A DNA stretch of 64,000 nucleotides, taken from assembly GCA_022823725.1 (NCBI GenBank), contig JAJEHL010000023.1:1-64000 (forward strand). The letters run 5' to 3'. The first letter of the stretch is position 1. The number at the start of each line of letters is the position of its first letter. The translations under genes and the position numbers were made by a program. Below the pieces are notes generated by a model that was not told the DNA's origin, did no database searches, and was given only the letters and a program-made list of their open reading frames with translations. The stretch comes from Candidatus Latescibacterota bacterium. GTDB taxonomy: Bacteria; Latescibacterota; UBA2968. Below, one piece after another: positions 1 to 64,000 of this stretch.

Positions 1-64
1 ACAGGTGACGACGCAATATCGACACCTTCTCCTCGGGGGTATAGTGCTTACGCTTCTTCGGCAT
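1..64 (-). CDS. Transposase OrfA-type, N-terminal fragment (cut by window edge)
   Basis: Twenty-one codons are visible. They start at 64 behind an AGGAGG ribosome site at about 70-77 and read M-P-K-K-R-K-H-Y-T-P-E-E-K-V and onward to I-L-R-R-H-L. This opening is typical of the small helix-turn-helix first frame of IS3-type transposases, which binds the element ends. The rest is beyond the left edge, so whether the gene is intact is unknown. Confidence 0.65.
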   Translation of the reverse strand, partial: MPKKRKHYTPEEKVSILRRHL

Positions 65-121
65 GGACTCCTCCTTTACATGAGCCCAATTTATAGCTTA
101 TCAAAGATCCGCAAAAGTCCA
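1..121 (-). mobile_element. Terminal part of an insertion sequence running off the left edge
   Basis: The first 121 bases look like one end of an insertion sequence read on the minus strand. A likely terminal sequence TGGACTTTTGCGGATC begins at 121 and runs leftwards, followed by about 55 bases of leader and the start of a transposase gene at 64. The terminal TG fits IS3-type inverted repeats (family knowledge), but the other end lies outside the window, so neither the second repeat nor a target duplication can be checked. The IS abuts the 3' end of the truncated PIN-like gene at 125. Confidence 0.6.
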
Positions 122-124
122 GTT

Positions 125-343
125 TTATCTGAAGCATAACAGAACAACAGCTCTCTTCCCTTCTGCATCAGTAATAGCTGATCTTTCTCGAGCCGCTATG
201 ATCTCGGCAAAACATACATCGGTGAGGTGAAAAGACCATCCTTTTTTTGCCATTTTGACGAAGGTAGAGAACCATTCAGGTTCAGATTTGGTATGGCACA
301 GCTTGCGAAAAATTCCGGTGTCTAATGCAACTCGTTTTGGCAT
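125..343 (-). CDS. PIN-like domain protein, probably truncated
   Basis: A 72-codon frame starts at 343 behind AAAGGA with 7-base spacing. It opens with V-A-L-D-T-G-I-F, which fits the first acidic residue of a PIN ribonuclease fold, and later has L-T-D-V-C-F-A-E-I-I, which fits the second acidic position. Complete PIN domains are about 120-140 residues, so the C-terminal half with the remaining acidic residues is missing. The stop lies 3 bases from the apparent insertion-sequence end at 121, so IS insertion or decay near it probably removed the rest. PIN proteins are commonly VapC-type toxins; no convincing antitoxin gene is visible upstream at 344-597. Family call is tentative. Confidence 0.4.
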   Translation of the reverse strand: MPKRVALDTGIFRKLCHTKSEPEWFSTFVKMAKKGWSFHLTDVCFAEIIAARERSAITDAEGKRAVVLLCFR

Positions 344-597
344 ACAGTTATCCTTTCTGTGGTCGCCGTACTATCAATTTCGACGAAGCCTACTGTTCTT
401 ATCAGTGATACTCTGCAATCTTTTGGAAAATACTTCATCAAGCGTCGCTGCATACGATACTCCAAAATGCGCGCAGAGAGGAATACTTCTATGGGTGCAG
501 GCTGGAAAAAGATAGACTTTACCAAAAGTATTTTCAAATAAAATTAAGGTGCAAAAAGGAGGATGTTTCTTGCTGAGAGCCGTCAAGCTATCTCAAA

Positions 598-784
598 TTA
601 TGGAGCGAAGAGATTCAGATTGGAGGCGAGTTTCGAGAGATAGACCAGTTCCACACCGACTACTTCGTTCGATGCTTTGTAATCATGCACCACGCCTGGT
701 GAGACCTCTTCTGATTCGACGATGGTAGAGTCGTTCAAGGCGCAGATAGAGCGCGTCGGCTTTCTTATCGACAGGTCGTTTCAT
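598..784 (-). pseudogene. DUF2283 family protein, broken by a one-base frameshift
   Basis: The minus strand from 784 opens M-K-R-P-V-D-K-K-A-D-A-L-Y-L-R-L, then shifts. Skipping one base near 735-738 restores N-D-S-T-I-V-E-S-E-E-V-S-P-G-V-V and a clean run ending L-N-L-F-A-P-stop at 598. This matches the compact DUF2283 pattern (D-x-x-A-D-A-L-Y-I-R-L, then E-E-x-x-P-G-V, then V-G-I-E). The 187-base span is one base more than 62 codons, consistent with a single insertion. DUF2283 genes often sit in toxin-antitoxin-rich accessory regions; function is unknown. A sequencing error is the main alternative to true decay. Confidence 0.6.
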
Positions 785-884
785 AATTCGTTACCTCAAG
801 GAGTTTACTCCTTCTCAAAAGTTCATTCTCGATCACCGAGTCCGCGTTTTTCTACGTGCGAAGGTATTCAGTTCATGCCGCACT

Positions 885-1003
885 AACGATCCGATGCTTC
901 ATTCCGCATCAACCAATTTCCCATCTTTGAATATCAGTTTCAAGTCGTCGTACGTGAGAACGGTTTTGGAGCCTAGTACAACCCGCGTTTTGGGTTTGCC
1001 TTT
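885..1003. repeat. 119-bp direct repeat, copy A (duplicated gene 3' end)
   Basis: This copy matches 4358-4476 over 119 bases with no gap and 6 mismatches. On the minus strand it encodes the last 34 codons plus stop (899-1003) of the secreted-protein gene at 4372-5037, without the rest of that gene. The coding differences are four silent changes (Thr, Arg, Leu and Glu codons) and a TGA-for-TAA stop; the sixth is just after the stop. Together with copy B it brackets the restriction-modification module. Confidence 0.9.
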
Positions 1004-1105
1004 TCGGACTTGACTTAAATAAACTGATGAACACAACCTTTATCAAATAGAAAATGATAAGCGTGACGAAAAAAATGGCGGCTATCCAATTTCATTTGGT
1101 TTTAA

Positions 1106-1122
1106 TTTACACGCCGTGTAAA
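1106..1122. promoter_or_regulatory. 17-bp palindrome, possible operator of the methylase gene
   Basis: The sequence TTTACACGCCGTGTAAA is a perfect 8-bp-arm inverted repeat around one central base. It ends 9 bases upstream of the proposed -35 box. The downstream gene starts with a helix-turn-helix segment, so autoregulation like that of C-protein R-M systems is plausible. That link is inference. Confidence 0.5.
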
Positions 1123-1131
1123 ATTTTTGCA

Positions 1132-1159
1132 TTGCATTTTCGCTCACAGTCTGTATAAT
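1132..1159 (+). promoter_or_regulatory. Sigma-70-type promoter of the methylase gene
   Basis: A TTGCAT box at 1132-1137 is followed after 16 bases by a perfect TATAAT at 1154-1159. Transcription would start near 1166. This falls downstream of the longest possible reading frame start (1127), which supports the ATG at 1208 as the real start. Confidence 0.65.
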
Positions 1160-1207
1160 TGTAATGTTCTCTTAACAGATACAAATTCTCGATTTTGGGG
1201 GCAAATC

Positions 1208-3466
1208 ATGAAATCGGTTTCAGAAATGATTCACGAACTCACGAAACTATATCACTATAGCATCGAATCTTTGGGAAGTGAACTCGGAGTTTCTACCTCT
1301 ACCATTAATCGATGGAAAAACAAAAAAAGCAAACCGAGGCCACTCATCGAAGGTGAACTTCGCAAAATTTATAAACGGAGCACATCTTCCGCGATGTTGA
1401 CGCGAGAGCCAGACATTCAGTGGCCGCTTTTTAAGCAGGAGATCGATATTCGTGAGGCCATGGACACGACTTTGCGTGAGCTAAGGGAAATACTCCACAG
1501 GCGAGGCAGGATGTCATCGAGAAATGAAGCGGTAGAGGAGTTGTCCAAGCTCTTATTTGTCCATGTAATGGCTATTGGAGAAGGCAGAGGCGGAATATCT
1601 CAAAAGAGTATGAGAGAGAATTTTCCCGGAATGAGTATGGCGAAGGCTTTAAGAACTTTCGTAAAGGAGATTTACGAGGCGTATTTGCCCATGTCAATTG
1701 GACACGAGTTGCAGGAAACCGATTATGAATTAAAGATCAAAGAGAGTGAAGAAGACCTGATTCTTGAGATACTTCAATGTTTCGAGACGCTCTCTTCTGA
1801 ATCTGAGTCATTCGACATCAGTGGAATCAAAGGCGTTGATTTTCTAAACGATGTATTTGGCCGATTTTTATCAGATTCTTTTGTAGATGAAAAGCAACTT
1901 GGGCAATATCTGACGCCCACAGAAGTTGTAAATTTTATGGTTAAACTCGCAATTCAAGAAATGTCCGACAATGAATTGAGGATCTTGACCCATCCCGAAC
2001 GGTGCAGAGAATTTGGATTTATTCTCGACCCATCATGTGGCGTTGGTTCTTTCTTAACCGAGATATTGAGATTTCTTCACCATGAAGTTGCTTCAAAAAA
2101 TGACGAGCGAATAACTCGGCAATGGTTATCCAATATGGTACATGATGTCCTGGTTGGCATTGATAAAAGTGAGCGCATGATTAAATTGGCATTGACAAAT
2201 ATGGCTATGTTCACCCTTCCAGCAACCAGACTTTTTCTCGCCAATGCGCTGGTCAGATTTGGAGGCGATGCTAAAGAACTGGCATTTTTAGAAGGGCAAA
2301 CAGGACTCATTCTAACCAACCCGCCATTTGGAGCGGAATTCAAAGGAGATGATTTAGCTGGCTTTCAAATTGCCAACAAATGGTTAAATCATATACCGCG
2401 CAAACTCGATTCAGAATTGCTTTTTGTCGAACGCTATTTGGATTGGTTAATTCCGGGCGGGCAATTGCTGGCTATTGTGCCCGATAGCATTCTAACAAAT
2501 AAAGGGTTATATCAAACGCTTAGAAAAAACATCGCCGATCAAGTAGAGATTAAAAGTGTGATTTCACTGCCAAATGTCACTTTTGGGGCCGCAGGCACGA
2601 ACACAAAAACCTCTATTCTCCATTTGAGAAAACGAAAAAATAAAAAATCAAGTGCAACACCGACTTTTTTTGCCATTTGTAATAATATCGGTTATTCCGT
2701 CAGCACAAGAGAATCTCAAAGAAAAAAAGTATTCAATGGCGAAAGTGATCTTCCTCGAATTTTAGAGGAACGTACAAAGCACGCCCCCAAAAATGTATGC
2801 GGACGTTTTGTCAAAGCAGTAGAAAAAAAAGAACGGTGGGATGCAAATTACCATGCAACCTTACCACCTGAAATTGAAGAGATCCTCGTCAATCGTTCCA
2901 ATACCCATGTATTCCTCTCAGATGTATCTGAACTCTCAACGGAGCGAAGTGATCCAAGAAGATCGGGCAATGGTAATTTCTTATATATAGAAATATCCGA
3001 TGTCAATGCAGAAATGTGCAAAGCAACAGGCAAAAAATTAAAATGCTCGGAGGCTCCAAGCAGGGCGAGAAAAGTTGTACACGCTGGAGACATTTTATTT
3101 TCTACGGTTAGACCTGAAAGAAGAACCGTTGCGCGAGTCACAGAGGAACAAGAAGGCGCAATTTGCACGACGGGATTTGCAGTTCTTCGGCCAAAGGGCA
3201 TAGATTCTCTGGTGCTGGCACAGATTCTAAGGACTGATTTCGTATGCCAACAAGTGCTCAGAAATAATATCGGTATTGCATATCCCGCTATCGATGAATC
3301 TTGTTTGCTTGACATCCTTCTTCCCATAGCGAAAAAGGATCTAAAAAACCTTGCAACACAGGCGCAAACTATCGTCCAGGCCGAATCGGAACTGGAGGCA
3401 CTCCGCACAGAATTTCAGGACAAAATTCAGAAACGAATTGCTACCTGGAAACAAAAAATAGCTTAA
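1208..3466 (+). CDS. HTH-N6-adenine methylase-specificity fusion protein
   Basis: The 752-residue product appears to combine three activities. Residues about 10-35 form a helix-turn-helix (S-I-E-S-L-G-S-E-L-G-V-S-T-S-T-I-N-R-W). The middle is a type I HsdM-like N6-adenine methylase with S-adenosylmethionine motif D-P-S-C-G-V-G-S-F near 274 and catalytic N-P-P-F near 371, plus the HsdM-typical Q-Y-L-T-P near 233. From about 540 to the end it resembles one HsdS target-recognition half (G-D-I-L-F-S-T-V-R-P) and a coiled-coil tail. One polypeptide would therefore read and methylate its site, like type IIG or M-S fusions, but no nuclease domain is seen. The ATG at 1208 follows a GGGGG ribosome site and lies behind the promoter at 1132-1159. 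The stop overlaps that of the convergent nuclease-like gene by four bases. Confidence 0.8.
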   Translation: MKSVSEMIHELTKLYHYSIESLGSELGVSTSTINRWKNKKSKPRPLIEGELRKIYKRSTSSAMLTREPDIQWPLFKQEIDIREAMDTTLRELREILHRRGRMSSRNEAVEELSKLLFVHVMAIGEGRGGISQKSMRENFPGMSMAKALRTFVKEIYEAYLPMSIGHELQETDYELKIKESEEDLILEILQCFETLSSESESFDISGIKGVDFLNDVFGRFLSDSFVDEKQLGQYLTPTEVVNFMVKLAIQEMSDNELRILTHPERCREFGFILDPSCGVGSFLTEILRFLHHEVASKNDERITRQWLSNMVHDVLVGIDKSERMIKLALTNMAMFTLPATRLFLANALVRFGGDAKELAFLEGQTGLILTNPPFGAEFKGDDLAGFQIANKWLNHIPRKLDSELLFVERYLDWLIPGGQLLAIVPDSILTNKGLYQTLRKNIADQVEIKSVISLPNVTFGAAGTNTKTSILHLRKRKNKKSSATPTFFAICNNIGYSVSTRESQRKKVFNGESDLPRILEERTKHAPKNVCGRFVKAVEKKERWDANYHATLPPEIEEILVNRSNTHVFLSDVSELSTERSDPRRSGNGNFLYIEISDVNAEMCKATGKKLKCSEAPSRARKVVHAGDILFSTVRPERRTVARVTEEQEGAICTTGFAVLRPKGIDSLVLAQILRTDFVCQQVLRNNIGIAYPAIDESCLLDILLPIAKKDLKNLATQAQTIVQAESELEALRTEFQDKIQKRIATWKQKIA

Positions 3467-4335
3467 TTCAAATGCCATACTTCATCAATCGTGCCAAACC
3501 AAACGCCATCTCCAATCTCACATCTCGGATTCTGGTTCACATGTTCCGGGTATCCCGATGCTGGCGGCAACCCATAAGGTTTTTCATAGCTCGGTACAGA
3601 CCTCGCAAAAGCAAAATCTCTTATATTGCCTGTTCTCAAAAATAGGCTTACTGCGAATATATCCTGAGTCGCGTATTTACAACTGCTTATAGGATAATCT
3701 TTTCCTGTGCTGTGAATAAGACGAGCGAAATCTGTGTTTGTCCCCCAGAGAGATTTTACTTCCACTTTTTTTATTACGCCATATCGTTCAAATTCAAAAT
3801 CGTAATTATAGTATCGTCCCAGGTGTCTTGCCATGTCCTCAGGCATACGACGCACATTATATCCACTGGCGACAGCGATGCGTGACAAAGAATACTCTAC
3901 CAATCCACTCAAGACCTTGGGTGCTGCACCATATTGGTCTATTTCCAAATAGTCGTTGACGGTTAATATTTCAAGAGCTTCGATTAGTTTGCCTTTCGAT
4001 CCTCCTGTATAAATTTCACCCTCAGCAGTCTCTCCATTGTTCTTGATCTCAAGTATCCGCCCCTTGGCAATCTCTCGCCAAACATCACCTTTGAGATGTC
4101 CTTCCGGAATGAATTTGCCCGTTCGGCCTATTTGCATTAATTCCTGCCATTCATCCTGTATTTTTACTGTGAAAGTCGCACGGTAATGGGATTGTCCGGG
4201 AAGCTTAACAATAGTTTTATCTAAAGAATGGATGGGGATGAGGACTGGACAAAGAACCTTCTCCAAACCTTCTAAATCTACGCCACCATAGCGATGTGCA
4301 ATTTTCTCAAAGAGATTTCGATAATTTTTGTTCAC
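3463..4335 (-). CDS. Putative PD-(D/E)XK restriction endonuclease partner
   Basis: This 290-residue protein starts with GTG at 4335 behind GGAG with 9-base spacing. Residues 179-194 read D-F-E-F-E, then nine residues, then E-V-K, a spacing compatible with the D...ExK core of PD-(D/E)XK nucleases. The next residues S-L-W-G-T-N-T resemble the segment after the core in some restriction enzymes. It sits tail-to-tail with the methylase fusion, sharing four bases at the stops, and both lie between the direct repeats. The likely role is to cut DNA not methylated by the partner. No separate promoter is obvious; it lies 36 bases after the stop of the gene at 4372-5037 and could be read from that operon. 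The nuclease assignment is inference. Confidence 0.6.
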   Translation of the reverse strand: MNKNYRNLFEKIAHRYGGVDLEGLEKVLCPVLIPIHSLDKTIVKLPGQSHYRATFTVKIQDEWQELMQIGRTGKFIPEGHLKGDVWREIAKGRILEIKNNGETAEGEIYTGGSKGKLIEALEILTVNDYLEIDQYGAAPKVLSGLVEYSLSRIAVASGYNVRRMPEDMARHLGRYYNYDFEFERYGVIKKVEVKSLWGTNTDFARLIHSTGKDYPISSCKYATQDIFAVSLFLRTGNIRDFAFARSVPSYEKPYGLPPASGYPEHVNQNPRCEIGDGVWFGTIDEVWHLN

Positions 4336-4357
4336 GAAAAATCTCCGTCCTCAATCC

Positions 4358-4476
4358 AACGATCCGATACTTTACTCCGCATCAACCAATTTCCCATCTT
4401 TGAATATCAGTTTCAAGTCGTCGTACGTGAGAACGGTTTTGGAGCCGAGTACAACGCGTGTTTTGGGTTTGCCTTT
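4358..4476. repeat. 119-bp direct repeat, copy B (3' end of the resident gene)
   Basis: This copy is fused in frame to the complete secreted-protein gene and supplies its last 34 codons, TAA stop and 14 downstream bases. Its outer edge lies 22 bases from the GTG start of the nuclease-like gene, so the bracketed module begins directly at the 3' end of the resident gene. See copy A for the comparison. Confidence 0.9.
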
Positions 4477-5037
4477 CAGGGCGATCACTTCTTCAATAGA
4501 CATATTCATTTTGAGCAAAACGGTATCTTCAGCACCCTCTAATTCCGCTTCGCTTGCCGCAAAGGCAATATTGAAAAGACGTTCAACTTCGGAAATCGTG
4601 TACTTATCCCTATTGACCTTGAGGCGAACGGCATGGCGGGCACCTGACAGTCTGTCGAGTTCAATATAAACCTCTTTCTCCCTTGCCTCGGCTTTTCGGA
4701 TTTGAACTTTCGCGCCCCTTTGGATCACCCGCACACTCCACCCCGCAAGCTCATCTCTTATAATGATATTTCGGACCTCTTCGGCAAAATCCTCTGCTGA
4801 CTGAGATTGGGACTGGCGAAAACCGCCTATTGTGGCGCGGTATGAAACCTCGCCATTCTCCAGAACATTTGCCGCATCAATGCCTCGAATCCCGTCATTC
4901 ACCTCTACAAAATCGATTTTGATCCAGAACGTCTTGCCTTTAATCGCCGCAACATGGCTTTTTACATCTGCCAGTTGCGCCTGCACCGTTTGAACTGAAA
5001 CAATAATCATCGATAAAAAAGCCACAAAAAAACGCAT
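4372..5037 (-). CDS. Secreted protein with BamE-like C-terminal motif
   Basis: The frame is open to 5118, but the start at 5037 has GGAGAG upstream and gives a clean signal peptide (M-R-F-F-V-A-F-L-S-M-I-I-V, then Q-T-V-Q-A). The mature part of about 200 residues is charged. The end carries S-I-E-E-V-I-A-L-K-G-K-P-K and K-L-I-F-K-D-G-K-L, a pattern seen in SmpA/BamE-like small domains of outer-membrane assembly proteins. It is the last gene of the minus-strand run that starts at 11845. Its final 34 codons are duplicated at 899-1003, and the nuclease-like gene starts immediately downstream. Function unknown. Confidence 0.65.
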   Translation of the reverse strand: MRFFVAFLSMIIVSVQTVQAQLADVKSHVAAIKGKTFWIKIDFVEVNDGIRGIDAANVLENGEVSYRATIGGFRQSQSQSAEDFAEEVRNIIIRDELAGWSVRVIQRGAKVQIRKAEAREKEVYIELDRLSGARHAVRLKVNRDKYTISEVERLFNIAFAASEAELEGAEDTVLLKMNMSIEEVIALKGKPKTRVVLGSKTVLTYDDLKLIFKDGKLVDAE

Positions 5038-5065
5038 CTTATCTCTCCAATTTGAGTAGTTCACA

Positions 5066-6262
5066 TCACAACCAGCCTGCCACGGTCCACAGCGGACTGA
5101 GACGCTGGAAAGGGGCATTCAGCAGACGCTTGCGATCTGTAATGGGATGCCCCCCGTACTGACGCACAAACTCGGCTTCAAATCGTCGCTCGAGATCCGT
5201 CTCTTCCGTCAGCGGAAGATCGACCCAGACACTTCCCCTATTAGCACTCTCGCGAATCGCAATCCATATCTCCAGATCCCTGCGGGCATTTGCGGGAGAA
5301 TACCGCAGTTCTGACCCCTCTGTCACTGCCCTGTGAAGACTGCTGAGAATCGCAGCTTTTGCCACATCGTCCGTATGGGAAACCTTCTGATACTTAAACG
5401 GATTCTCCCAGACAACCGGTGGATCGGTATCCACCCGAACGGACGAGAGAATCTGCTCGCCGTCAATCTCCTCAAACACCTCCCGAATCGGGTAAGATGT
5501 GCGTTCACCACTTCCATAAAGCACCAGCTCATTCCCCGAAAGATGCCCTTCCACCCCCTCGATATCCCAGAAATTGCCGCGCGCACCGGCTGGCGACATC
5601 TCGTATAAACAAACAATGTCATCTTCGAACTCGACAACAGCACTCTCCCACCAACGGGTCGTTTCCTCCACCCCACCATAATTGCTATATGGCAACACCT
5701 CCACCGATTGTGCATAGCCCAGGGCACGGGTCGCGGCCTTGTCGAGAATCATCCTGACCCCGTTGATCCCGTGATAGCTTCCAGACGTGTACCACAAACG
5801 CGCATGTGTGAGTTTTCCAAGCAGTCCTTTTCTAACGATCTTTTGCTTTACTTGTTCCTGGGGCCAGAGCCATACATTTTCAGCAACCTCCCAGACCACC
5901 CCTCTATCCCTGCATGCCTGATCGATTGCATCGCCAATCGCCAGAGTATGGGCATACGGAATCTCCGTAATGATATGATAACCGCGCTCAACAGCCGTCA
6001 AAGCCATGACCGCCTGTCCATCGGTGGGCACAAGAATAAAAACCACATCCGGACTTTCTCCATCGAGCATCGCTTCAAAATCGGTATATCGCGCATCAAT
6101 GCCAAAACGCTCGCCAACAACCCGTAGCGACTGCTCGCTATGATCGCAAATCGCGCACAAATCGTAGAGATCGGTCAGCTTGACCATCGTCGCGATATAT
6201 CCGCGGGCGCGGGAGCTTTCATAAGCACCGCACCCCACAACAGCCAGTCGAAGTTTCTTCAT
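5066..6262 (-). CDS. Gfo/Idh/MocA-family protein with altered EKP motif
   Basis: A 398-residue NAD(P)-dependent oxidoreductase-type protein. The N-terminus has the Rossmann motif L-A-V-V-G-C-G-A-Y-E-S-S and the rest fits the family's alpha/beta substrate domain. The normal E-K-P motif, whose lysine takes part in catalysis in characterised members, reads E-I-P here (I-I-T-E-I-P-Y-A-H). The enzyme may therefore be inactive, use another base, or have a different chemistry. The start has AGGAGGT upstream. It lies 23 bases after the MDR gene at 6286-7257 in a run of closely spaced genes that also includes another EKP-less member at 8053-9255. Confidence 0.85.
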   Translation of the reverse strand: MKKLRLAVVGCGAYESSRARGYIATMVKLTDLYDLCAICDHSEQSLRVVGERFGIDARYTDFEAMLDGESPDVVFILVPTDGQAVMALTAVERGYHIITEIPYAHTLAIGDAIDQACRDRGVVWEVAENVWLWPQEQVKQKIVRKGLLGKLTHARLWYTSGSYHGINGVRMILDKAATRALGYAQSVEVLPYSNYGGVEETTRWWESAVVEFEDDIVCLYEMSPAGARGNFWDIEGVEGHLSGNELVLYGSGERTSYPIREVFEEIDGEQILSSVRVDTDPPVVWENPFKYQKVSHTDDVAKAAILSSLHRAVTEGSELRYSPANARRDLEIWIAIRESANRGSVWVDLPLTEETDLERRFEAEFVRQYGGHPITDRKRLLNAPFQRLSPLWTVAGWL

Positions 6263-6285
6263 AGCGTCTCACCTCCTGCTGACAA

Positions 6286-7257
6286 TCAATCCCACTCAAG
6301 AATGACACCGAGTGCTTCGTCCGGCTTGTGATAGAGCAAGTGATACGCATCCGGAGTTTGTTCCCAGGGGAGCCTGTGGGTAATCAGTTCAGCGACTTTG
6401 ATCCGTCCGTTGATCAGCATCTGGGCTGCATCCCGCATACACACCTCTCTGGGCGTATCGATGCGGATGCCCGCGATGATCTGCTTGTTCATGAAGGCGT
6501 CCCCTTCCAGAGGCAATGGCGCACCTTGATACTTCGCGATGAGGTGAATTGTTCCCCTGGGTGCGAGCATCTTCTGAGCTTGTTCGAAGGACTGGATGCC
6601 CGCGTAGCCACCGACGCACTCGACGACGAGATCGGCACCCTTGCCATCTGTGAGTTCCTTGACCGCTGCTATGGAGTCAGTCTGGGAGACATTGATCACA
6701 TTTTCGTGCCCCAGTTTTCGCGCGATATCGCATCGGAGAGGCTGTGCATCGACGACGATTACACGTCCAGGATCGCGTTCCCGAACGATCTGAGCACACA
6801 GGGCACCGACGATCCCCTGACCGAGCACGACAACGGTCTGCCCGGGTTCTATTGGCGAAGTGCGCATCCACATCACAGAACTGGTCGCGAGTGGGAGAAA
6901 GGTCGCAGTCTCATAGCTGAGTTCATCCGGAAGGGGAAAGGCCCGCCGAGATCTATCGGTTTCGCCCGCGATGACGTACTGAGCGTGCGGAGTATTCGCC
7001 ATGACACGCTGTCCAACTGCGAAATCCTGGATGTTGCCCCCCACCCCCACGACCTCACCCGCGTCGGAATACCCCATCATTTCAGGACTTACCGCCTCTT
7101 CCCTGACGTATCGCCAAAATAACTCCGACCCCCTGCTGATCAGGCTGCGCTTGACCTCAATCAGCATCTGATCGGGACCGGGTTCTGGCTGTTCGACTTC
7201 GACCATCTGCACATTGGCGAAGCCATCGAGTTTTTCAAGTCGTTTCATTCGTGCCAT
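6286..7257 (-). CDS. MDR dehydrogenase without zinc ligands (BchC-like subgroup)
   Basis: A 323-residue medium-chain dehydrogenase/reductase. The GroES-like N-terminal half carries S-L-I-S-R-G-S-E-L where zinc enzymes have their first cysteine ligand, and the structural-zinc cysteine cluster is absent. This S-x-I-S-x-G-[ST]-E signature marks a zinc-independent subgroup that includes BchC-type enzymes. The cofactor domain has V-L-G-Q-G-I-V-G. It probably oxidises or reduces a sugar-derived alcohol or ketone with NAD(P); the substrate is unknown. The start has GAGAGGA upstream. Neighbours are a PhyH-type dioxygenase (12-base gap) and an EKP-less Gfo/Idh protein. Confidence 0.8.
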   Translation of the reverse strand: MARMKRLEKLDGFANVQMVEVEQPEPGPDQMLIEVKRSLISRGSELFWRYVREEAVSPEMMGYSDAGEVVGVGGNIQDFAVGQRVMANTPHAQYVIAGETDRSRRAFPLPDELSYETATFLPLATSSVMWMRTSPIEPGQTVVVLGQGIVGALCAQIVRERDPGRVIVVDAQPLRCDIARKLGHENVINVSQTDSIAAVKELTDGKGADLVVECVGGYAGIQSFEQAQKMLAPRGTIHLIAKYQGAPLPLEGDAFMNKQIIAGIRIDTPREVCMRDAAQMLINGRIKVAELITHRLPWEQTPDAYHLLYHKPDEALGVILEWD

Positions 7258-7269
7258 AACAGCATCCTC

Positions 7270-8007
7270 TCAGTTGATATCGCGCAACCCTTCCCAGTGA
7301 TCCCACAGATCGAAGGGCAGATCGAACATGATATCGCGCAGATTTTTGAAAGCAAAGCGATTGACAAGCGCCATGCGGATATCTGTACGACAGTTCATAC
7401 TCGCCGTATGCAGCATATAGTGGTGCCAAAAGCAAACCGTTCCCGCAGGTGCGGCGTGTTCATAGCGCGTATCGGGATGTAAAAAGCCGGGCACTTTGAG
7501 ACCGCTCAAATTAGTCAGCGCATGCGCCTGAAAGTATCGGGCAACCTTGAGGTGTGCCCCCGCCCATGTGGTAAAACCGCCACCCTGGGGCAAAACATCG
7601 CTGATATTGATGGTAACGGCAACGGTAAAAGTATCCGCCACACCTTCGATGAGATACCCATCCAGATGCCCTCTCGGAGGCTGCCAGTCCGTGTGACCGC
7701 AGGGATAGATCATCTTACACAGCCCATTGCCTGGCGGGCGAAGACGCCCCTTACCCGCGAGTTCTTCGGCCATGTCGTAAAGCGGTGTATCGGTCCTCAT
7801 AGCCGCGACTGCGGGATGGTCGCTACACGGCAGATTGCCTTTTGGCCCCGCGTTGATCCATGTCTGAGGATCATCGCGATCCGCCTCAATATATTCCCAC
7901 ACGGCATCCCGCGCATTTTTGAGCAACTCTGGTGCAATCAGATCGGGTTTGATAACGTAGCCATTTTTTTTGAAAAAGGCTTTTTCTTCGTTGGAAAAAT
8001 AAGACAT
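7270..8007 (-). CDS. Phytanoyl-CoA dioxygenase (PhyH) family protein
   Basis: A 245-residue Fe(II)/2-oxoglutarate-dependent oxygenase of the PhyH type. Residues 114-116 are H-L-D (the HxD iron ligands) in G-H-L-D-G-Y. The distal histidine lies near 200 in H-T-A-S-M-N, followed by an arginine that would bind 2-oxoglutarate. The ATG at 8007 is preferred over an in-frame TTG six bases upstream because GGGAG is spaced correctly for it. In this operon it probably hydroxylates a small substrate shared with the dehydrogenases; a phytanoyl-CoA substrate is not implied. Confidence 0.85.
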   Translation of the reverse strand: MSYFSNEEKAFFKKNGYVIKPDLIAPELLKNARDAVWEYIEADRDDPQTWINAGPKGNLPCSDHPAVAAMRTDTPLYDMAEELAGKGRLRPPGNGLCKMIYPCGHTDWQPPRGHLDGYLIEGVADTFTVAVTINISDVLPQGGGFTTWAGAHLKVARYFQAHALTNLSGLKVPGFLHPDTRYEHAAPAGTVCFWHHYMLHTASMNCRTDIRMALVNRFAFKNLRDIMFDLPFDLWDHWEGLRDIN

Positions 8008-8052
8008 AGTCAACTCCCTATTTACGGATGATCTCTACCTCCCTACAACTAA

Positions 8053-9255
8053 TCAATCGATTTCCAATCGGTTATCTGTGGGCGGATCGCCCAAATCGGG
8101 AATATCGAGCAATTCACCGCCCTTAAGAGCCGATTCGTGGGCAATGAGTCCGGGGATCAGGTAACGCGCAGCTTCGTAAATATTGTTCGGAGGCATTTTC
8201 CCCGAGACACAGGCGCGAACAAAATCATCGACGAGAAACTGATGTGACCCATTGTGACCATTGGGCAAACCTCTGAATGCATCGGGCAAGCGATGAACGG
8301 GATGAACGGGCGCAACTGTGTGATGTGTTCCATCGTCTGCCGTAACCTTGTCCATATCGCCCTCAACGCGTCTTGCCGCTGCGCGGCATGTGAGCTGCAC
8401 ATCGAGAGATTCGCGTTCAGATCGGTCTTTTGTGAGCCAGACGGTACCCGAGGCATTGTGCTCAAAACTGCCCTCTGTGCCAAACATCGTCATACGCACC
8501 GTACCCGGGTGTCCAACACGGCGAAATTCATTGATGCGCGCAGTGCTGCCATCGGACAGCTTGAACAGCGCAGATTCATTGCTAAACGGATTATTCCATT
8601 TATTTGATGCGTAGATTCCATCCTCGTGACGATCTGTAAAGCCATGGCATGAAACATGGGTCATACGCGCGCCCGTGATAGAGAGAATCTGACTCGTAGA
8701 ATGGGTGGGATAAAACATGGGCGGCACACCAGCGGTCTCACGCCAATTTTCACCCCCACGCCACCTGGCAACATCGTACAAGCCGTGATCCCAGTCGTGA
8801 TAATATTCCGCTTCGGCGTACACAATATCGCCAAACGCGCTCTCGCGGAATCGCTGCCGACAATAAATGACTGCTGGATAGTAGTAACTCGTTTCACCGA
8901 GCATATAGATGTTGCCCGTCTCGCGGACAGCTTCGGCAATAGCGCGAAGTTCGTCGAGTAATATGCCAGGTGGCACGGCTGAATAGACGTGTTTCCCCGC
9001 GCGGAGTGCTTGTGCGGCCTGCGGCCCGTGCAACCAGTTCTGGGTAAAAAGCGCGACAGCATCAACATCGGTATCACACAGATCATCGAGAGAAGGCGAC
9101 GTCTGCACAATCCCGTGTTTTTCGGCATTACTCTGGCGTTTTTCAGCATCCAGATCGCACAGAACGACCTGATCCACATCTGGATGCGCATTGAACAGGG
9201 GGATAAAACCCTGTGCAAATGCCCCCACGCCAACTATGCCGAGACGAATACCCAT
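8053..9255 (-). CDS. Gfo/Idh/MocA-family protein lacking the EKP lysine
   Basis: A 400-residue member with Rossmann motif L-G-I-V-G-V-G-A-F-A-Q-G at the N-terminus. Where the family has E-K-P, the sequence reads Y-S-A-V-P-P-G, so both the glutamate and lysine are gone. The C-terminal domain keeps long substrate-domain features (G-Y/Y-Y-P and D-W-D-H-G-L-Y-D). AAGG precedes the ATG. Two paralogues with different non-canonical EKP motifs lie in the same operon, which suggests a shared unusual substrate or a scaffold role rather than random decay. Confidence 0.85.
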   Translation of the reverse strand: MGIRLGIVGVGAFAQGFIPLFNAHPDVDQVVLCDLDAEKRQSNAEKHGIVQTSPSLDDLCDTDVDAVALFTQNWLHGPQAAQALRAGKHVYSAVPPGILLDELRAIAEAVRETGNIYMLGETSYYYPAVIYCRQRFRESAFGDIVYAEAEYYHDWDHGLYDVARWRGGENWRETAGVPPMFYPTHSTSQILSITGARMTHVSCHGFTDRHEDGIYASNKWNNPFSNESALFKLSDGSTARINEFRRVGHPGTVRMTMFGTEGSFEHNASGTVWLTKDRSERESLDVQLTCRAAARRVEGDMDKVTADDGTHHTVAPVHPVHRLPDAFRGLPNGHNGSHQFLVDDFVRACVSGKMPPNNIYEAARYLIPGLIAHESALKGGELLDIPDLGDPPTDNRLEID

Positions 9256-9268
9256 GGAACCAACCTTT

Positions 9269-10294
9269 TTATTTTACAAGATGCACTTTGACACAGCCGG
9301 ATTCTTTATCAGCAGCAGTGTAAAAAGCTTCGGCGATATCGGCAAAGGGATAACGGTGAGTGACGAGTTTCGTAGCCTGCACGCGCCCAGAGGTAATAAG
9401 ATCAATAGCGACATCAAAATCTGTACGCATGCCACTGAAACCGTAGCAATTGGAACCAGTGATATTGACTTCGGACCAGACAATTGAGCGTAAATCTACC
9501 TCAAGAGGCTTGAAGTAACCTGCCACGAGAACGATCATCGCATGACGGCGCGATATAGCGATGGAATCATCGAAATTCTGCGCAGTACCCACCGTTTCGA
9601 TAACGGCGTCATATCCCAGGCCATCGGTGAGGTCTTTAACCACATCCTTCACATCGGTCGTCGCGATATCGACGACGTGATCCGCACCGAGGTCGCGCGC
9701 GAGGTCGGCCTGCTGCGGATATTTGGTGGTGATAAGCGTTTCGCGCACACCAATAGCTTTGGCAACTGCCAAGCAAAGTTGACCAATCGTTCCCCCACCG
9801 ATCACGGCGACCCGATCCTGGTAAGACGCTTTTGCCTGCGCGAGTGCGCGATGCGCCACAGCGAGGGGTTCTACAAGCGCACCCTGTTCAAAAGTCATAT
9901 TGGGCAATTTGAAGACACTATTTTTGTGCGCGGTTGTGTATTCCGCAAAACCACCATGAGATTCGCCCGAAAACCACTTGCGATTGGCGCAGTGATTGTA
10001 GCGACCTGTAACACAGTAGTGACAGGTACCGCAATGCGAAAAACATTCGGCAGTAACGAGATCCCCTACCTCAATGCCCGTAACGCCCTCGCCAACTTCG
10101 GCAACGGTGCCACACAACTCGTGCCCCGCGGCGCGTTCGAGCGAGGGCTTCCACTCGCCAAAATAATTGTGCAAATCGCTACCGCAGATGCCAGAACTCC
10201 TCGTCTGCAGGGTGATATACCCCGGTGCCGGGGGTGTGTATTCAACATCTTGCCATTCGATTTCGCGGATACCTTTGTAAAGTGCTGCTTTCAT
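9269..10294 (-). CDS. Zinc-dependent MDR alcohol/polyol dehydrogenase
   Basis: A 341-residue zinc-type dehydrogenase. Catalytic-zinc ligands are visible in S-S-G-I-C-G-S-D and A-A-G-H-E-L-C-G, and the structural-zinc cysteines in C-G-T-C-H-Y-C, then seven residues, then C. The NAD-binding motif is V-I-G-G-G-T-I-G. It resembles threonine/sorbitol-dehydrogenase-like enzymes that oxidise secondary alcohols of sugars. The start has AGGAGAT upstream. It lies 24 bases after the esterase gene and 13 bases before the Gfo/Idh gene, so the three are probably cotranscribed. Confidence 0.88.
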   Translation of the reverse strand: MKAALYKGIREIEWQDVEYTPPAPGYITLQTRSSGICGSDLHNYFGEWKPSLERAAGHELCGTVAEVGEGVTGIEVGDLVTAECFSHCGTCHYCVTGRYNHCANRKWFSGESHGGFAEYTTAHKNSVFKLPNMTFEQGALVEPLAVAHRALAQAKASYQDRVAVIGGGTIGQLCLAVAKAIGVRETLITTKYPQQADLARDLGADHVVDIATTDVKDVVKDLTDGLGYDAVIETVGTAQNFDDSIAISRRHAMIVLVAGYFKPLEVDLRSIVWSEVNITGSNCYGFSGMRTDFDVAIDLITSGRVQATKLVTHRYPFADIAEAFYTAADKESGCVKVHLVK

Positions 10295-10318
10295 TTCTAT
10301 CTCCTGTAGAGGTGGGAC

Positions 10319-11845
10319 TTACTGTCGGTCGGCAGTGATACCGCGCCAGTCATCCGTGCGAAATGGCGATGCCGGCAAACCTGCCCCATTGTACAAATTG
10401 CAAATCGGATTGTCTGCCCAGGCGTATCGGACAGCAACGGGCTGCTGCACATCGTTGCTCCAGACCAGCACATCGTCGCCATCAATCTTTGCCTCTGCCC
10501 AGACAAATTTGCGATCTTGCCCTGCAATCGCAAAACCCTTGAGCATATCACCTTTGGTTTTTAAGCCGCCATACGCGTGATCAAATCGCAAGCGAATTTT
10601 GCCTTCTTCAATCGCCATAGACCGATAAATGGGACCAGAATGCGGTTGATCCACATCATAGACCATAGCTTCTGCACCCAGAGCCAGACGCAATCCGACA
10701 TCCTGTTTATTCTTCGGGTGAATATCGTCTGCCTCGCCAATATCAATCGCCACAGCCATACCAGTATTGGGCAATGAAAGCGTCATCAATTGCGCCTCGC
10801 GCAATTCAGCCCAGGCACTCTCCTCTGGATTGTCCACTACCTGCCTGAAATTGGCAAGCTGCACAAAGAAAAACGGAAACGCGCCCTGCCCCCAACTCGA
10901 CCGCCAGTTCTGAATCATCGCCGGAAACAACGCGCGATATTGATACGCGCGACCAGCATTTGATTCCCCCTGATACCAGATCGCACCTCGAACACCATAG
11001 GGAACGAGAGGCGCGATCATCCCATTATAGAGCACAGATGGGCGATGGGGATGATTCGGGCCGCGCGGTGCTCGCGGGCGGCGCTGCCCCAGAGCGCGCA
11101 AGCTGTCGGTGTTAGCACGCCATACTGCGAGCCTGGCCTGGAATCTCTCCTGAGCTTCTGGATAAGCTGAAATGTGTTCTGCCCAGCGTTTTCCCAGCGG
11201 CGCATACTCCGGCAAAACTTGAAGCGCGGGCAATGACGTCCATGCTTCAGCCGGCGTGCCTCCCCAGGATGTATTGATAAGACCAACAGGCACATTCAAG
11301 GTCTTGTGCAGGCGGCGCCCAAAATAATAAGCCACCGCAGAAAAATTGCCGACACTACCCGTATCGCATACACTCCATGCGCCCTCAACATCTTGCGCGG
11401 GCCTTTGAGCGGCACTGCGTTTAACCGTAAAAAGCCTGATATTGGGATAATCTGCCGCTTTGATTTCCTCCTCCGCATTTTGAGAACGCCTGACAGCCCA
11501 GGCCATATTGGACTGTCCCGAGCAAACCCAGACCTCCCCCACCATCACATTTTTAAACGTGATGACATTCTCGCCGCGCACGGTGAGTTGATATGGGCCT
11601 CCCGCATCCATAGGACTCAGGTAAATCTGCCATGTACCCCCTGCATCTGCTGTGGTCGTCACGCGCTGGGTATCTAACTCAATGGTAATCTCTTCATTGG
11701 CACTGGCATTTCCCCACACAGATATTGCAATTTGCCGCTGCAACACCATGTTATCTGAAAAAATCGTGGGCAGAGAAACATCTGCGAGAATGGGACAGGG
11801 AAGCAATAACAGTAGGGCGACAATGAATTTGCTGATAGTAGTCAT
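10319..11845 (-). CDS. Sialate O-acetylesterase-like secreted carbohydrate esterase
   Basis: The 508-residue product begins with a signal peptide (M-T-T-I-S-K-F-I-V-A-L-L-L-L-L, cleavage near residue 21). It shows the SASA/GDSL-like nucleophile box V-C-S-G-Q-S-N-M with Ser112 and the late D-D-I-H-P box with the catalytic His near 375. Such enzymes remove acetyl groups from sialic acid or xylan-type glycans in the periplasm or outside the cell. The frame is open 22 codons further upstream, but the ATG at 11845 has AGGAAA upstream and gives the signal peptide. It is the first gene of a seven-gene minus-strand run down to 4372, so deacetylation is probably the first step of that pathway. Confidence 0.85.
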   Translation of the reverse strand: MTTISKFIVALLLLLPCPILADVSLPTIFSDNMVLQRQIAISVWGNASANEEITIELDTQRVTTTADAGGTWQIYLSPMDAGGPYQLTVRGENVITFKNVMVGEVWVCSGQSNMAWAVRRSQNAEEEIKAADYPNIRLFTVKRSAAQRPAQDVEGAWSVCDTGSVGNFSAVAYYFGRRLHKTLNVPVGLINTSWGGTPAEAWTSLPALQVLPEYAPLGKRWAEHISAYPEAQERFQARLAVWRANTDSLRALGQRRPRAPRGPNHPHRPSVLYNGMIAPLVPYGVRGAIWYQGESNAGRAYQYRALFPAMIQNWRSSWGQGAFPFFFVQLANFRQVVDNPEESAWAELREAQLMTLSLPNTGMAVAIDIGEADDIHPKNKQDVGLRLALGAEAMVYDVDQPHSGPIYRSMAIEEGKIRLRFDHAYGGLKTKGDMLKGFAIAGQDRKFVWAEAKIDGDDVLVWSNDVQQPVAVRYAWADNPICNLYNGAGLPASPFRTDDWRGITADRQ

Positions 11846-12739
11846 TATTTTTTCCTTTGTATAAAATTGGCAATAGTAGCGACAGAGCCATGATAAAGTG
11901 GGATTCCACATCGCACAAGTCGGAATTGTTCCTTAGCCTTGCGTTTTTCTCAATGGCAACTTATTTTGTCGGATGATGAACTGGCCTGATAGGCGGCCAG
12001 TTGTACACCACTCTGTTGATCCATTTTCGCAAGGAGCAAAGGACAGGGTCGCGCTGGCAGAACCCGCTCGACGCACCGCAAAACTGTTGTCAAAGTATAT
12101 GAAAAATTTCACTCGTTAGTGGAAGCCCCGTCCTTTGGGCGTGGTCAGAGGCAATCGGCTGTACCGTTTTTTGGTATAGAATTACTGATGTATGAGTATT
12201 ATTTTAGAGACTTTTGTCATAGTCCATCCAAAGGCACTCTCGTAGGAGAGCAAACGGTTTCGGCGGTGGGACACAGGTCTTTTATCCTCTCTGGTGACGT
12301 TAGTGGAGAGGCGGGTCTATCTGGTGTGCGGTGCAATGGGTTGCTGTCTTGCATCGGACAGATTCGAGGGGCACAGTTAGGGGGCATACCACCCAAACCT
12401 GCGGCCGCAACCCGCTGCTGTCAACTGCCCTGAAGTCCCGACATACGCAAGAGTGGCTTTCTATGCCCTTGCTCGGTCCCACGGGGTTGCGTTTCTCTCC
12501 AACAAGTGGGTATTGCACAAGGAGAGGTGTTAGGGACAAGCCACTGCCTCTGGCGGTGGTCGTTGACCTATAACGAAACCCCCGACGATACGCACAACAC
12601 GATATGGTACACAGCCTTGCCGTCCATTTTCAATTTTTTTGACGCACATGGACGAAAGGTGGGAAGTGTGAAGATGTGCTCACTGCGATTTCCATTAACT
12701 GGATTACGGAGTACCAAACCGATCAAAAGGAGATATCTT
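11846..12739. other. Gene-poor accessory region with possible IS200/IS605-type remnant
   Basis: No convincing gene is present in about 890 bases. A perfect 8-bp-arm hairpin lies at 11979-12002 without a T tract. At about 12123-12142 the sequence forms GCCCCGTCC-TTT-GGGCGTGG, an 8-bp stem with one mismatch that resembles the hairpin after tnpB at the right end of IS200/IS605 elements. Frames up to about 100 codons exist between 12119 and 12573, but none resembles TnpB clearly. The region is base-richer in G and C than the following defence gene. It may be a decayed mobile element or an unrecognised structured RNA. Confidence 0.3.
11979..12002. repeat. Perfect inverted repeat, 8-bp arms
   Basis: AACTGGCC and GGCCAGTT flank an 8-base loop. 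No T run follows on either strand, so it is not a convincing terminator. It lies upstream of the esterase gene and could be an operator or a mobile-element trace. Confidence 0.4.
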
Positions 12740-14482
12740 TTGGAAAATGGACAAAAAACGATCAGAGGATTGTTCGATGGTAGTAAAATTTTTAACATCC
12801 CAAAGTATCAGCGAGCTTACGCTTGGGAAAAAGAGCACCTCGAAGACTTTGTCGATGACATAGAAAATCAAAAATTAGACAAAGATTACTTTTTTGGCAC
12901 TATCCTCTTTCAAGAAAAAAAGGAAATGTCGGATGATTTTGAAAACATTGACATTGTAGATGGACAACAGCGCATCACAACGCTTATCATTTTCATGAAA
13001 CTCCTTCTCGATCAACTTAGAGAAAATGGAAAAGAGAGCGAGATTAGGAGACTGGAAGACAGATATATTTGTCTTTACGGCGAGCACAAACTCCGCGTTT
13101 TGCAGGACGATAACGACTTCTTCAAATCCTATATATTGGGGGATAGCCCGCTCTCCAATGGTAATGTGCGAACGCCTTCTCAAGAACGGCTACGTAAGGC
13201 AAAAAATTACCTTCGTCAACGACTTGAAAACTACAAGCCTGAAAAATTGCGGGAGTTCAAGGACAAAATTGAGCGCACCAAGGTTTTGACCTATTCAGTT
13301 GAAGATGCTGCTGAGGCAACCCTGATCTTTGAGACGACCAATGATAGAGGCAAATCGCTGACCAATCTGGAGAAAACCAAGAGTTTTCTGATGTACAAGA
13401 CCTACCTTGCATCTGGCAATCCTGAGGACCATCTCGATACCATCCAAAGTCGATTTGGCGAAATCTACCGTGACTATGAGACAATCAAAAATCGGGTGGA
13501 TGGAGAAGATTCAATTTTGCAGTACCACTTCATCGCTTTTGAAAAATGGAATCACAGGAGTGAGTATCAGGATTATGTTCAAGCTCTCAAGAATAAGGTG
13601 AACAAACTTGTCAATGACAATAGACCGGAGGCATGGGATTTCATAGACAGGTACAGCCGCGAGTTGATGGAGAGTTTTGTAATAATAAAGGAGTTGCTTC
13701 TGAATAGCGAACCTCATCTCCGCGATATTTTTGCCCTCAATCGCGAAGCGATGTTTTATCCTCTGCTTGTCAAAGCCTACAAACTTGACGAATCGGATGG
13801 AAGGCAGAATTTCAAACGGGTTGCTCAACTGATCGAGATTATTTGCTTTCGTGTCTTCGGTATTCGGAGACGCCGCTCAATTACGGGACGTGAATATCTA
13901 TCCAGAAGAACCAGAGACTTTAATGGGAATTTCGAGGAACTGATCAATCAGCTTGAGCAGTTTGTTGACTGGTACTGCAATAATGACGAATTTGGTCGCT
14001 ATCTTTCGTCGCCTGACTTTCACAATGAGGTAAATCGTAATGATAAGAATTATCTCTTTTGGAAATACGAGAACCATCTCAGACAGACAGAGCAACCCAT
14101 CTTTCCTGAAATGTCTCAAGAGGAGTTTGCTAATCGTGGTCCGCGGACAAAGTTCTCAATTGAGCATATCATTCCCCAAAACCCCGGAGAAAGTAAGGTG
14201 GTTGAGAAGGGATCAACGATAATCGCAGAAATTGAAGAAAATTTTCTCCATGATATTGGAAATTTGACAATTGATCCGAAATCTGCGAATAGCAGCAAGT
14301 TGAATCGTCCCTTCGAGTACAAAGATCAAAATTATTTCCGTAAAGCCCCTCTTAAGACGCAAAATGAGTTGAGTGATTTCCTCAACCAAGAAACAGGGCA
14401 ATGGGATCAGGATTCAATAGATCAAAGAAAAGAAAAGATTTTAGAATTTGCTTTGGACTATTGGGATCATAAAAAGGTCTAA
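12740..14482 (+). CDS. GmrSD-like DUF262/DUF1524 fusion, probable type IV restriction protein
   Basis: The proposed 580-residue product starts at the TTG at 12740, eight bases after AAGGAG at 12727-12732; the open frame extends to 12506 without family-like sequence. Residues 74-82 are D-G-Q-Q-R-I-T-T-L, the hallmark of DUF262 (ParB/Srx-like NTP-using domain), after a Y-Q-R-A-Y-A-W segment. Near 474-481 the C-terminal DUF1524 HNH nuclease shows I-E-H-I-I-P-Q-N, followed by N-L-T-I. Both halves of the GmrS/GmrD pair are thus in one chain, as in many single-chain homologues that cut modified phage DNA (family knowledge). It stands alone between the gene-poor stretch and the NTase/HEPN pair. Confidence 0.82.
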   Translation: MENGQKTIRGLFDGSKIFNIPKYQRAYAWEKEHLEDFVDDIENQKLDKDYFFGTILFQEKKEMSDDFENIDIVDGQQRITTLIIFMKLLLDQLRENGKESEIRRLEDRYICLYGEHKLRVLQDDNDFFKSYILGDSPLSNGNVRTPSQERLRKAKNYLRQRLENYKPEKLREFKDKIERTKVLTYSVEDAAEATLIFETTNDRGKSLTNLEKTKSFLMYKTYLASGNPEDHLDTIQSRFGEIYRDYETIKNRVDGEDSILQYHFIAFEKWNHRSEYQDYVQALKNKVNKLVNDNRPEAWDFIDRYSRELMESFVIIKELLLNSEPHLRDIFALNREAMFYPLLVKAYKLDESDGRQNFKRVAQLIEIICFRVFGIRRRRSITGREYLSRRTRDFNGNFEELINQLEQFVDWYCNNDEFGRYLSSPDFHNEVNRNDKNYLFWKYENHLRQTEQPIFPEMSQEEFANRGPRTKFSIEHIIPQNPGESKVVEKGSTIIAEIEENFLHDIGNLTIDPKSANSSKLNRPFEYKDQNYFRKAPLKTQNELSDFLNQETGQWDQDSIDQRKEKILEFALDYWDHKKV

Positions 14483-14592
14483 GAATTACCGACACTCCAC
14501 CAATATTCGAATAACATGTAGGCATCTATTTTTTTAAATAAAGTATTGTAGATACAGAGTCTTACACCTCGCCGAAACCAGGAGAACTGATA

Positions 14593-14901
14593 ATGATTTC
14601 AGTCGTTAGCGAGCAAGCCGCCGAACTCGAGCAATTGTGTCTCCGCTACAGTGTGCTTAGACTTGACCTGTTCGGATCGGCCGTAACCAGCCAATACCAA
14701 CTAGAGGAAAGCGACCTTGATTTTGTGGTGGAATTTCAATCGTTACCAGAAGGCGCTTATGCCGACACTTACTTCGGCCTACTGGAAGCCCTGGAACGGC
14801 TCTTTGGAAAACCCGTGGATCTGGTGGTCGATTCAGCCATCAAGAACCCGTATTTCCGGCAATCCATTGAGGAAACCAAGAGGCTGATTTATGAGGCTTG
14901 A
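14593..14901 (+). CDS. MntA-like minimal nucleotidyltransferase antitoxin
   Basis: A 102-residue protein with the nucleotidyltransferase signature G-S-A, then ten residues, then D-L-D (L-F-G-S-A-V-T...E-S-D-L-D-F). In characterised MntA-HepT systems this enzyme neutralises the HEPN toxin by adding AMP to a tyrosine near its active site. AGGAG precedes the ATG. Its end overlaps the HEPN gene by 11 bases, the usual arrangement for these pairs. Confidence 0.85.
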   Translation: MISVVSEQAAELEQLCLRYSVLRLDLFGSAVTSQYQLEESDLDFVVEFQSLPEGAYADTYFGLLEALERLFGKPVDLVVDSAIKNPYFRQSIEETKRLIYEA

Positions 14902-15232
14902 GATCAAGAAATACCTGTACGACATCCAATACGCCATTGGGCTACTGAGAGAGTTCACTGGTGACAAGAAGTTTGCAGACTACGAGCGTAATACCATGAT
15001 GCGCTCTGCTGTGGAGCGTCAGTTTGAAATCATTGGCGAAGCTATGGCGCAACTTGCAAAACTTGATCCTGCACTCGCCTCTCGTATCAGCAATTATCAA
15101 CGAATCATTTCTTTTCGCAACGTTCTTATCCATGGCTATGCCGATGTGGATAATCGGCTGGTTTGGGATGTGATTAAGACTAATCTACCAACCCTCGCCC
15201 GCGAGATTAACACTCTGCTGGAGCAAGAATGA
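14891..15232 (+). CDS. HepT-like HEPN (DUF86) toxin RNase
   Basis: A 113-residue HEPN-domain protein with the catalytic R-x4-H motif in R-N-V-L-I-H-G-Y near residue 77-84; the Y after the histidine matches the tyrosine modified by MntA in studied systems. HepT proteins are RNases active when not AMPylated. The gene overlaps its antitoxin by 11 bases. Oddly, its stop also overlaps the ATG of the metabolic amidohydrolase gene by four bases (ATGA), so toxin and catabolic genes may share a transcript. Confidence 0.85.
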   Translation: MRLEIKKYLYDIQYAIGLLREFTGDKKFADYERNTMMRSAVERQFEIIGEAMAQLAKLDPALASRISNYQRIISFRNVLIHGYADVDNRLVWDVIKTNLPTLAREINTLLEQE

Positions 15233-16296
15233 CCACTAATTTTACAGGCCTTGGCCGACCCGTTGTCGATTGCGACATTCACAATGCGTTTGCATCCCTG
15301 GAAACCCTTGTCCCGTATCTGGAAGACCACTGGATCGCGTATATTCGCGAATCCCATTTTCGGGGTCCCGGCGCGAATGATTATCCTGGCGGCGCGCCCA
15401 CATCTGCGCGGCAGGGCACTCGGCCAGCAAATGGCCCCCCGGGTTCCGATCTGAGCCTGATACAAAAACAGGTACTCGATCCATGGGACGTGGAAGTGGG
15501 TATCCTGGCCTGCGGCTATTGGGTGCAAAGCGTACACAACGAAGACCTCGCAGCATCGCTTGCAACAGCCGTCAACCAGTGGCAGATTGATCACTGGCTG
15601 GAGAAAGACGCGCGTCTCCGCGCCTCATTGGTCGTACCCAGTCAGAATCCCATCCTCGCCGCACGAGAAATCGAACGCTTTGGCGATCATCCAGGCTTCG
15701 TGCAGGTAATTCTTCCGGTCCGATCCTATTCCCTATATGGAAAAAGCGAATACAATCCGATGTACGCAGCCGCAGTCAAGCACGATCTGGCAATAGGCAT
15801 TCATTTTGGTGGTGCTTCATCGCTTCCCCCCACACCCGTAGGCTGGCCTTCAACCTATATTGAAGAATGTGCAGATATGGCACAGATTTTTCAGGCACAA
15901 GTCCTGAGCTTAATCTCAGAAGGCGCGTTTGCGCGGTTTCCCGAATTGCGAGTGGTATTAATCGAAAGTGGATTTGTATGGATGCCCGCCTGGATGTGGC
16001 GCATGGACAAAGAGTGGAAGGGCCTGCGCCGAGACACCCCCTGGGTTGTGCGCCCTCCATCGGATTACGTGCGGGAACACATACGGATGACGCTACAACC
16101 GATGGACGCGCCCATAAATTCCGAACACCTGTTGCAAATGATTGGACAACTGGACTCAGACGAGATACTGATGTTTTCGACCGATTATCCGCACTGGCAT
16201 TTCGACGGACCGGATGACGCCATTCCAAAAGGGCTATCCGATTCGCTACTGGAAAAAATTTTGAGAGAAAATGCACGAGCGTTTTACAAATTGTGA
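15229..16296 (+). CDS. Amidohydrolase-2 (ACMSD-like) family metal-dependent hydrolase or decarboxylase
   Basis: A 355-residue TIM-barrel protein of the amidohydrolase-2 group. The N-terminal motif is V-D-C-D-I-H-N (D-x-H in place of the usual H-x-H, as common in this group). A central I-G-I-H-F-G-G histidine and a late F-S-T-D-Y-P-H aspartate complete the metal site, and the end E-N-A-R-A-F-Y-K-L is characteristic. Members hydrolyse cyclic amides or lactones or decarboxylate aromatic acids. A close paralogue follows 12 bases downstream, then an aldolase. The start overlaps hepT by four bases, and no other ATG is better placed. Confidence 0.85.
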   Translation: MTTNFTGLGRPVVDCDIHNAFASLETLVPYLEDHWIAYIRESHFRGPGANDYPGGAPTSARQGTRPANGPPGSDLSLIQKQVLDPWDVEVGILACGYWVQSVHNEDLAASLATAVNQWQIDHWLEKDARLRASLVVPSQNPILAAREIERFGDHPGFVQVILPVRSYSLYGKSEYNPMYAAAVKHDLAIGIHFGGASSLPPTPVGWPSTYIEECADMAQIFQAQVLSLISEGAFARFPELRVVLIESGFVWMPAWMWRMDKEWKGLRRDTPWVVRPPSDYVREHIRMTLQPMDAPINSEHLLQMIGQLDSDEILMFSTDYPHWHFDGPDDAIPKGLSDSLLEKILRENARAFYKL

Positions 16297-16308
16297 GGAG
16301 ATACCGCT

Positions 16309-17412
16309 ATGGCAATGACAATGTTAGAGGAACCAGAAATCAAAAAAAAGGAAAAGCTATCGATAATCGATTGCGATATTCACAATGTAGATGGATACCA
16401 ATCCCCTGCCACTGAGGTCTGGGTAGATTATATGCCCAGCGTGTGGGAAGACTATCATTTGAGCATTGCAGGACGCAGACGAGCAGGATCAAATTGTCCG
16501 AGAGCTGTGCCCTTTGCCGCGAGAAACGATGCATTCCCCCCCGAAGGACCACCCGGGTCGCATCTGGGTTTTATGCAGGAACAATTGCTGGATACCTGGG
16601 AAATGGACTACGGCATATTGAATCCGCTATCGCCTGCTGGCGGACAGCAAAACCTGGAATACGGAGCGGCGATTGCACAGGCGGTGAATGAATGGCAAAT
16701 AGCCGAATGGTTGGAAAAAGATGAGCGGTTGCGTGCATCCCTGACTGTCGCGTATGAAGACGCCGATCTCGCTGTCGCTGAAATTGAACGCCTGGGCGAT
16801 CACCCGGGATTTGTACAATTGATGTTCATGGCGCGAACAATGGAACCGCTGGGCCGACGTAAATACTGGAAAATTTACGAATCAGCCGTTGATTACGACC
16901 TCCCCATCGGCATTCATTTTGGCGGCACGGGTATTGGCCCAATCACGGGCGCAGGCAAGGCGGCACATTATATCCAGGATCACGGCGGAATGCCCATGGC
17001 ATTTCAGGCACAGGTAACGAGCTATGTGTACGAAGGCGTCTTCGAACGATTTCCCGGTTTAAAGATCGTCCTGATCGAAGGCGGTTTCGGATGGGTGGTA
17101 CCTCTGATGTGGCGGATGGATAGCTGGTACCGCAAACTCAAGATGGAAGTCCCCTATTTGAAACGGCTACCCTCGGAATATATCCGGGACCATTTCTATC
17201 TGACCACACAGCCTATAGAAGAACCTTCAGACCCGGCGTATTTCGAGCAGATGCTGGCGCACATGGACATGGATGACAAACTGATGTTTGCGACCGATTA
17301 TCCACACTGGGATTTTGATTCGCCCGACCAGGCACTGCGCTATGTATCGAACCGAGATGTTAAAAAACAAATTATGGCCGAGAATGCCCGGGAACTCTAC
17401 GACCTGGACTGA
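16309..17412 (+). CDS. Second amidohydrolase-2 family enzyme, paralogue of the preceding gene
   Basis: A 367-residue paralogue sharing D-C-D-I-H-N near the start, G-P-P-G-S-H-L-G (upstream gene: G-P-P-G-S-D-L-S), I-G-I-H-F-G-G, and F-A-T-D-Y-P-H-W-D-F-D near the end. GAGGAG precedes the ATG. The two tandem copies probably form a heteromer or act on successive or related substrates. With the HpcH/HpaI aldolase 14 bases downstream they make a three-gene catabolic operon that ends at the terminator at 18168. Confidence 0.85.
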   Translation: MAMTMLEEPEIKKKEKLSIIDCDIHNVDGYQSPATEVWVDYMPSVWEDYHLSIAGRRRAGSNCPRAVPFAARNDAFPPEGPPGSHLGFMQEQLLDTWEMDYGILNPLSPAGGQQNLEYGAAIAQAVNEWQIAEWLEKDERLRASLTVAYEDADLAVAEIERLGDHPGFVQLMFMARTMEPLGRRKYWKIYESAVDYDLPIGIHFGGTGIGPITGAGKAAHYIQDHGGMPMAFQAQVTSYVYEGVFERFPGLKIVLIEGGFGWVVPLMWRMDSWYRKLKMEVPYLKRLPSEYIRDHFYLTTQPIEEPSDPAYFEQMLAHMDMDDKLMFATDYPHWDFDSPDQALRYVSNRDVKKQIMAENARELYDLD

Positions 17413-17426
17413 ACGCGAGGTGCATC

Positions 17427-18149
17427 ATGTCAGAAAAAACTCTAAAACAGCGAATTCGAAACGGTGAAATAATACATTCTATTGGCGTGCCAATGGACAT
17501 TGAAAAAGGAGAACTGACAGATATCCTGTCAGAACACGAATGCGACTATCTAAATGTGGATGCACAACACGGGCCTTTTAACGAAGCCCACCTGGTGACT
17601 TTCTGTATCATGGCCCGGGAATTGGATTTGCCCGTTCAGATTCGGATTAAACACACCCAACACGCCTATCTGATCGGCAATTATCTCGATTTGGGACCTT
17701 CTGGGATTATGGTACCTGAAGTCGAAAGCGAGGCAATTGTAGATGAAGCCGTGAACGCCTTTTATTATCCCCAGAAGGGCAAGCGCAGTTGGGGCGGCGT
17801 ACATAGAGTGAGACTGGACGAGCGGCCAGACCGATTGGAATACGCTGCATGGTGGAATGCGTACGGATGGTTGGCAATCCAAATAGAATCCGTTGAAGCA
17901 GTAATCAACGCCGCGCAGTTAGCCAAGCCAGGGGTAGATGTGTTGAACTTTGGACCAAACGATCTGATGTTTAGTATTGAAGCGCATCCCCAATTTCCAT
18001 ATCGGACGGTAGAAGACTGCGTAAAACACGTGCTCGATCAGGTAAAAGACACACAGGTAAAAGTGGGCATGAGTGCCGAGACACCTGAGGAGCAAGACCG
18101 GTATGTGAATTGGGGGGTAACAGTATTTCCAAAGCGAATTGGCATTTAG
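17427..18149 (+). CDS. HpcH/HpaI-family aldolase
   Basis: A 240-residue (beta/alpha)8 class II aldolase-type protein. Visible family features are V-D-A-Q-H-G-P-F (general base histidine region), I-R-I-K, P-E-V-E-S-E (metal-binding glutamate region) and a late F-G-P-N-D-L. Such enzymes split or form bonds between pyruvate and aldehydes during breakdown of aromatic or sugar acids. It is last in the operon with two amidohydrolases, which would produce its substrate. GAGGTG precedes the ATG. Confidence 0.8.
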   Translation: MSEKTLKQRIRNGEIIHSIGVPMDIEKGELTDILSEHECDYLNVDAQHGPFNEAHLVTFCIMARELDLPVQIRIKHTQHAYLIGNYLDLGPSGIMVPEVESEAIVDEAVNAFYYPQKGKRSWGGVHRVRLDERPDRLEYAAWWNAYGWLAIQIESVEAVINAAQLAKPGVDVLNFGPNDLMFSIEAHPQFPYRTVEDCVKHVLDQVKDTQVKVGMSAETPEEQDRYVNWGVTVFPKRIGI

Positions 18150-18167
18150 ACCAGTAATAAAAAAAGA

Positions 18168-18206
18168 AAGCGGCCTGTGCCGAGAGACATGGGCCACTTT
18201 TTTTAT
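18168..18206. terminator. Bidirectional intrinsic terminator
   Basis: A 12-position stem (18168-18179 with 18188-18199) is followed by a T run on the plus strand and preceded by an A run that gives a T run on the minus strand. It ends the aldolase operon from the left and the unidentified gene pair from the right. Confidence 0.75.
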
Positions 18207-18301
18207 TTTTTTGATGATTTACAAGACACTCTACGGGCTGGCGTGACTATTCATGGGATGTTCGTGCAATAGTGCTCGTGTGAGTGAAGCGAAATCTGTA
18301 T

Positions 18302-18706
18302 TTATAGACCGATACTCTCCGGCCCAAACCCCATAGTCCATTGGGCAATGCGGCTCAAAGTAATCCGCACTTCGGGTTCATCACCGCGCACAGAGCTATG
18401 AGCGCGGTTATTTTGCTCAGGGGTATGTACTACTTTATGGGCGCGAGCGCGTACATCACCAGCCTCAAACTCCACAATACCATTGTCAGCGGGCACTCTG
18501 GCTCGATCTTTAGATTCCTGAGGGACCGCATACTTTGACCAGTCAACTGACAGGTCGCCCTTTATGAACTTGAAGAGGTTAGGCGGGAGTTCGTCTTTCG
18601 GCGCATCCGCCGGTAAGGCACGCGATGTTTCCTGGTAACGTCTCTTGTGGATGCGATAGTAAAGTACATCCGTATCTGGTATTTCTTCTGTCGGCCACTT
18701 ATTCAC
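18302..18706 (-). CDS. Unidentified protein, second gene of an overlapping pair
   Basis: The likely start is the GTG at 18706, which overlaps the stop of the upstream gene by eight bases; a longer frame to 18862 lies entirely inside that gene and is not preferred. The 134-residue product contains Y-Y-R-I-H-K-R-R near its start, then D-L-S-V-D-W-S-K-Y, E-S-K-D-R-A-R, and R-A-H-S-S-V-R-G-D-E-P-E-V-R near the end. I recognise this only as an uncharacterised protein type that recurs in environmental genomes. The tight overlap suggests that it acts with the upstream protein, possibly as a toxin-antitoxin or modification-type pair. No function is claimed. Confidence 0.6.
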   Translation of the reverse strand: MNKWPTEEIPDTDVLYYRIHKRRYQETSRALPADAPKDELPPNLFKFIKGDLSVDWSKYAVPQESKDRARVPADNGIVEFEAGDVRARAHKVVHTPEQNNRAHSSVRGDEPEVRITLSRIAQWTMGFGPESIGL

Positions 18707-19118
18707 CAGGATGCTCCATCCAGCACGCGATAACCTCAGGCTTGGGATGAGTCTTGCCCTGAATGACATTTTCGCAATAGTCATCCCCGTAGTAGGATAC
18801 CGAACCGTCAGGATGGAAGTTGACCAAAAGCTCGAACCGCGCTGTCTTCCAGTGGAGATCAACGCTCCCTTCGCTGGCTGGCAGAATCCTTACCGGCGTT
18901 GCTAACTCAGATCTCTCCACCAGTTGATAAAAAAAACCAGCAGCGGCCTCTATGGTTTGTTCACAGTAAGCAGGTGCCCCTTCCCCATCCCAATCATCTT
19001 CCAGAGCAAGTAACCGTTCCTTTGCCTCAGCGACAACCGGAACATGAGAGTCCGAAGTCAGTTGATACTTTTCGCGCATTTGGGCGGAAATAGTTGGTGG
19101 AACAGTTACTGAGGCCAT
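18699..19118 (-). CDS. Unidentified protein, first gene of an overlapping pair
   Basis: A 139-residue soluble protein starting at 19118 behind AAAAGGAA. It has an N-terminal helical part, a L-E-D-D-W-D-G-E-G-A segment near residue 38, then a predicted beta-rich part (S-V-D-L-H-W-K and L-L-V-N-F-H-P-D-G-S). This pattern is common in short hypothetical proteins of cyanobacteria and soil or marine bacteria. Its last codons contain the start of the downstream gene. There is no recognised catalytic motif. Confidence 0.6.
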   Translation of the reverse strand: MASVTVPPTISAQMREKYQLTSDSHVPVVAEAKERLLALEDDWDGEGAPAYCEQTIEAAAGFFYQLVERSELATPVRILPASEGSVDLHWKTARFELLVNFHPDGSVSYYGDDYCENVIQGKTHPKPEVIACWMEHPGE

Positions 19119-19232
19119 GATGTATTCCTTTTAATAGGATTTGATGTGCAATACATAATATAATCATACCGCAATAAGCAGACAATTGCAAGGTACAAGA
19201 TGTATATCTATCCACAGATCAGACCACACGCA

Positions 19233-20267
19233 TTATGCGTATTTCGCCTTGAGCGTTTGTCCAGCCTCAGCACTTTTACAGGCAAGGTCCAGGATATGAA
19301 TGGGACGGCGGGACCATTCGGGCGTGATAATCAAATCTTCACCCGTCGAGAGATGCGCGGCAATATTGTCATAGTATTTATCGTATTGGTGACCGGGATT
19401 TTTGCCAGAGGAAACAACCTTTTCCCCATCTTTTATCTGCAAAATTTCGTACGTCCCGCCATCAAAAATATAAGTACCGGCCGTACCGGTAATCTCGAGC
19501 CAGCCCTTGCGGGGGGCAGATGCAATACTCGACATCGTGAGATTGATCCAGGTCCCATCCTTGAAACGCACGACAGCCGTGGCCTCGTCTTCATTGGTAT
19601 CGGCCTGCCAGCGGGTCTCATCAGCCCAGAAACCGGTGTGTGCAAACCCGGTGACCTCCACAATATCCGATTGCAGAATCTGAAGCGAATATTCGAGCAA
19701 ATGAACACCCCAATCGTAGAGAATACCTCCTGAAATACTCTTACTACTGCGCCACCAGTCCCCCGGTCGATTGTATCCCCCCATATGTGCTTCAATGCGA
19801 TAGACCTCCCCAATAACCTTGCGCGAGTGAATCTGTTCGAGAGCTTCCAGAATACACCCATCCCAATGGCGATTGTGATAAGTAGAAAGAAGGAGGTCTC
19901 GCTTTCCTGCTTCGCGAATCATCGCATCGCATTCCTCAGTCGTAATCGCCAGCGGTTTTTCGCTGATAACGTGGCGCCCCGCGCGCAGGCATTGCAATGC
20001 CAGTTCGGCATGCGTATTGTGTGGCGTGATAATCACAACGAGATTGACATCGGAGTTGTCCAGCATATCAGACACAGATGTATAGGTCTCAATACCGGGA
20101 AATTCTTCTCGCGCGACCTTCAAGCGCTTTTCGTCGAGTTCTGCAACCGCAACAGGCGTCATACCCGCCTTTTTCATAAACGTAAGATGCTGACGGCCCA
20201 TGTTAAAGGCACCGCCGTAGCCGATAACACCCACTTTGATGTCTTCAGGCGTTTTAAAAGAGGACAT
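19233..20267 (-). CDS. Gfo/Idh/MocA-family oxidoreductase (canonical EKP)
   Basis: A 344-residue NAD(P)-dependent dehydrogenase with Rossmann motif V-I-G-Y-G-G-A and intact S-E-K-P-L-A-I motif near 97. Residues G-D-W-W-R-S and D-W-G-V-H-L-L-E match the substrate domain of the family, so oxidation of an inositol or sugar derivative is likely. AAGGAAAG precedes the ATG. The upstream gene on the same strand is a solute-binding lipoprotein 29 bases away, which points to uptake followed by oxidation of the same sugar. Confidence 0.87.
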   Translation of the reverse strand: MSSFKTPEDIKVGVIGYGGAFNMGRQHLTFMKKAGMTPVAVAELDEKRLKVAREEFPGIETYTSVSDMLDNSDVNLVVIITPHNTHAELALQCLRAGRHVISEKPLAITTEECDAMIREAGKRDLLLSTYHNRHWDGCILEALEQIHSRKVIGEVYRIEAHMGGYNRPGDWWRSSKSISGGILYDWGVHLLEYSLQILQSDIVEVTGFAHTGFWADETRWQADTNEDEATAVVRFKDGTWINLTMSSIASAPRKGWLEITGTAGTYIFDGGTYEILQIKDGEKVVSSGKNPGHQYDKYYDNIAAHLSTGEDLIITPEWSRRPIHILDLACKSAEAGQTLKAKYA

Positions 20268-20296
20268 AGAGTTGTACTTTCCTTTTTGAGTTGTGA

Positions 20297-21607
20297 TTAC
20301 TTCAACAAACCGGCATCTTTGAAAATCTGCTCGTGTTCAGCGGCGATTTTGTCGAGGGCTTCCTGCGCGGGCGTAACCCCATCAATCGCTTCGCCCAAAT
20401 ATCGTTGTGAAACCGCGAGCAACTCATTGTAAACAGGCGCATTCCAAAAGTCCTGGAGATAATCGAGCGACTCTGCAAAAGCACGGTTGTACGGAGATGC
20501 GTTTCGAAATTCTTCGCTATTGAGAATATCTGTATTGGCGGTAAATCCGGCGTCTTTGGTAATCCATTCTTTTTGAATATCGGTTTGCAAGAACCACGCG
20601 ATGAATTGCTTAGCCAGTTCCTGTTGCTCTGCGGATGTTTTGGTCGAAATGCTAAATCCCTGCCCCCCCAGACTCACCACGCGCTTGTCGCCAGCTTTGG
20701 GCACCATGAAAAATCCCGCCTTGTCCCCCATCTGTTTCACAATGCCGGGATAAAAGGCGAAATAGTTCATGCTCATAGCCGTCGAACCATTGATAAAGGC
20801 TTCAAAGGTTTTGCCATAGTCGAAATTGGTCGCGCCATTGGGACCGTATTGTAGCAACTCTTTCAGATACGCAAGGGCTTCTGCCACTTCCGGTTTATTG
20901 ACATACCCATCCACCGCAAATTCGCCAAACTCACCCCACGATCCGCCAAAACCCCACATAAACATCTGAAAACCCATCGTCATCGAATCATATCCTCGCC
21001 CGGTGAGCAGAGCGCAGCCGTATTGTTTTTGATCGGGACGATGGAAAAATTCAGCCAGATCGCGGAATTCATCCCAATTGTCGGGAATCGTCAGATCGCG
21101 CCCGTATTTCTCTTTAAATGCCGCTTGCTCGGCGGGATCTTCAAACCAGTCCTTGCGATAGACAAATCCGACGGCATCGGTCTCGCATGGCGCAGCGTAG
21201 AATTTGCCACCACCGGGCGGGTATTCGCACAAATAACGCGCAGCGCGGGGATGAATTTTGTCGATATCAATTGCCGTGGGTAGCCAGTCCGTCAGATCGA
21301 CGTAAAGGCCGCGCGTTGCACCTCGTCCAATCCACTGACTATCGCCAATCACAATGTCAAAATCCGTTTCATTATTCCCAAAATTGAGAAAGACCTGATC
21401 CTGATAAGATGGCCAGGGAATCTGGTGGACTTTAACGGCAATACCCGTTTCCTGCTCGAATTTATTCCCCAATTCCTGAAGTCCATCCGCGGGATCCCAC
21501 TGCGCCCACCATATTGTGATAGAGCGTTCCGTCGGTGTCGGCGACTCAGCGGGCTTACAGCCCACAACGAGAAATATCAGACCAAATAGAATACATGTGT
21601 GCCTCAT
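20297..21607 (-). CDS. ABC sugar transporter solute-binding lipoprotein
   Basis: A 436-residue family 1 extracellular solute-binding protein. The ATG at 21607 follows GGAG by 8 bases and gives a lipoprotein signal ending L-V-V-G-C with Cys17 as the lipidated residue; the longer frame to 21703 lacks this. The mature protein shows I-T-I-W-W-A-Q-W and F-D-I-V-I-G-D-S typical of sugar-binding members. No permease or ATPase gene lies nearby, which is unusual. The membrane parts must be encoded elsewhere or be shared. Confidence 0.87.
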   Translation of the reverse strand: MRHTCILFGLIFLVVGCKPAESPTPTERSITIWWAQWDPADGLQELGNKFEQETGIAVKVHQIPWPSYQDQVFLNFGNNETDFDIVIGDSQWIGRGATRGLYVDLTDWLPTAIDIDKIHPRAARYLCEYPPGGGKFYAAPCETDAVGFVYRKDWFEDPAEQAAFKEKYGRDLTIPDNWDEFRDLAEFFHRPDQKQYGCALLTGRGYDSMTMGFQMFMWGFGGSWGEFGEFAVDGYVNKPEVAEALAYLKELLQYGPNGATNFDYGKTFEAFINGSTAMSMNYFAFYPGIVKQMGDKAGFFMVPKAGDKRVVSLGGQGFSISTKTSAEQQELAKQFIAWFLQTDIQKEWITKDAGFTANTDILNSEEFRNASPYNRAFAESLDYLQDFWNAPVYNELLAVSQRYLGEAIDGVTPAQEALDKIAAEHEQIFKDAGLLK

Positions 21608-21844
21608 AGCGCAATCTCCAGAGCTATTGTTGTTGTATGTGATGGCGATTTGCAAACAGCATGAACAAGGCGATGTGATAGCGAAAAAACCATGCCTTGT
21701 CAAGCATTATATAAACGCGAGACAATGGGCGTGATAAAGGCTTGCTTTTTTTGTTGAGCGATTTATTTTCATATTAAACATTTATATCCTATTCGCTGTC
21801 ATCCTTCGGGATGCTGAACTCTCCAAAAACATGAGACTCTATCT

Positions 21845-23500
21845 ATGATTGACGCCCTACTACCCCTTGGTCTGCTCATTGTCGTTGGCAAGCTCTTCGA
21901 GGGTATATTTAAGCGTTTTGGCTTAAATTCAATCGTAGCCTATACAATAACCGGCACCCTGCTTGGTCCCGTCACAAATATAATTGAACTAACGAGCGAA
22001 CTGCAAACCTTCTTAGGCATCGGTATCTTTGTCTTCTTCTTTTTGGTCGGCCTTGACGAGATTGATATACCGAGTTTTGTAGCGACCATTCGCGGGCGGT
22101 TTTTTGTCGCGGCGATTGTGTCTGTGCTGATTTCACTGCTTGTCTCTATCGTCTTCACATCCAGCCTCTTCGAAATCGGGGAACTCTCCCTCAATCTCGG
22201 TTTCACAGAGGGGTTGGCTCTGGCCGGCATCCTGTCGCTGACCAGTCTGGGACTTGTGGCAAAGGTACTCGCCGATAAAGAACATTTCAAAGAACCCATC
22301 GGCCTCGAGATATTCACAACAGTGATCATCGCCGAGTTGCTCGCCCTGCTCGTGGTCGGGTTCTCCATCGGTGAACACGACCACGAACTGAGCGTGGCCA
22401 GCGTGTTCCTTCTGCTGGTGCAAATGACGATTTTCGCAATAGTGGCCTGGTTTCTATCAACGCGGCTCCTGCCTCCTGTAATTATCTTTTTACAGCGTTT
22501 TTTGGACGTACCCGAACTATCGTTTGGACTGCTAATCGGCGGACTTTTCCTGATGGTGGTAGGAGCTGAAAAAATCCACCTGCACGGCTCCATTGGCGCA
22601 TTGCTTTTCGGCGCTGCCCTGTCGGGTCTGCCCCATCAGGTGCATAAAGACGTCCTGCCCGGTCTGCGAAGCGCGGCAGAGGGCTTATTTGTCCCGCTCT
22701 TCTTTGCATCGGCTGGTCTGCATCTGGATCTGTCTTTTACAACCCTGCCAATCGCGACCATCGTCGCATTGGTCGTATTTCCATCGCTGGGCAAATTTGC
22801 CGGTGCCTTCATCGGTACCTATATAGCGCGTCTGGACAATCCTCTTGCCCAGGCCACAGGACTGATGGCAAAAGGCGTGGCGGAGATTGCCCTCCTCCTC
22901 GTCCTCTTTGAGAGCGGCGTGATCGGACAAGATGTCTTCTCGCTATTCGTGCTGATGATGTTCGGCTACATTATACTCATGCCACCAGCAATCGACTTCG
23001 CGATCACCAAAGCAAAGAAAACCCATCAACCTAAGCTACCCGACTCCGTACCGCTTTCTTTTGCCCGCCATGCGATGCAGGACATTACTGTCAATCACGT
23101 TATAGACAGAACGCGTACTTATCCCAATCCAGCACTCTCGGCCAAAAACTTTGTCGATTACTGGGCCGTACCAAATCAACAGGATTACCTCGTGGTCGAT
23201 AAAGGTAATGTTGAAGGAGCCGTCTCGCTTCCCCGCCTGAAGGCCATGCCCTTGAAACTCAGGACAGATACGCAGATTGGCAATGTGTTGCGTACAAATT
23301 TACCACAAGCCCATCTCGACGAGCCAATTGAAGACGTGCTGAAACGCATGACGAATCATTCATTATCCGTGATACCAGTCGCAGATAGAGATTCAGGTAA
23401 ATTTCTCGGTTCAATCACGAGCGAAAATATCCTGCAACTGGCTGTCTTAATGGACGAAATCGCCGAGGAATTGGAAAAAAGAGGCGAAAATATACCGTAG
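21845..23500 (+). CDS. Kef-type monovalent cation:proton antiporter with CBS domains
   Basis: A 551-residue membrane protein. Residues 1-390 form about 12 or 13 hydrophobic segments of the CPA2 (Na+/H+ exchanger) type, with G-L-D-E-I-D near 60 and M-A-K-G-V-A-E-I-A-L near 344. Residues about 430-540 look like a pair of CBS domains (H-L-D-E-P-I-E-D-V-L-K-R-M and L-S-V-I-P-V-A-D), which usually sense adenine nucleotides. It would exchange Na+ or K+ for protons at the inner membrane. It is monocistronic in direction and 31 bases ahead of the epimerase gene. No strong ribosome site is seen before 21845. Confidence 0.85.
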   Translation: MIDALLPLGLLIVVGKLFEGIFKRFGLNSIVAYTITGTLLGPVTNIIELTSELQTFLGIGIFVFFFLVGLDEIDIPSFVATIRGRFFVAAIVSVLISLLVSIVFTSSLFEIGELSLNLGFTEGLALAGILSLTSLGLVAKVLADKEHFKEPIGLEIFTTVIIAELLALLVVGFSIGEHDHELSVASVFLLLVQMTIFAIVAWFLSTRLLPPVIIFLQRFLDVPELSFGLLIGGLFLMVVGAEKIHLHGSIGALLFGAALSGLPHQVHKDVLPGLRSAAEGLFVPLFFASAGLHLDLSFTTLPIATIVALVVFPSLGKFAGAFIGTYIARLDNPLAQATGLMAKGVAEIALLLVLFESGVIGQDVFSLFVLMMFGYIILMPPAIDFAITKAKKTHQPKLPDSVPLSFARHAMQDITVNHVIDRTRTYPNPALSAKNFVDYWAVPNQQDYLVVDKGNVEGAVSLPRLKAMPLKLRTDTQIGNVLRTNLPQAHLDEPIEDVLKRMTNHSLSVIPVADRDSGKFLGSITSENILQLAVLMDEIAEELEKRGENIP

Positions 23501-23531
23501 ATACACAAACCCAACCTGATGGAGACTCGCG

Positions 23532-24323
23532 ATGAAAATAGGAGTGACGCAAATTATCCTGGGAAAGTTGACACTGGATGAAACATTGCAATTGTGCCGT
23601 GATGCGGGTTACGAGGCACTCGAACTGGTATTTTCACCAGAAGGTGATCCAAATGTAGATATGAGTGACGACGAGGTGCGCGGGGTCAAAAAACGGTGTG
23701 ATAACGCGGGCATTGAAATCAGCAGTGCGATTGCCAGATATGACAACCGGGGCAATTTTCTCAGCCGAGACCCGGCAGAGCGCGAAGCCGGCATGAAGAG
23801 CTTGCGCCGCGCCATTGACGTGGCACATCTGGTTGAGACCGACGCGGTCTTACTCCATCCGGGCCAACTCCCGGTTGATGGTACATATCAGGACGCCTGG
23901 GATGATTTTCTGATCTCGATGAAAGAAATCGCCCCTTATGCCGAAGAAAAAGGCGTTGCAGTCGGCATAGAAAATGTGTGGAATAAGTTCTTGCTCAACC
24001 CAAAAGAAGCGCGCGAGTTTGTCGATGCTGTGGGCAACGATTGGATCGGAATTTATCTCGATACAGCCAATATGATGTTCTACGGCTATCCAGAACACTG
24101 GATCCGCGGACTTCAACACCGGATCAAACGGGTGCATTTTAAGGACTTTGTTCGCCAGCAACGCAATTTTGTACCGCTGATGGACGGGGATACGGATTGG
24201 GCAGAAGTCATGAAGGGGTTGCGCGATATTGGCTATGACCGATATGTCATCCACGAAGTAGGTGGTGACCGGGACGTACAAATTGAGATGGCAAAACGCA
24301 TGAAACAAATTGTGGCAATGTGA
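23532..24323 (+). CDS. Sugar phosphate isomerase/epimerase-type TIM barrel
   Basis: A 263-residue xylose-isomerase-like TIM barrel protein. Metal-site glutamate, aspartate and histidine candidates appear in G-I-E-N-V-W, I-Y-L-D-T-A-N and V-H-F-K-D-F, and the late E-V-G-G-D supplies the last acidic ligand. Such proteins isomerise ketoses or epimerise keto-sugars and often accompany Gfo/Idh enzymes. GGAG precedes the ATG. It heads a three-gene run with an MDR dehydrogenase (8-base gap to its chosen start) and a Gfo/Idh enzyme. Confidence 0.85.
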   Translation: MKIGVTQIILGKLTLDETLQLCRDAGYEALELVFSPEGDPNVDMSDDEVRGVKKRCDNAGIEISSAIARYDNRGNFLSRDPAEREAGMKSLRRAIDVAHLVETDAVLLHPGQLPVDGTYQDAWDDFLISMKEIAPYAEEKGVAVGIENVWNKFLLNPKEAREFVDAVGNDWIGIYLDTANMMFYGYPEHWIRGLQHRIKRVHFKDFVRQQRNFVPLMDGDTDWAEVMKGLRDIGYDRYVIHEVGGDRDVQIEMAKRMKQIVAM

Positions 24324-24331
24324 GGACGCTA

Positions 24332-25372
24332 ATGGCAATGCGAAAGGTAGCGGCAATTGACGGTCAGGGCCGAATTTCGGTCCTCGAAGAACCGGTTCCA
24401 GACCCAAAGCCTGGCCAGGTTCAAATAGAAGTCGTGGCGAGCATGGTCAGCCCCGGCACGGAGTTGGGTGGGGTAAAAAGACGTCGGGAAAACCCATCGG
24501 ATGCCGCACCTCGTCCATTTGGATATTCCAATGCCGGCGTGGTCATAGCGCAAGGTGCAGGGTGCGAAGACATACCGCTTGGAACGCGCGTGGCCTGTAT
24601 GGGAGGTGGATATGCCCAACATGCGACCCATGCCTGTGTGCCGCGAAATATGGCAGTGCCCATTCCCGGTGGCGTCAGCGATGAAGACGCTTCGTCTATT
24701 CATCTGGTCGCAACCGCCTTAAATGCCGTGCGGCGCGGCGCGTTCCAGCTCAGCGAACACATTGCCGTGGCGGGTCTGGGACTTGTTGGACAATTTACCT
24801 GCCAATGGGCGCGCATTTCGGGATGTTATGTAATGGGCCTGGATCAATTGCCCATGCGTCTAAAAAAAGCTGCGACCTGTGGCTTGCTGCGCGGGGTCAA
24901 TATCTCAGAAGAGGACCCGGTAGAAGTATCGCAGACTTTTACGCACGGTTACGGAATCGATGGCGGTGTAATTGCCTTTGGTGGCGATGGTACGCCAGCC
25001 TTTATCACGCTCAGCAAAATGATCAAAAAGGCGCCCGACACGCACTTGATGGGGCGCATTGTCATTGTGGGCGGTGCCCGAATAGAACACGGTTTTGCAG
25101 CCGCACTGGGCAATCTGGATGTACGCAGTGCCGCACGCACAGGACCGGGCTATCACGATGAGGAATGGGAACACGGTGCGGATTATCCACCTGTTTTTAT
25201 GCAATGGACAACAAAGCGGAATTTAGAAGAATGCTTGCGCTTCATGGATACCGGACACTTAAAAGTATCTCCCCTCATCACACATCGGGTCGCATTGGAT
25301 GACGCACCCGAAGCATGTGAAGAACTCATTCAGAATCCCAACGCTGCACTGGGCGTCGTGTTTTTACCCTAA
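24332..25372 (+). CDS. MDR dehydrogenase, zinc-independent type
   Basis: The start at 24332 is preferred over the in-frame GTG at 24320 because GAGGA lies 5 bases upstream of it; the product has about 346 residues. It carries S-M-V-S-P-G-T-E-L-G where zinc enzymes have the catalytic cysteine, and lacks the structural-zinc cluster. The cofactor motif is V-A-G-L-G-L-V-G. It belongs to the same zinc-free subgroup as the gene at 6286. It probably oxidises or reduces a sugar alcohol between the steps of its epimerase and Gfo/Idh neighbours. Confidence 0.8.
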   Translation: MAMRKVAAIDGQGRISVLEEPVPDPKPGQVQIEVVASMVSPGTELGGVKRRRENPSDAAPRPFGYSNAGVVIAQGAGCEDIPLGTRVACMGGGYAQHATHACVPRNMAVPIPGGVSDEDASSIHLVATALNAVRRGAFQLSEHIAVAGLGLVGQFTCQWARISGCYVMGLDQLPMRLKKAATCGLLRGVNISEEDPVEVSQTFTHGYGIDGGVIAFGGDGTPAFITLSKMIKKAPDTHLMGRIVIVGGARIEHGFAAALGNLDVRSAARTGPGYHDEEWEHGADYPPVFMQWTTKRNLEECLRFMDTGHLKVSPLITHRVALDDAPEACEELIQNPNAALGVVFLP

Positions 25373-25383
25373 AAGGAGTCATA

Positions 25384-26475
25384 ATGGCAGCAAAACGCTA
25401 TCGCGCTGGTGCAATCGGTCGGACTGGACAAGGCAATTTTGGACATGGCCTGCATGTGCCCTATCAAAAAATCGACTGCGTGGAAATGATCGCTGTATCC
25501 GATCCAGATGCCGCCGGACGAGAAAAGGCAATTGCAGATGCCGGGGCAGAGCGAGGGTATGCGGACTATCGCGACATGCTGGAAAAAGAAAACCTCGATA
25601 TTGTCAGCGTGTGCCCCCGGTGGGTCGATTGTCATGAAGAAATGATCGTAGCGTGTATCGAAGCTGGCTGCCATGTCTATGCGGAAAAACCGCTCGCAGG
25701 TGACCTCGCGTCCGCAGACCGCATCGTGGCTGCCGCCGAACAGCACAACCGCAAAATTGCCGTAGCGCATCAGGCTGTTTACCTCAGACAAGTGCATCAA
25801 GTGCGCGATCTAATACGAGAAAATCGAATTGGAAAACTCCTCTCCATGCATGCGTATGGCAAGCAAGACCATCGAGGCGGCGGCGAAGACATGCTGGTAT
25901 TGGGAACACACCTCTTCAACATGATGCGCTTTTTTGCTGGCGACCCCCTGTGGATGACAGCGCGCGTGACTGTTGGCAACCGTGAAATTGCGCCCGAGGA
26001 TGTGCGGGAAGCCACAGAGCCAATTGGCGCAATTGCGGGCGATGGTGTGGCCAGCCTGTTTTCTTTTTCCAATGGCGTGGATGGATCATTTGTCTCGCGG
26101 GCCAACCAGGCGGGAAACGGACAGGGCTACGGGTTGGTGCTGGTCGGAGAATCTGGACGAATAGCCATAAGCGGAGGCGCAGAAGCAATATCCATTTACG
26201 AAGATGGACTGTGGTCACCCTGGAGAGGTGGTCATACGTGGCATGCGCTCGACCTTGCGGGGGATCACTTGCAGGAGACGGGAAATTATCGCGCCATTAT
26301 CGACCTGATTGACGCCATAGAAAGCGATCGCGTACCCATTTCCAGTGATCGAGATGCGCGTTGGGCACTGGAAATGATTCACGGGGCGTACGCATCTCAA
26401 ATTTCTGGGCAACGCGTTATTTTTCCAAACCCCGACCGTTCTCATCCGCTTGAGAAATGGCATTCTGGGCATTGA
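25384..26475 (+). CDS. Gfo/Idh/MocA-family oxidoreductase
   Basis: A 363-residue member with an N-terminal Rossmann segment (A-I-G-R-T-G-Q-G-N-F-G-H-G) and the canonical A-E-K-P-L-A-G motif near 101. The substrate domain retains H-R-G-G-G-E-D and a G-T-H-L-F-N-M-M histidine. AAGGAG precedes the ATG and the gap to the MDR gene is 11 bases. The product probably completes oxidation of the sugar processed by the two upstream enzymes. Confidence 0.87.
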   Translation: MAAKRYRAGAIGRTGQGNFGHGLHVPYQKIDCVEMIAVSDPDAAGREKAIADAGAERGYADYRDMLEKENLDIVSVCPRWVDCHEEMIVACIEAGCHVYAEKPLAGDLASADRIVAAAEQHNRKIAVAHQAVYLRQVHQVRDLIRENRIGKLLSMHAYGKQDHRGGGEDMLVLGTHLFNMMRFFAGDPLWMTARVTVGNREIAPEDVREATEPIGAIAGDGVASLFSFSNGVDGSFVSRANQAGNGQGYGLVLVGESGRIAISGGAEAISIYEDGLWSPWRGGHTWHALDLAGDHLQETGNYRAIIDLIDAIESDRVPISSDRDARWALEMIHGAYASQISGQRVIFPNPDRSHPLEKWHSGH

Positions 26476-26546
26476 TATGGTTGTGTTCAGGCCTGTAATT
26501 TGATATTATTTCTAAAACACTTTGTCCCTTGCGGAAAGGTCAGAAA

Positions 26547-27506
26547 ATGAAACTAAACGTATTGAAAGAATTGCCCCGCTCCTTTCGGGCATCAGTACTG
26601 ATTGCCGGATGGCCTGGTATGGGTAGCGTTGGCATTGGTGCCATTGACTATATCCGGCGCAAACTCGATGCCGTCGCATTTGCTGAAATAGACATGCGAT
26701 CTCACTTTCCGCCCGAAGCCATGATTGTAGAAGACGGGATCGCTACCTTTCCCAATCCACCTGCTCATATATTTTATGTAGTGGAAGAACACGATTTGAT
26801 TATTTTCCAAAGCGAGGCACAAATAGGCGGAGCACCCGGCGATGAATTGCTGGACAAAGTCCTGGATGTGGGGCAGCGGGTAGGCATCGATACGGTCCTC
26901 ACAGGCGCGGCCTATCTCACACAGTCCAGTCACAAAGAAGATGCACAGGTGCTGGGAGTGGCGAACAACTCCGAATTTCGAGAATTGCTATCATCTCACG
27001 GAGTGGAGATATTAAAAGAAGGGATGGTTTCGGGACTTAATGGCCTGTTGTTGGGTTTTGCAAAAAAACGCGAACTCAATGCGGCCTGTTTTTTGGGAAC
27101 GATGCCGCAATATGCTGCCCCCATTCCAAATCCCAAAGCTTCAAAAGAAATTGTGCTGACTTTGGCAGATTTATTAAATTTTTCAGTCGATATGTCGGAA
27201 ATTGACGATGCGGCCGAAAAGATGCAAGGCACAATGGAAGATATTGAGATGCAGATCCAAAAGACGTTTTCCCACATGGACGATATTCCAGAAAACGAAT
27301 TTCCAGGCGGAAAAATCGAAGAAGATAAAGTGCCGCAGTCCGTTATGAAACGCATTGAAAAGATGTTTCGCGAAGTGAAAGAAACAGATCAGTTTCACAA
27401 AAAAGCCAATGAACTCAAAGCCGAACTCGACCGTTGGAACCTCTATCCATTTTACGAAGATCGGTTTCTGAATCTTTTCAAATCTGGCCCAGGAGAAAGC
27501 AGATAA
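26547..27506 (+). CDS. PAC2 family protein
   Basis: A 319-residue protein with the PAC2 opening A-S-V-L-I-A-G-W-P-G-M-G-S-V-G and the internal G-A-P-G-D-E and V-S-G-L-N-G-L-L-L motifs. PAC2 proteins resemble proteasome-assembly chaperones, and in bacteria their function is mostly unknown. The C-terminal third is charged and helical (M-E-D-I-E-M-Q-I-Q-K, then repeated K/E-rich segments). The ATG at 26547 follows GGAAAGG; an upstream in-frame TTG at 26529 is less likely. Its stop is directly followed by the ATG of the threonine aldolase, so the two are probably co-translated. Confidence 0.8.
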   Translation: MKLNVLKELPRSFRASVLIAGWPGMGSVGIGAIDYIRRKLDAVAFAEIDMRSHFPPEAMIVEDGIATFPNPPAHIFYVVEEHDLIIFQSEAQIGGAPGDELLDKVLDVGQRVGIDTVLTGAAYLTQSSHKEDAQVLGVANNSEFRELLSSHGVEILKEGMVSGLNGLLLGFAKKRELNAACFLGTMPQYAAPIPNPKASKEIVLTLADLLNFSVDMSEIDDAAEKMQGTMEDIEMQIQKTFSHMDDIPENEFPGGKIEEDKVPQSVMKRIEKMFREVKETDQFHKKANELKAELDRWNLYPFYEDRFLNLFKSGPGESR

Positions 27507-28565
27507 ATGACTGACATTAAAATTGATCTTTACAGTGATACATCCACCGTGCCAACGCAAGCGATGCGCGAATTTATGTGTCGGGCAGAAGTGGGTGATG
27601 AGCAAAAGGGCGAAGACCCGTCGGTGAATGCCCTACAGGATATGGTCGCCGAGATGCTGGGCAAAGAGGCGGCTCTTTTTTTGCCATCGGGAACCATGTG
27701 CAACCAAATTTCTTATGCGGTTCACTGTCGCGCAGGAGATCTCATTTTAGTGGATCGCACTGCACACCCGCTCATATCGGAAGCAGGCGGTGCAGCAGTG
27801 CTCGCTCGCGCAACCCTGTATCCCATCGATGGGAAAAATGGCATGTTTACACCCGAACAAATGGCAGAGGTTATGGTGCCGTCAACGCGATACAGACCCC
27901 CCTTTCGCCTCGTCTGCGCCGAACAAACCACAAATATGCCGGGAGGACGTATATGGCCTCTCGAACAGATACGCGCAGTGTGCGATATGGCGCACGAAAA
28001 AGGCGCTTTAACGCACATGGACGGTGCACGGCTCCTGAATGCAACCGTTGCATCCGGCATTGCACCAAAAAATTATGCCGAGTCTTTTGATACCCTGTGG
28101 ATCGATCTGAGCAAGGGCCTGGGCGCGCCTGTGGGGGCTGTGCTGGCGGGGCCCTCAGATTTTATTCTCAATGCCTGGCAGTGGAAACAGCGCATCGGAG
28201 GTGCTATGCGACAAGCCGGCATCATTGCCGCCGCTGGTATCTATGCATTAGAACACAATGTCGAACGAATGGCAGAAGATCACGCAAATGCAAAGCGCCT
28301 GGCAAATGGTATTGCACAGGCACCCGGAATTGGAATCGATGTCGAAGGCGTAGAAACCAATATGGTGCGCTTTGACGTGGCCCAATTGGGCATTTCCGGC
28401 CGCGATTTTGGCGACCGATTGCTCGCCGAATACGGCATACGCGTAAGTGTCATCGGCGCACATCTGATAAGATTGATCCCACACATCGGCATTTCCGAAT
28501 CCGATGTTGACGAGGCCGCCCAGGCGATATGTCGGTTGGCTGAAAAAGTGGACTGCAAGAAGTAA
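27507..28565 (+). CDS. ltaE: Low-specificity L-threonine aldolase
   Basis: A 352-residue fold-type I PLP enzyme that splits threonine or related beta-hydroxy amino acids into glycine and an aldehyde. The family opening D-L-Y-S-D-T-S-T-V-P-T and G-D-E-Q-K-G-E-D-P-S are present, the aspartate T-H-M-D-G-A-R binds the cofactor nitrogen, and I-D-L-S-K-G-L-G-A-P-V-G-A holds the PLP lysine at 203. AGGAG in the end of the upstream PAC2 gene serves its ATG. Position between PAC2 and a sugar isomerase suggests that a glycine or beta-hydroxy amino acid links to the local pathway, though this could be chance. Confidence 0.88.
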   Translation: MTDIKIDLYSDTSTVPTQAMREFMCRAEVGDEQKGEDPSVNALQDMVAEMLGKEAALFLPSGTMCNQISYAVHCRAGDLILVDRTAHPLISEAGGAAVLARATLYPIDGKNGMFTPEQMAEVMVPSTRYRPPFRLVCAEQTTNMPGGRIWPLEQIRAVCDMAHEKGALTHMDGARLLNATVASGIAPKNYAESFDTLWIDLSKGLGAPVGAVLAGPSDFILNAWQWKQRIGGAMRQAGIIAAAGIYALEHNVERMAEDHANAKRLANGIAQAPGIGIDVEGVETNMVRFDVAQLGISGRDFGDRLLAEYGIRVSVIGAHLIRLIPHIGISESDVDEAAQAICRLAEKVDCKK

Positions 28566-28612
28566 AATGTGAAAACCAGCCTTCTTCTCGACTGACCACT
28601 GGAGATTAAAAC

Positions 28613-29425
28613 ATGCCAGAACTATCTATTTCCACCTGGAGCTTGCACCGCGCTTTGGGAAGGGCGTGGTACGATCGCACACCCGATGGATTTGTGAACC
28701 GAAATGGCGATGAGGGACGCATACAGCTACTCGATGTTCCCCGCGAAGTGGCATCACATGGCATTGAGAATTTGGAAATCTGCCATTTTCACTTTCCCAC
28801 AACAGATGAGGCATTTATCGCGGACCTGCGCGCAGAACTGGACAGACACGGCGTATCGCTTTACAGCATCTTGATCGACGCCTGGGATATTACGCATCCC
28901 GATTCCGACCAAAGAGAAAAGGACCTGGCGGAAATTCGGAGATGGATCGACATCGCATCCACCTGTGGCGCGGCGAATGTGCGCGTAATAGCTGGCGAAG
29001 CAGAGCCTGATTCGGAATCCATAGCACTCAGCGCGCAAAATCTCCTGCAATTGTCGGACTATGCACGCGATTGTGGCGTGCGTGTTATGACCGAAAATTT
29101 TAAGCGATTGACCCAGCGCGCAGCCCCGCTATTGGACATTTTGAACAGATGCGAAGGGAAAATCGGATTGTGTACCGATCTCGGTAACTTCAAGGGAGAA
29201 CACAAGCTGGACGACCTCACAGAAGTCTTGCCGTTTGCAGATACGATTCACACCAAAGCAGATTACGAAGATGGAGTAATGTTGCGGGATCGTTTTCTCT
29301 CCTGTTTGGACTTGACGCGCAAAGCCAAATTCTCGGGATATTATACATTGATCTTCCAGGACCCCGGTGAAGAATGGACATATCTCAATGCCCTCAAACG
29401 CGAAGTACTTCCGTATTTATCTTGA
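28613..29425 (+). CDS. Sugar phosphate isomerase/epimerase-type TIM barrel, second copy
   Basis: A 270-residue xylose-isomerase-like protein, only distantly similar to the one at 23532. It opens E-L-S-I-S-T-W-S-L-H-R-A-L and keeps V-M-T-E-N-F-K, C-T-D-L-G-N-F and H-T-K-A-D-Y as probable metal-site elements. GGAG precedes the ATG. The Gfo/Idh gene starts 11 bases after its stop, repeating the isomerase plus Gfo/Idh pairing of 23532-26475. Confidence 0.82.
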   Translation: MPELSISTWSLHRALGRAWYDRTPDGFVNRNGDEGRIQLLDVPREVASHGIENLEICHFHFPTTDEAFIADLRAELDRHGVSLYSILIDAWDITHPDSDQREKDLAEIRRWIDIASTCGAANVRVIAGEAEPDSESIALSAQNLLQLSDYARDCGVRVMTENFKRLTQRAAPLLDILNRCEGKIGLCTDLGNFKGEHKLDDLTEVLPFADTIHTKADYEDGVMLRDRFLSCLDLTRKAKFSGYYTLIFQDPGEEWTYLNALKREVLPYLS

Positions 29426-29435
29426 GGATAATCTA

Positions 29436-30506
29436 ATGCAACCTGTTCGCGCTGGCTTATTTGGCCTGACACATCCCCATTCAGAAGCTCATTTCAAGAC
29501 CCTGCAGGCTTCTTCACTGGTAGATGAGATTATTCTCTACGATGCCGACCCCTCGGCTCTGAACAGCTTTAATTTAACAGATAAAGTCGCGGGTACTTAT
29601 TCCGATCTCAACGTACTTTTAGGCTCCGAAAATATAGCTTTTGGTGTGGCTTGCGCCCGCAACGACCAGAATCCAGATATTTGTCTTCGCTTGTTCGAGC
29701 AGGGCATTCACGTCATCAGCGAAAAACCCATCGGGGCTTCGGTTGCCGCTGTAGCTCAGGTCGTGGATGGCGCGGTAAAAGCAGGCGTACAACTGGGCGT
29801 CATGTATCAGAATCGCTATCACCCCGCTACTTGTGAAGCGCGAAGAGTCGTCCAGGGGGGTGCCATAGGTCGCGTGACATCCTGTGAATCTCGGATGGTT
29901 ACATCGCAGGTAAAATTTCGCAACCCCAAACACTGGCTATTTGATCGGTCAATTTCAGGCGGCGGCATCTTATCGTGGTTGGGCTGCCATTATATCGACC
30001 TTTTGTGCTATATCATGGACGCGGACATCGTCTCTGTTTCTGCGGTTGTCGATACGCTCAGTGGCGAAGACATCGACGTTGAAGATGTAGCGTCTCTATC
30101 CTTCCGGTTCTCCAACGGCGCGCTGGGCAGTATGCAGGCCGGTTATCAACTATCAATAAGCGGTGCGGGTTATATGGGGCCGAATTACGATACATATATG
30201 GGATTTCGCGGTCACGAGGGCCGCGTGTTCTGGACGCCCTCGGGCGGTCCCTCGGAAGTATATCTCGAAAGCGTTGCAGAAGGCTGGCACACGGCATCTC
30301 AGCGAACCTTTGATTATACGCTACCCGAAGTCGATGCTTATGGCGGTGCTTATGGGATCGCTTTTTTGGATGACTTTATCCGATCCACTGCGGGCAAAGG
30401 CACGGCCCCGACCTCTGGAGAAGATGCCTTAAAAGTCGCCAGAATCATTGAAGCGGCATACAGGTCAAATGACACGGGGCAACGCATTGAATTAGGTCAG
30501 ACGTAA
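29436..30506 (+). CDS. Gfo/Idh/MocA-family oxidoreductase
   Basis: The ATG at 29436 lies just past the preceding gene, with TGAGGA before it; an upstream in-frame start at 29367 would overlap by 59 bases and adds no family sequence. The 356-residue product has the Rossmann start V-R-A-G-L-F-G-L-T-H-P-H-S, canonical S-E-K-P-I-G near 100, and substrate-domain motifs Q-N-R-Y-H-P and H-Y-I-D-L. It probably oxidises the product of the neighbouring isomerase. Confidence 0.86.
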   Translation: MQPVRAGLFGLTHPHSEAHFKTLQASSLVDEIILYDADPSALNSFNLTDKVAGTYSDLNVLLGSENIAFGVACARNDQNPDICLRLFEQGIHVISEKPIGASVAAVAQVVDGAVKAGVQLGVMYQNRYHPATCEARRVVQGGAIGRVTSCESRMVTSQVKFRNPKHWLFDRSISGGGILSWLGCHYIDLLCYIMDADIVSVSAVVDTLSGEDIDVEDVASLSFRFSNGALGSMQAGYQLSISGAGYMGPNYDTYMGFRGHEGRVFWTPSGGPSEVYLESVAEGWHTASQRTFDYTLPEVDAYGGAYGIAFLDDFIRSTAGKGTAPTSGEDALKVARIIEAAYRSNDTGQRIELGQT

Positions 30507-30578
30507 AAGTACCTGCCCCGAACATCCTCTTTCTCCTGATTGATCCATCTTCCTCACCTCTTCTCCAATATATCTATC

Positions 30579-31523
30579 TCACACTACACGAGTGATCAAA
30601 GGCTGCTCTGTAAGCCCCGCGAGAAGATTATCTACTGTACGCTGGGCCATAGCAATGCGCGTCTGGCGTGTGGCACTACCCAGGTGGGGAACGATAACCA
30701 CATTGTCCATAGACAGCAGGGGATGATCGCGTGGAAGGGGTTCTGGCTCAGTCACATCGAGCGCGGCAACTGCGATCCAATTATTCTCAAGAGCTTCTAC
30801 GAGTGCATCGTGATCGATAACGCCTCCGCGCGCAAGATTGACCAGTATAGCGGTTCTTTTCATTCGCCTGAGTTGATCTCGACCAATCATATTTCGCGTT
30901 TCTTCAGTCAGGGGCACATTCAAAGTGACGAAATCCGCTTGTTCGAGCAAATCGTTGAGGGATACATAAGTCGCGTCCAACTCGACCTCAGCTTTGGAAT
31001 CTGGTTTTCGATTGTGATAGAGCACATTCATGTCAAATCCCTGCGCTCGTCGCGCAACCTGCCTGCCGATATTGCCCATACCAATAATACCCAATGTCGT
31101 ACTGTGGATCTCATATCCGATCAAAATGCGTGGATCGTAGTGTGTAAAAGCCGCACTGCGGGCAAAGCGGTCGCCAATAACGATATTGCGGGCAGCGGCC
31201 ATGAGCATAGCAAAAGTCATATCGGCTGTCGCGCCATCGAGCATATTGGGCGTATTGCCCACTGGAATCCCGCGCTGTTTGGCTGCTAACAGGTCAATGT
31301 GATCTACGCCAACACCAAAATTGCTGATGACTTTCAAATTGGGCATGCGATCCATAAACGCGTCACCGATAATCGGGTGTCCATAAGTGAGCAGCCCTTG
31401 TGCAGACGCGAATTTATCATCTGAGACATCGCCGTGTGCTAAAATATGCAGTTCGCAACGGTTATTCATCATCTCTGGAATTTCATCGGGAAGATCGACA
31501 TCGACGATAACTCGATATTGCAT
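30579..31523 (-). CDS. D-2-hydroxyacid dehydrogenase (glyoxylate/hydroxypyruvate reductase-like)
   Basis: The ATG at 31523 follows AAGGAG by 6 bases; the frame is open to 31706 but the extra part has no family match. The 314-residue product shows G-V-G-V-D-H-I-D, nucleotide-binding G-I-I-G-M-G-N-I-G-R, the catalytic arginine in N-L-A-R-G-G-V-I-D, glutamate in D-V-T-E-P-E-P and histidine in P-H-L-G-S-A-T. It would reduce 2-keto acids such as glyoxylate or hydroxypyruvate with NAD(P)H. It converges on the gene pair ending at 30506 and stands alone. Confidence 0.87.
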   Translation of the reverse strand: MQYRVIVDVDLPDEIPEMMNNRCELHILAHGDVSDDKFASAQGLLTYGHPIIGDAFMDRMPNLKVISNFGVGVDHIDLLAAKQRGIPVGNTPNMLDGATADMTFAMLMAAARNIVIGDRFARSAAFTHYDPRILIGYEIHSTTLGIIGMGNIGRQVARRAQGFDMNVLYHNRKPDSKAEVELDATYVSLNDLLEQADFVTLNVPLTEETRNMIGRDQLRRMKRTAILVNLARGGVIDHDALVEALENNWIAVAALDVTEPEPLPRDHPLLSMDNVVIVPHLGSATRQTRIAMAQRTVDNLLAGLTEQPLITRVV

Positions 31524-31674
31524 ACGCGCTCCTTTCGCAAGTGTTGTTTTGCAAGATAGCACGCGATGAAAAATTTCACAACATGAGTTAAGTATTGCAG
31601 GGGACACGCGAATTGCGTAAATTGAAAAGTGATCGTGCGTTTTAGAAGAACCGAATAAACACTGGAGGAGGAAT

Positions 31675-32532
31675 ATGAACCAATCAAATTTTGGCGTCGC
31701 AGTCAAAGAAGCGCGGTTTAAAGTATTGAGAAACTGCGTTCTAATTATGACGGCGTTTATGGCATTTGGACATGCAAACGCGGGCGCTCTACCAGAACCC
31801 CCTACGCCTCAAGGTGGAGATCTCACCGGCTCCTGGGTAGCTGAGAAAGTCGGCCTGGACGCTTATGTTCCGGCCGCGCTCGTGGAAGCTGTAAAGCCTC
31901 TTACGGTTGAAGGCGAGATCAACGGTACAATAACTTTTGGCTCAGATGGCAGTGTTCAAGCGGATTACACAACAGTGACCAATGTCTCTGCGGTACTATT
32001 GGTTTCGCTTACGGTCGCTGTACACGATACGAGCCGATATGAGGGGAATTATACGGTCGCGTCCGATGCCCCTGCACTCACTATAACGCTCGACAATGAA
32101 GATCCACTCAATTATACGTACACCGCTACAGCCGATTCACTGAAGATCATACGCCCGCTTCTTTTAGATGAATTGTTGGCGTCATTATCTGATGCTGTAA
32201 GACCCCTCGCAATGGGCGTGCTTTCTCAGCACGTACCGCCGGATGATCCAATCAGGATCGTAATTACTTTTGCGAAAATGAAAGATACAGGAACGCCTCC
32301 AACACCCCCAACACCCCCAACGCCTCCAACACCCCCAACACCGACTACGCTAACTGGTGATTTTGATAGCAGTGGCGAAGTCGATTTTACAGACTTTCTC
32401 CTCTTTATCGCAGCGTTTGGGAAAACGCCATCTGATGATAATGCCCGTATGGATCTGGATGGCAATGGGGCAATTGATTTTCCAGACTTTCTCCTCTTTG
32501 CCGCCGCGTTTGGCAGCAAGAGCGGTTCGTGA
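31675..32532 (+). CDS. Secreted protein with Pro-Thr linker and dockerin-like EF-hand pair
   Basis: The 285-residue product starts behind GGAGGAGG and has a signal peptide with a long N-region (cleavage near A-N-A-G, residue 36). A domain of about 170 residues follows with L-T-G-S-W and a beta-rich pattern resembling lipocalin-like stress or storage proteins. Residues 207-223 are five T-P-P repeats. The C-terminus holds two calcium-loop repeats, D-F-D-S-S-G-E-V-D-F and D-L-D-G-N-G-A-I-D-F, each followed by a similar F-L-L-F-x-A-A-F-G helix. This duplicated loop-helix unit is the type I dockerin pattern used to anchor extracellular proteins; no cohesin gene is seen in the window. A hairpin terminator follows at 32656. 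Confidence 0.78.
   Translation: MNQSNFGVAVKEARFKVLRNCVLIMTAFMAFGHANAGALPEPPTPQGGDLTGSWVAEKVGLDAYVPAALVEAVKPLTVEGEINGTITFGSDGSVQADYTTVTNVSAVLLVSLTVAVHDTSRYEGNYTVASDAPALTITLDNEDPLNYTYTATADSLKIIRPLLLDELLASLSDAVRPLAMGVLSQHVPPDDPIRIVITFAKMKDTGTPPTPPTPPTPPTPPTPTTLTGDFDSSGEVDFTDFLLFIAAFGKTPSDDNARMDLDGNGAIDFPDFLLFAAAFGSKSGS
32293..32337 (+). repeat. Five tandem 9-bp repeats coding Thr-Pro-Pro
   Basis: Five units of the form ACRCCYCCA lie head to tail in frame and give the flexible linker of the dockerin-like protein. Repeats of this type can gain or lose units by slippage without breaking the frame. Confidence 0.9.
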
Positions 32533-32655
32533 ACAAGACCACAAATAGAAAGCCTTCTATGACCAAGTTTATGGCAAGTGCTTATCTGATACTCAAATTG
32601 ATTTGTCAGCGAATAGAGATCGACCCCGACCTTGTTCTTGTGATGTGGTGCAATC

Positions 32656-32690
32656 GCCCGGCCATTGAAATTTACGAGCCGGGCCTTTCT
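32656..32690 (+). terminator. Intrinsic terminator of the dockerin-like gene
   Basis: A perfect 7-bp stem, GCCCGGC at 32656-32662 with GCCGGGC at 32678-32684, is followed by CTTTCT. It lies about 120 bases after the stop and within a spurious reading frame. Confidence 0.65.
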
Positions 32691-33066
32691 GTACGTCAAG
32701 GCCAGCGATTACATCGCGTAAAAAACGTTTTTCCATACGCCTCTACTGAGTATCCCATTGTCGATCCCTTTGAGTGGGGTGCAACTGCGACGACTCGACT
32801 GGGTTTGCCGCAGTCATCAGTTCAATGGCCCTACACTGGACGCCCCTTGCATCTATAGAGGCGAATTGATCACGGCAAGGCCTGTGCTGAAGGCATGTCC
32901 TCGAATGACTCTATCGGGGAGCCTGTATTCAGTAATGCCGCTCCAACAGGTGTATTGTAAGAGGAAAATCCTTTGAACTGCTGGCGCAGTTGTACCCCGC
33001 TCTCCGACCCTGCTGAGTTGGCATACCTAAAGCGTTGCGCGATTTTTAATATTGTCAGGAAGATAT
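32691..33066. other. Intergenic stretch without a supported gene
   Basis: About 375 bases separate the terminator from the TPR gene. Short frames exist, but none has a ribosome site together with recognisable protein features. G+C-rich stem-like segments near 32830-32960 could be a decayed element or structured RNA; I could not identify them. Confidence 0.5.
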
Positions 33067-33729
33067 ATGATATTGCGACTGGGAATAATCGTCATTGTGT
33101 TTTTTTCTGCCAAAATTTCCAGTGCTCAAGAGGTATTTGAAAGCAGTGATCCAGCTATTCTCGCCCCCGCATTGAAAAGTGTTGTTGATTCCCTGGAATC
33201 TGGCAATCCCGGTGCTGCTGCTGTCGCGTTGCGCGATATTTTAGAAAAAAACCCTGTACACACACAAACATTGCGCCTTCTCATATCGTCTTATTTGCGA
33301 ATGGAAGACTTTGATCGCGCGATTGACGCCTGCCAACAGTTGACCGTCCAGGACTCGACTGACGCAAGTGCGTTGGTCACGCTTGGGTATTTATATCAAC
33401 AAATAGGCGATCTAATTCTATCAGAGCAATATTATCTGCAAGGGCTTGTCCTGAACCCCGATATCATCGCAGCCTATCAGGGTTTGGGCTGGATTTATCT
33501 GAAAACGGGGCGATTAGAGCAAGCACTTGACATGGCCAGCGAGACCACAGAACGCATGCCTCATTACGCGCTCAATTATATTTTAATGGGACGCGCCTTG
33601 ACTGCTCAGGGGTTTTTTCAAGATGCGGCAATCGCCTATAACCGCGCCTTTACCCTGCAAAACGACCTGCGCAAGCAGTATGGTATTTTGCTTCAGGAAT
33701 TGAGGTTGAGGCATCAGTTGAAGCGTTAG
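33067..33729 (+). CDS. Exported TPR-repeat protein
   Basis: A 220-residue protein with a signal peptide (M-I-L-R-L-G-I-I-V-I-V-F-F-S-A, ending near S-S-A). The rest is helical and carries about four TPR-type repeats, seen in L-R-L-L-I-S-S-Y-L-R-M-E-D-F, V-T-L-G-Y-L-Y-Q-Q and A-Y-Q-G-L-G-W-I-Y-L-K-T-G-R. It would act in the periplasm as a protein-binding scaffold. AGGAAG precedes the ATG. The DUF971 gene follows after 10 bases. Confidence 0.75.
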   Translation: MILRLGIIVIVFFSAKISSAQEVFESSDPAILAPALKSVVDSLESGNPGAAAVALRDILEKNPVHTQTLRLLISSYLRMEDFDRAIDACQQLTVQDSTDASALVTLGYLYQQIGDLILSEQYYLQGLVLNPDIIAAYQGLGWIYLKTGRLEQALDMASETTERMPHYALNYILMGRALTAQGFFQDAAIAYNRAFTLQNDLRKQYGILLQELRLRHQLKR

Positions 33730-33739
33730 GGGGCAGGTC

Positions 33740-34057
33740 GTGGCGGAAAAACCCAGACGGATTCGCGTTGATCGCGCAGAGGGATGGCTCGAAATGGATT
33801 GGGCAGACGATGGGATTTTGCGTGTGAAACTGCCCGACGTGCGAAAAGCCTGCCCGTGTGCATTGTGTACAGACCTAAGGGCAAAGCAAGACGAGCAATT
33901 GCAGATGATTACTGCGGAACAAGTACCGTCGATAGATCTGTCGGATGTCATTCCAGTTGGAAATTATGCCATCCAAATTCGGTGGACAGATGGACACGAC
34001 ACGGGAATTTATACCTATTCTTATCTCAAACAATTAGCACTGGCGTCGCGTAGATAG
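33740..34057 (+). CDS. DUF971 protein
   Basis: A 105-residue protein with GTG start behind a G-rich ribosome site. It matches the small DUF971 (gamma-butyrobetaine hydroxylase N-terminal-like) domain: a C-P-C-A-L-C cluster in the middle and the ending W-T-D-G-H-D-T-G-I-Y-T-Y-S-Y-L. Stand-alone members often accompany Fe-S cluster metabolism, and the cysteines fit metal binding. Function uncertain. Confidence 0.8.
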   Translation: MAEKPRRIRVDRAEGWLEMDWADDGILRVKLPDVRKACPCALCTDLRAKQDEQLQMITAEQVPSIDLSDVIPVGNYAIQIRWTDGHDTGIYTYSYLKQLALASRR

Positions 34058-34100
34058 AAAATTTATCCGGCACTGCCAAAAGTGCTGTGAGGAGTGTACT

Positions 34101-34637
34101 ATGAGGATTTTTGCTGGTGTCGGATTTTTGGTCTTAATTTTTTTTACAACGAGTGCCCAGGCCGGTTTTAAGCTCTACAATCTGGCAACCAAGGTTGGTT
34201 TAGATGTTGTACAGGCAAACGACACGCGGCATTTCTTTGTGCTTCAAGCAGATATCGCAACCGTATTTTCGCCCAATCTTCGCCTCGAAATAGGTGCTGA
34301 GACAGGAAGCGGATCCGATCTTGACGGTACCGAGATCCAGGCGAGAGGCGGTGGGGCTTTTCTAAAGTATTTGTGGCCGCATAAATCGGGGACTGCGTAT
34401 GCGTATATGGGTGGAGGATTGGGGGTGAACCGGGTGCGGCGCGAGCGGTTGATCATCAACGAATTTCAAAACGAATATCAGGCCGCGCTTCACTTTATTC
34501 TGGTCGGCATGGAAAAACAATTGTTGAGCCGCAGAATGGAGATTTTATTTGAGGTTCGCTGGGTCATTGGCGAGGAAGAAGACGCAAGTGCCCTGCGCAC
34601 AGCCGTGGGGATTGGTTTCAACATCGGCAAACCATGA
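34101..34637 (+). CDS. Small outer-membrane beta-barrel protein
   Basis: A 178-residue protein with a signal peptide ending S-A-Q-A near 22. The mature part alternates hydrophobic and polar residues with many aromatic and glycine residues (A-Y-M-G-G-G-L-G-V-N, R-W-V-I-G), typical of an 8-stranded barrel of the OmpW or OmpA-beta type. GAGGAG precedes the ATG, and a bidirectional terminator follows at 34675. Role unknown. Confidence 0.65.
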   Translation: MRIFAGVGFLVLIFFTTSAQAGFKLYNLATKVGLDVVQANDTRHFFVLQADIATVFSPNLRLEIGAETGSGSDLDGTEIQARGGGAFLKYLWPHKSGTAYAYMGGGLGVNRVRRERLIINEFQNEYQAALHFILVGMEKQLLSRRMEILFEVRWVIGEEEDASALRTAVGIGFNIGKP

Positions 34638-34674
34638 GTTTCGCTACCAGAACCGACCTATAACGCGAAAAAAT

Positions 34675-34706
34675 AAAACCGACCTCATCCATCAGGTCGG
34701 TTTTTG
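34675..34706. terminator. Bidirectional intrinsic terminator
   Basis: AAAACCGACCT pairs with AGGTCGGTTTT around an 8-base loop, with A and T runs on the outside. It serves the barrel gene on the plus strand and the PRPP synthetase operon on the minus strand. Confidence 0.85.
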
Positions 34707-34726
34707 TTTTATAAATCAAGCCCATT

Positions 34727-35701
34727 CTAACCCTCGACCTTCGCATTCGCAAAGAGATTGCTGACGGATTCATCATTGTTGATGCGGCGAATGGATTCGG
34801 CGAGAATGGGAGCGACGGATAAAATTTTGATCTTGCCATTTTGGGCGCGTTTGGGCACGGGAATAGAATTGGAAACGACAAGCTCGGTCAGAATGGAATT
34901 TTCCACGCGCTCAACGGCGGGATCTGCCAGCACCGGATGAACAATAGTAGCGCATATATCGCGTGCGCCTTTGTCTTTCAGTGCAGACGCTGCTTCGATT
35001 AGGGAACTGCCCGTAGAGATAATATCGTCAACAATAACGATATTTTTGTCTTTCACTTCACCAATAACGTTCAGAACTTCGGTCTTTTGACCACTCCAGC
35101 GGCGTTTATCTACAATCGCCAACGGCGCACCAAGCAGTTCGGCATACGCGCGCGCCATTTTTATACCGCCGACATCGGGTGCCATAACAACGAGATTTTT
35201 GAGATTTTTTTGCCTGAAGTATTCGCCTAAGATGTTAATGGAATAGAGATGATCAACCGGTATATCAAAAAACCCCTGGATCTGATTGGCGTGCAGGTCC
35301 AGAGTTAAAACCCGCCGCGCGCCAGCGGTATAAATCATATTGGCGACCAGTTTGGACGTGATGGGCACACGAGGGCGGTCTTTGCGGTCCTGTCGCGCAT
35401 AGCCATAATAGGGCACAACCGCTGTGATACGTCGGGCAGAGGCGCGTCGCGCGGCATCGATCAAGATCAGAAGCTCCATCAAGGCGTCATTGGGCGATAT
35501 GCCTTCTTCTTCGTTTGCACAAATAGGTTGAAGAATAAAAACATCACAGCCGCGCACGTTTTCATCAATTTGCACATGTGTTTCGCCACCGGAAAAACGG
35601 CTCACAGAGGCTTCGGCAAGCCGAGTGTCGAGAATATTGCAAATATCTTCTGCCAATGGCCGATTGGTATTGCCCGAAAAAACTTTGAGATCGTAACCCA
35701 C
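34727..35701 (-). CDS. prs: Ribose-phosphate pyrophosphokinase (canonical copy)
   Basis: The GTG at 35701 follows AGGAGG with correct spacing and gives 324 residues, close to the usual 310-320; an in-frame upstream start at 35767 adds 22 unconserved residues. The enzyme makes PRPP from ribose-5-phosphate and ATP for purine, pyrimidine, histidine and NAD synthesis. Canonical motifs are seen: Y-A-R-Q-D-R-K-D-R-P-R (ATP site), D-L-H-A-N-Q-I-Q-G-F-F, the K-R-R catalytic loop, and the PRPP loop V-D-D-I-I-S-T-G-S-S. It is the last gene of a minus-strand run with GNAT, hisI, a methyltransferase and a second paralogue. Confidence 0.93.
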   Translation of the reverse strand: MGYDLKVFSGNTNRPLAEDICNILDTRLAEASVSRFSGGETHVQIDENVRGCDVFILQPICANEEEGISPNDALMELLILIDAARRASARRITAVVPYYGYARQDRKDRPRVPITSKLVANMIYTAGARRVLTLDLHANQIQGFFDIPVDHLYSINILGEYFRQKNLKNLVVMAPDVGGIKMARAYAELLGAPLAIVDKRRWSGQKTEVLNVIGEVKDKNIVIVDDIISTGSSLIEAASALKDKGARDICATIVHPVLADPAVERVENSILTELVVSNSIPVPKRAQNGKIKILSVAPILAESIRRINNDESVSNLFANAKVEG

Positions 35702-35813
35702 GTTTTCTCCCTCCTGTCGTTGGGTACTCTGATTTATCGGAATGGATCCCATTTTTACACCTTTCACCGTGTGAGCAATATACTATTGATAAGAGTGTGA
35801 ATCAACCCGGATT

Positions 35814-36314
35814 TCAGGGTGTAATATCGCGCCTCATCAAAACCATCTGAATTTTGGAATTTGAGCGAAGCGGTTCGATTAAATCGGTAGCTTCAAATCC
35901 GATTTTTTGATAGAAGAAACGCGCTGGATTATTTTCACTAACCCAGGCTTCGAGCGTGGTAGCCCCACCCTCTCGTGCCCATTCTATGACGGCGCACACA
36001 ATCTGCTCACCGATCTTTTGTCCTCGAAATTCGGGCGCAACCCACATCGCGGTAAGCACTACTATGTCTGCTGCTCTGCGATAACACCCCGCCATTCCAC
36101 AGGGATTATCCCTCACACAAGCCATGAAATAGGCGCGATCCAACAGAGTAGCATGGTCCCTCGCCATGTCCTGCCAATCTCTGTCAGTTCTTTTTTTTCC
36201 TCCTGCCAGCGTTGTCCCAAAAGCATAAGGCGCTTCTTCAAGTGCGCGAAGGCGCACATCCCTGAGTATCCGCCATTGATCTGAACGGATTCGGGTAACG
36301 GCCTCTGATGGCAT
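35814..36314 (-). CDS. GNAT-family N-acetyltransferase
   Basis: A 166-residue acetyltransferase. The acetyl-CoA loop appears as V-A-P-E-F-R-G-Q-K-I-G-E-Q near residue 92-104, after a beta strand I-V-V-L-T-A-M-W, and the end (F-F-Y-Q-K-I-G-F-E-A-T) is typical. Substrate unknown. It starts 6 bases after the hisI stop, with GGAG before the ATG, so it shares that transcript. Confidence 0.85.
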   Translation of the reverse strand: MPSEAVTRIRSDQWRILRDVRLRALEEAPYAFGTTLAGGKKRTDRDWQDMARDHATLLDRAYFMACVRDNPCGMAGCYRRAADIVVLTAMWVAPEFRGQKIGEQIVCAVIEWAREGGATTLEAWVSENNPARFFYQKIGFEATDLIEPLRSNSKIQMVLMRRDITP

Positions 36315-36320
36315 GACTCA

Positions 36321-36749
36321 TTACTCCGGTATGGTTTTGGGGTTTACAAATGTCAATTTTCCATTATCGATACTGCGGTAATAACAACCGTAACGCGCTC
36401 GACCATTTTCTTTCGTATGGCACGATCCATCGCCTTTGAGACGCACGAGATAAAGCAGTGAATTCTGCTCGCAGTTGATGCGCACATCAACCAATTCGAG
36501 CATATCACCAGAAGTGGCCCCTTTAATCCAGAGTTCATTGCGCGATGTGCTCCAGAAAGTTGCCACGCGGTATTCAAGCGCATAGTCAAGCGCCTGTTTA
36601 TTGGCATAGCCGATCAAGAGAATGGCTTTGCTATCCACATCCTGTACCGCAACGGGAATCACGGGATGGTCAGCCTGTGCAACCTTTCGAAGCTTCTCAA
36701 AATCGAGATGGATTTCTGTGCCTTCTTCGAGTGTGTGATCAACAGCCAT
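36321..36749 (-). CDS. hisI: Phosphoribosyl-AMP cyclohydrolase
   Basis: The ATG at 36749 follows AAGGAA; a start at 36785 is possible but less likely. The 142-residue product opens the ring of phosphoribosyl-AMP in histidine synthesis. Family signatures are F-W-S-T-S-R-N-E-L-W-I-K-G-A-T-S-G, the zinc/magnesium-site segment D-V-R-I-N-C, and D-G-S-C-H-T with G-C-Y-Y near the end. No hisE domain is fused. No other his genes are nearby; instead it lies between two PRPP synthetase genes. Confidence 0.92.
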   Translation of the reverse strand: MAVDHTLEEGTEIHLDFEKLRKVAQADHPVIPVAVQDVDSKAILLIGYANKQALDYALEYRVATFWSTSRNELWIKGATSGDMLELVDVRINCEQNSLLYLVRLKGDGSCHTKENGRARYGCYYRSIDNGKLTFVNPKTIPE

Positions 36750-36781
36750 AGCAATTTCCTTTTTTACGAGATAAGTTGTCT

Positions 36782-37504
36782 TCAAATTTTCTCAATGATC
36801 GCGACATAAACACTCTCCGTTTCCGGAATAAATCGCGAAATCTGCCAGCCAGTACCTTCGAGAATAAATGCCATCTCTTTGCGAGATACTTTGAGGTATT
36901 CAAACCAGGCACCGATATAATGTTCGTATCGAATGCGAATTTTGAGCTGACACGAGAACTTGCCCCGCTCGCGATTCAATTTGTGATAATCCAGATGTGC
37001 TTTTCTCGTCGTGCTATAAGGATCTGCAGATTCGGCAATAATTCTCGCATCGGAAGATGTCATATTACGCATCTTTCGCAACAGCCATCGGGCGCGCTTC
37101 AGATTCCCAAAGAGACCGAAATTACTGCCCATCATGAGCATGGTGTCAAACTGACCGAGCCGAGAGGAAATTTGTGTTACACTCAAAACTCTGGCTTTTT
37201 TGAGACCGCGTTCTTTCGCCACCTTGATCGCAAGAGGGGAAGCGTCAATGCCCAAAACATCAAAACCTTCTTCCTGAAGGTAGAGAGCATGACGGCCGGG
37301 TCCACAACCGAGGTCGAGAACGCGTCCGCGAACATAGTCCATCGATTCTCGCTGATGCGGAGGCCAGTCGATATGGGGATCGAAATAAGTACTGGAAATA
37401 CCGGAAGTTATATATCCATCCTCGCGTTCTACAATTTCCTCTGCGGGCATGCCGCGATGAAAATCCCACATCATCCGTCCATAAGCATCGTCATTGTGTG
37501 CCAT
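36782..37504 (-). CDS. SAM-dependent methyltransferase (class I)
   Basis: The ATG at 37504 has AGGAG 7 bases upstream; another ATG six bases earlier sits too close to it. The 240-residue product has SAM motif V-L-D-L-G-C-G-P-G-R-H near 60 and the acidic I-D-A-S after the second strand, then M-M-G-S-N-F-G-L-F. The residual half resembles small-molecule methyltransferases. The neighbours (PRPP synthetase 22 bases upstream, hisI 32 bases downstream) suggest one transcript, but the substrate is unknown. Confidence 0.82.
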   Translation of the reverse strand: MAHNDDAYGRMMWDFHRGMPAEEIVEREDGYITSGISSTYFDPHIDWPPHQRESMDYVRGRVLDLGCGPGRHALYLQEEGFDVLGIDASPLAIKVAKERGLKKARVLSVTQISSRLGQFDTMLMMGSNFGLFGNLKRARWLLRKMRNMTSSDARIIAESADPYSTTRKAHLDYHKLNRERGKFSCQLKIRIRYEHYIGAWFEYLKVSRKEMAFILEGTGWQISRFIPETESVYVAIIEKI

Positions 37505-37526
37505 GGTCATTCTCCTTTCTCCAAGA

Positions 37527-38474
37527 TCAATTGGGAAACAAAACACTGACGCTCTCTTTGTTGTGAATGCGACGTATGGCTTCGGCAAAAAGCGGAGCAA
37601 CTGAAACGACTTCAAATTTATCGGTCAACTCACAGGGTTGGGTTTCTATGGTATTCGTCATTAAAACCCTGAGAATCGGACTGTCGTCAATACGAGCAAC
37701 GCCTTCAGATGAAAGGGCACCGTGTGTAACGAGGACGTACACATCTAATGCACCCTGTTCCATGAGCAGGTGAGCCATTTGCACCAGCGTGCCCCCTGAG
37801 ATGGTCATATCGTCAACAATAAGAGCTGTTTTGTTAGCCACATCGCCAATCAGATCCAATATCTCGGCTTTTTCATCGTGGGCAACGCGCTCTTTGTCGC
37901 CAATAGCCAGACCGGTCTTGAGATAAGACGCATATTTTCGCGCCTGTTTGGCAAATCCTGTATCCGGAGAAACCACAATAAGATTTTCTTTCTTTTTGGC
38001 CAGCATTGCGTCACACAGAACGGGCAGTCCATAAAGATCATCCACGGGAATTCTAAAAAAACCTTGAATCTGTGCCGCGTGTAGATCCATCGTGACAATG
38101 CGATCTGCCCCTGCTGCCTCGATGGCATCGGCGCATACGCGAGCGCGAATAGAAACGCGCGGTTCATCCTTTTTATCGCCTTTGCCATAGCTAAAGTAGG
38201 GCACAACAGCGGTGACCGTATCGGCGCTTGCGCGCTTGAATGCATCGATCCAGAACAGCAATTCCATAAAATTGTCATTGGCGGGATAGCCCGTGGACTG
38301 TACGAGATAGACCCGCCGACCACGCACGTTTTCGAGAATGCGCACAAAGAGATTGCCTTCGGAAAATCTCAGGGTTTCATTTTTGCCAGGCGCGATTTCG
38401 AGCGTAGCACAAATTGCCTGAGTCAATCGTTTGCTGCCTGTCCCACCAAATACCAGAATATCTTCGTTTGACAT
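37527..38474 (-). CDS. Divergent ribose-phosphate pyrophosphokinase paralogue
   Basis: A 315-residue PRPP-synthetase-family protein starting at 38474 behind AAGGAA. It keeps D-L-H-A-A-Q-I-Q-G-F-F, the K-E-R catalytic-loop region and the phosphate loop V-D-D-M-T-I-S-G-G-T. In the ATP-binding segment it reads Y-F-S-Y-G-K-G-D-K-K where the canonical copy at 34727 has Y-Y-G-Y-A-R-Q-D-R-K, so the R-Q pair that contacts ATP is replaced. It could use another phosphate donor or nucleotide, regulate the canonical copy (as PRPP-synthetase-associated proteins do in animals), or work in this operon. It is the first gene of the five-gene run. Confidence 0.87.
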   Translation of the reverse strand: MSNEDILVFGGTGSKRLTQAICATLEIAPGKNETLRFSEGNLFVRILENVRGRRVYLVQSTGYPANDNFMELLFWIDAFKRASADTVTAVVPYFSYGKGDKKDEPRVSIRARVCADAIEAAGADRIVTMDLHAAQIQGFFRIPVDDLYGLPVLCDAMLAKKKENLIVVSPDTGFAKQARKYASYLKTGLAIGDKERVAHDEKAEILDLIGDVANKTALIVDDMTISGGTLVQMAHLLMEQGALDVYVLVTHGALSSEGVARIDDSPILRVLMTNTIETQPCELTDKFEVVSVAPLFAEAIRRIHNKESVSVLFPN

Positions 38475-38590
38475 GAGAGGTTCCTTATTTGAATTTTTCA
38501 AAATTGAATCTGTTATTGTCGGGTCATAGAAAAAAAAATGTGAACCGCTTCATGTCTCAAGGCGAAACCACTCATCGCCAAATCCTCCAC

Positions 38591-38622
38591 AAAAAAAGCC
38601 CACTGTCTCTCGACAGCGGGCT
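38591..38622 (-). terminator. Intrinsic terminator, minus strand
   Basis: A 10-position stem (38598-38607 with 38612-38621) has one mismatch that is C-A on the plus strand but a G-U pair on the minus strand. A run of seven A at 38591-38597 gives the T tract on the minus strand. It lies between the prs-like gene and the candidate RNA at 38591-38796. Confidence 0.8.
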
Positions 38623-38796
38623 TATTCATTTCATTGGACAAACTGTTATGACATATCCACCGCCGAGCGCGTCATGCAAAAGGTTGCAGACGTAGCCTGA
38701 TGAGTGTGGTGATGGGCGGTGTGGGCAAACGCATCCCCGGCCAAAACAGCGTTTGGATTTGAAAAAATAACCGGGTTTTTGATCAATGCGTTCATA
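38591..38796 (-). ncRNA. Candidate small transcript (sRNA or small-protein mRNA)
   Basis: Between the prs-like gene and the MraY-like gene, a minus-strand promoter (TTGACG at 38831-38826, 17-base spacer, TATTTT at 38808-38803) would start transcription near 38796. A strong terminator ends it at 38591, giving an RNA of about 205 bases. A 49-codon frame, M-N-A-L-I-K-N-P and onward, starts at 38795 with a histidine-rich middle, but it would be almost leaderless and has no ribosome site. The rest of 38475-38970 holds no other supported gene. Confidence 0.4.
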
Positions 38797-38802
38797 ATAC
38801 AG

Positions 38803-38831
38803 AAAATAGAATGTCTCTGTTTTCGCGTCAA
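38803..38831 (-). promoter_or_regulatory. Promoter of the candidate small transcript
   Basis: TTGACG and TATTTT are separated by 17 bases on the minus strand, 5 of 6 and 4 of 6 consensus matches. It is isolated from coding genes. Confidence 0.4.
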
Positions 38832-38970
38832 GGTTTTTCTTGCAAAATGGGTAAACAATCACCTGCAAAGGGATTGGCTATGAGTTCAGACTTGCCCTTT
38901 AATGATAGAGACCTTACATTGGTCTTGATTTGTTTCGTTTTTCAAATCATATCACACAGGAGTTTGTGCT

Positions 38971-40014
38971 GTGCTCTACTGGCTGGGTGAGCAATTGTTG
39001 GACATCTATGGGCCATTTCGCCTCTTCACTTCTTATCTATTTTTGGTTGGTGCAGGTACCGCACTCGCCTGCGTCTTTACCTGGAGGCTTTTACCCAAAT
39101 TGTGGCACCGGTTACCGCGCGATCAGGGGCGTGAGCATGCTGTTGGTGCCGCACAAAATAAAGGCAAACCCGTAGGGGCTGGCGTTATTTTCATTTCTAT
39201 TTTTATTGTTGTCGGGTTCTTATTCGTCCCTCTTGGAACGCGCTATCTGGCTGCTTTAGGATGCCTGTTTTTGGCAATGCTGGTGGGATTTTTCGATGAC
39301 CGCTATGAATGGAGTGAATACCGCATGGGGTTGTTCGATCTGATCATCTCCATTTTGGGTGCTATGGTAGTATGCCAGATGGCACCAGTCGAAGTGTGGT
39401 TACCGTTAATTAAGACATCGGTTATTGTGCCACCCTGGATTTATATCCCTATTGCTACAGGCTTGTTGTGGATGACTATTAATGCTACAAATTGCACAGA
39501 CGGCGTGGATGGCCTATCGGGCAGTTTGTGCATGCTGGCATTCATTTTTTTGGGCGGCGCACTATACGTCATTGTGGGACACCGGGATATCGCCCAATAC
39601 TTGCTTGTACCACACTACAAAGAGGCGGCTAATTGGGCGGTAATGGCTTTTGTCATGACGGGTTGTCTGGTGGGCTATTTGTGGCACAATGCCAATCCAA
39701 GTGCCGTGTTGATGGGCGACGCTGGATCTCGTCCCCTGGGCTTATTACTCGGCATGCTGGTCCTCGCGTGTGGCAATCCGTTTTTGATTATTATAGTTGC
39801 CGGAGTCGTGCTGGTCAATGGCGCAACAGGCCTTCTGAAAGTCGCTTTGTTGCGCTTTTTAAAAATCGGCATTTTCAAACAGGTGCGTTATCCCCTGCAC
39901 GATCACGTCCGGCAAAAATGGGGCTGGTCCAATACGCAGGTACTGGTCAGATTTACACTTTTACAGGCCATAGTAACACCTCTTTTGCTGATATTATTAC
40001 TAAAAATCAGGTAG
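38971..40014 (+). CDS. MraY/WecA-superfamily phospho-sugar transferase, MraY-like
   Basis: A 347-residue integral membrane enzyme with about ten transmembrane segments, starting with GTG 8 bases after CAGGAG. It transfers a phospho-sugar onto undecaprenyl phosphate. Motifs seen are G-F-F-D-D-R-Y, N-A-T-N-C-T-D-G-V-D-G-L-S-G, L-M-G-D-A-G-S and P-L-H-D-H, the last two favouring MraY (lipid I synthesis) over WecA. The usual P-T-M-G-G is G-K-P-V-G-A-G here. It lies away from any division or murein cluster, so it may be a second MraY paralogue or the only one, relocated. Confidence 0.85.
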   Translation: MLYWLGEQLLDIYGPFRLFTSYLFLVGAGTALACVFTWRLLPKLWHRLPRDQGREHAVGAAQNKGKPVGAGVIFISIFIVVGFLFVPLGTRYLAALGCLFLAMLVGFFDDRYEWSEYRMGLFDLIISILGAMVVCQMAPVEVWLPLIKTSVIVPPWIYIPIATGLLWMTINATNCTDGVDGLSGSLCMLAFIFLGGALYVIVGHRDIAQYLLVPHYKEAANWAVMAFVMTGCLVGYLWHNANPSAVLMGDAGSRPLGLLLGMLVLACGNPFLIIIVAGVVLVNGATGLLKVALLRFLKIGIFKQVRYPLHDHVRQKWGWSNTQVLVRFTLLQAIVTPLLLILLLKIR

Positions 40015-40029
40015 AAACGGAGAAAAAAT

Positions 40030-41361
40030 ATGCCTACAAAAACTGAGCTTAAGAAACGCGTTTGTGAAGCCATAGATCGACGTCGAAATCAAATTTGTCG
40101 CATTGGCGATCATATCATGTTAAATCCCGAGTTGGGGTTTAAGGAATTTGAGACAGCAAAGCTCGTATCACAAACAATGGACGAGTTTGGCTTACCACAT
40201 GAAACCGAGTTGGCAATTACAGGTGTAAAAGGCGTGTTGCAGGGAAGTAAGCCCGGACCAACAGTGGCACTAATTGGTGAACTCGACTCGCTCGTGGTCT
40301 CCGGCCATCCCAATGCCAATCCCGATACAGGTGCCGCACATGCTTGTGGTCACAATGCACAGATCGCGGGATTGATGGGAGCAATGATGGGCATTGTGGA
40401 TGCGCGCGTGATTGACGATTTGGCGGGCAGAGTCGTCTTTTTTGCCGTGCCAGCAGAGGAATTTGTGGAGGTTGAATACCGTCTGAATCTGGTAAAGTCT
40501 GGAAAACTGAGCTTTTTGGGTGGCAAACCCGAATTGATCAAACACGGACATTTTGACGACATCGATATGGCGGTTATGATTCATACACATAGCGATGAAT
40601 CACTGACCAAAGCCGCTATTTCCGCATCATCTAATGGATTTGTGGCAAAAATGATTCGGTTTGTGGGCAAAGCCGCACACGCTGGCGGCGCACCTCATCG
40701 GGGCATCAATGCCCTGAATGCGGCTCAAATTGCCCTGAGTGCCATCAACGCACAACGCGAAACATTCCAGGATCACGATGCTATCCGGGTGCATCCTATC
40801 ATCACCAAAGGCGGAGATTTGGTCAATGTCATACCAGACGAAGTTTGTATGGAAACTTATGTTCGGGGGCGCACAGCAGAAGGGATACTCGATGCCAGTA
40901 TGAAAGTAGATCGCGCACTTCGGGCCGGAGCAATGGCACTTGGCGCAACAGTAGAAATAGAAACACTACCGGGATATATGCCATTAAAAAATAATGCAGA
41001 TTTGCGGACACTTTATGAAAAAAATGCCAGAACGCGTCTGGGGGAAGACGAATTTTGTTCAGTTGGGCACAGAACTGGCTCAACTGATATGGGCGATATA
41101 TCCTGTATTATGCCCGCGATCCATCCCTATATGTCGGGAGCTACGGGACCGGGACACAGCGTCGAGTGGCATATTTCCGATAAAGAGATGGGATATGTAG
41201 AACCAGCAAAATCACTGGCACTGATAGCAGTGGATCTGTTGTACGACCGCGCGGCAGAAGCAAAAGCCGTTCTTGCAAATCACAAGCCAGAGATGACAAA
41301 AGAGCAGTACCTCGATTTTCAAAATAACCTGTTCCAAACAGAAGTGTATGATGGTGAGTGA
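40030..41361 (+). CDS. M20-family metallo-amidohydrolase
   Basis: A 443-residue zinc-dependent peptidase or amidohydrolase of the M20/AbgB-IAA hydrolase group. The signature G-A-A-H-A-C-G-H-N-A-Q carries metal ligands, V-P-A-E-E-F supplies the catalytic glutamates, and G-K-A-A-H-A-G-G-A-P marks the dimerisation domain. It would release an acyl group or amino acid from an amide. GGAG precedes the ATG, 15 bases after the MraY-like gene, so the two may share a transcript. Confidence 0.88.
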   Translation: MPTKTELKKRVCEAIDRRRNQICRIGDHIMLNPELGFKEFETAKLVSQTMDEFGLPHETELAITGVKGVLQGSKPGPTVALIGELDSLVVSGHPNANPDTGAAHACGHNAQIAGLMGAMMGIVDARVIDDLAGRVVFFAVPAEEFVEVEYRLNLVKSGKLSFLGGKPELIKHGHFDDIDMAVMIHTHSDESLTKAAISASSNGFVAKMIRFVGKAAHAGGAPHRGINALNAAQIALSAINAQRETFQDHDAIRVHPIITKGGDLVNVIPDEVCMETYVRGRTAEGILDASMKVDRALRAGAMALGATVEIETLPGYMPLKNNADLRTLYEKNARTRLGEDEFCSVGHRTGSTDMGDISCIMPAIHPYMSGATGPGHSVEWHISDKEMGYVEPAKSLALIAVDLLYDRAAEAKAVLANHKPEMTKEQYLDFQNNLFQTEVYDGE

Positions 41362-41404
41362 GATGGGGCGTTGACCAAAAACACACAAGTTTATATCAAA
41401 ACGC

Positions 41405-41432
41405 AAAAAGGCCCGGAATATATCGGACCTTT
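41405..41432 (-). terminator. Intrinsic terminator after nadA, minus strand
   Basis: AAAGGCCCG pairs with CGGACCTTT around an eight-base loop. The single mismatch is C-A on the plus strand and a G-U pair on the minus strand, and a T run occurs only on the minus strand. It therefore ends the nadA transcript. Confidence 0.75.
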
Positions 41433-41461
41433 GGTATCGCGTAACTGTATTTTTTAAACGA

Positions 41462-42511
41462 TCATACAATTTCCAGCATGCGTTCCACCGCCTTTAATGC
41501 GCGCACGCGGATGTCTTCGGGCACTTCGATGATTTGCTCGTCAAACTCAAGTGCATTAAGCGTATCTTCAAGTGTAATCTCGTTCATATGTGGACAGCGA
41601 ATGCTGCACAGACCAACCATTTCCTTATCCGGGTTTTCCGCAGCGATGTTGTCGCCCATGCTGCATTCTGTAAGCAGCAAATAGCGCTCGGCATCCATGT
41701 CGCGAACATAATCGACCATGCGAGAGGTACTGCCCGAAAAATCGGACGCAGCGACCACTTCAGGACTGCATTCCGGATGGGAGAGAACAACGACATCTGG
41801 AAACTGCTCGCGCACATTTTCAATATCCTGAACGGTAAATTGCTCGTGTACTTCGCACCGACCATGCCAGCCGATCATTTCGTATTCAAGACCGGGTTTG
41901 GGATCGGAAAATCCCGTTATTGTGGGAAAAATAATGCGCTTATTCGTCTCTTGCGCGACATTGGCAGCTAAGTACTCGTCGGGCAAAAAGATAATGGTAT
42001 CCGAATTGAGCGATTCGACGACTTTATGGGCATTGCCCGATGTGCAGCAAATATCGCATTCAGCTTTGACATCGGCATACGTGTTGATATACGTGACAAT
42101 GGGAACGCCCGGATATTGTTCGCGCAGATTGCGAACATCTTCCGCGGTAATGCTCTCAGCCAGCGAACAGCCCGCAACGCGCGCGGGCAAGAGCACGGTT
42201 TTGTCGGGGTTGAGAATTTTTGCGGTCTCGGCCATAAAACGCACGCCGCAAAAAACAATGGGATCTGCGTCGGTTTCTGCGGCTTTACGCGATAACTCGA
42301 GCGAATCACCCACGACATCTGGCACAGAGTGATAAAGTGCCGGCTCCATGTAATTATGCCCGAGGATAATGGCCCCACGCTCTTTTTTAAGCTTATTAAT
42401 TTCGTAAGCCAACTCGGCTTTGTAGCGCAATTCGATATCGGGCACAATGCCCTCTAATCGCTCGGCCATCTGTTGATAGGTCTCTTCCAAAGTAGTGGCA
42501 GTCAGTGCCAT
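41462..42511 (-). CDS. nadA: Quinolinate synthase
   Basis: A 349-residue [4Fe-4S] enzyme that condenses iminoaspartate and dihydroxyacetone phosphate to quinolinate for NAD synthesis. Cluster cysteines fit C-D-I-C-C-T-S-G-N-A, G-R-C-E-V-H and V-G-L-C-S-I-R-C-P, and H-N-Y-M-E-P and S-H-P-E-C are present. CAGGAG precedes the ATG. The gene stands alone; nadB and nadC are not in the window. It diverges from the mannose-1-phosphate guanylyltransferase gene across 149 bases. Confidence 0.93.
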   Translation of the reverse strand: MALTATTLEETYQQMAERLEGIVPDIELRYKAELAYEINKLKKERGAIILGHNYMEPALYHSVPDVVGDSLELSRKAAETDADPIVFCGVRFMAETAKILNPDKTVLLPARVAGCSLAESITAEDVRNLREQYPGVPIVTYINTYADVKAECDICCTSGNAHKVVESLNSDTIIFLPDEYLAANVAQETNKRIIFPTITGFSDPKPGLEYEMIGWHGRCEVHEQFTVQDIENVREQFPDVVVLSHPECSPEVVAASDFSGSTSRMVDYVRDMDAERYLLLTECSMGDNIAAENPDKEMVGLCSIRCPHMNEITLEDTLNALEFDEQIIEVPEDIRVRALKAVERMLEIV

Positions 42512-42660
42512 AACAGTCAGCTCCTGTTGTGGGGTAGTTCCCCCGATGATGCGTGTGGATTTGAATAAAGATATAAAAAGACGGCCTTTGCTGCAAGGTT
42601 TCGGTTGTGCCCCCTTGCTGGAGATATTACTCTGAGTTTTATGATAGCTGGATACGGAAC

Positions 42661-43740
42661 ATGAAATTTGTAATTCGCGCGGGTGGTATTGGCACGCGGC
42701 TATGGCCTTTGAGTCGCCAAAACAGGCCCAAACAATTTCACGCTTTAACAGGTGAACACACGATGTTGCAGGAGGCGGTAAATCGCCTCAATTCACTGGC
42801 TAAAATAGATGATCTTTATGTCTCTACTGGCGTTAAACTATTGCATAGCGTTCGAGAGCAATTGCCCGAATTACCTCCTGAAAATACAATTTTAGAACCA
42901 ACACTCCGCAACACAGGACCTGCGGTGGGGCTTGAATGCGCTTTGTTGGAAGCCCGTTTTCCCGGATGTACAATTGCGAGTTTGGGTTCTGATCACCACA
43001 TTGGCAAACCAGAGGAATTTTGTCGGTTGCTCAAAGTAGCAGCAGACGCAATAGAGGATCGTCCCGAGACCCTGTTTGTACTCGGTGTAAAACCAACGCG
43101 CGCGGACACGGGCTTTGGCTATATACAAAAGGGCAATGTGAGTGCAAAGGTAAACAACGAGCCAGTTTATGCCGTAGAGTCATTCACAGAAAAACCCGAT
43201 GCAGAAACCGCAAAAACATATCTGGAAAGCGGTCAATATCTGTGGAATAGCAATATGTTTGTGTGGAAAGCCAGAACAATGCTGGATCTTTTTGCTAAAT
43301 TTGAACCCGAGATGTATATCCTGCTCGAACAAATTGGCACCGCTGTCAAAGAGGGACGAGAAGCAGATGTCATTACCAAAGTCTATCCGCAGATGAAAAA
43401 CATCGCCATTGATCATGCGATTATCGAACGTGCGTCAGATATTGCGACCCTGCAAGCAGATATCGATTGGAGCGATATTGGCGCGTGGGGCGCTTTGACT
43501 GATGTCTTGCCCGTAGATGAAAATGGCAATTTACTGCATGGTAACGTACTATCGCTCAATGCGAAAAACACAACAGTTTATGGCGGCAAGGACAAAATAA
43601 TCGCGCTGGTCGATATCGAGAATTTAATCGTAGTCGATACGGGCGATGCCCTGCTTATTGTACCCCGCGATGGCTCTCAGCGCGTAAAAGATGTGGTCGC
43701 GGCATTGGACGAGCGATCAGATAGTGAACGGTATCTTTAA
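42661..43740 (+). CDS. Mannose-1-phosphate guanylyltransferase
   Basis: The ATG at 42661 starts the conserved K-F-V-I-R-A-G-G-I-G-T-R-L-W-P-L-S-R nucleotide loop and P-K-Q-F follows; 18 upstream codons in frame are unconserved. The 359-residue product makes GDP-mannose for glycan or lipid-linked sugar synthesis. F-T-E-K-P-D and Y-L-W-N-S-N-M-F near the middle and W-S-D-I-G-A-W-G are typical of the family. No isomerase domain is fused. A barrel-protein gene follows 11 bases downstream. Confidence 0.92.
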   Translation: MKFVIRAGGIGTRLWPLSRQNRPKQFHALTGEHTMLQEAVNRLNSLAKIDDLYVSTGVKLLHSVREQLPELPPENTILEPTLRNTGPAVGLECALLEARFPGCTIASLGSDHHIGKPEEFCRLLKVAADAIEDRPETLFVLGVKPTRADTGFGYIQKGNVSAKVNNEPVYAVESFTEKPDAETAKTYLESGQYLWNSNMFVWKARTMLDLFAKFEPEMYILLEQIGTAVKEGREADVITKVYPQMKNIAIDHAIIERASDIATLQADIDWSDIGAWGALTDVLPVDENGNLLHGNVLSLNAKNTTVYGGKDKIIALVDIENLIVVDTGDALLIVPRDGSQRVKDVVAALDERSDSERYL

Positions 43741-43751
43741 AAGGAGGTTTT

Positions 43752-44276
43752 ATGAAGATTCTAAAAAGTTTTTGTCTCGCAATATGTGTGTTGTCTTCTA
43801 ATATGGGCACTGCCGATGCGGCATTTATAGATGGCGTAAACCTGGGAGGAGGCTTTATGTGGAACGGCAGTACCCGGCCGCATTTTGATTCAGCTGGCGG
43901 GATCGCCCTGCACACCTCTGTCCATCTCAACCTGCCTGGACCATTCATATTTGCGCCGTTTTACGACATAAGTTTTGCCAGCCCGATAATGCAGACCCTG
44001 GGCCTGAGTCTCAATTATGAGATTGGCATGCGCGATTTTGAAACCCACAAGCTATTTTTTGGACCGAGTATTGGATTTGTACTATCTACTGATGATAAAA
44101 ATAATAGTGTTTCTGAACGTTTTATAGGTGGGGAGTTGGGATACAAATTTCCAATAGGTAAAAAACTGGGACTATTTGCCAGAATCAAATTTGTCGAAGA
44201 CCTAAATGAAGCCCGAAATCAGGTCGTCAGCGGATTTTCCGGACACATCGGCGCGACATTCAAACTCTTTCAGTAA
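43752..44276 (+). CDS. Outer-membrane beta-barrel-type protein
   Basis: A 174-residue exported protein with a signal peptide ending T-A-D-A-A near 24 and a strongly beta, glycine- and aromatic-rich mature part (G-G-G-F-M-W-N-G and E-L-G-Y-K-F). AGGAGG precedes the ATG. It ends with a phenylalanine two residues from the stop, as barrel proteins often do. It converges on the TrmY gene, whose stop is 6 bases away. Function unknown. Confidence 0.6.
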   Translation: MKILKSFCLAICVLSSNMGTADAAFIDGVNLGGGFMWNGSTRPHFDSAGGIALHTSVHLNLPGPFIFAPFYDISFASPIMQTLGLSLNYEIGMRDFETHKLFFGPSIGFVLSTDDKNNSVSERFIGGELGYKFPIGKKLGLFARIKFVEDLNEARNQVVSGFSGHIGATFKLFQ

Positions 44277-44282
44277 ATCACT

Positions 44283-44879
44283 TTACCAAACATCCTGCCG
44301 GTCCAATTCATTGTGTAGCAATACAATACACTGAGAAGCAAACAATATCCGAGGCCCCACGCAAATTGGTTTGGCACCGAGGCGGCGCAAATATTTAGCC
44401 GTTTTTTTTGGCATTGTGAGATGGTCTGAAAAAACAAACGTCACATCCTGGGGAAATGTCACCGTGCGAATGTCAACACCTCGGCGCTCGAGTACATAGA
44501 GCGATTCCGTGTGATCTTGCACAACGCGTTCAAATCCCTTTTTTGCCACAAACAGGCCGTTATCAACCTGTCGCTCTTCGCCCAATGACAAACCTTTGCC
44601 AGCAGATAGTGCTTTTTGTACCGCTCCTGCCAAAGTGCGTTCATCAAACCCACCCAAATAGGGTAAATGATCGCTTTCAAAACGCACGGTTTTCGGCGGA
44701 TCCGAAGGTCCATCAAAAACGCAATGTACAGTAGTATTGGTTCGTATATTTTGAGAATAAAAAAGCGCGTTAGCCAAACAATGCGCCACAATCTCCAATC
44801 GTCCAACTCGGCGCAGATCATCCAGCGAAAAATCTGGTGTGGTCGGGCCTTTGCGAGCGCGAAGAATAAAATTTCTCAT
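44283..44879 (-). CDS. trmY: TrmY-like tRNA pseudouridine-54 N1-methyltransferase (SPOUT)
   Basis: The ATG at 44879 is preferred over an in-frame TTG nine bases earlier. The 198-residue product matches archaeal TrmY closely in pattern: M-R-N-F-I-L-R-A-R-K-G-P-T-T-P-D-F-S near the start, F-D-G-P-S-D-P-P-K-T-V-R-F-E in the middle, and the SPOUT knot C-I-V-L-L-H-N-E-L-D-R near the end. In archaea it methylates pseudouridine 54 of tRNA; bacterial homologues are known but scattered. It diverges from the LolA-like gene, with only 12 bases between the two ATG codons, so each promoter lies inside the other gene. Confidence 0.88.
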   Translation of the reverse strand: MRNFILRARKGPTTPDFSLDDLRRVGRLEIVAHCLANALFYSQNIRTNTTVHCVFDGPSDPPKTVRFESDHLPYLGGFDERTLAGAVQKALSAGKGLSLGEERQVDNGLFVAKKGFERVVQDHTESLYVLERRGVDIRTVTFPQDVTFVFSDHLTMPKKTAKYLRRLGAKPICVGPRILFASQCIVLLHNELDRQDVW

Positions 44880-44891
44880 AAGGAGCAAGTT

Positions 44892-45632
44892 ATGAAACGC
44901 TGGGTGGTCGCAATGCTGATCCTCACAGCTCAGGTCAGCGCGGAAAACGAAAACAAAATGTCAACAGGAGATGGGAAAACCGATGAAATAATGGTCGAAA
45001 TTCAAAAAAATGCCAGAGAAATCGCCACCTGTAAGGCCGAACAGACGACAGTCATTCGCGTAATGGATCAGGAATTAACGCTCAATGCCAGCGCAACCTT
45101 TAAGCGCCCCAACTTGATGCGCCTCGACACCGTACAAGATCAAGTGATCATCTCACAACGCCTGTCGGATGGCGGCCTGATGTGGACCTATGACCGCGAA
45201 GAAAAAATCGTCTCCAAGGTGAACCTGGGGCGCGTCTATCGCATAACCAACCTCGAAGCCGATGCAGACCAGGCCGATCCCCTGCGTCCCTTTAGAGGTC
45301 TGGAATGGACGAGCATACGCTACACCGCAGACGAAATATTTGAAGAACACTCCCATCGCGTCTTTGAAGCCAAAACCAAAGTCAATCTCTTACATGCACA
45401 ACTACCTAACCCCCCTATCAAAGCACAATTACTCATCAATCCCGAAGACGGTCTGTTGCGCCGGGTTGGATTTTTTGATGCCGAAGACAATGAGATCATT
45501 ACACAGACCTTTCACAATTTGACTATCAATCCAGATTTGAAAGACCAATGGTTTGAATTTATCGTACCCTCGGGTGCCCATGTCATTGACGCCACAGACG
45601 ACGCCATACAAGCCCTCAAAACTGCACAATAG
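44892..45632 (+). CDS. LolA-like outer-membrane lipoprotein carrier-type protein
   Basis: The ATG at 44892 has AAGGAGC upstream and starts a signal peptide (M-K-R-W-V-V-A-M-L-I-L-T, cleavage near Q-V-S-A). The 246-residue product shows the LolA half-barrel pattern: G-L-M-W-T-Y-D-R-E and late L-K-D-Q-W-F-E-F-I-V-P-S-G-A-H-V-I. LolA carries lipoproteins across the periplasm to the outer membrane. It overlaps no gene, is followed by VanZ after 13 bases, and diverges from trmY. Confidence 0.8.
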   Translation: MKRWVVAMLILTAQVSAENENKMSTGDGKTDEIMVEIQKNAREIATCKAEQTTVIRVMDQELTLNASATFKRPNLMRLDTVQDQVIISQRLSDGGLMWTYDREEKIVSKVNLGRVYRITNLEADADQADPLRPFRGLEWTSIRYTADEIFEEHSHRVFEAKTKVNLLHAQLPNPPIKAQLLINPEDGLLRRVGFFDAEDNEIITQTFHNLTINPDLKDQWFEFIVPSGAHVIDATDDAIQALKTAQ

Positions 45633-45645
45633 GGTGGAAAAACCC

Positions 45646-46053
45646 ATGACAACAACGCATTGGCGCATCGCCCTGTTTGTCTGGCTACTCTTAATTTTTT
45701 TTGGTTCAAGTGGCCTGCTATCGTTCGAGAACACTGAAAAAATTTTCTTTTTTAGTGAACGAATACACCATGCGGCGCGCAAATTCGCACACATAGCGGA
45801 ATATGCAATTCTGACCTATTTGTGTTTCCGATCTCTATGGACAAAGAACCGATTTACCTCCTGTGTATTGTGGAGCGTCCTGATATCCATTCTCTATGCG
45901 ATATTGGACGAATACCATCAATCCTTTGTACCCAGTCGCACTGGCGTCTGGACCGATGTGGTATGGGATGGCACAGGTGTTGCAATCATCATCTTATTAT
46001 TGTGGTATGCGAAACACAGGGAAAACGGCAAAATCAGACAGTGGATTTTATAG
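45646..46053 (+). CDS. VanZ-family membrane protein
   Basis: A 135-residue membrane protein with four hydrophobic segments and the VanZ signature K-F-A-H-I-A-E-Y-A-I-L and D-E-Y-H-Q-S-F-V-P-S-R. VanZ proteins give low-level teicoplanin resistance in some bacteria, but most environmental members have unknown roles in the envelope. It starts 13 bases after the LolA-like gene and is 22 bases before a sulfatase gene. Confidence 0.85.
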   Translation: MTTTHWRIALFVWLLLIFFGSSGLLSFENTEKIFFFSERIHHAARKFAHIAEYAILTYLCFRSLWTKNRFTSCVLWSVLISILYAILDEYHQSFVPSRTGVWTDVVWDGTGVAIIILLLWYAKHRENGKIRQWIL

Positions 46054-46075
46054 ACCATTTAACAGGATACCCGAC

Positions 46076-47392
46076 ATGACAAAATCTGGAAAAATTGAAA
46101 AACCCAACATCCTCTTTATCCTCGCCGACGACATGGGATGGGGTGACGTCAGCTATCACGGCTCACACATTCGCACGCCCAACATCGACCGCCTCGCAGC
46201 CACGGGAATCGAACTCGACCAGCACTACGTCTGTCCCATGTGTACTCCCACCCGCACCTGCCTACTGACGGGCCGTCATCCCGGTCGCTTTGGACGCCAC
46301 GCCACCGTTCCATCTAACGCCCCTGTACTGCCAGACGGATATGAAACACTCGCCGCCTCCTTCCGCAATGCGGGCTACGAAACCGGTCTCTTTGGAAAAT
46401 GGCATTTGGGATCCTCCCCCGAATATGGCCCCAACCAATTTGGTTTCAATACAGCTTATGGGAGCCTTGCCGGCGGCGTTGATCCGTATAACCACCGCTA
46501 CAAATCAGGCCCTTACAGCGTCACCTGGCACCGCAATGGCGAACTCATTGAAGAACGCGGCCACGTCACTGACCTCATCGCTCGTGAAGCCACTCAGTGG
46601 ATCGAAGCGCAAACAGGCCCCTGGTTTTGCTACGTCCCTTTCACCGCAGTACACACACCCATCAAAGCACCGCAACACTGGATAGACCGCTATTCAGATC
46701 GGCGCTACGACTCCGACGACAACAAAGACCGCTCATTCAAAACATACTCGGCGTACGCCAGCCAGATGGATCACGCCATCGGCCAACTCGTCGAAACCCT
46801 TGCCCTCACCTGCCAGCGCGAAAACACCATCATTATCTTCTCATCGGACAACGGCGCCATCCCCGCCGGTCCCCTTCACGACACGGACAAATACCCGGGC
46901 CGCCACGAAGACATGCCGCGTCTGGGCAGCAACTTACCCCTGCGAGGTCAAAAATCTCAACTCTACGAAGGCGGTATCCGCACACCATCCCTGATCAATT
47001 GGCCTTTTCATCTACAACCCGGCAAATGTTTTCACCCCCTGCACATAACCGATTGGATGCCAACCCTGACCAATCTCATCGGGTACACGCCCAACAGCGA
47101 TCCCCAATGGGATGGTCAAGACATCTGGCCCCTGCTCACGGGCGACATCGCTATACCCGAAGAACGGTCTATCTTCTGGAACTTTAGAGGCTCGTCATTT
47201 GGCCTGCGAACGGGCAATTGGAAATTGATATACGAAGAAGGCCAACCCCCCGAAGAAACCGAACTCTTTCACATCGGTGCCGATCCTTATGAAACGGCAA
47301 ATACAACATCCACACAACTCGATCGCGTTCATCGCCTGCTCGAACACATTGCCGATGAGCGAAAACGCGACAACAGTTCAATAAGAAGCTAA
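46076..47392 (+). CDS. Sulfatase (formylglycine type)
   Basis: The ATG at 46076 has AGGA upstream and begins the 438-residue enzyme with the N-terminal I-L-A-D-D-M-G-W-G-D metal motif. The nucleophile box M-C-T-P-T-R has Cys56, which must be converted to formylglycine, and T-G-R-H-P-G-R follows. F-S-S-D-N-G-A-I-P supplies the late metal aspartate and asparagine. It removes sulfate from a glycan or other ester. No signal peptide is seen, which is unusual for glycan sulfatases but not rare in this family. Another sulfatase gene follows after 11 bases. Confidence 0.88.
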   Translation: MTKSGKIEKPNILFILADDMGWGDVSYHGSHIRTPNIDRLAATGIELDQHYVCPMCTPTRTCLLTGRHPGRFGRHATVPSNAPVLPDGYETLAASFRNAGYETGLFGKWHLGSSPEYGPNQFGFNTAYGSLAGGVDPYNHRYKSGPYSVTWHRNGELIEERGHVTDLIAREATQWIEAQTGPWFCYVPFTAVHTPIKAPQHWIDRYSDRRYDSDDNKDRSFKTYSAYASQMDHAIGQLVETLALTCQRENTIIIFSSDNGAIPAGPLHDTDKYPGRHEDMPRLGSNLPLRGQKSQLYEGGIRTPSLINWPFHLQPGKCFHPLHITDWMPTLTNLIGYTPNSDPQWDGQDIWPLLTGDIAIPEERSIFWNFRGSSFGLRTGNWKLIYEEGQPPEETELFHIGADPYETANTTSTQLDRVHRLLEHIADERKRDNSSIRS

Positions 47393-47403
47393 AAGGAGAT
47401 CTT

Positions 47404-48723
47404 ATGTCCCATCGCAACGTCCTCTTACTCATTGCCGACGATTGGAGCCCCATTGCCGGATGTTATGGCAATAATGTTATCAAAATGCCCAGCGTAGATG
47501 CACTTGCCGCGCGAGGCACCTTATTTAAGCATGCCTTCTGCACCACCCCATCGTGCGCAGCCAGCCGCGCCAACCTGCTCACCGGGCACTACAGCCACAC
47601 GCACGGGCAATACGGCCACTCGCACAGCATCCACAACTTCCATACGCAACTCAACATGCCGTCAATTCCCAAAACCCTACAATCCGCCGGATTCACCACT
47701 GGCGTTGTCGGCAAACTCCACGTGCAACCCGAATCGGTCTATCCCTGGAACTACGAAACTGGCGGCGGACGCAATGTGCGCTCTATCGCAGACAACATAT
47801 CAAAATTCTTTGAGACCATTGACGGCGACCAGCCGTTCTATTTGCACGTTGGTTATTCCGATCCCCACCGGGACTTTGGCAACAAACAAACCTATCCCGG
47901 CGTTCCCGAAGTCACATACTCACCCGACGAAATCATCGTCCCCGATTTTCTGCCCGACCATCCAGATGTTCGACGAGAATTTGCCGAATACTACCAATCC
48001 GTCTCACGTCTCGACACAGGCATTGGCATGGCCGTGCAGGCACTTCAAGATGCTGGCCGAGCCGACGACACTATGATCATTGTCATGAGTGACCACGGCA
48101 TGCCCTTTCCCGGCGGCAAAGGCTCTTCTTTTGACACGGGTCATCACTGTCCACTCATCATTGTGCGCCCCAATTCCGAAGCCGTTGTCAGCGACGCCCT
48201 CGTCAACTGGAACAACATCGCCCCAACCGTCTTTGAATGGTGCGGCGTTGAGTCCCCTGACGGGCTACCCGAAAAATCCCTCGTCCCCATCCTCGACGAG
48301 ACACATCCCGAGGGATTTGACGAAACCTTCTTTTCCCACACCTTCCACGAAGTCACCAACTACTACCCCTATCGGGTGTTGCGCGGGCGCAAATACAAAT
48401 ACGTGCGCAATCTCTATCCCGAACTCACCACGCCTTTGCCCAGTGACCTGTGGGCCTCGCCCACCTGGCAAGCTATACGCAACGAAAATTTGGAAATGGG
48501 CAAACGCCGCACGGAAAAATTTCTGCACCAGGACGCCGAAGCCCTCTTCGACATTGAAAACGATCCCATGGAATCCACCAACATCATTGACGATCCCGGG
48601 ATTCGAGACATCGCTGAAGTCATGAGGCAAAAAGTTCGCACCTTCCGCAGAGAAACCCGCGACCCCTGGTGTCTGGCGTCTTACCACGCGGGCGAACCGG
48701 GCATGAAACCTGTCGCGAGGTAA
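47404..48723 (+). CDS. Sulfatase (formylglycine type), second of tandem pair
   Basis: A 439-residue sulfatase with L-L-I-A-D-D-W at the start and nucleophile box S-C-A-A-S-R-A-N-L-L-T-G with Cys51 (C-x-A-x-R type). M-S-D-H-G-M-P-F holds the late metal site. It is a different subfamily from the upstream sulfatase. AAGGAG precedes the ATG and a terminator follows at 48742. The two tandem enzymes probably act on different sulfate positions of the same glycan. Confidence 0.88.
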   Translation: MSHRNVLLLIADDWSPIAGCYGNNVIKMPSVDALAARGTLFKHAFCTTPSCAASRANLLTGHYSHTHGQYGHSHSIHNFHTQLNMPSIPKTLQSAGFTTGVVGKLHVQPESVYPWNYETGGGRNVRSIADNISKFFETIDGDQPFYLHVGYSDPHRDFGNKQTYPGVPEVTYSPDEIIVPDFLPDHPDVRREFAEYYQSVSRLDTGIGMAVQALQDAGRADDTMIIVMSDHGMPFPGGKGSSFDTGHHCPLIIVRPNSEAVVSDALVNWNNIAPTVFEWCGVESPDGLPEKSLVPILDETHPEGFDETFFSHTFHEVTNYYPYRVLRGRKYKYVRNLYPELTTPLPSDLWASPTWQAIRNENLEMGKRRTEKFLHQDAEALFDIENDPMESTNIIDDPGIRDIAEVMRQKVRTFRRETRDPWCLASYHAGEPGMKPVAR

Positions 48724-48741
48724 TCGCCCCTTCACACAACC

Positions 48742-48787
48742 AAACACCCCCCGCCTTGTTTATTTTGGACGGGGGGTTTATTTTTTT
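48742..48787 (+). terminator. Intrinsic terminator after the sulfatase pair
   Basis: ACCCCCCG at 48746-48753 pairs with CGGGGGGT at 48770-48777 and is followed by a TTTATTTTTTT tract. It separates the sulfatase operon from the convergent barrel-protein gene. Confidence 0.8.
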
Positions 48788-48806
48788 ATCGGAGACTGTG
48801 CAACAA

Positions 48807-50066
48807 CTAAAAATTGTAAATCAGGCTCAGATCAACAAAACTATCGCGTCGCGTATCGTAGTGGATATCCGCCTGGTCAATACTGAGAAGATGAATCGCC
48901 TCTATGTCCAGAGATAACCGGTCATAGATGCGCCGGTCCAATTTCACAGATAGTGCGCGTGTAGAACGGCCCGCATCTCCCAGAAAACTCGCGACAATTT
49001 CAGTACTCTGAACATCGTTGAACGCAAGACGAGTGGCAAAAAAGAAATCGTTCTCAAGTGTATTGGGTGAGCGACTCGGAGTCGCATTTCGTCCCCGCCC
49101 ATCGTAATTCCACTCGCCGAGCACGCTGAGATCAACAGCCGAGTCAAACACGGAATAAAACGTGTATTCGCCGCCAAAAACGGACGCCACATAATCCTCT
49201 TCCCTCCCGAGCAGATTTCGGGCGCCCGCACGCTGAATAGCCTCGAGCTTGAACAACCATGAGCCGACCGTTATTTGCACATCCAGTCCAAACTGACGGA
49301 TTTGATCGTAGTGCTGAACCAATATCGGCGCACCACTACGGTCCGCACCCGGCATTAGAAAAGGCTCCCGGTTGGTACCGTTGAACACACTCAGACCAAC
49401 ATCAACAACCCCAAAACTTTGACTGTACCGGGCTGCGAAATCCAGATGCGCCTCGCTCTCATACTCGACATCCTCATCTCCCACCACGAGCGGGAGACGC
49501 AAACGGCCAGATTGGCCTGGAAACGTGCGCGCCCGGTGATACGGCAAAACAAAAAACGCCACTATCCCCCAACCGCTGGAATAGGTGACCTGAACCATCG
49601 GTTGTCCCAGCTTTGTCTCTCCATTTGGATGCTCCACCAGATCGATCTGATTGACAATATCGACCAGGTGTTGCGATTCCGCCACGCCCCAGAAAACCTG
49701 GTCAATACCCACGCGCAACTCCCATTCGCTATTGCCGATTTCGCCAAATAGCAATAAATAGGCTTCGCGCAGATCCACATGGGTGCGGCGTGAGTCTGCG
49801 TTATCATAGCGAAAAAACGGCGATAGCGTGAGGCTTCGACCCTTAGCGTCTGCAAAATAGAGTTTGGGTTCCACAAAAAAACCGATAGCATAAGCCCCCT
49901 GGCCGGAAAAGGCACCGGCCTGGGGAAACCATCGGCTTTCGATATTCACGCGCCCAGAAAAATCGCGGTCAATCCCAATCTCGGCACATGCGTTAATGGC
50001 AAAGACCAGGGACAAAACCCAGACAGTGCCGAAAGGTAAAATATGAAGAGCGGTACGACGTAACAT
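48807..50066 (-). CDS. Porin-like outer-membrane beta-barrel of the RND cluster
   Basis: A 419-residue barrel-type protein. The start at 50066 (ATG, with a possible TTG three bases earlier) overlaps the stop of the LolA-like gene by one base. A signal peptide ends near A-C-A-E-I, and the rest has amphipathic beta-strand character, ending L-S-L-I-Y-N-F with the C-terminal phenylalanine of outer-membrane proteins. Similar barrels occur with RND exporters and LolA-like proteins (DUF1302-type clusters). It is the last gene of a same-strand run with those partners. Confidence 0.7.
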   Translation of the reverse strand: MLRRTALHILPFGTVWVLSLVFAINACAEIGIDRDFSGRVNIESRWFPQAGAFSGQGAYAIGFFVEPKLYFADAKGRSLTLSPFFRYDNADSRRTHVDLREAYLLLFGEIGNSEWELRVGIDQVFWGVAESQHLVDIVNQIDLVEHPNGETKLGQPMVQVTYSSGWGIVAFFVLPYHRARTFPGQSGRLRLPLVVGDEDVEYESEAHLDFAARYSQSFGVVDVGLSVFNGTNREPFLMPGADRSGAPILVQHYDQIRQFGLDVQITVGSWLFKLEAIQRAGARNLLGREEDYVASVFGGEYTFYSVFDSAVDLSVLGEWNYDGRGRNATPSRSPNTLENDFFFATRLAFNDVQSTEIVASFLGDAGRSTRALSVKLDRRIYDRLSLDIEAIHLLSIDQADIHYDTRRDSFVDLSLIYNF

Positions 50067-50869
50067 CAACGCACCCGTTTCAGCCCAGTTTGCGTGAAAT
50101 CGCGATCATTGAGGTCTGTCTGGAATTGAAAATCCGTCCAGGTCAGAACCGTACTTTTCCCGGTCAAATGATTGACCATCGTCATCTGTCCAGCGCGCCA
50201 GTAACGCGCCAGGTACTGCGCGTAATTCTCAAGAGTGAGCGTCTTAAGATGGGTATCCTTGCGGTCGTAATACGCCACTTTCCAGACGCGCCGCTCCTCC
50301 TTATCGCGCCAGACCACCTGCCGGCTGTAGCCCGATTTCTTATCCACGGGAAAGCGTTCTGTAACCGTGCATGTCAAATCGCCACAAGCTTCGTCGCGCA
50401 GGTACCGGTAAGTGAATTTCTCCACAGCCTGAGGGGTCAGGTCCTCATAAGCAAATTCACTTCCCATAAAAGAGCCGGACTGATTCGACGAACTAATGCG
50501 CTTGACGCGCTTCAGAGCAGGCAAATAAAGCCATTGGTCGTCCGCGCTTTCCCTATGCGCGTGAATGAGCAACGCCGTTCCCTTAACATCGCGCGGCTGG
50601 TCAAATACAAACAGGCTCTTGTCGCCATCTTCGGGGACTTCGAGAACCTTTACCCGGAGTTGGCGCTGGCTCTCCTGCCCGTGTTTATTGCGCAGCACCA
50701 TAGTTTGCTGAGCCGTAAAATTGCTAAAACCCTTCTCGCGAGCGTGGGCATCCTGTGCAATTTTCAACCCGGTTTCCTCAGGGGTGGCGTCGTCTGCACA
50801 CACAGGCAGACCCGCCAACAAGATCAGACAAAGCGCGAAACACAGGTATATTGGTCGTATTGGTATCAT
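50066..50869 (-). CDS. Outer-membrane lipoprotein-sorting (LolA-like) protein
   Basis: A 267-residue exported protein with a signal peptide ending V-C-A-D near 26. The body shows Q-R-Q-L-R-V-K, W-L-Y-L-P-A-L-K-R-V-K-R-I and S-G-S-F-M-G-S-E-F-A-Y-E-D-L, the signature of COG2834-type LolA-like proteins that accompany RND exporters. It would carry lipid or lipoprotein between the exporter and the outer membrane. Its ATG overlaps the RND stop (ATGA), and GGAG precedes it. Confidence 0.87.
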   Translation of the reverse strand: MIPIRPIYLCFALCLILLAGLPVCADDATPEETGLKIAQDAHAREKGFSNFTAQQTMVLRNKHGQESQRQLRVKVLEVPEDGDKSLFVFDQPRDVKGTALLIHAHRESADDQWLYLPALKRVKRISSSNQSGSFMGSEFAYEDLTPQAVEKFTYRYLRDEACGDLTCTVTERFPVDKKSGYSRQVVWRDKEERRVWKVAYYDRKDTHLKTLTLENYAQYLARYWRAGQMTMVNHLTGKSTVLTWTDFQFQTDLNDRDFTQTGLKRVR

Positions 50870-53148
50870 GAATTTCTCCGGTCAATAGCAATCAGTAGAG
50901 TTGGCAAAAGCAAAAAGTCCGCAACAAGCGCGAAGACAATCGTAATCGTGACCAAAAGGCCGAGTGCCCAACTCACCTCAAATCCCGATGTGGCGAACAC
51001 CAGAAAGCCCACTGACAACACCGCGGTCGTCGTCCATAACGCATGGCCCACCGTGTGAAAAGTATAGCGCACGGCCTCGGGCGCAGAACGCCCCTCGCGC
51101 CGCGCCTTCAGATATTTGCTCAAAAAATGAATCGTATCATCCACGACAATTCCAAAAACAACGGCAATCACCACCGAAGAGGCAATGCCCACATGGCCGA
51201 CGAGATAGCCCCACAGACCGAAGCTCATAATCGCAGGGATAAAATTGGGCAAAAGACTGAGGAGACCGACCCGAACGCTCTTGAAAATCCAGATCAATAT
51301 GAACGAAATGAGAGCCATAGCAGTGATCGTACCGCGCAACATGCTATTGATATTTCGCAGTGTCAGGTGGGCAGCGATCATGCTCAGACCCGATGCTTCG
51401 TTTGCAAAATCGGGGGCATTGGCGCGGAGCCAGACCTGTGCGCGTTTATCGAGTTCACGCAGATCTCGCGACCACGCATTCTTAGTCACGACACTCAGGC
51501 GAGTAGCGGATTTTGCGACATCTATGCGGTCATTGAGATCGCTGCCGAAAGGAAGCGAAAACTCGTAAAGCAACAGGTACTGCGCCGCGAGGTTCGGGTC
51601 TTGGGGCAAGCGATAAAAAGCGGAATCGTCGCCGTGCATATTTTTGTTGAGACGTTTCATAATGTCCGAAAATGCCTGGACATGGGTCACTTCGGGTTGC
51701 GCCCGATACCACTCGGCAAAAGCATCAACCCGGCGCAGATAATCCGGATCGGTAATGCCGCCTTCGCGCCCTGCACTCAGCGAATATTCCAGCTTATCCA
51801 GACCTGTCAGATTATCAATAATATAATCCGTATCGCGCCGGAACGCATAGCGATCATCAAAATACTGCGCCAGATTATCGCTCAGTTCGATGCGGTGAAC
51901 GCCGATTATCAGGACAATGACTACCAGACTGACAAACCAGAGCAAAAATTTTCGCCGGGCAATAACAAAGTCGGCAAAACGGTCAAAAAAAGCCGTTCCT
52001 TGAGACTGCACAAGAGATGCGCGCAATGGCAGAATCGAAAGCAATGCTGGCAATAGCGTCATAGTGTACACAAGCGCGCATAATACACCAAATGCCACGT
52101 AATTGCCCAGAATGTGAAAAGGCGGCGAATCTGAGGCATTCAGACTGAGGAATCCAATCGCCGTCGTGACCGAAGTGATAAATACCGGATAGGCATTGAT
52201 GCGGATCGATTCGACAATCGCCGCATTTCTGTCCAGGCCGCGCCTCATCCCCAATAAAACACTCGTGACAATATGGATCGAATCCGCAATGGCGATCACC
52301 ATGACAATAATCGGCACACCGGCATTGGTGGGGCTGAACACCACGCCATTCCAGCCAGCGAATCCCATTGTGGTATTGATGACAAACACGAGCACGGCGA
52401 CAATGGCCAAAGTGCTGAGAATCGAGCGCAGAAGAATAATTGTGGCACCTACAATGATGAGAAACACAATAGGCGTCAGGGTCTCCATGTCGTTCTTCGT
52501 AACATCGGCGAAAGTCCGATCCATGACGACATCGCCGGTCATGTAATAATCGATATCCGGGTGGCTCGTGCGGGCCTTATCGAGGACCGAATTGAGATAA
52601 TCGGTAATCTCGATCACTGCCTGATCCGCGTTTTCGGGAAAGATAAAATTAATCGCCACCCCAGCCGTGCGCCCATCGTGGGCGATCAGACGTCCAACAA
52701 TTTCGACCGCATTCAACGCGATCTTCTCGATACGCACCACATCAGCATCGCTCAGAGAAGATGCGTCTTCAACGAGCGGGGCGACAACCAAATCGTCATC
52801 GAGTGCTTCGCTATGGGTATAATTGGTAAGGGAATTGACGCGACTGGAATAAGGCGCACGCCACGCGGCTTCGGTCAATTCTTCAACTGCGCCAAGCGCG
52901 TCGCGAGTGAACACCGAGCCATCTCTCGGCGCAACAGCAATCAGTACCGCTTTAGAGGCTGAATACGTGTTCTCCAGAGCGTCGAACGAGGCGAGTTGCG
53001 GATTGTCTTCGCCAAACAGAATGCGATAATCATTCGTAACGGTGATGAAGCGAACACCTGCCGCGATGCCCAACATGACCAGCGTTGCGAGCGCAACAAC
53101 CAACCATCGATAGCGCAAAACTGCATCGGTGTAGCGTTCTAATTGCAA
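50866..53148 (-). CDS. RND-superfamily (MmpL/Patched-like) exporter
   Basis: A 760-residue transporter starting with TTG 9 bases after AAGGAG. Twelve transmembrane segments fall in two halves, each with a large extracytoplasmic loop. Conserved aspartates in the membrane are visible in V-I-A-I-A-D-S-I-H-I and G-I-V-V-D-D-T-I-H-F, which relay protons in the MmpL/HpnN branch. Such transporters move lipids or hydrophobic compounds. The linked LolA-like and barrel genes suggest a three-part export route across the envelope. Confidence 0.87.
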   Translation of the reverse strand: MQLERYTDAVLRYRWLVVALATLVMLGIAAGVRFITVTNDYRILFGEDNPQLASFDALENTYSASKAVLIAVAPRDGSVFTRDALGAVEELTEAAWRAPYSSRVNSLTNYTHSEALDDDLVVAPLVEDASSLSDADVVRIEKIALNAVEIVGRLIAHDGRTAGVAINFIFPENADQAVIEITDYLNSVLDKARTSHPDIDYYMTGDVVMDRTFADVTKNDMETLTPIVFLIIVGATIILLRSILSTLAIVAVLVFVINTTMGFAGWNGVVFSPTNAGVPIIVMVIAIADSIHIVTSVLLGMRRGLDRNAAIVESIRINAYPVFITSVTTAIGFLSLNASDSPPFHILGNYVAFGVLCALVYTMTLLPALLSILPLRASLVQSQGTAFFDRFADFVIARRKFLLWFVSLVVIVLIIGVHRIELSDNLAQYFDDRYAFRRDTDYIIDNLTGLDKLEYSLSAGREGGITDPDYLRRVDAFAEWYRAQPEVTHVQAFSDIMKRLNKNMHGDDSAFYRLPQDPNLAAQYLLLYEFSLPFGSDLNDRIDVAKSATRLSVVTKNAWSRDLRELDKRAQVWLRANAPDFANEASGLSMIAAHLTLRNINSMLRGTITAMALISFILIWIFKSVRVGLLSLLPNFIPAIMSFGLWGYLVGHVGIASSVVIAVVFGIVVDDTIHFLSKYLKARREGRSAPEAVRYTFHTVGHALWTTTAVLSVGFLVFATSGFEVSWALGLLVTITIVFALVADFLLLPTLLIAIDRRNS

Positions 53149-53255
53149 AAGTAGTCACTCCTTCGACCATCTCGGATTAAGTGCGAAGACGAGTTGTTCA
53201 CCGAGGCAAATGCCTGGCACTATCGACACCGCCAGTGGATAAAGACCGTCATACA

Positions 53256-54431
53256 TCACCACGGCTTCGCCTCGTCTGCGTGTAGCTTGTCGGGCAATCG
53301 GTAACTGATTTTTTCTTCTTCGAGCGTAGATACGTTGAGCAAGGCCATGAAGTTTTTGGTACGATGACCCGGTCTCCACCATAGCAGGATATTGAGGATA
53401 TCCTGGATTCTGCGCCTCAGCCGCAAATATGCCAGTGTCCCGGTCCTGGATATTCGACTTTTTGGAAACATGAGTTGGTCGGCGAGTTCGTCTCCAATCA
53501 ACGTTCGGGAAAGGCGGTACCCAAAACCAGATAGATTATCTCGCTCTTTCTCGTCTTCAATACCGATCACGTAAGGAGCCGAGGCAATCACCGAGTTTGC
53601 CATAGCAATAGCTTCCAGACCGGGAGGCGGCTCGCAGGTGTAGCCCACGCGGTATATTTCGCAGGCTTCGGTCTCATTGCTGAACATGAGGGCATCGGGC
53701 ACACCCATCAGATGAGCGGTATAGCGCCATATCTGCATAAAACTGTCGCGTTCTTCATCGTTTAGACGTGCGCCAATTCGCGTGGCTGACCGCAACAGCA
53801 TCCCGGAGAAATTACAGGACGCGAGCGCCATGTGGGCAGCACTGATCGGCATGCCGTGGGCTTCATGGTCCCACTCCTCAGAAGCGAGAAGATGCCGCCT
53901 GACCTGTGCATGCACCAGCCGCAGACGGACAGATAGTTTCCAGCCCTCGCCATGTCGCTCCAGGCCACCCGGCAACATAATCTCTAAGAGGTGAAGTATA
54001 TTTTGCTTTAGCCGCCGCACCCCATAATCGGTCAGCCTTCCTGTGGTGAAAAACGATTGGCTGATCAGCGTCGTGAAACCCTGTACAATAATATCCACGA
54101 CGAACGAGGTGAGAAACAGATCCGAATAGGCTTGGAAGCCACGGCATCCGGGATATACTGAATCGGGATCAAACCACGCGGGCGGAGTCCCAATCTTCTC
54201 GAAAAACTCCCGCACCACCTGCGGCGCATCACGCAGTTTTTCCTCGTCCAGATCCATTCCAGCCCTGATAAATACGCCCTGTTGCTTCTCGTCAATACCG
54301 GCTAATCCATTGATCAGAGCATCGGCATCGGGATCGCCGATGAGCGTGTGCTGGATGTATGTTTTGGCGAGGTCGGGATCGATCAGAAGTGCTTCTTTAT
54401 ACCCGGTTTGATATGAAGAAGGGATCTGCAA
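53256..54431 (-). CDS. MpaB/rubber-oxygenase-like heme protein (DUF2236)
   Basis: A 391-residue protein starting with TTG 7 bases after GAGG. It matches the ER-bound oxygenase MpaB/latex-clearing family, with the heme-ligand-type R-L-R-L-V-H-A-Q-V-R-R segment near 166 and the G-M-P-I-S-A-A-H-M-A segment following it. Family members use heme to cleave or oxidise terpenoid and polyisoprenoid chains. It lies 107 bases ahead of the RND gene on the same strand, so a hydrophobic substrate shared with the exporter is possible. Confidence 0.78.
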   Translation of the reverse strand: MQIPSSYQTGYKEALLIDPDLAKTYIQHTLIGDPDADALINGLAGIDEKQQGVFIRAGMDLDEEKLRDAPQVVREFFEKIGTPPAWFDPDSVYPGCRGFQAYSDLFLTSFVVDIIVQGFTTLISQSFFTTGRLTDYGVRRLKQNILHLLEIMLPGGLERHGEGWKLSVRLRLVHAQVRRHLLASEEWDHEAHGMPISAAHMALASCNFSGMLLRSATRIGARLNDEERDSFMQIWRYTAHLMGVPDALMFSNETEACEIYRVGYTCEPPPGLEAIAMANSVIASAPYVIGIEDEKERDNLSGFGYRLSRTLIGDELADQLMFPKSRISRTGTLAYLRLRRRIQDILNILLWWRPGHRTKNFMALLNVSTLEEEKISYRLPDKLHADEAKPW

Positions 54432-54558
54432 TTCAGCACCTCATTTTAATCCAAATTCTCGAGGTCAGTTAGCGAAACACCTGCTTAAGTAAGAAAAATA
54501 TTTAAACACTACCTATTTTTTGTCAAGTCTTATTTATTTTTTTAGTAGTTTGGCTGTC

Positions 54559-55038
54559 TCATCTCGCCAAATGTCCGCCCATCTCACACACAATATCGAA
54601 CTCCCCCTTTGTCACCGGCTGGATTGATAATCGCTGCCCGCGCTGAACCACCTTCATATCTTTGAGTTTGGGATTGTTCTTGAGGTCTTGCAGGCTGACA
54701 TAAGGTTCAAATGCTTTTGACCATTGCACATCAAAAGAAAACCAGCGCGGATCTTCTCTGGAAGCCTTCTCATCGTAGTACTCATGCTGCGCATCGAATT
54801 GAGAGGGATCGGGATATCCCGCACGCACAATATTGGCAATACCGGCAACACCGGGATTTTTACAATTCGACTGATAGAAAAGCGCCTGATCGCCTTTTTG
54901 CATTTCATCGCGGATAAAATTGCGCGCCTGATAATTGCGCACGCCTCGCCAGTACCCAATCCCACTGGGCCGATTGCTCAATTCTTCAAAAGAGCACACA
55001 TCGTACTCGCACTTTACAAGCCAGTATTTTTGGGCCAT
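54559..55038 (-). CDS. EVE-domain protein
   Basis: A 159-residue EVE (PUA-like) protein similar in pattern to thymocyte nuclear protein 1 homologues: Y-W-L-V-K-C-E at the start, G-V-R-N-Y-Q-A-R-N-F and K-G-D-Q-A-L-F-Y-Q-S-N-C in the middle. EVE domains bind modified bases in DNA or RNA, and many lie near defence genes. The fully intact gene here has GAGGA upstream and directly precedes no clear partner, following the sulfatase gene by 13 bases. Confidence 0.87.
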   Translation of the reverse strand: MAQKYWLVKCEYDVCSFEELSNRPSGIGYWRGVRNYQARNFIRDEMQKGDQALFYQSNCKNPGVAGIANIVRAGYPDPSQFDAQHEYYDEKASREDPRWFSFDVQWSKAFEPYVSLQDLKNNPKLKDMKVVQRGQRLSIQPVTKGEFDIVCEMGGHLAR

Positions 55039-55051
55039 AGCATCCTCACAA

Positions 55052-56509
55052 TTATTGTGCGGCTTCTTTCCATTTCTGATAATTTGGCGACAGGCTCAGC
55101 GCGCCATCGGGCTGCGGCACGAGTTCTCCATTTTGCCCCCTCGGATCGCCCCGATTTTCATTCACCTCTGCCAACCGCCTGCGCCACAACGCAATGCGCG
55201 TTTCATAAGCCGGATCTCCGGACAACTCACAGCATTCCAATGGATCGTCATCCAGATTAAAAAACTGTTCTTCTCCCGTGTGATGAAACCAGATATACTT
55301 CTCGTGCCCATCGGTGACATATTGCATGCCGTGTTCTCTTGTATAACACGATGTATGCTCGCCCTGCACAAACTCGCGCCATCCCTTGTCATCCTCTCGC
55401 GCAATGTCCAGAAGAGACCGTCCATCTACAGATGCTGGTATATCTACTCCGGCAGCATCGAGCAATGTGGGCATCACATCGCGCAACTCCACTGGATGGT
55501 CATACTTCACCCCGCGCGCCACATCGCGCCATGCATCGGGATACTTCACAATAAACGGAATGCGCGCAGACCCTTCGTACGCATACGTCTTTCGCCAGTG
55601 GTGGTGGTCGCCCATCATATCGCCGTGATCAGATGTAAAAATAATCAAAGTATTGCGGTATGCTTGCGGGTCCCGATGGCGCAACTCGTACAGCACGCGC
55701 CCAATCTGGTGATCGATAAACGTAATATTGCCGTAATACCCCGCGCGTCCCCTGTGTGTTTCAACATCGGAACGGTGCGAACGCGGCGCATTGACATCTG
55801 CGATTTTTTTATCGAACTCTGCTGCCCAGTCTCCCACAGCGGCTTTGGGAATATTGTCATTATCAATATACATATCCCAATACGCCTGAGGCGCATCATA
55901 AGGCGAATGAGGACGTGCAAATGAAAGCCACATAAAAAACGGTTTGGTCGGATCGCGCTGCTCCAAAAATTTAATTCCCTCGCTCGCCGTCCAGTGCGTC
56001 GGATGCAAATGCTCTGGCAAATGGCTGGGCCGCGCCATCCATGAATTCCAATCGATACTGTGATCCCGATATCCGTGAGCACCTTCCTTGTGCTGCTCAA
56101 AAAACAAGTGATAATCGCTGACAAAATTTCCCATCCGACGCCCACTTTCATCCAGCACCATGTGGTGAAAACCATATAATCTGCGCTGCGGGGCATGGTG
56201 CATCTTGCCCACGGCCTGCGTGTGGTATCCCGCCGCAGCGAGTTCTCCCGGCAATGTCGCTGGATATTCCAGTGGATCACCTCCCGTCATTGTCAACCGC
56301 CCGTGATTCCATTGATCCATCCCCGTGATAATCCCCGCGCGTGCAGGCGTACACGACGGCACCGATGTATATGCGTGCGGGAAATGCGCGCCCCGCTCGG
56401 CCATTTCATCGAGATACGGCGTCTCCAGTGCCGGATGCCCATCACACCCGAGGCAATCCCCGCGCTGTTGATCTGTTGTAATCAGCAACAAATTTGGTCT
56501 CTCTGACAT
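55052..56509 (-). CDS. Sulfatase (formylglycine type), third copy
   Basis: A 485-residue sulfatase with L-L-L-I-T-T-D-Q-Q-R-G-D at the start and box S-C-T-P-A-R-A-G-I-I-T-G with Cys53. F-T-S-D-H-G-D-M-M-G-D-H near 295 supplies the late metal ligands. This D-Q-Q-R-G-D subgroup includes choline- and glycan-sulfatases. No signal peptide is seen. GAGAGGA precedes the ATG. It lies 12 bases after the dipeptidase gene at 56522 on the same strand. Confidence 0.88.
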   Translation of the reverse strand: MSERPNLLLITTDQQRGDCLGCDGHPALETPYLDEMAERGAHFPHAYTSVPSCTPARAGIITGMDQWNHGRLTMTGGDPLEYPATLPGELAAAGYHTQAVGKMHHAPQRRLYGFHHMVLDESGRRMGNFVSDYHLFFEQHKEGAHGYRDHSIDWNSWMARPSHLPEHLHPTHWTASEGIKFLEQRDPTKPFFMWLSFARPHSPYDAPQAYWDMYIDNDNIPKAAVGDWAAEFDKKIADVNAPRSHRSDVETHRGRAGYYGNITFIDHQIGRVLYELRHRDPQAYRNTLIIFTSDHGDMMGDHHHWRKTYAYEGSARIPFIVKYPDAWRDVARGVKYDHPVELRDVMPTLLDAAGVDIPASVDGRSLLDIAREDDKGWREFVQGEHTSCYTREHGMQYVTDGHEKYIWFHHTGEEQFFNLDDDPLECCELSGDPAYETRIALWRRRLAEVNENRGDPRGQNGELVPQPDGALSLSPNYQKWKEAAQ

Positions 56510-56521
56510 ATTCGTATCCTC

Positions 56522-57592
56522 TCACCTTTCCCACACCGATTTCAACAACCGCACCCAATTCCCCGACAGTACCTTTTGAATATCCTCTTTTGAATATCCG
56601 CGCCGTTTAAAAATAGGCACCAGATTTTGCAAATCGGCAATTGTATTTAAGTCTCTCGGCGACTGTTCCTGGCCATACCCACCATCGAGATCTGTCCCAA
56701 TACCCGAATGATTCGCATTGCCAGCAAGCTGACACACATGATCGATGTGATCGACCACAGTCTCGAGCGTCGCCTTTGTCGTCTGCTCATAACACGGCAC
56801 GCCCCGCTTCCACTCTGGATCGAGCATCCACACATCAAAAGCCGCGCCAATAACCCCGCCTCGTTCTACAATCGCGCGGATCATGTCATCTGTCAACTGC
56901 CGCTGCCCCGGCGTCAATGCCCGACAATTGTGATGGCTTGCAGCCACTGGCCCGTCGTAATAATCGAGAACTTCCCAGAAAGCCTGATCGGTCGTATGTG
57001 TCATATCCACAATAATACCAGCGTCTTTGAGCGCGTCGAGCAATGGCCTGCCCCGATCCAGTAATCCCCCCTCCGTCCCTGTTCCGTGGCAATAAGAACT
57101 CACGCCATAATGCGAAATACTCACCATTTTCAAGCCCAGATCGCGCCATTCGGACACATGATCGGGATCGAGGATCGGATCGGCACTTTCCATCGCCAGC
57201 ACCACCCCAATAGGCGTATCTGCCGAAGGCTGCGCCCACGCCGCAACGCATTCATCCAGATCCTCAACCGTGTGAATCTGCCGAATAATCCCCCGTCGCT
57301 CCATCGCCTTGTAAAAAGCGTAATGCCCTATCCCAACACCGTAACACTGCGTCTGATCCCACATCCCCGTGCGCGTCCAGCGATCATTGGTATCAATACG
57401 CGACATCACCGTGCCAAACACAATCCCGACCCGTCCTTTGTGCAACTCGGGAAACGTGGTCGTACACGACCCAAAACTGCGTCTGGTCGATTCCGAATCG
57501 TGTACCCGCACGGTTGCTGCAGGTTGCGTGAGATCGCGATTGACTTGAATGGCGCAAAAGGCGAGGTCTAAGTGGCTATCGACAATTAACAT
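56522..57592 (-). CDS. Membrane-dipeptidase family (M19) hydrolase
   Basis: A 356-residue zinc peptidase of the renal-dipeptidase type. Metal-site elements are D-S-H-L-D-L near the start, the bridging glutamate in L-A-M-E-S-A-D-P, and histidines in D-M-T-H-T-T and S-H-H-N-C-R-A-L. It would cleave dipeptides or beta-lactam-like amides. No strong ribosome site precedes the ATG at 57592. It and the gene at 57686 are paralogues, and the sulfatase gene follows at once. Confidence 0.87.
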   Translation of the reverse strand: MLIVDSHLDLAFCAIQVNRDLTQPAATVRVHDSESTRRSFGSCTTTFPELHKGRVGIVFGTVMSRIDTNDRWTRTGMWDQTQCYGVGIGHYAFYKAMERRGIIRQIHTVEDLDECVAAWAQPSADTPIGVVLAMESADPILDPDHVSEWRDLGLKMVSISHYGVSSYCHGTGTEGGLLDRGRPLLDALKDAGIIVDMTHTTDQAFWEVLDYYDGPVAASHHNCRALTPGQRQLTDDMIRAIVERGGVIGAAFDVWMLDPEWKRGVPCYEQTTKATLETVVDHIDHVCQLAGNANHSGIGTDLDGGYGQEQSPRDLNTIADLQNLVPIFKRRGYSKEDIQKVLSGNWVRLLKSVWER

Positions 57593-57685
57593 AGGATTAG
57601 TCTTTCAAATTGGGAGTCAAGATAATATCGTAGGAGGGAAATCCTTTTCCCGACCTGATCGCGGCAGGGATGCCGATTCAACTGC

Positions 57686-58813
57686 TCATCCCCAGGCCGT
57701 AGTAAAAAATCGCACCAAATTCCCATGTGCAAAACCCTTCACATCGTCTTCCCCATAGCCGTGATCGCGCATGATATTTAGAAAGCGCTGCAAATCGTCA
57801 ATCGTATGATAATCTGTAGGCGAAAGCTCCAGCCCAAAACCACCGTCCAGATCTGTGCCATAAGCCACATGATCTGTGCTGCCGGTCAGTTCACAGATGT
57901 GATCGATGTGTTCGAGCACTGCCTTCATCGGTCGGGTTGCCGTGGTATAATGCGTACTCGGATCGTCCCAATTCCAGGCCGGAGACAACATCTGCTCGGC
58001 AAAAACCATCCCGATTACGCCACCCCGGTCCGCGATCGCGCGGATCATATCATCCGACAAATGTCGCTGCCCCGACACCAATGCGCGACAATTGCAATGG
58101 CTGGCATGCACTGCCCCCTTCCAATAATCGAGAATATGCCAGAAGGTGAGATCTGCAGCATGGGTCAGATCCAGTGCAATATCGGTCTCAGACAGCGCGT
58201 CCATCAGCGCATAAGCCGGTGGATATAACCCCCCCACCGTACCCGTACCGTGTCCATACGTATTGGCACCAAAATGTGTCAAAGACACCGATCTCAAGCC
58301 AGCCTCATACCATTCGCCCACCTGGTCGGGACCCAGAATCGGATCGGCACTTTCCATCGACAAAATAAGCCCTACGGGTGTATCATCCGCTGGATTCTCC
58401 CAGTCTGCAACACAGGTATTGAGATCTGCTACAGATTTGATAAACCGAATCTCTCCACACCGTTCCAGCGCCCGATAATACGCCAGATGAGATTGCCCGC
58501 GCGCATAAGCCACATCCTGTGTACGCACCGCATTGTGCGTATTGTCCTGTGGATTTTGCACGCGACACATAATGGTCGAAAGCATAATCCCCACGCGCCC
58601 TTTGCGCATCTCGGGCAAACAAACAGTTGGCGTAAACCGCTTGGGCTGGGGTCCCTGGCGTTTCTCCAGCGAATCCGGATGGGCCGACAATCCCCCCACC
58701 ATACTGTCTTCTCGATCGCGCAACACATATACAGACTGCGTGAGATCCCGGCGATAAAACAGCGCGTTAAACGCCATGTCGAGATGCCCATCAATAATCA
58801 AATATTCGCGCAT
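57686..58813 (-). CDS. Membrane-dipeptidase family (M19) hydrolase, second copy
   Basis: The ATG at 58813 has GGGGA upstream and gives 375 residues. It shares D-G-H-L-D-M-A-F, L-S-M-E-S-A-D-P, D-L-T-H-A-A-D and S-H-C-N-C-R-A-L with the downstream copy. An insertion of about 20 residues near residue 35-60 (P-D-S-L-E-K-R and F-T-P-T-V-C-L) distinguishes it. The two may have different dipeptide preferences. Confidence 0.87.
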   Translation of the reverse strand: MREYLIIDGHLDMAFNALFYRRDLTQSVYVLRDREDSMVGGLSAHPDSLEKRQGPQPKRFTPTVCLPEMRKGRVGIMLSTIMCRVQNPQDNTHNAVRTQDVAYARGQSHLAYYRALERCGEIRFIKSVADLNTCVADWENPADDTPVGLILSMESADPILGPDQVGEWYEAGLRSVSLTHFGANTYGHGTGTVGGLYPPAYALMDALSETDIALDLTHAADLTFWHILDYWKGAVHASHCNCRALVSGQRHLSDDMIRAIADRGGVIGMVFAEQMLSPAWNWDDPSTHYTTATRPMKAVLEHIDHICELTGSTDHVAYGTDLDGGFGLELSPTDYHTIDDLQRFLNIMRDHGYGEDDVKGFAHGNLVRFFTTAWG

Positions 58814-58884
58814 ATACAATATCCCCATTTAAAGGGTTACTCGCTCGTGGATAACGTAGCACGCAAATCGCTCAAGAGCAAGTA

Positions 58885-58918
58885 AAAATAAAAACCCCAT
58901 CCGATAAGGATGAGGTTT
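58885..58918 (-). terminator. Intrinsic terminator, minus strand
   Basis: AAACCCCATCC pairs with GGATGAGGTTT around a five-base loop; the mismatch is C-A on the plus strand and G-U on the minus strand, and the T run follows on the minus strand. It ends the transcript of the small membrane protein at 58977. Confidence 0.8.
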
Positions 58919-58976
58919 CCTGGCGTCATAAAAAAGACTGCGCTTGCCTTAAACAAATGGCTTTTGATCCGCGACT

Positions 58977-59207
58977 TTATTTGGTCATATCTTCAATTTC
59001 GTCACGCACGCGCTTGCGCCACTCGCGGTCAGCATCGGATTCCCTCTTCTTTTGAATACGTCTCTGTCTATACGGCTTACTGACGGACTTATCTTCAACC
59101 ACTTCAATAAACGGACCATCTTTGTGATTGCGACGTTTCCAATACCGAACAAATACCCAACACAGATAAATCATTGCAGCGATAAAAATCAACAACTGTG
59201 CGGTCAT
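58977..59207 (-). CDS. Small single-pass membrane protein
   Basis: A 76-residue protein starting 5 bases after GGAGG. Residues 4-22 are hydrophobic (L-L-I-F-I-A-A-M-I-Y-L-C-W) and the rest is highly charged with a basic stretch (R-R-I-Q-K-K-R-E) and a probable helical end. The ribosome site and own terminator at 58885 make it a credible gene. Function unknown. Confidence 0.7.
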   Translation of the reverse strand: MTAQLLIFIAAMIYLCWVFVRYWKRRNHKDGPFIEVVEDKSVSKPYRQRRIQKKRESDADREWRKRVRDEIEDMTK

Positions 59208-59404
59208 GAAAGCCTCCGTTTGCGCGATTATTTCACTTCATAAAATATCATAAATAACAAGTCGCGTCAAGCGGTGAATTGCCCAATTTATGACATTTTT
59301 TAATCTGAAAATAGGTACATCTTTCCTTATTGTCTCAATCTGCAAATTCTCTTAACTTTTTAGATGTAACAGGCTTAAAACGCGCGAATCCAAAGGAATA
59401 ATAC

Positions 59405-60757
59405 ATGCCCCCACTTCACTTAGCCAAAACTTGCGAACTCCACGTCCACCCTGGCGGATGCTTGACTGCCGAAGACCTCATAGAACTCGGCAAAGACCTT
59501 TATGAAAACATTGACTGGACGCCTTTTACAGACGCCTACGAAGCAGCTTATGGAACTCGCCCGGACCCCATCGCGCTCTACCGCGATGCCATATCCAATC
59601 CAACCGCGGGACTTGCCAAATTTAAAGAACACTACATCTACACAGAAAAAGACGGAGGCGACTTTGGTCGGTTTAAAGCCAAATTCAACCTCATCATCAG
59701 CCTTTTGAGACACCCACCCAAAAGACAAGAACTCCTGATCAAGGCGTTTTTCAAAGCACATGACCGACATTGCAAAGAAGGTATCACCTTTATCGAATAC
59801 CGTACCAGCGGCGGTGGGGAAACGCGGGAGGGATTCATCGACTTTCACCGCACAAATGCCCAAATCCTCTCAAACGCATCGCAAAATAACACAACCGCGC
59901 GTTATATTATCACCCTGCACCGCCAGACCGCGCAACAAGAATACGAATGGATACAAGAACTCCTGAACGAAAATCCCGAACTCATCCCCACCATTGTCGG
60001 CATTGACTTTGCCGACATAGAAGAAGGCTACCCCCCCAAAGACAACCACACACTCTTCCAATGCGTACACAATGACAACCAGCAACACCCCGAACGCGCC
60101 CTCGAAATCACCTATCATGTGGGCGAAAGTTATTTTGACAAATCGCTCGAAAGCGCGATACGCTGGTGTCACAAAGCCGCCGAAATGGGTGTCAGGCGAT
60201 TGGGCCATGCCATAGCGCTTGGCCTCGATCCGACAGTGGCGATTGCGCGCCGTCCCGATGCACACGTGGGAGAACGAGTCAGCGAACGCCTCGACCAGAT
60301 CGCCTACGATCTCACCCACGCCTCAGAGCTTTCGGCTTTCGATATCGAAGTGAACGCCAGCGCACTCCAAACCGAACGACAAATCCTGAAAAATCGAGCG
60401 CCCGACGAAATAGTCGAGCGCCCTTACAATCCCCAACGCCTCAAAGAAATCCGCAACCGCCAGCAATTTGTTCTCAACCGCCTCACGCAGCTCGGCACAG
60501 TCATCGAAACGTGTCCTACTTCCAACCTCCGAATCGGCGGCGTGCCTGATCCCGCCCACCACCCCATCCACACATTCCTCAAATCAAATGTCAACCTCGT
60601 CATCGGCGCAGACGACCCCGGCATCTTCGACAGCCCGCTCGCCAGCGAAATCGACTGGGCACTCACCCACACCAACTGGACGCCAGAAGCTCTGGACAAA
60701 CGCCTCGGCGATCCCCGCCGATTTCAACTGGGCAGCCTGCGCCCATCTCAGAGCTAA
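59405..60757 (+). CDS. Adenosine/AMP deaminase-like metal-dependent hydrolase
   Basis: A 450-residue member of the adenosine deaminase fold. All core motifs are visible: C-E-L-H-V-H-P-G-G at the N-terminus, Y-H-V-G-E-S near 238, R-L-G-H-A-I-A near 260, T-C-P-T-S-N-L-R-I-G-G near 372 and G-A-D-D-P-G-I-F near 401. Standard adenosine deaminases have about 330-350 residues, so this one is longer, mainly between residues 40-130 and 300-360. Substrate could be adenosine, adenine, or another aminopurine. AAGGAA precedes the ATG. Confidence 0.85.
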   Translation: MPPLHLAKTCELHVHPGGCLTAEDLIELGKDLYENIDWTPFTDAYEAAYGTRPDPIALYRDAISNPTAGLAKFKEHYIYTEKDGGDFGRFKAKFNLIISLLRHPPKRQELLIKAFFKAHDRHCKEGITFIEYRTSGGGETREGFIDFHRTNAQILSNASQNNTTARYIITLHRQTAQQEYEWIQELLNENPELIPTIVGIDFADIEEGYPPKDNHTLFQCVHNDNQQHPERALEITYHVGESYFDKSLESAIRWCHKAAEMGVRRLGHAIALGLDPTVAIARRPDAHVGERVSERLDQIAYDLTHASELSAFDIEVNASALQTERQILKNRAPDEIVERPYNPQRLKEIRNRQQFVLNRLTQLGTVIETCPTSNLRIGGVPDPAHHPIHTFLKSNVNLVIGADDPGIFDSPLASEIDWALTHTNWTPEALDKRLGDPRRFQLGSLRPSQS

Positions 60758-60800
60758 TGGTTAGACAGATCAATTCTTAAACGTTGAAAAAAGTGTACCA

Positions 60801-60857
60801 TTTTGGAACTACCCTCCAAAATAGTTGAACTAATTTGGAACTTGCTCCAAAATAGTT
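60801..60857. promoter_or_regulatory. Two tandem dyads upstream of the permease gene
   Basis: Two similar units (60801-60826 and 60834-60857) each contain TTTGGAACT, then TCCAAAATAGTT, about 32 bases apart. Within each, TTTGGA and TCCAAA form an inverted repeat. The spacing of about three helical turns is that of tandem protein-binding sites. Confidence 0.6.
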
Positions 60858-60878
60858 CAGTTTTAAGGCATAGATTAT

Positions 60879-60928
60879 TGGTGTCCAAAGTGTCCGAAAA
60901 CGGACACCACTGTATCATTATCGGACAC
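60879..60928. promoter_or_regulatory. Clustered inverted repeats, probable enhancer-binding sites
   Basis: GTGTCCGAAAACGGACAC at 60890-60907 is a perfect palindrome with 7-bp arms. Overlapping it, TGGTGTCC at 60879-60886 pairs with GGACACCA at 60902-60909, and a further CGGACAC lies at 60922-60928. They lie 86-110 bases upstream of the -24 element of the sigma-54 promoter, the usual position for an NtrC-type activator. Confidence 0.75.
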
Positions 60929-60992
60929 TTGCGTGAGGACATCAAATCCCTCTTTTCACTTAACCTGTTGAAAAATATACACAAACGGTTTT

Positions 60993-61008
60993 TGGCACGG
61001 TTATTGCT
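60993..61008 (+). promoter_or_regulatory. Sigma-54 (RpoN) promoter of the permease gene
   Basis: TGGCACG-N4-TTGCT matches the -24/-12 consensus, with GG and GC separated by exactly 10 bases. It lies 53 bases before the ATG at 61061, and a bEBP-type dyad cluster lies upstream. Transcription would need RpoN and an ATP-hydrolysing activator. Confidence 0.85.
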
Positions 61009-61060
61009 TGAATTAAAAATAAAACTTGATAGCCTATCTTATTTTTTTCCAGGAGGAGCC

Positions 61061-63442
61061 ATGTTCAAAAACCACATCACCGTCGCCATCCGCACACTCT
61101 TGCGCCACAAAGTCTATTCTTTTGTCAACATCTCTGGACTCGCCGTTGGTATCGCGTGCTGCATGTTGATCATGCTCTTTGTACAGGATGAACTGAGCTA
61201 CGATCGATTTCACAAAAATGCTGGCCAAATCTATCGCGTTTTGTGGAACGGCCGATACGGCGACAACGAATGGACCATTCCCTATGTTGAAGTTCCCATA
61301 TCTGAAACTCTAAAAGAACGATTTCCAGAGGTCGTTCACAGCACGCGATTGAGGCGAGAAAGCCAAACTATCCACCGAGAATCGAATTATGTCATAGAGA
61401 AAAATTTCTACTACGCGGAAGGCAGCTTCTTCAATGTCTTTACCGTCCCCTTCATCGCGGGAGATCCCACAACAGCACTCAATGCCCCCAACGCTGTCAT
61501 CCTCACAGAACAAAGCGCGCAGCGTTACTTTCCCAATCGCGACCCAATGGGACAAACCCTTGACCTCAACGATGGCAAATCACTCCAAGTAACGGGCGTG
61601 GTCAAAGCATTCCCACCCCAGTCCCATTTTCACTTCGACTTTCTCGCCTCCCTCAAAACACTTCCCATTATCGAGAGCAGAAAATCCGCCTGGGGATCGG
61701 CCACTGTTTATACGTACCTCGTGTTAAAAGACGGGGCATCTGCTTCGGAATTGCAAACCAAATTTACAGCTTATGTTCGCGAACACATCTTGAGCAAAAT
61801 GCCTCCTATGCCCGGCTACCACACCAACTACCTCATCCAACCCCTCACAGACATCCATTTACATTCAAACCTCAGATATGAAATCACAGCAAACAGCAAC
61901 ATCATGTATGTCTATATATTTTCACTCATCGCAATTTTTGTCCTGATACTCGCCTGCATTAACTTCGTCAACCTCTCCACAGCGCGTTCATCAACCCGTG
62001 CCCGCGAAGTCGGCGTTCGAAAAGTCCTCGGCTCTCACCGCTCGCAACTCATTCGCCAATTCTTCTCAGAATCCACCATCTGCGTCGCCTTCTCAAGTAT
62101 TCTGGCAATTGGATTATGCGAATTGGGGCTACCACTGCTCAACGGCCTTGCAAACAAACACCTCACAATGGGCAGCCTGATCGCGCCCCATGTACTCATT
62201 GGATTATTTGCTCTCATCATCGTCGTCAGCCTCCTATCCGGCATGTATCCAGCACTTTACCTCTCCTCATTCTGGCCTGTTACAGCGCTCAAAGGATATA
62301 TATCATCGGGCAAAGCCTATCTTCGCAATGGACTGGTCATCGCACAGTTTTGCATTTCCATCAGTCTATTGGTCGGCACCCTCGTCGTTCGCAACCAGCT
62401 TCATTTCGCACAAAACAAACACCTCGGATTCGACAAGGAACACGTCCTCATACTCCGGGAGATACCGCGTACCCTGACCTCTCCCAGACAAGCCATGACA
62501 TTCAGAGACCAATTCGAAACACTGCCACAGGTCGCTACAGCCTCACTCAATACGGGCGTACCGGGGCGTGATTTTGATTCCATGCTCTTCGTACCCGAAC
62601 AACCGGCAAATTATGAAAAAACATCCCTCACATACACATTGGTAGATGAAAAATACGTCGAAGCACTGAATATAGAAATTTTAGAAGGCCGCAACTTTTC
62701 TCCCACAGAACATGCAACAGATGTCTCTGCATTTCTCGTCAATCAATCCGCCGTCAAAGCACTGGGATGGCAAACTGCACTCGGCAAAAAACTCAAAAGA
62801 GGCAGCGGAACCGAAGGCCCGATTATCGGCGTAGTATCCGATTTCCACATCGGCTCACTCAAACAGGAAATTGAGCCGCTCGTATTGCCCTATCTATACC
62901 GACTTCCAATGTACCTTGCCATTCGCCTTCACCCCGGCAATGTCGCAGAAGCCATTTCTGCGGTTGAAGAAACCTGGAAAAAACTCGCTCCAAATCAGCC
63001 CTTCAACTACACATTTTTGGATCAGGATTACGCCAAGCTCTACAACCGGGAGCAACAAATGTCTCACGTATTCCAAATCTTTTCCGGCCTCGCCATACTC
63101 ATCGCCTGCCTCGGCCTCTTTGGTCTGGCTGCGTTTACCACCCAACAGCGCACCAAAGAAATCGGCATTCGCAAAATCCTCGGTGCCTCTGTCTCAGGCA
63201 TTGTATGCTTGCTCTCCAAAGACTTTCTCAAACTCGTCCTCATCGCCAATCTCATAGCCTGGCCAATTGCATACTACGCGATGAACCAGTGGCTCCAGAG
63301 CTTCGCTTACCGCATCAACCTGGGCATCAGCACGTTTATCCTGAGCGGCCTCATCGCCTTGCTCATCGCGCTTCTGACCGTCTGCTATCAAGCCATCAAA
63401 GCTGCGCGGGCGAATCCGGTGGAGGCACTACGGTATGAGTAA
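61061..63442 (+). CDS. MacB/FtsX-type ABC transporter permease
   Basis: The ATG at 61061 follows AGGAGG; the frame is open further upstream, but that part covers the promoter. The 793-residue protein has an N-terminal transmembrane helix (V-Y-S-F-V-N-I-S-G-L-A-V-G), a MacB-type periplasmic domain to about 270, an FtsX block with three helices near 285-420, a second periplasmic segment, and a second FtsX block at the C-terminus (C-L-G-L-F-G-L-A-A and N-P-V-E-A-L-R). T-K-E-I-G-I-R-K-I-L-G and V-G-V-R-K-V-L-G are the paired coupling segments. No ATPase gene is in the window. Role in export or envelope stress is likely. Confidence 0.88.
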   Translation: MFKNHITVAIRTLLRHKVYSFVNISGLAVGIACCMLIMLFVQDELSYDRFHKNAGQIYRVLWNGRYGDNEWTIPYVEVPISETLKERFPEVVHSTRLRRESQTIHRESNYVIEKNFYYAEGSFFNVFTVPFIAGDPTTALNAPNAVILTEQSAQRYFPNRDPMGQTLDLNDGKSLQVTGVVKAFPPQSHFHFDFLASLKTLPIIESRKSAWGSATVYTYLVLKDGASASELQTKFTAYVREHILSKMPPMPGYHTNYLIQPLTDIHLHSNLRYEITANSNIMYVYIFSLIAIFVLILACINFVNLSTARSSTRAREVGVRKVLGSHRSQLIRQFFSESTICVAFSSILAIGLCELGLPLLNGLANKHLTMGSLIAPHVLIGLFALIIVVSLLSGMYPALYLSSFWPVTALKGYISSGKAYLRNGLVIAQFCISISLLVGTLVVRNQLHFAQNKHLGFDKEHVLILREIPRTLTSPRQAMTFRDQFETLPQVATASLNTGVPGRDFDSMLFVPEQPANYEKTSLTYTLVDEKYVEALNIEILEGRNFSPTEHATDVSAFLVNQSAVKALGWQTALGKKLKRGSGTEGPIIGVVSDFHIGSLKQEIEPLVLPYLYRLPMYLAIRLHPGNVAEAISAVEETWKKLAPNQPFNYTFLDQDYAKLYNREQQMSHVFQIFSGLAILIACLGLFGLAAFTTQQRTKEIGIRKILGASVSGIVCLLSKDFLKLVLIANLIAWPIAYYAMNQWLQSFAYRINLGISTFILSGLIALLIALLTVCYQAIKAARANPVEALRYE

Positions 63443-63527
63443 TGACAGAGATAAGAGAGCCTACCTCTATTCACACGCTTGACATACTGTGTTCAAAACC
63501 GTATTTTCCGCGTCAAAGGAGAACACC

Positions 63528-64000
63528 GTGTTTGAACCCAGTATGAAAACATTTTACGACGCCAATGGCTACCTCGTCGTAAAAAACCTCTTTCAAAAAG
63601 AAGAACTCGCCGACGTTATTCATCGCACCGACGAGATTGTAGCCGATCCGGACCGCGCACCCGAGGGCGTCTCAATTGGCCTTGAAGGCAATACCGTAAC
63701 AGACAAATCAAATCCAGAAGCGCAAAATCACAGTGTGCGCGTTCTCGCATTTGTCGTGCGCTTTGACCCCACCTATCACCCCATTGCCAGAAATCCCAAA
63801 TTACTCGCACTCGTACGCGGCTTAATTGGACCGCGCATTCGCGTTTTTCGCGACCAGATGCTGCTCAAACCACCGGGTGGTCAGGCCAAACCAGCGCACC
63901 AGGACCAGAGCTATTTTCGCGTACAACCCATCAATGGTCTCGTCACCGCCTGGATTGCCTTAGACGAGGCCACAGATATCAATGGTTGCATGCGTTATGT
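63528..64000 (+). CDS. Phytanoyl-CoA dioxygenase (PhyH) family protein, 3' end outside the window
   Basis: The start is a GTG at 63528, 6 bases after AAAGGAG at 63515-63521. The visible 157 residues open F-Y-D-A-N-G-Y-L-V-V-K-N-L and contain the iron-binding H-Q-D in K-P-A-H-Q-D-Q-S-Y-F. The distal histidine and arginine lie beyond the right edge. It is a second PhyH-type oxygenase, only distantly like the one at 7270. Confidence 0.85.
   Translation, partial: MFEPSMKTFYDANGYLVVKNLFQKEELADVIHRTDEIVADPDRAPEGVSIGLEGNTVTDKSNPEAQNHSVRVLAFVVRFDPTYHPIARNPKLLALVRGLIGPRIRVFRDQMLLKPPGGQAKPAHQDQSYFRVQPINGLVTAWIALDEATDINGCMRY

Follow-up and report, generated by a model that had tools for sequence, protein, structure and literature searches.

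In tandem accretion at gene 3' ends, as described for CIMEs of the ICESt1 type, a new unit enters an attachment site that contains a gene end and leaves a tandem arrangement (PMC5704250). Similarly, islands specific for dusA supply a new end for their target gene, and the original end forms their outer boundary; these islands use the 5' end of dusA, carry an intact integrase and have been shown by experiment to excise, and one of them carries a type I restriction-modification (R-M) system (PMC4482086). Prophage e14, which has its own intE, gives icd a replacement 3' end and leaves the displaced copy on its far side, in a case that involves 165 bp and 12 exchanges, which are conservative (PMC11148124). 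Finally, R-M genes lie between long direct target repeats in the cases of Nobusato et al. 2000, as cited in PMC1643837 and PMC3031569, where long target duplication is reported to be frequently associated with R-M insertions.

Here, we describe two R-M genes between two copies of the 3' end of a host gene in the window, that is, the first 64 kb (64,000 nt) of contig C7 in the draft genome G000 (5.3 Mb, 51 contigs) of a Candidatus Latescibacterota bacterium:

885..1003, minus strand: copy A, a duplicate of the target gene's 3' end (coding part 899-1003, ending in TGA; bases at three diagnostic sites like those of G004)
1208..3466, plus strand: predicted DNA N6-adenine methyltransferase (M)
3463..4335, minus strand: predicted partner restriction nuclease (R), 290 aa, PD-(D/E)XK fold, convergent with the methyltransferase
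4358..4476, minus strand: copy B, the target gene's functional 3' end (coding part 4372-4476, ending in TAA; bases at diagnostic sites like those of G002)
4372..5037, minus strand: target gene, predicted exported protein, 221 aa

The arrangement resembles a CIME in that attachment-like repeats (885-1003 and 4358-4476) stand on both sides with only the R and M genes between them, but no conjugation genes or intact integrase are seen, only remnants, and the unit is only about 3.5 kb long. As in a dusA-specific island, the module would supply a new target-gene end with the original end as outer boundary, although at the 3' end of the gene, and as in e14 it would carry a replacement 3' end with the displaced copy on the far side, whereas the cargo is a two-gene module and not a prophage. 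R-M genes between long direct repeats also recall the cases of Nobusato et al., in which, as cited, the repeat is read as a duplicated target; here, in contrast, copies A and B represent different alleles, and the junction is a recurrent one. The locus is a further example of an already known kind, with a mechanism that we infer. The best explanation, to which we give a probability of roughly 0.6, is that units accrete in tandem at an integration hotspot and replace the end of the gene. It offers strain-level evidence from a poorly studied phylum on the origin of R-M genes within long repeats, and the imported gene end and recurrent exact junction point to site-specific accretion and not to target duplication as in the Helicobacter readings.

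Silent divergence of the repeat pair

A repeat search places 885-1003 and 4358-4476 in one ungapped 119-nt repeat family with 95% identity, a direct comparison counts six mismatches, and the match given in the original prediction was correct to the base. Five of the six mismatches fall within the 105-nt coding part, and both copies encode the same 34-residue peptide, KGKPKTRVVLGSKTVLTYDDLKLIFKDGKLVDAE, followed by a stop. The claim that the coding differences comprise four silent changes and TGA for TAA was reproduced by direct comparison: the codon pairs (copy A/copy B) are ACG/ACA, CGG/CGC, CTA/CTC and GAA/GAG, plus the TGA/TAA stops. Random point changes in this stretch are silent in 24% of cases (35% for transitions), and four silent changes out of four are expected by chance in about 0.3-1.6% of cases. 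Most differences between the copies are polymorphisms common to other strains and not new mutations, and the idea that both copies once served as functional gene ends is borne out by their match to two alleles found in other strains. The repeat is present in the genome in two copies (A and B only). The 14 nt past the stop codon that the copies have in common, AGYATCGGATCGTT, are absent from the empty site and are part of the inserts.

The target gene and its native neighborhood

The N-terminal helix of the target protein resembles a signal sequence, and its C-terminal domain weakly resembles SmpA/OmlA (BamE/OsmE); the C-terminus of the model matches OsmE and BamE with a Foldseek probability of about 0.9, at E-values that are not significant. 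Within the genus the protein is 92-98% conserved, and the gene is a general mosaic. A paralogue as the source of copy A was considered and rejected: the genome has one full gene and two 3' ends, and the second full-length paralogue that had been named as evidence against a replacement end is not present in it. No tRNA, as an integration target, was found near the site. In relatives, the native 3' neighbor is a convergent aldolase gene (named from sequence alone), arranged 3' end to 3' end with the target gene. In G007, the target gene (L026:16424-16735) has lost its middle part, with 103 aa left, and therefore seems dispensable there.

Empty and filled sites in relatives

The uninterrupted locus was found in five genomes of the same genus (G001, G003, G004, G006 and G010, the last across contigs C111/C76), with the ends of the target and aldolase genes about 12-15 nt apart. 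The target gene was expected to run directly into the sequence left of 885, but no relative has that order, the native neighbor being the aldolase gene. Three other relatives have different inserts at the site, which in G005 is a remnant of the R-M module, in which the first codons of the R gene are followed by an integrase fragment. In G002, 3.9 kb separates the two gene ends and contains an integrase fragment, NUDIX, PRA-PH, PIN_12, an antitoxin-like gene, HicA and a HicB-like gene. In G007, where the locus lies on a single contig, the distance is 3.65 kb and includes genes for a staphylococcal-nuclease-like, an FRG and a TPR protein, a further, partial copy of the target-gene end, a repeated 3' end of the aldolase gene, and antitoxin-like and HicA/HicB-like genes. 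Across the genus, the locus is a variable defence-like spot with R-M, SNase, FRG, PIN, HicA and Phd-like antitoxin genes.

In G000, the island on C7 runs from the R-M pair through copy A to an IS element at the contig end. Its outermost features are:

1..141, minus strand: left end of an IS3-family-like insertion sequence at the contig break, translation MPKKRKHYTPEEKVSILRRHL
128..343, minus strand: PIN_12-like fragment within the older island part, a match to Pfam PF16289 that stays under the curated cut-off (E 0.0027)

The same 141 nt start several contigs of G000 and of G005. The opposite end of such an IS element, with the matching DDE-transposase end, terminates contig C16 of G000, where a TPR remnant, a duplicated aldolase end and an antitoxin-like gene precede the common downstream sequence; we infer that C7 joins C16 across the IS element. 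The draft state of the assembly (51 contigs), with a contig end at an IS element 885 nt from copy A, raises the question of an assembly chimera, in which metagenome strain variants were joined over the 119-nt overlap. However, the junction of the gene with the R-M module is seen again in G005, the arrangement of a gene end with an integrase remnant also occurs in G002, and the start of copy A is seen again in the single-contig G007, and we regard a chimera as highly improbable.

Two side observations concern the far part of the island. The aldolase 3' end is duplicated too (about 50 nt), beside the TPR gene, in G000 (C16:68442-68486, L041) and in G007 (L026, near 13860-13910), and therefore both convergent gene ends are duplicated at this spot. 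An antitoxin-like stretch of 272 nt (L021:5082-5353, L026, L041) is 98.5-99.3% identical among G000, G002 and G007 while its flanks are about 92% identical, and judging by this difference it has therefore been exchanged recently between strains.

A junction shared with G007

The start of copy A is marked by a 22-mer:

984..1005, minus strand: junction 22-mer GAAAAGGCAAACCCAAAACGCG at the start of copy A, repeated without mismatch at the second G007 copy

Among 46 genomes, the only other exact match is that second copy in the complete genome G007, and native sites picked up in the search have 2 mismatches to it. The G007 copy is partial, begins at the same base as copy A and has different cargo. 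It carries bases typical of G007's own gene; therefore, the two duplications look independent, and the junction points to a fixed crossover point at the target gene, a reading that is based on two cases, G000 and G007. Relatives that lack the module and still have both repeats had been put forward as evidence against a replacement end. Taken literally, G007 is such a relative, yet its second copy brackets a nuclease-gene cargo, has the bases of G007's own gene and the same start base, and therefore supports a site-specific hotspot and is no refutation.

The recurrent junction also bears on homology-facilitated illegitimate recombination, a known bacterial mechanism (PMC3240628), by which a linear donor fragment of G002/G005-like type, carrying the gene end and the R-M genes, would have paired on one side and formed an illegitimate joint inside the gene on the other. 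One such step would yield both an imported end and a partial duplication, it would account for G002-like bases that lie upstream of the repeat boundary, and the required junction of the gene with the R-M module is present in G005. The joint on the other side should be arbitrary, yet the junction 22-mer is common to G000 and G007, and we consider this route rather unlikely.

Which copy is native

Trees of both flanks place G004 as the sister of G000 (4 kb downstream, 100/100; 1.5 kb upstream, 100/98). Diagnostic sites were those that separate A from B and are common to other strains (n=3). At all three, copy A equals G004 (ACG; GAA TGA) and copy B equals G002 (ACA; GAG TAA); G005, G007 and G001 have the bases of copy B at the last two (GAG TAA). 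The functional end reads GAG-TAA in all four filled sites, and GAA-TGA is found in three of the five empty sites, the exceptions being G001 and G010. The distal copy A thus groups with the sister strain and copy B with the other allele. Given the position of G004 in the flank trees, copy A most likely represents the native end, since displaced, and copy B an imported one. This allele evidence is good but not compelling, because the target gene is mosaic within the genus. In the G000 target gene, bases of G002 type already appear some 80 nt upstream from where the repeat starts (-181 to -154); given these bases and the mosaic structure, ordinary homologous recombination has acted at the target gene as well. 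The same bases were considered as a G002-type donor tract and dropped as proof, since neighboring sites contradict a clean tract.

The allelic difference bears equally on a long target duplication, as read for R-M genes of Helicobacter pylori, in which insertion of the module duplicated the host's own 119 nt and no end was imported. The outward structure would be the same, such duplication is frequent with R-M insertions according to PMC1643837 and PMC3031569, and a Terriglobia homologue of the module also lies within a direct repeat (90 nt, 88%). However, copies A and B are two alleles that segregate in the genus, a contrast that later recombination could blur, and it is copy B, the one in functional position, that is not native. 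In the class-level relative G041, moreover, a piece of the gene end accompanies the module away from the gene itself. A long target duplication therefore appears unlikely, though not far-fetched.

The restriction-modification module

As the original prediction held, the cargo between the repeats consists of the R and M genes only. The M protein matches Pfam N6_Mtase (E 8.8e-25) and is called MTase_I and Specificity_I by PADLOC; it has an S-subunit-like C-terminal domain and an N-terminal region that is HTH-like as read from the sequence, with no family match. Profile and sequence searches of the R nuclease against the PDB gave no match; in a fold search with its AF2 model (pLDDT 84), the best PDB match was I-Ssp6803I, a PD-(D/E)XK homing endonuclease (E 1.7e-4). 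E192-x-K194 of R is invariant across 13 homologues, and the convergent M/R pair is retained in 13 of 13 homologous loci from several phyla. The methyltransferase and its conserved partner are thus predicted to form a two-gene R-M system. The R protein had no match on plasmids or phages.

1106..1122, no strand: palindrome TTTACACG-C-CGTGTAAA, candidate operator, perfect 8-nt arms, upstream of the methyltransferase

A close relative of this palindrome lies upstream of the G041 methyltransferase, and the palindrome is possibly an operator. Direct repeats flank the R-M pair in two distant genomes as well: in the Terriglobia genome (L080) a 90-nt repeat at 88% lies on both sides (7470-7555 and 11329-11417), one copy of which starts with the stop codon of a neighboring gene, and in a Nitrospira genome (L090) a 241-nt repeat with 96% identity lies on both sides.

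In G041, the R-M pair is 88-92% identical in protein to that of G000 and is an insert between unrelated genes that adjoin in G040, G042 and G027. DNA homology with G000 extends from 1166 to 4384 of the window, into copy B, and an additional, separate stretch matches at 1103-1174. The target gene itself has no match in G041. Beside the nuclease gene, 13 of 16 bases of the last codons of the target gene are readable (chance about 2e-5 or less), and these gene-end bases beside a module in a genome where the target gene has no match suggest that the R-M module carried along the gene end, or at least its tip. No second core copy was found on the far side of the G041 module.

Integrase remnants and proposed mechanism

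Copy A is directly adjoined by an integrase remnant:

833..883, minus strand: tyrosine integrase remnant, last 17 codons VRHELNTFARRKTRTR followed by a stop

By sequence comparison the remnant is of Xer-like type, and 811-883 is 83-85% identical to integrase 3' ends of G007, G009 and G002. A longer fragment lies straight after the target gene end in G002 (Pfam Phage_integrase, E 1.9e-4, below the curated cut-off), and the remnant stands after the R-M remnant in G005 and after copy A in G000. The claim that the module has no integrase holds between copies A and B, where no integrase gene was found; it does not extend to the surroundings, where the 17-codon remnant and larger pieces in G002 and G005 lie outside the unit. 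Relatives of the 3'-end stretch occur at many loci of the genus, and since the same family leaves remnants at so many other places, its link to this site is circumstantial. One pattern scan for the attachment sequence on viral contigs gave no match, and no circular form or attP of the unit was found. Because the remnant lies directly beyond copy A, an older insert, now decayed, evidently filled the site before the R-M module arrived, and because this remnant takes the place of the native aldolase flank next to copy A, the reading requires two events.

The observed basis for tandem accretion is the duplication itself, empty and differently filled sites, two alleles, an exact junction in two lineages and integrase remnants. 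The gap between the convergent target and aldolase genes would be an integration hotspot in the genus. Recombination at a fixed point inside the target gene, about 105 nt short of its 3' end and near the sequence (G)AAA(A)GGCAAACCC, would let units in at this end of the gene, and second copies would start at GAAAAGGCAAACCC under the site-specific reading. A replacement 3' end on each unit would keep the target gene intact, and the original end would be displaced to the far side, where it would decay. In G000, an older insert with a tyrosine integrase would have arrived first, and the 3.5-kb R-M unit would have accreted later between the target gene and that insert, copy B coming along and copy A being displaced. 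A tyrosine recombinase probably made the cuts, and the unit may have moved as a small integrase-less (CIME-like) element. The original prediction of an element that carries a replacement 3' end is in keeping with the empty sites, the two alleles and the distal copy that matches the sister strain.

As a further and quite doubtful extension, the genus may host integrase-less units of very small size, the one in G007 being about 0.75 kb long with a nuclease gene as cargo and the one in G000 3.5 kb long with R-M; each would bring a new end for one and the same host gene and be moved in trans by an Xer-like recombinase. This would be a mini-cassette system on the 3' end of a protein gene, and the G041 copy would be a unit away from its home gene. 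As a separate observation, integrase 3'-end fragments lie on both sides of AAA-ATPase/nuclease-like genes at L071 and L074 (G002 and G007), another module in the genus that is bracketed by gene ends.
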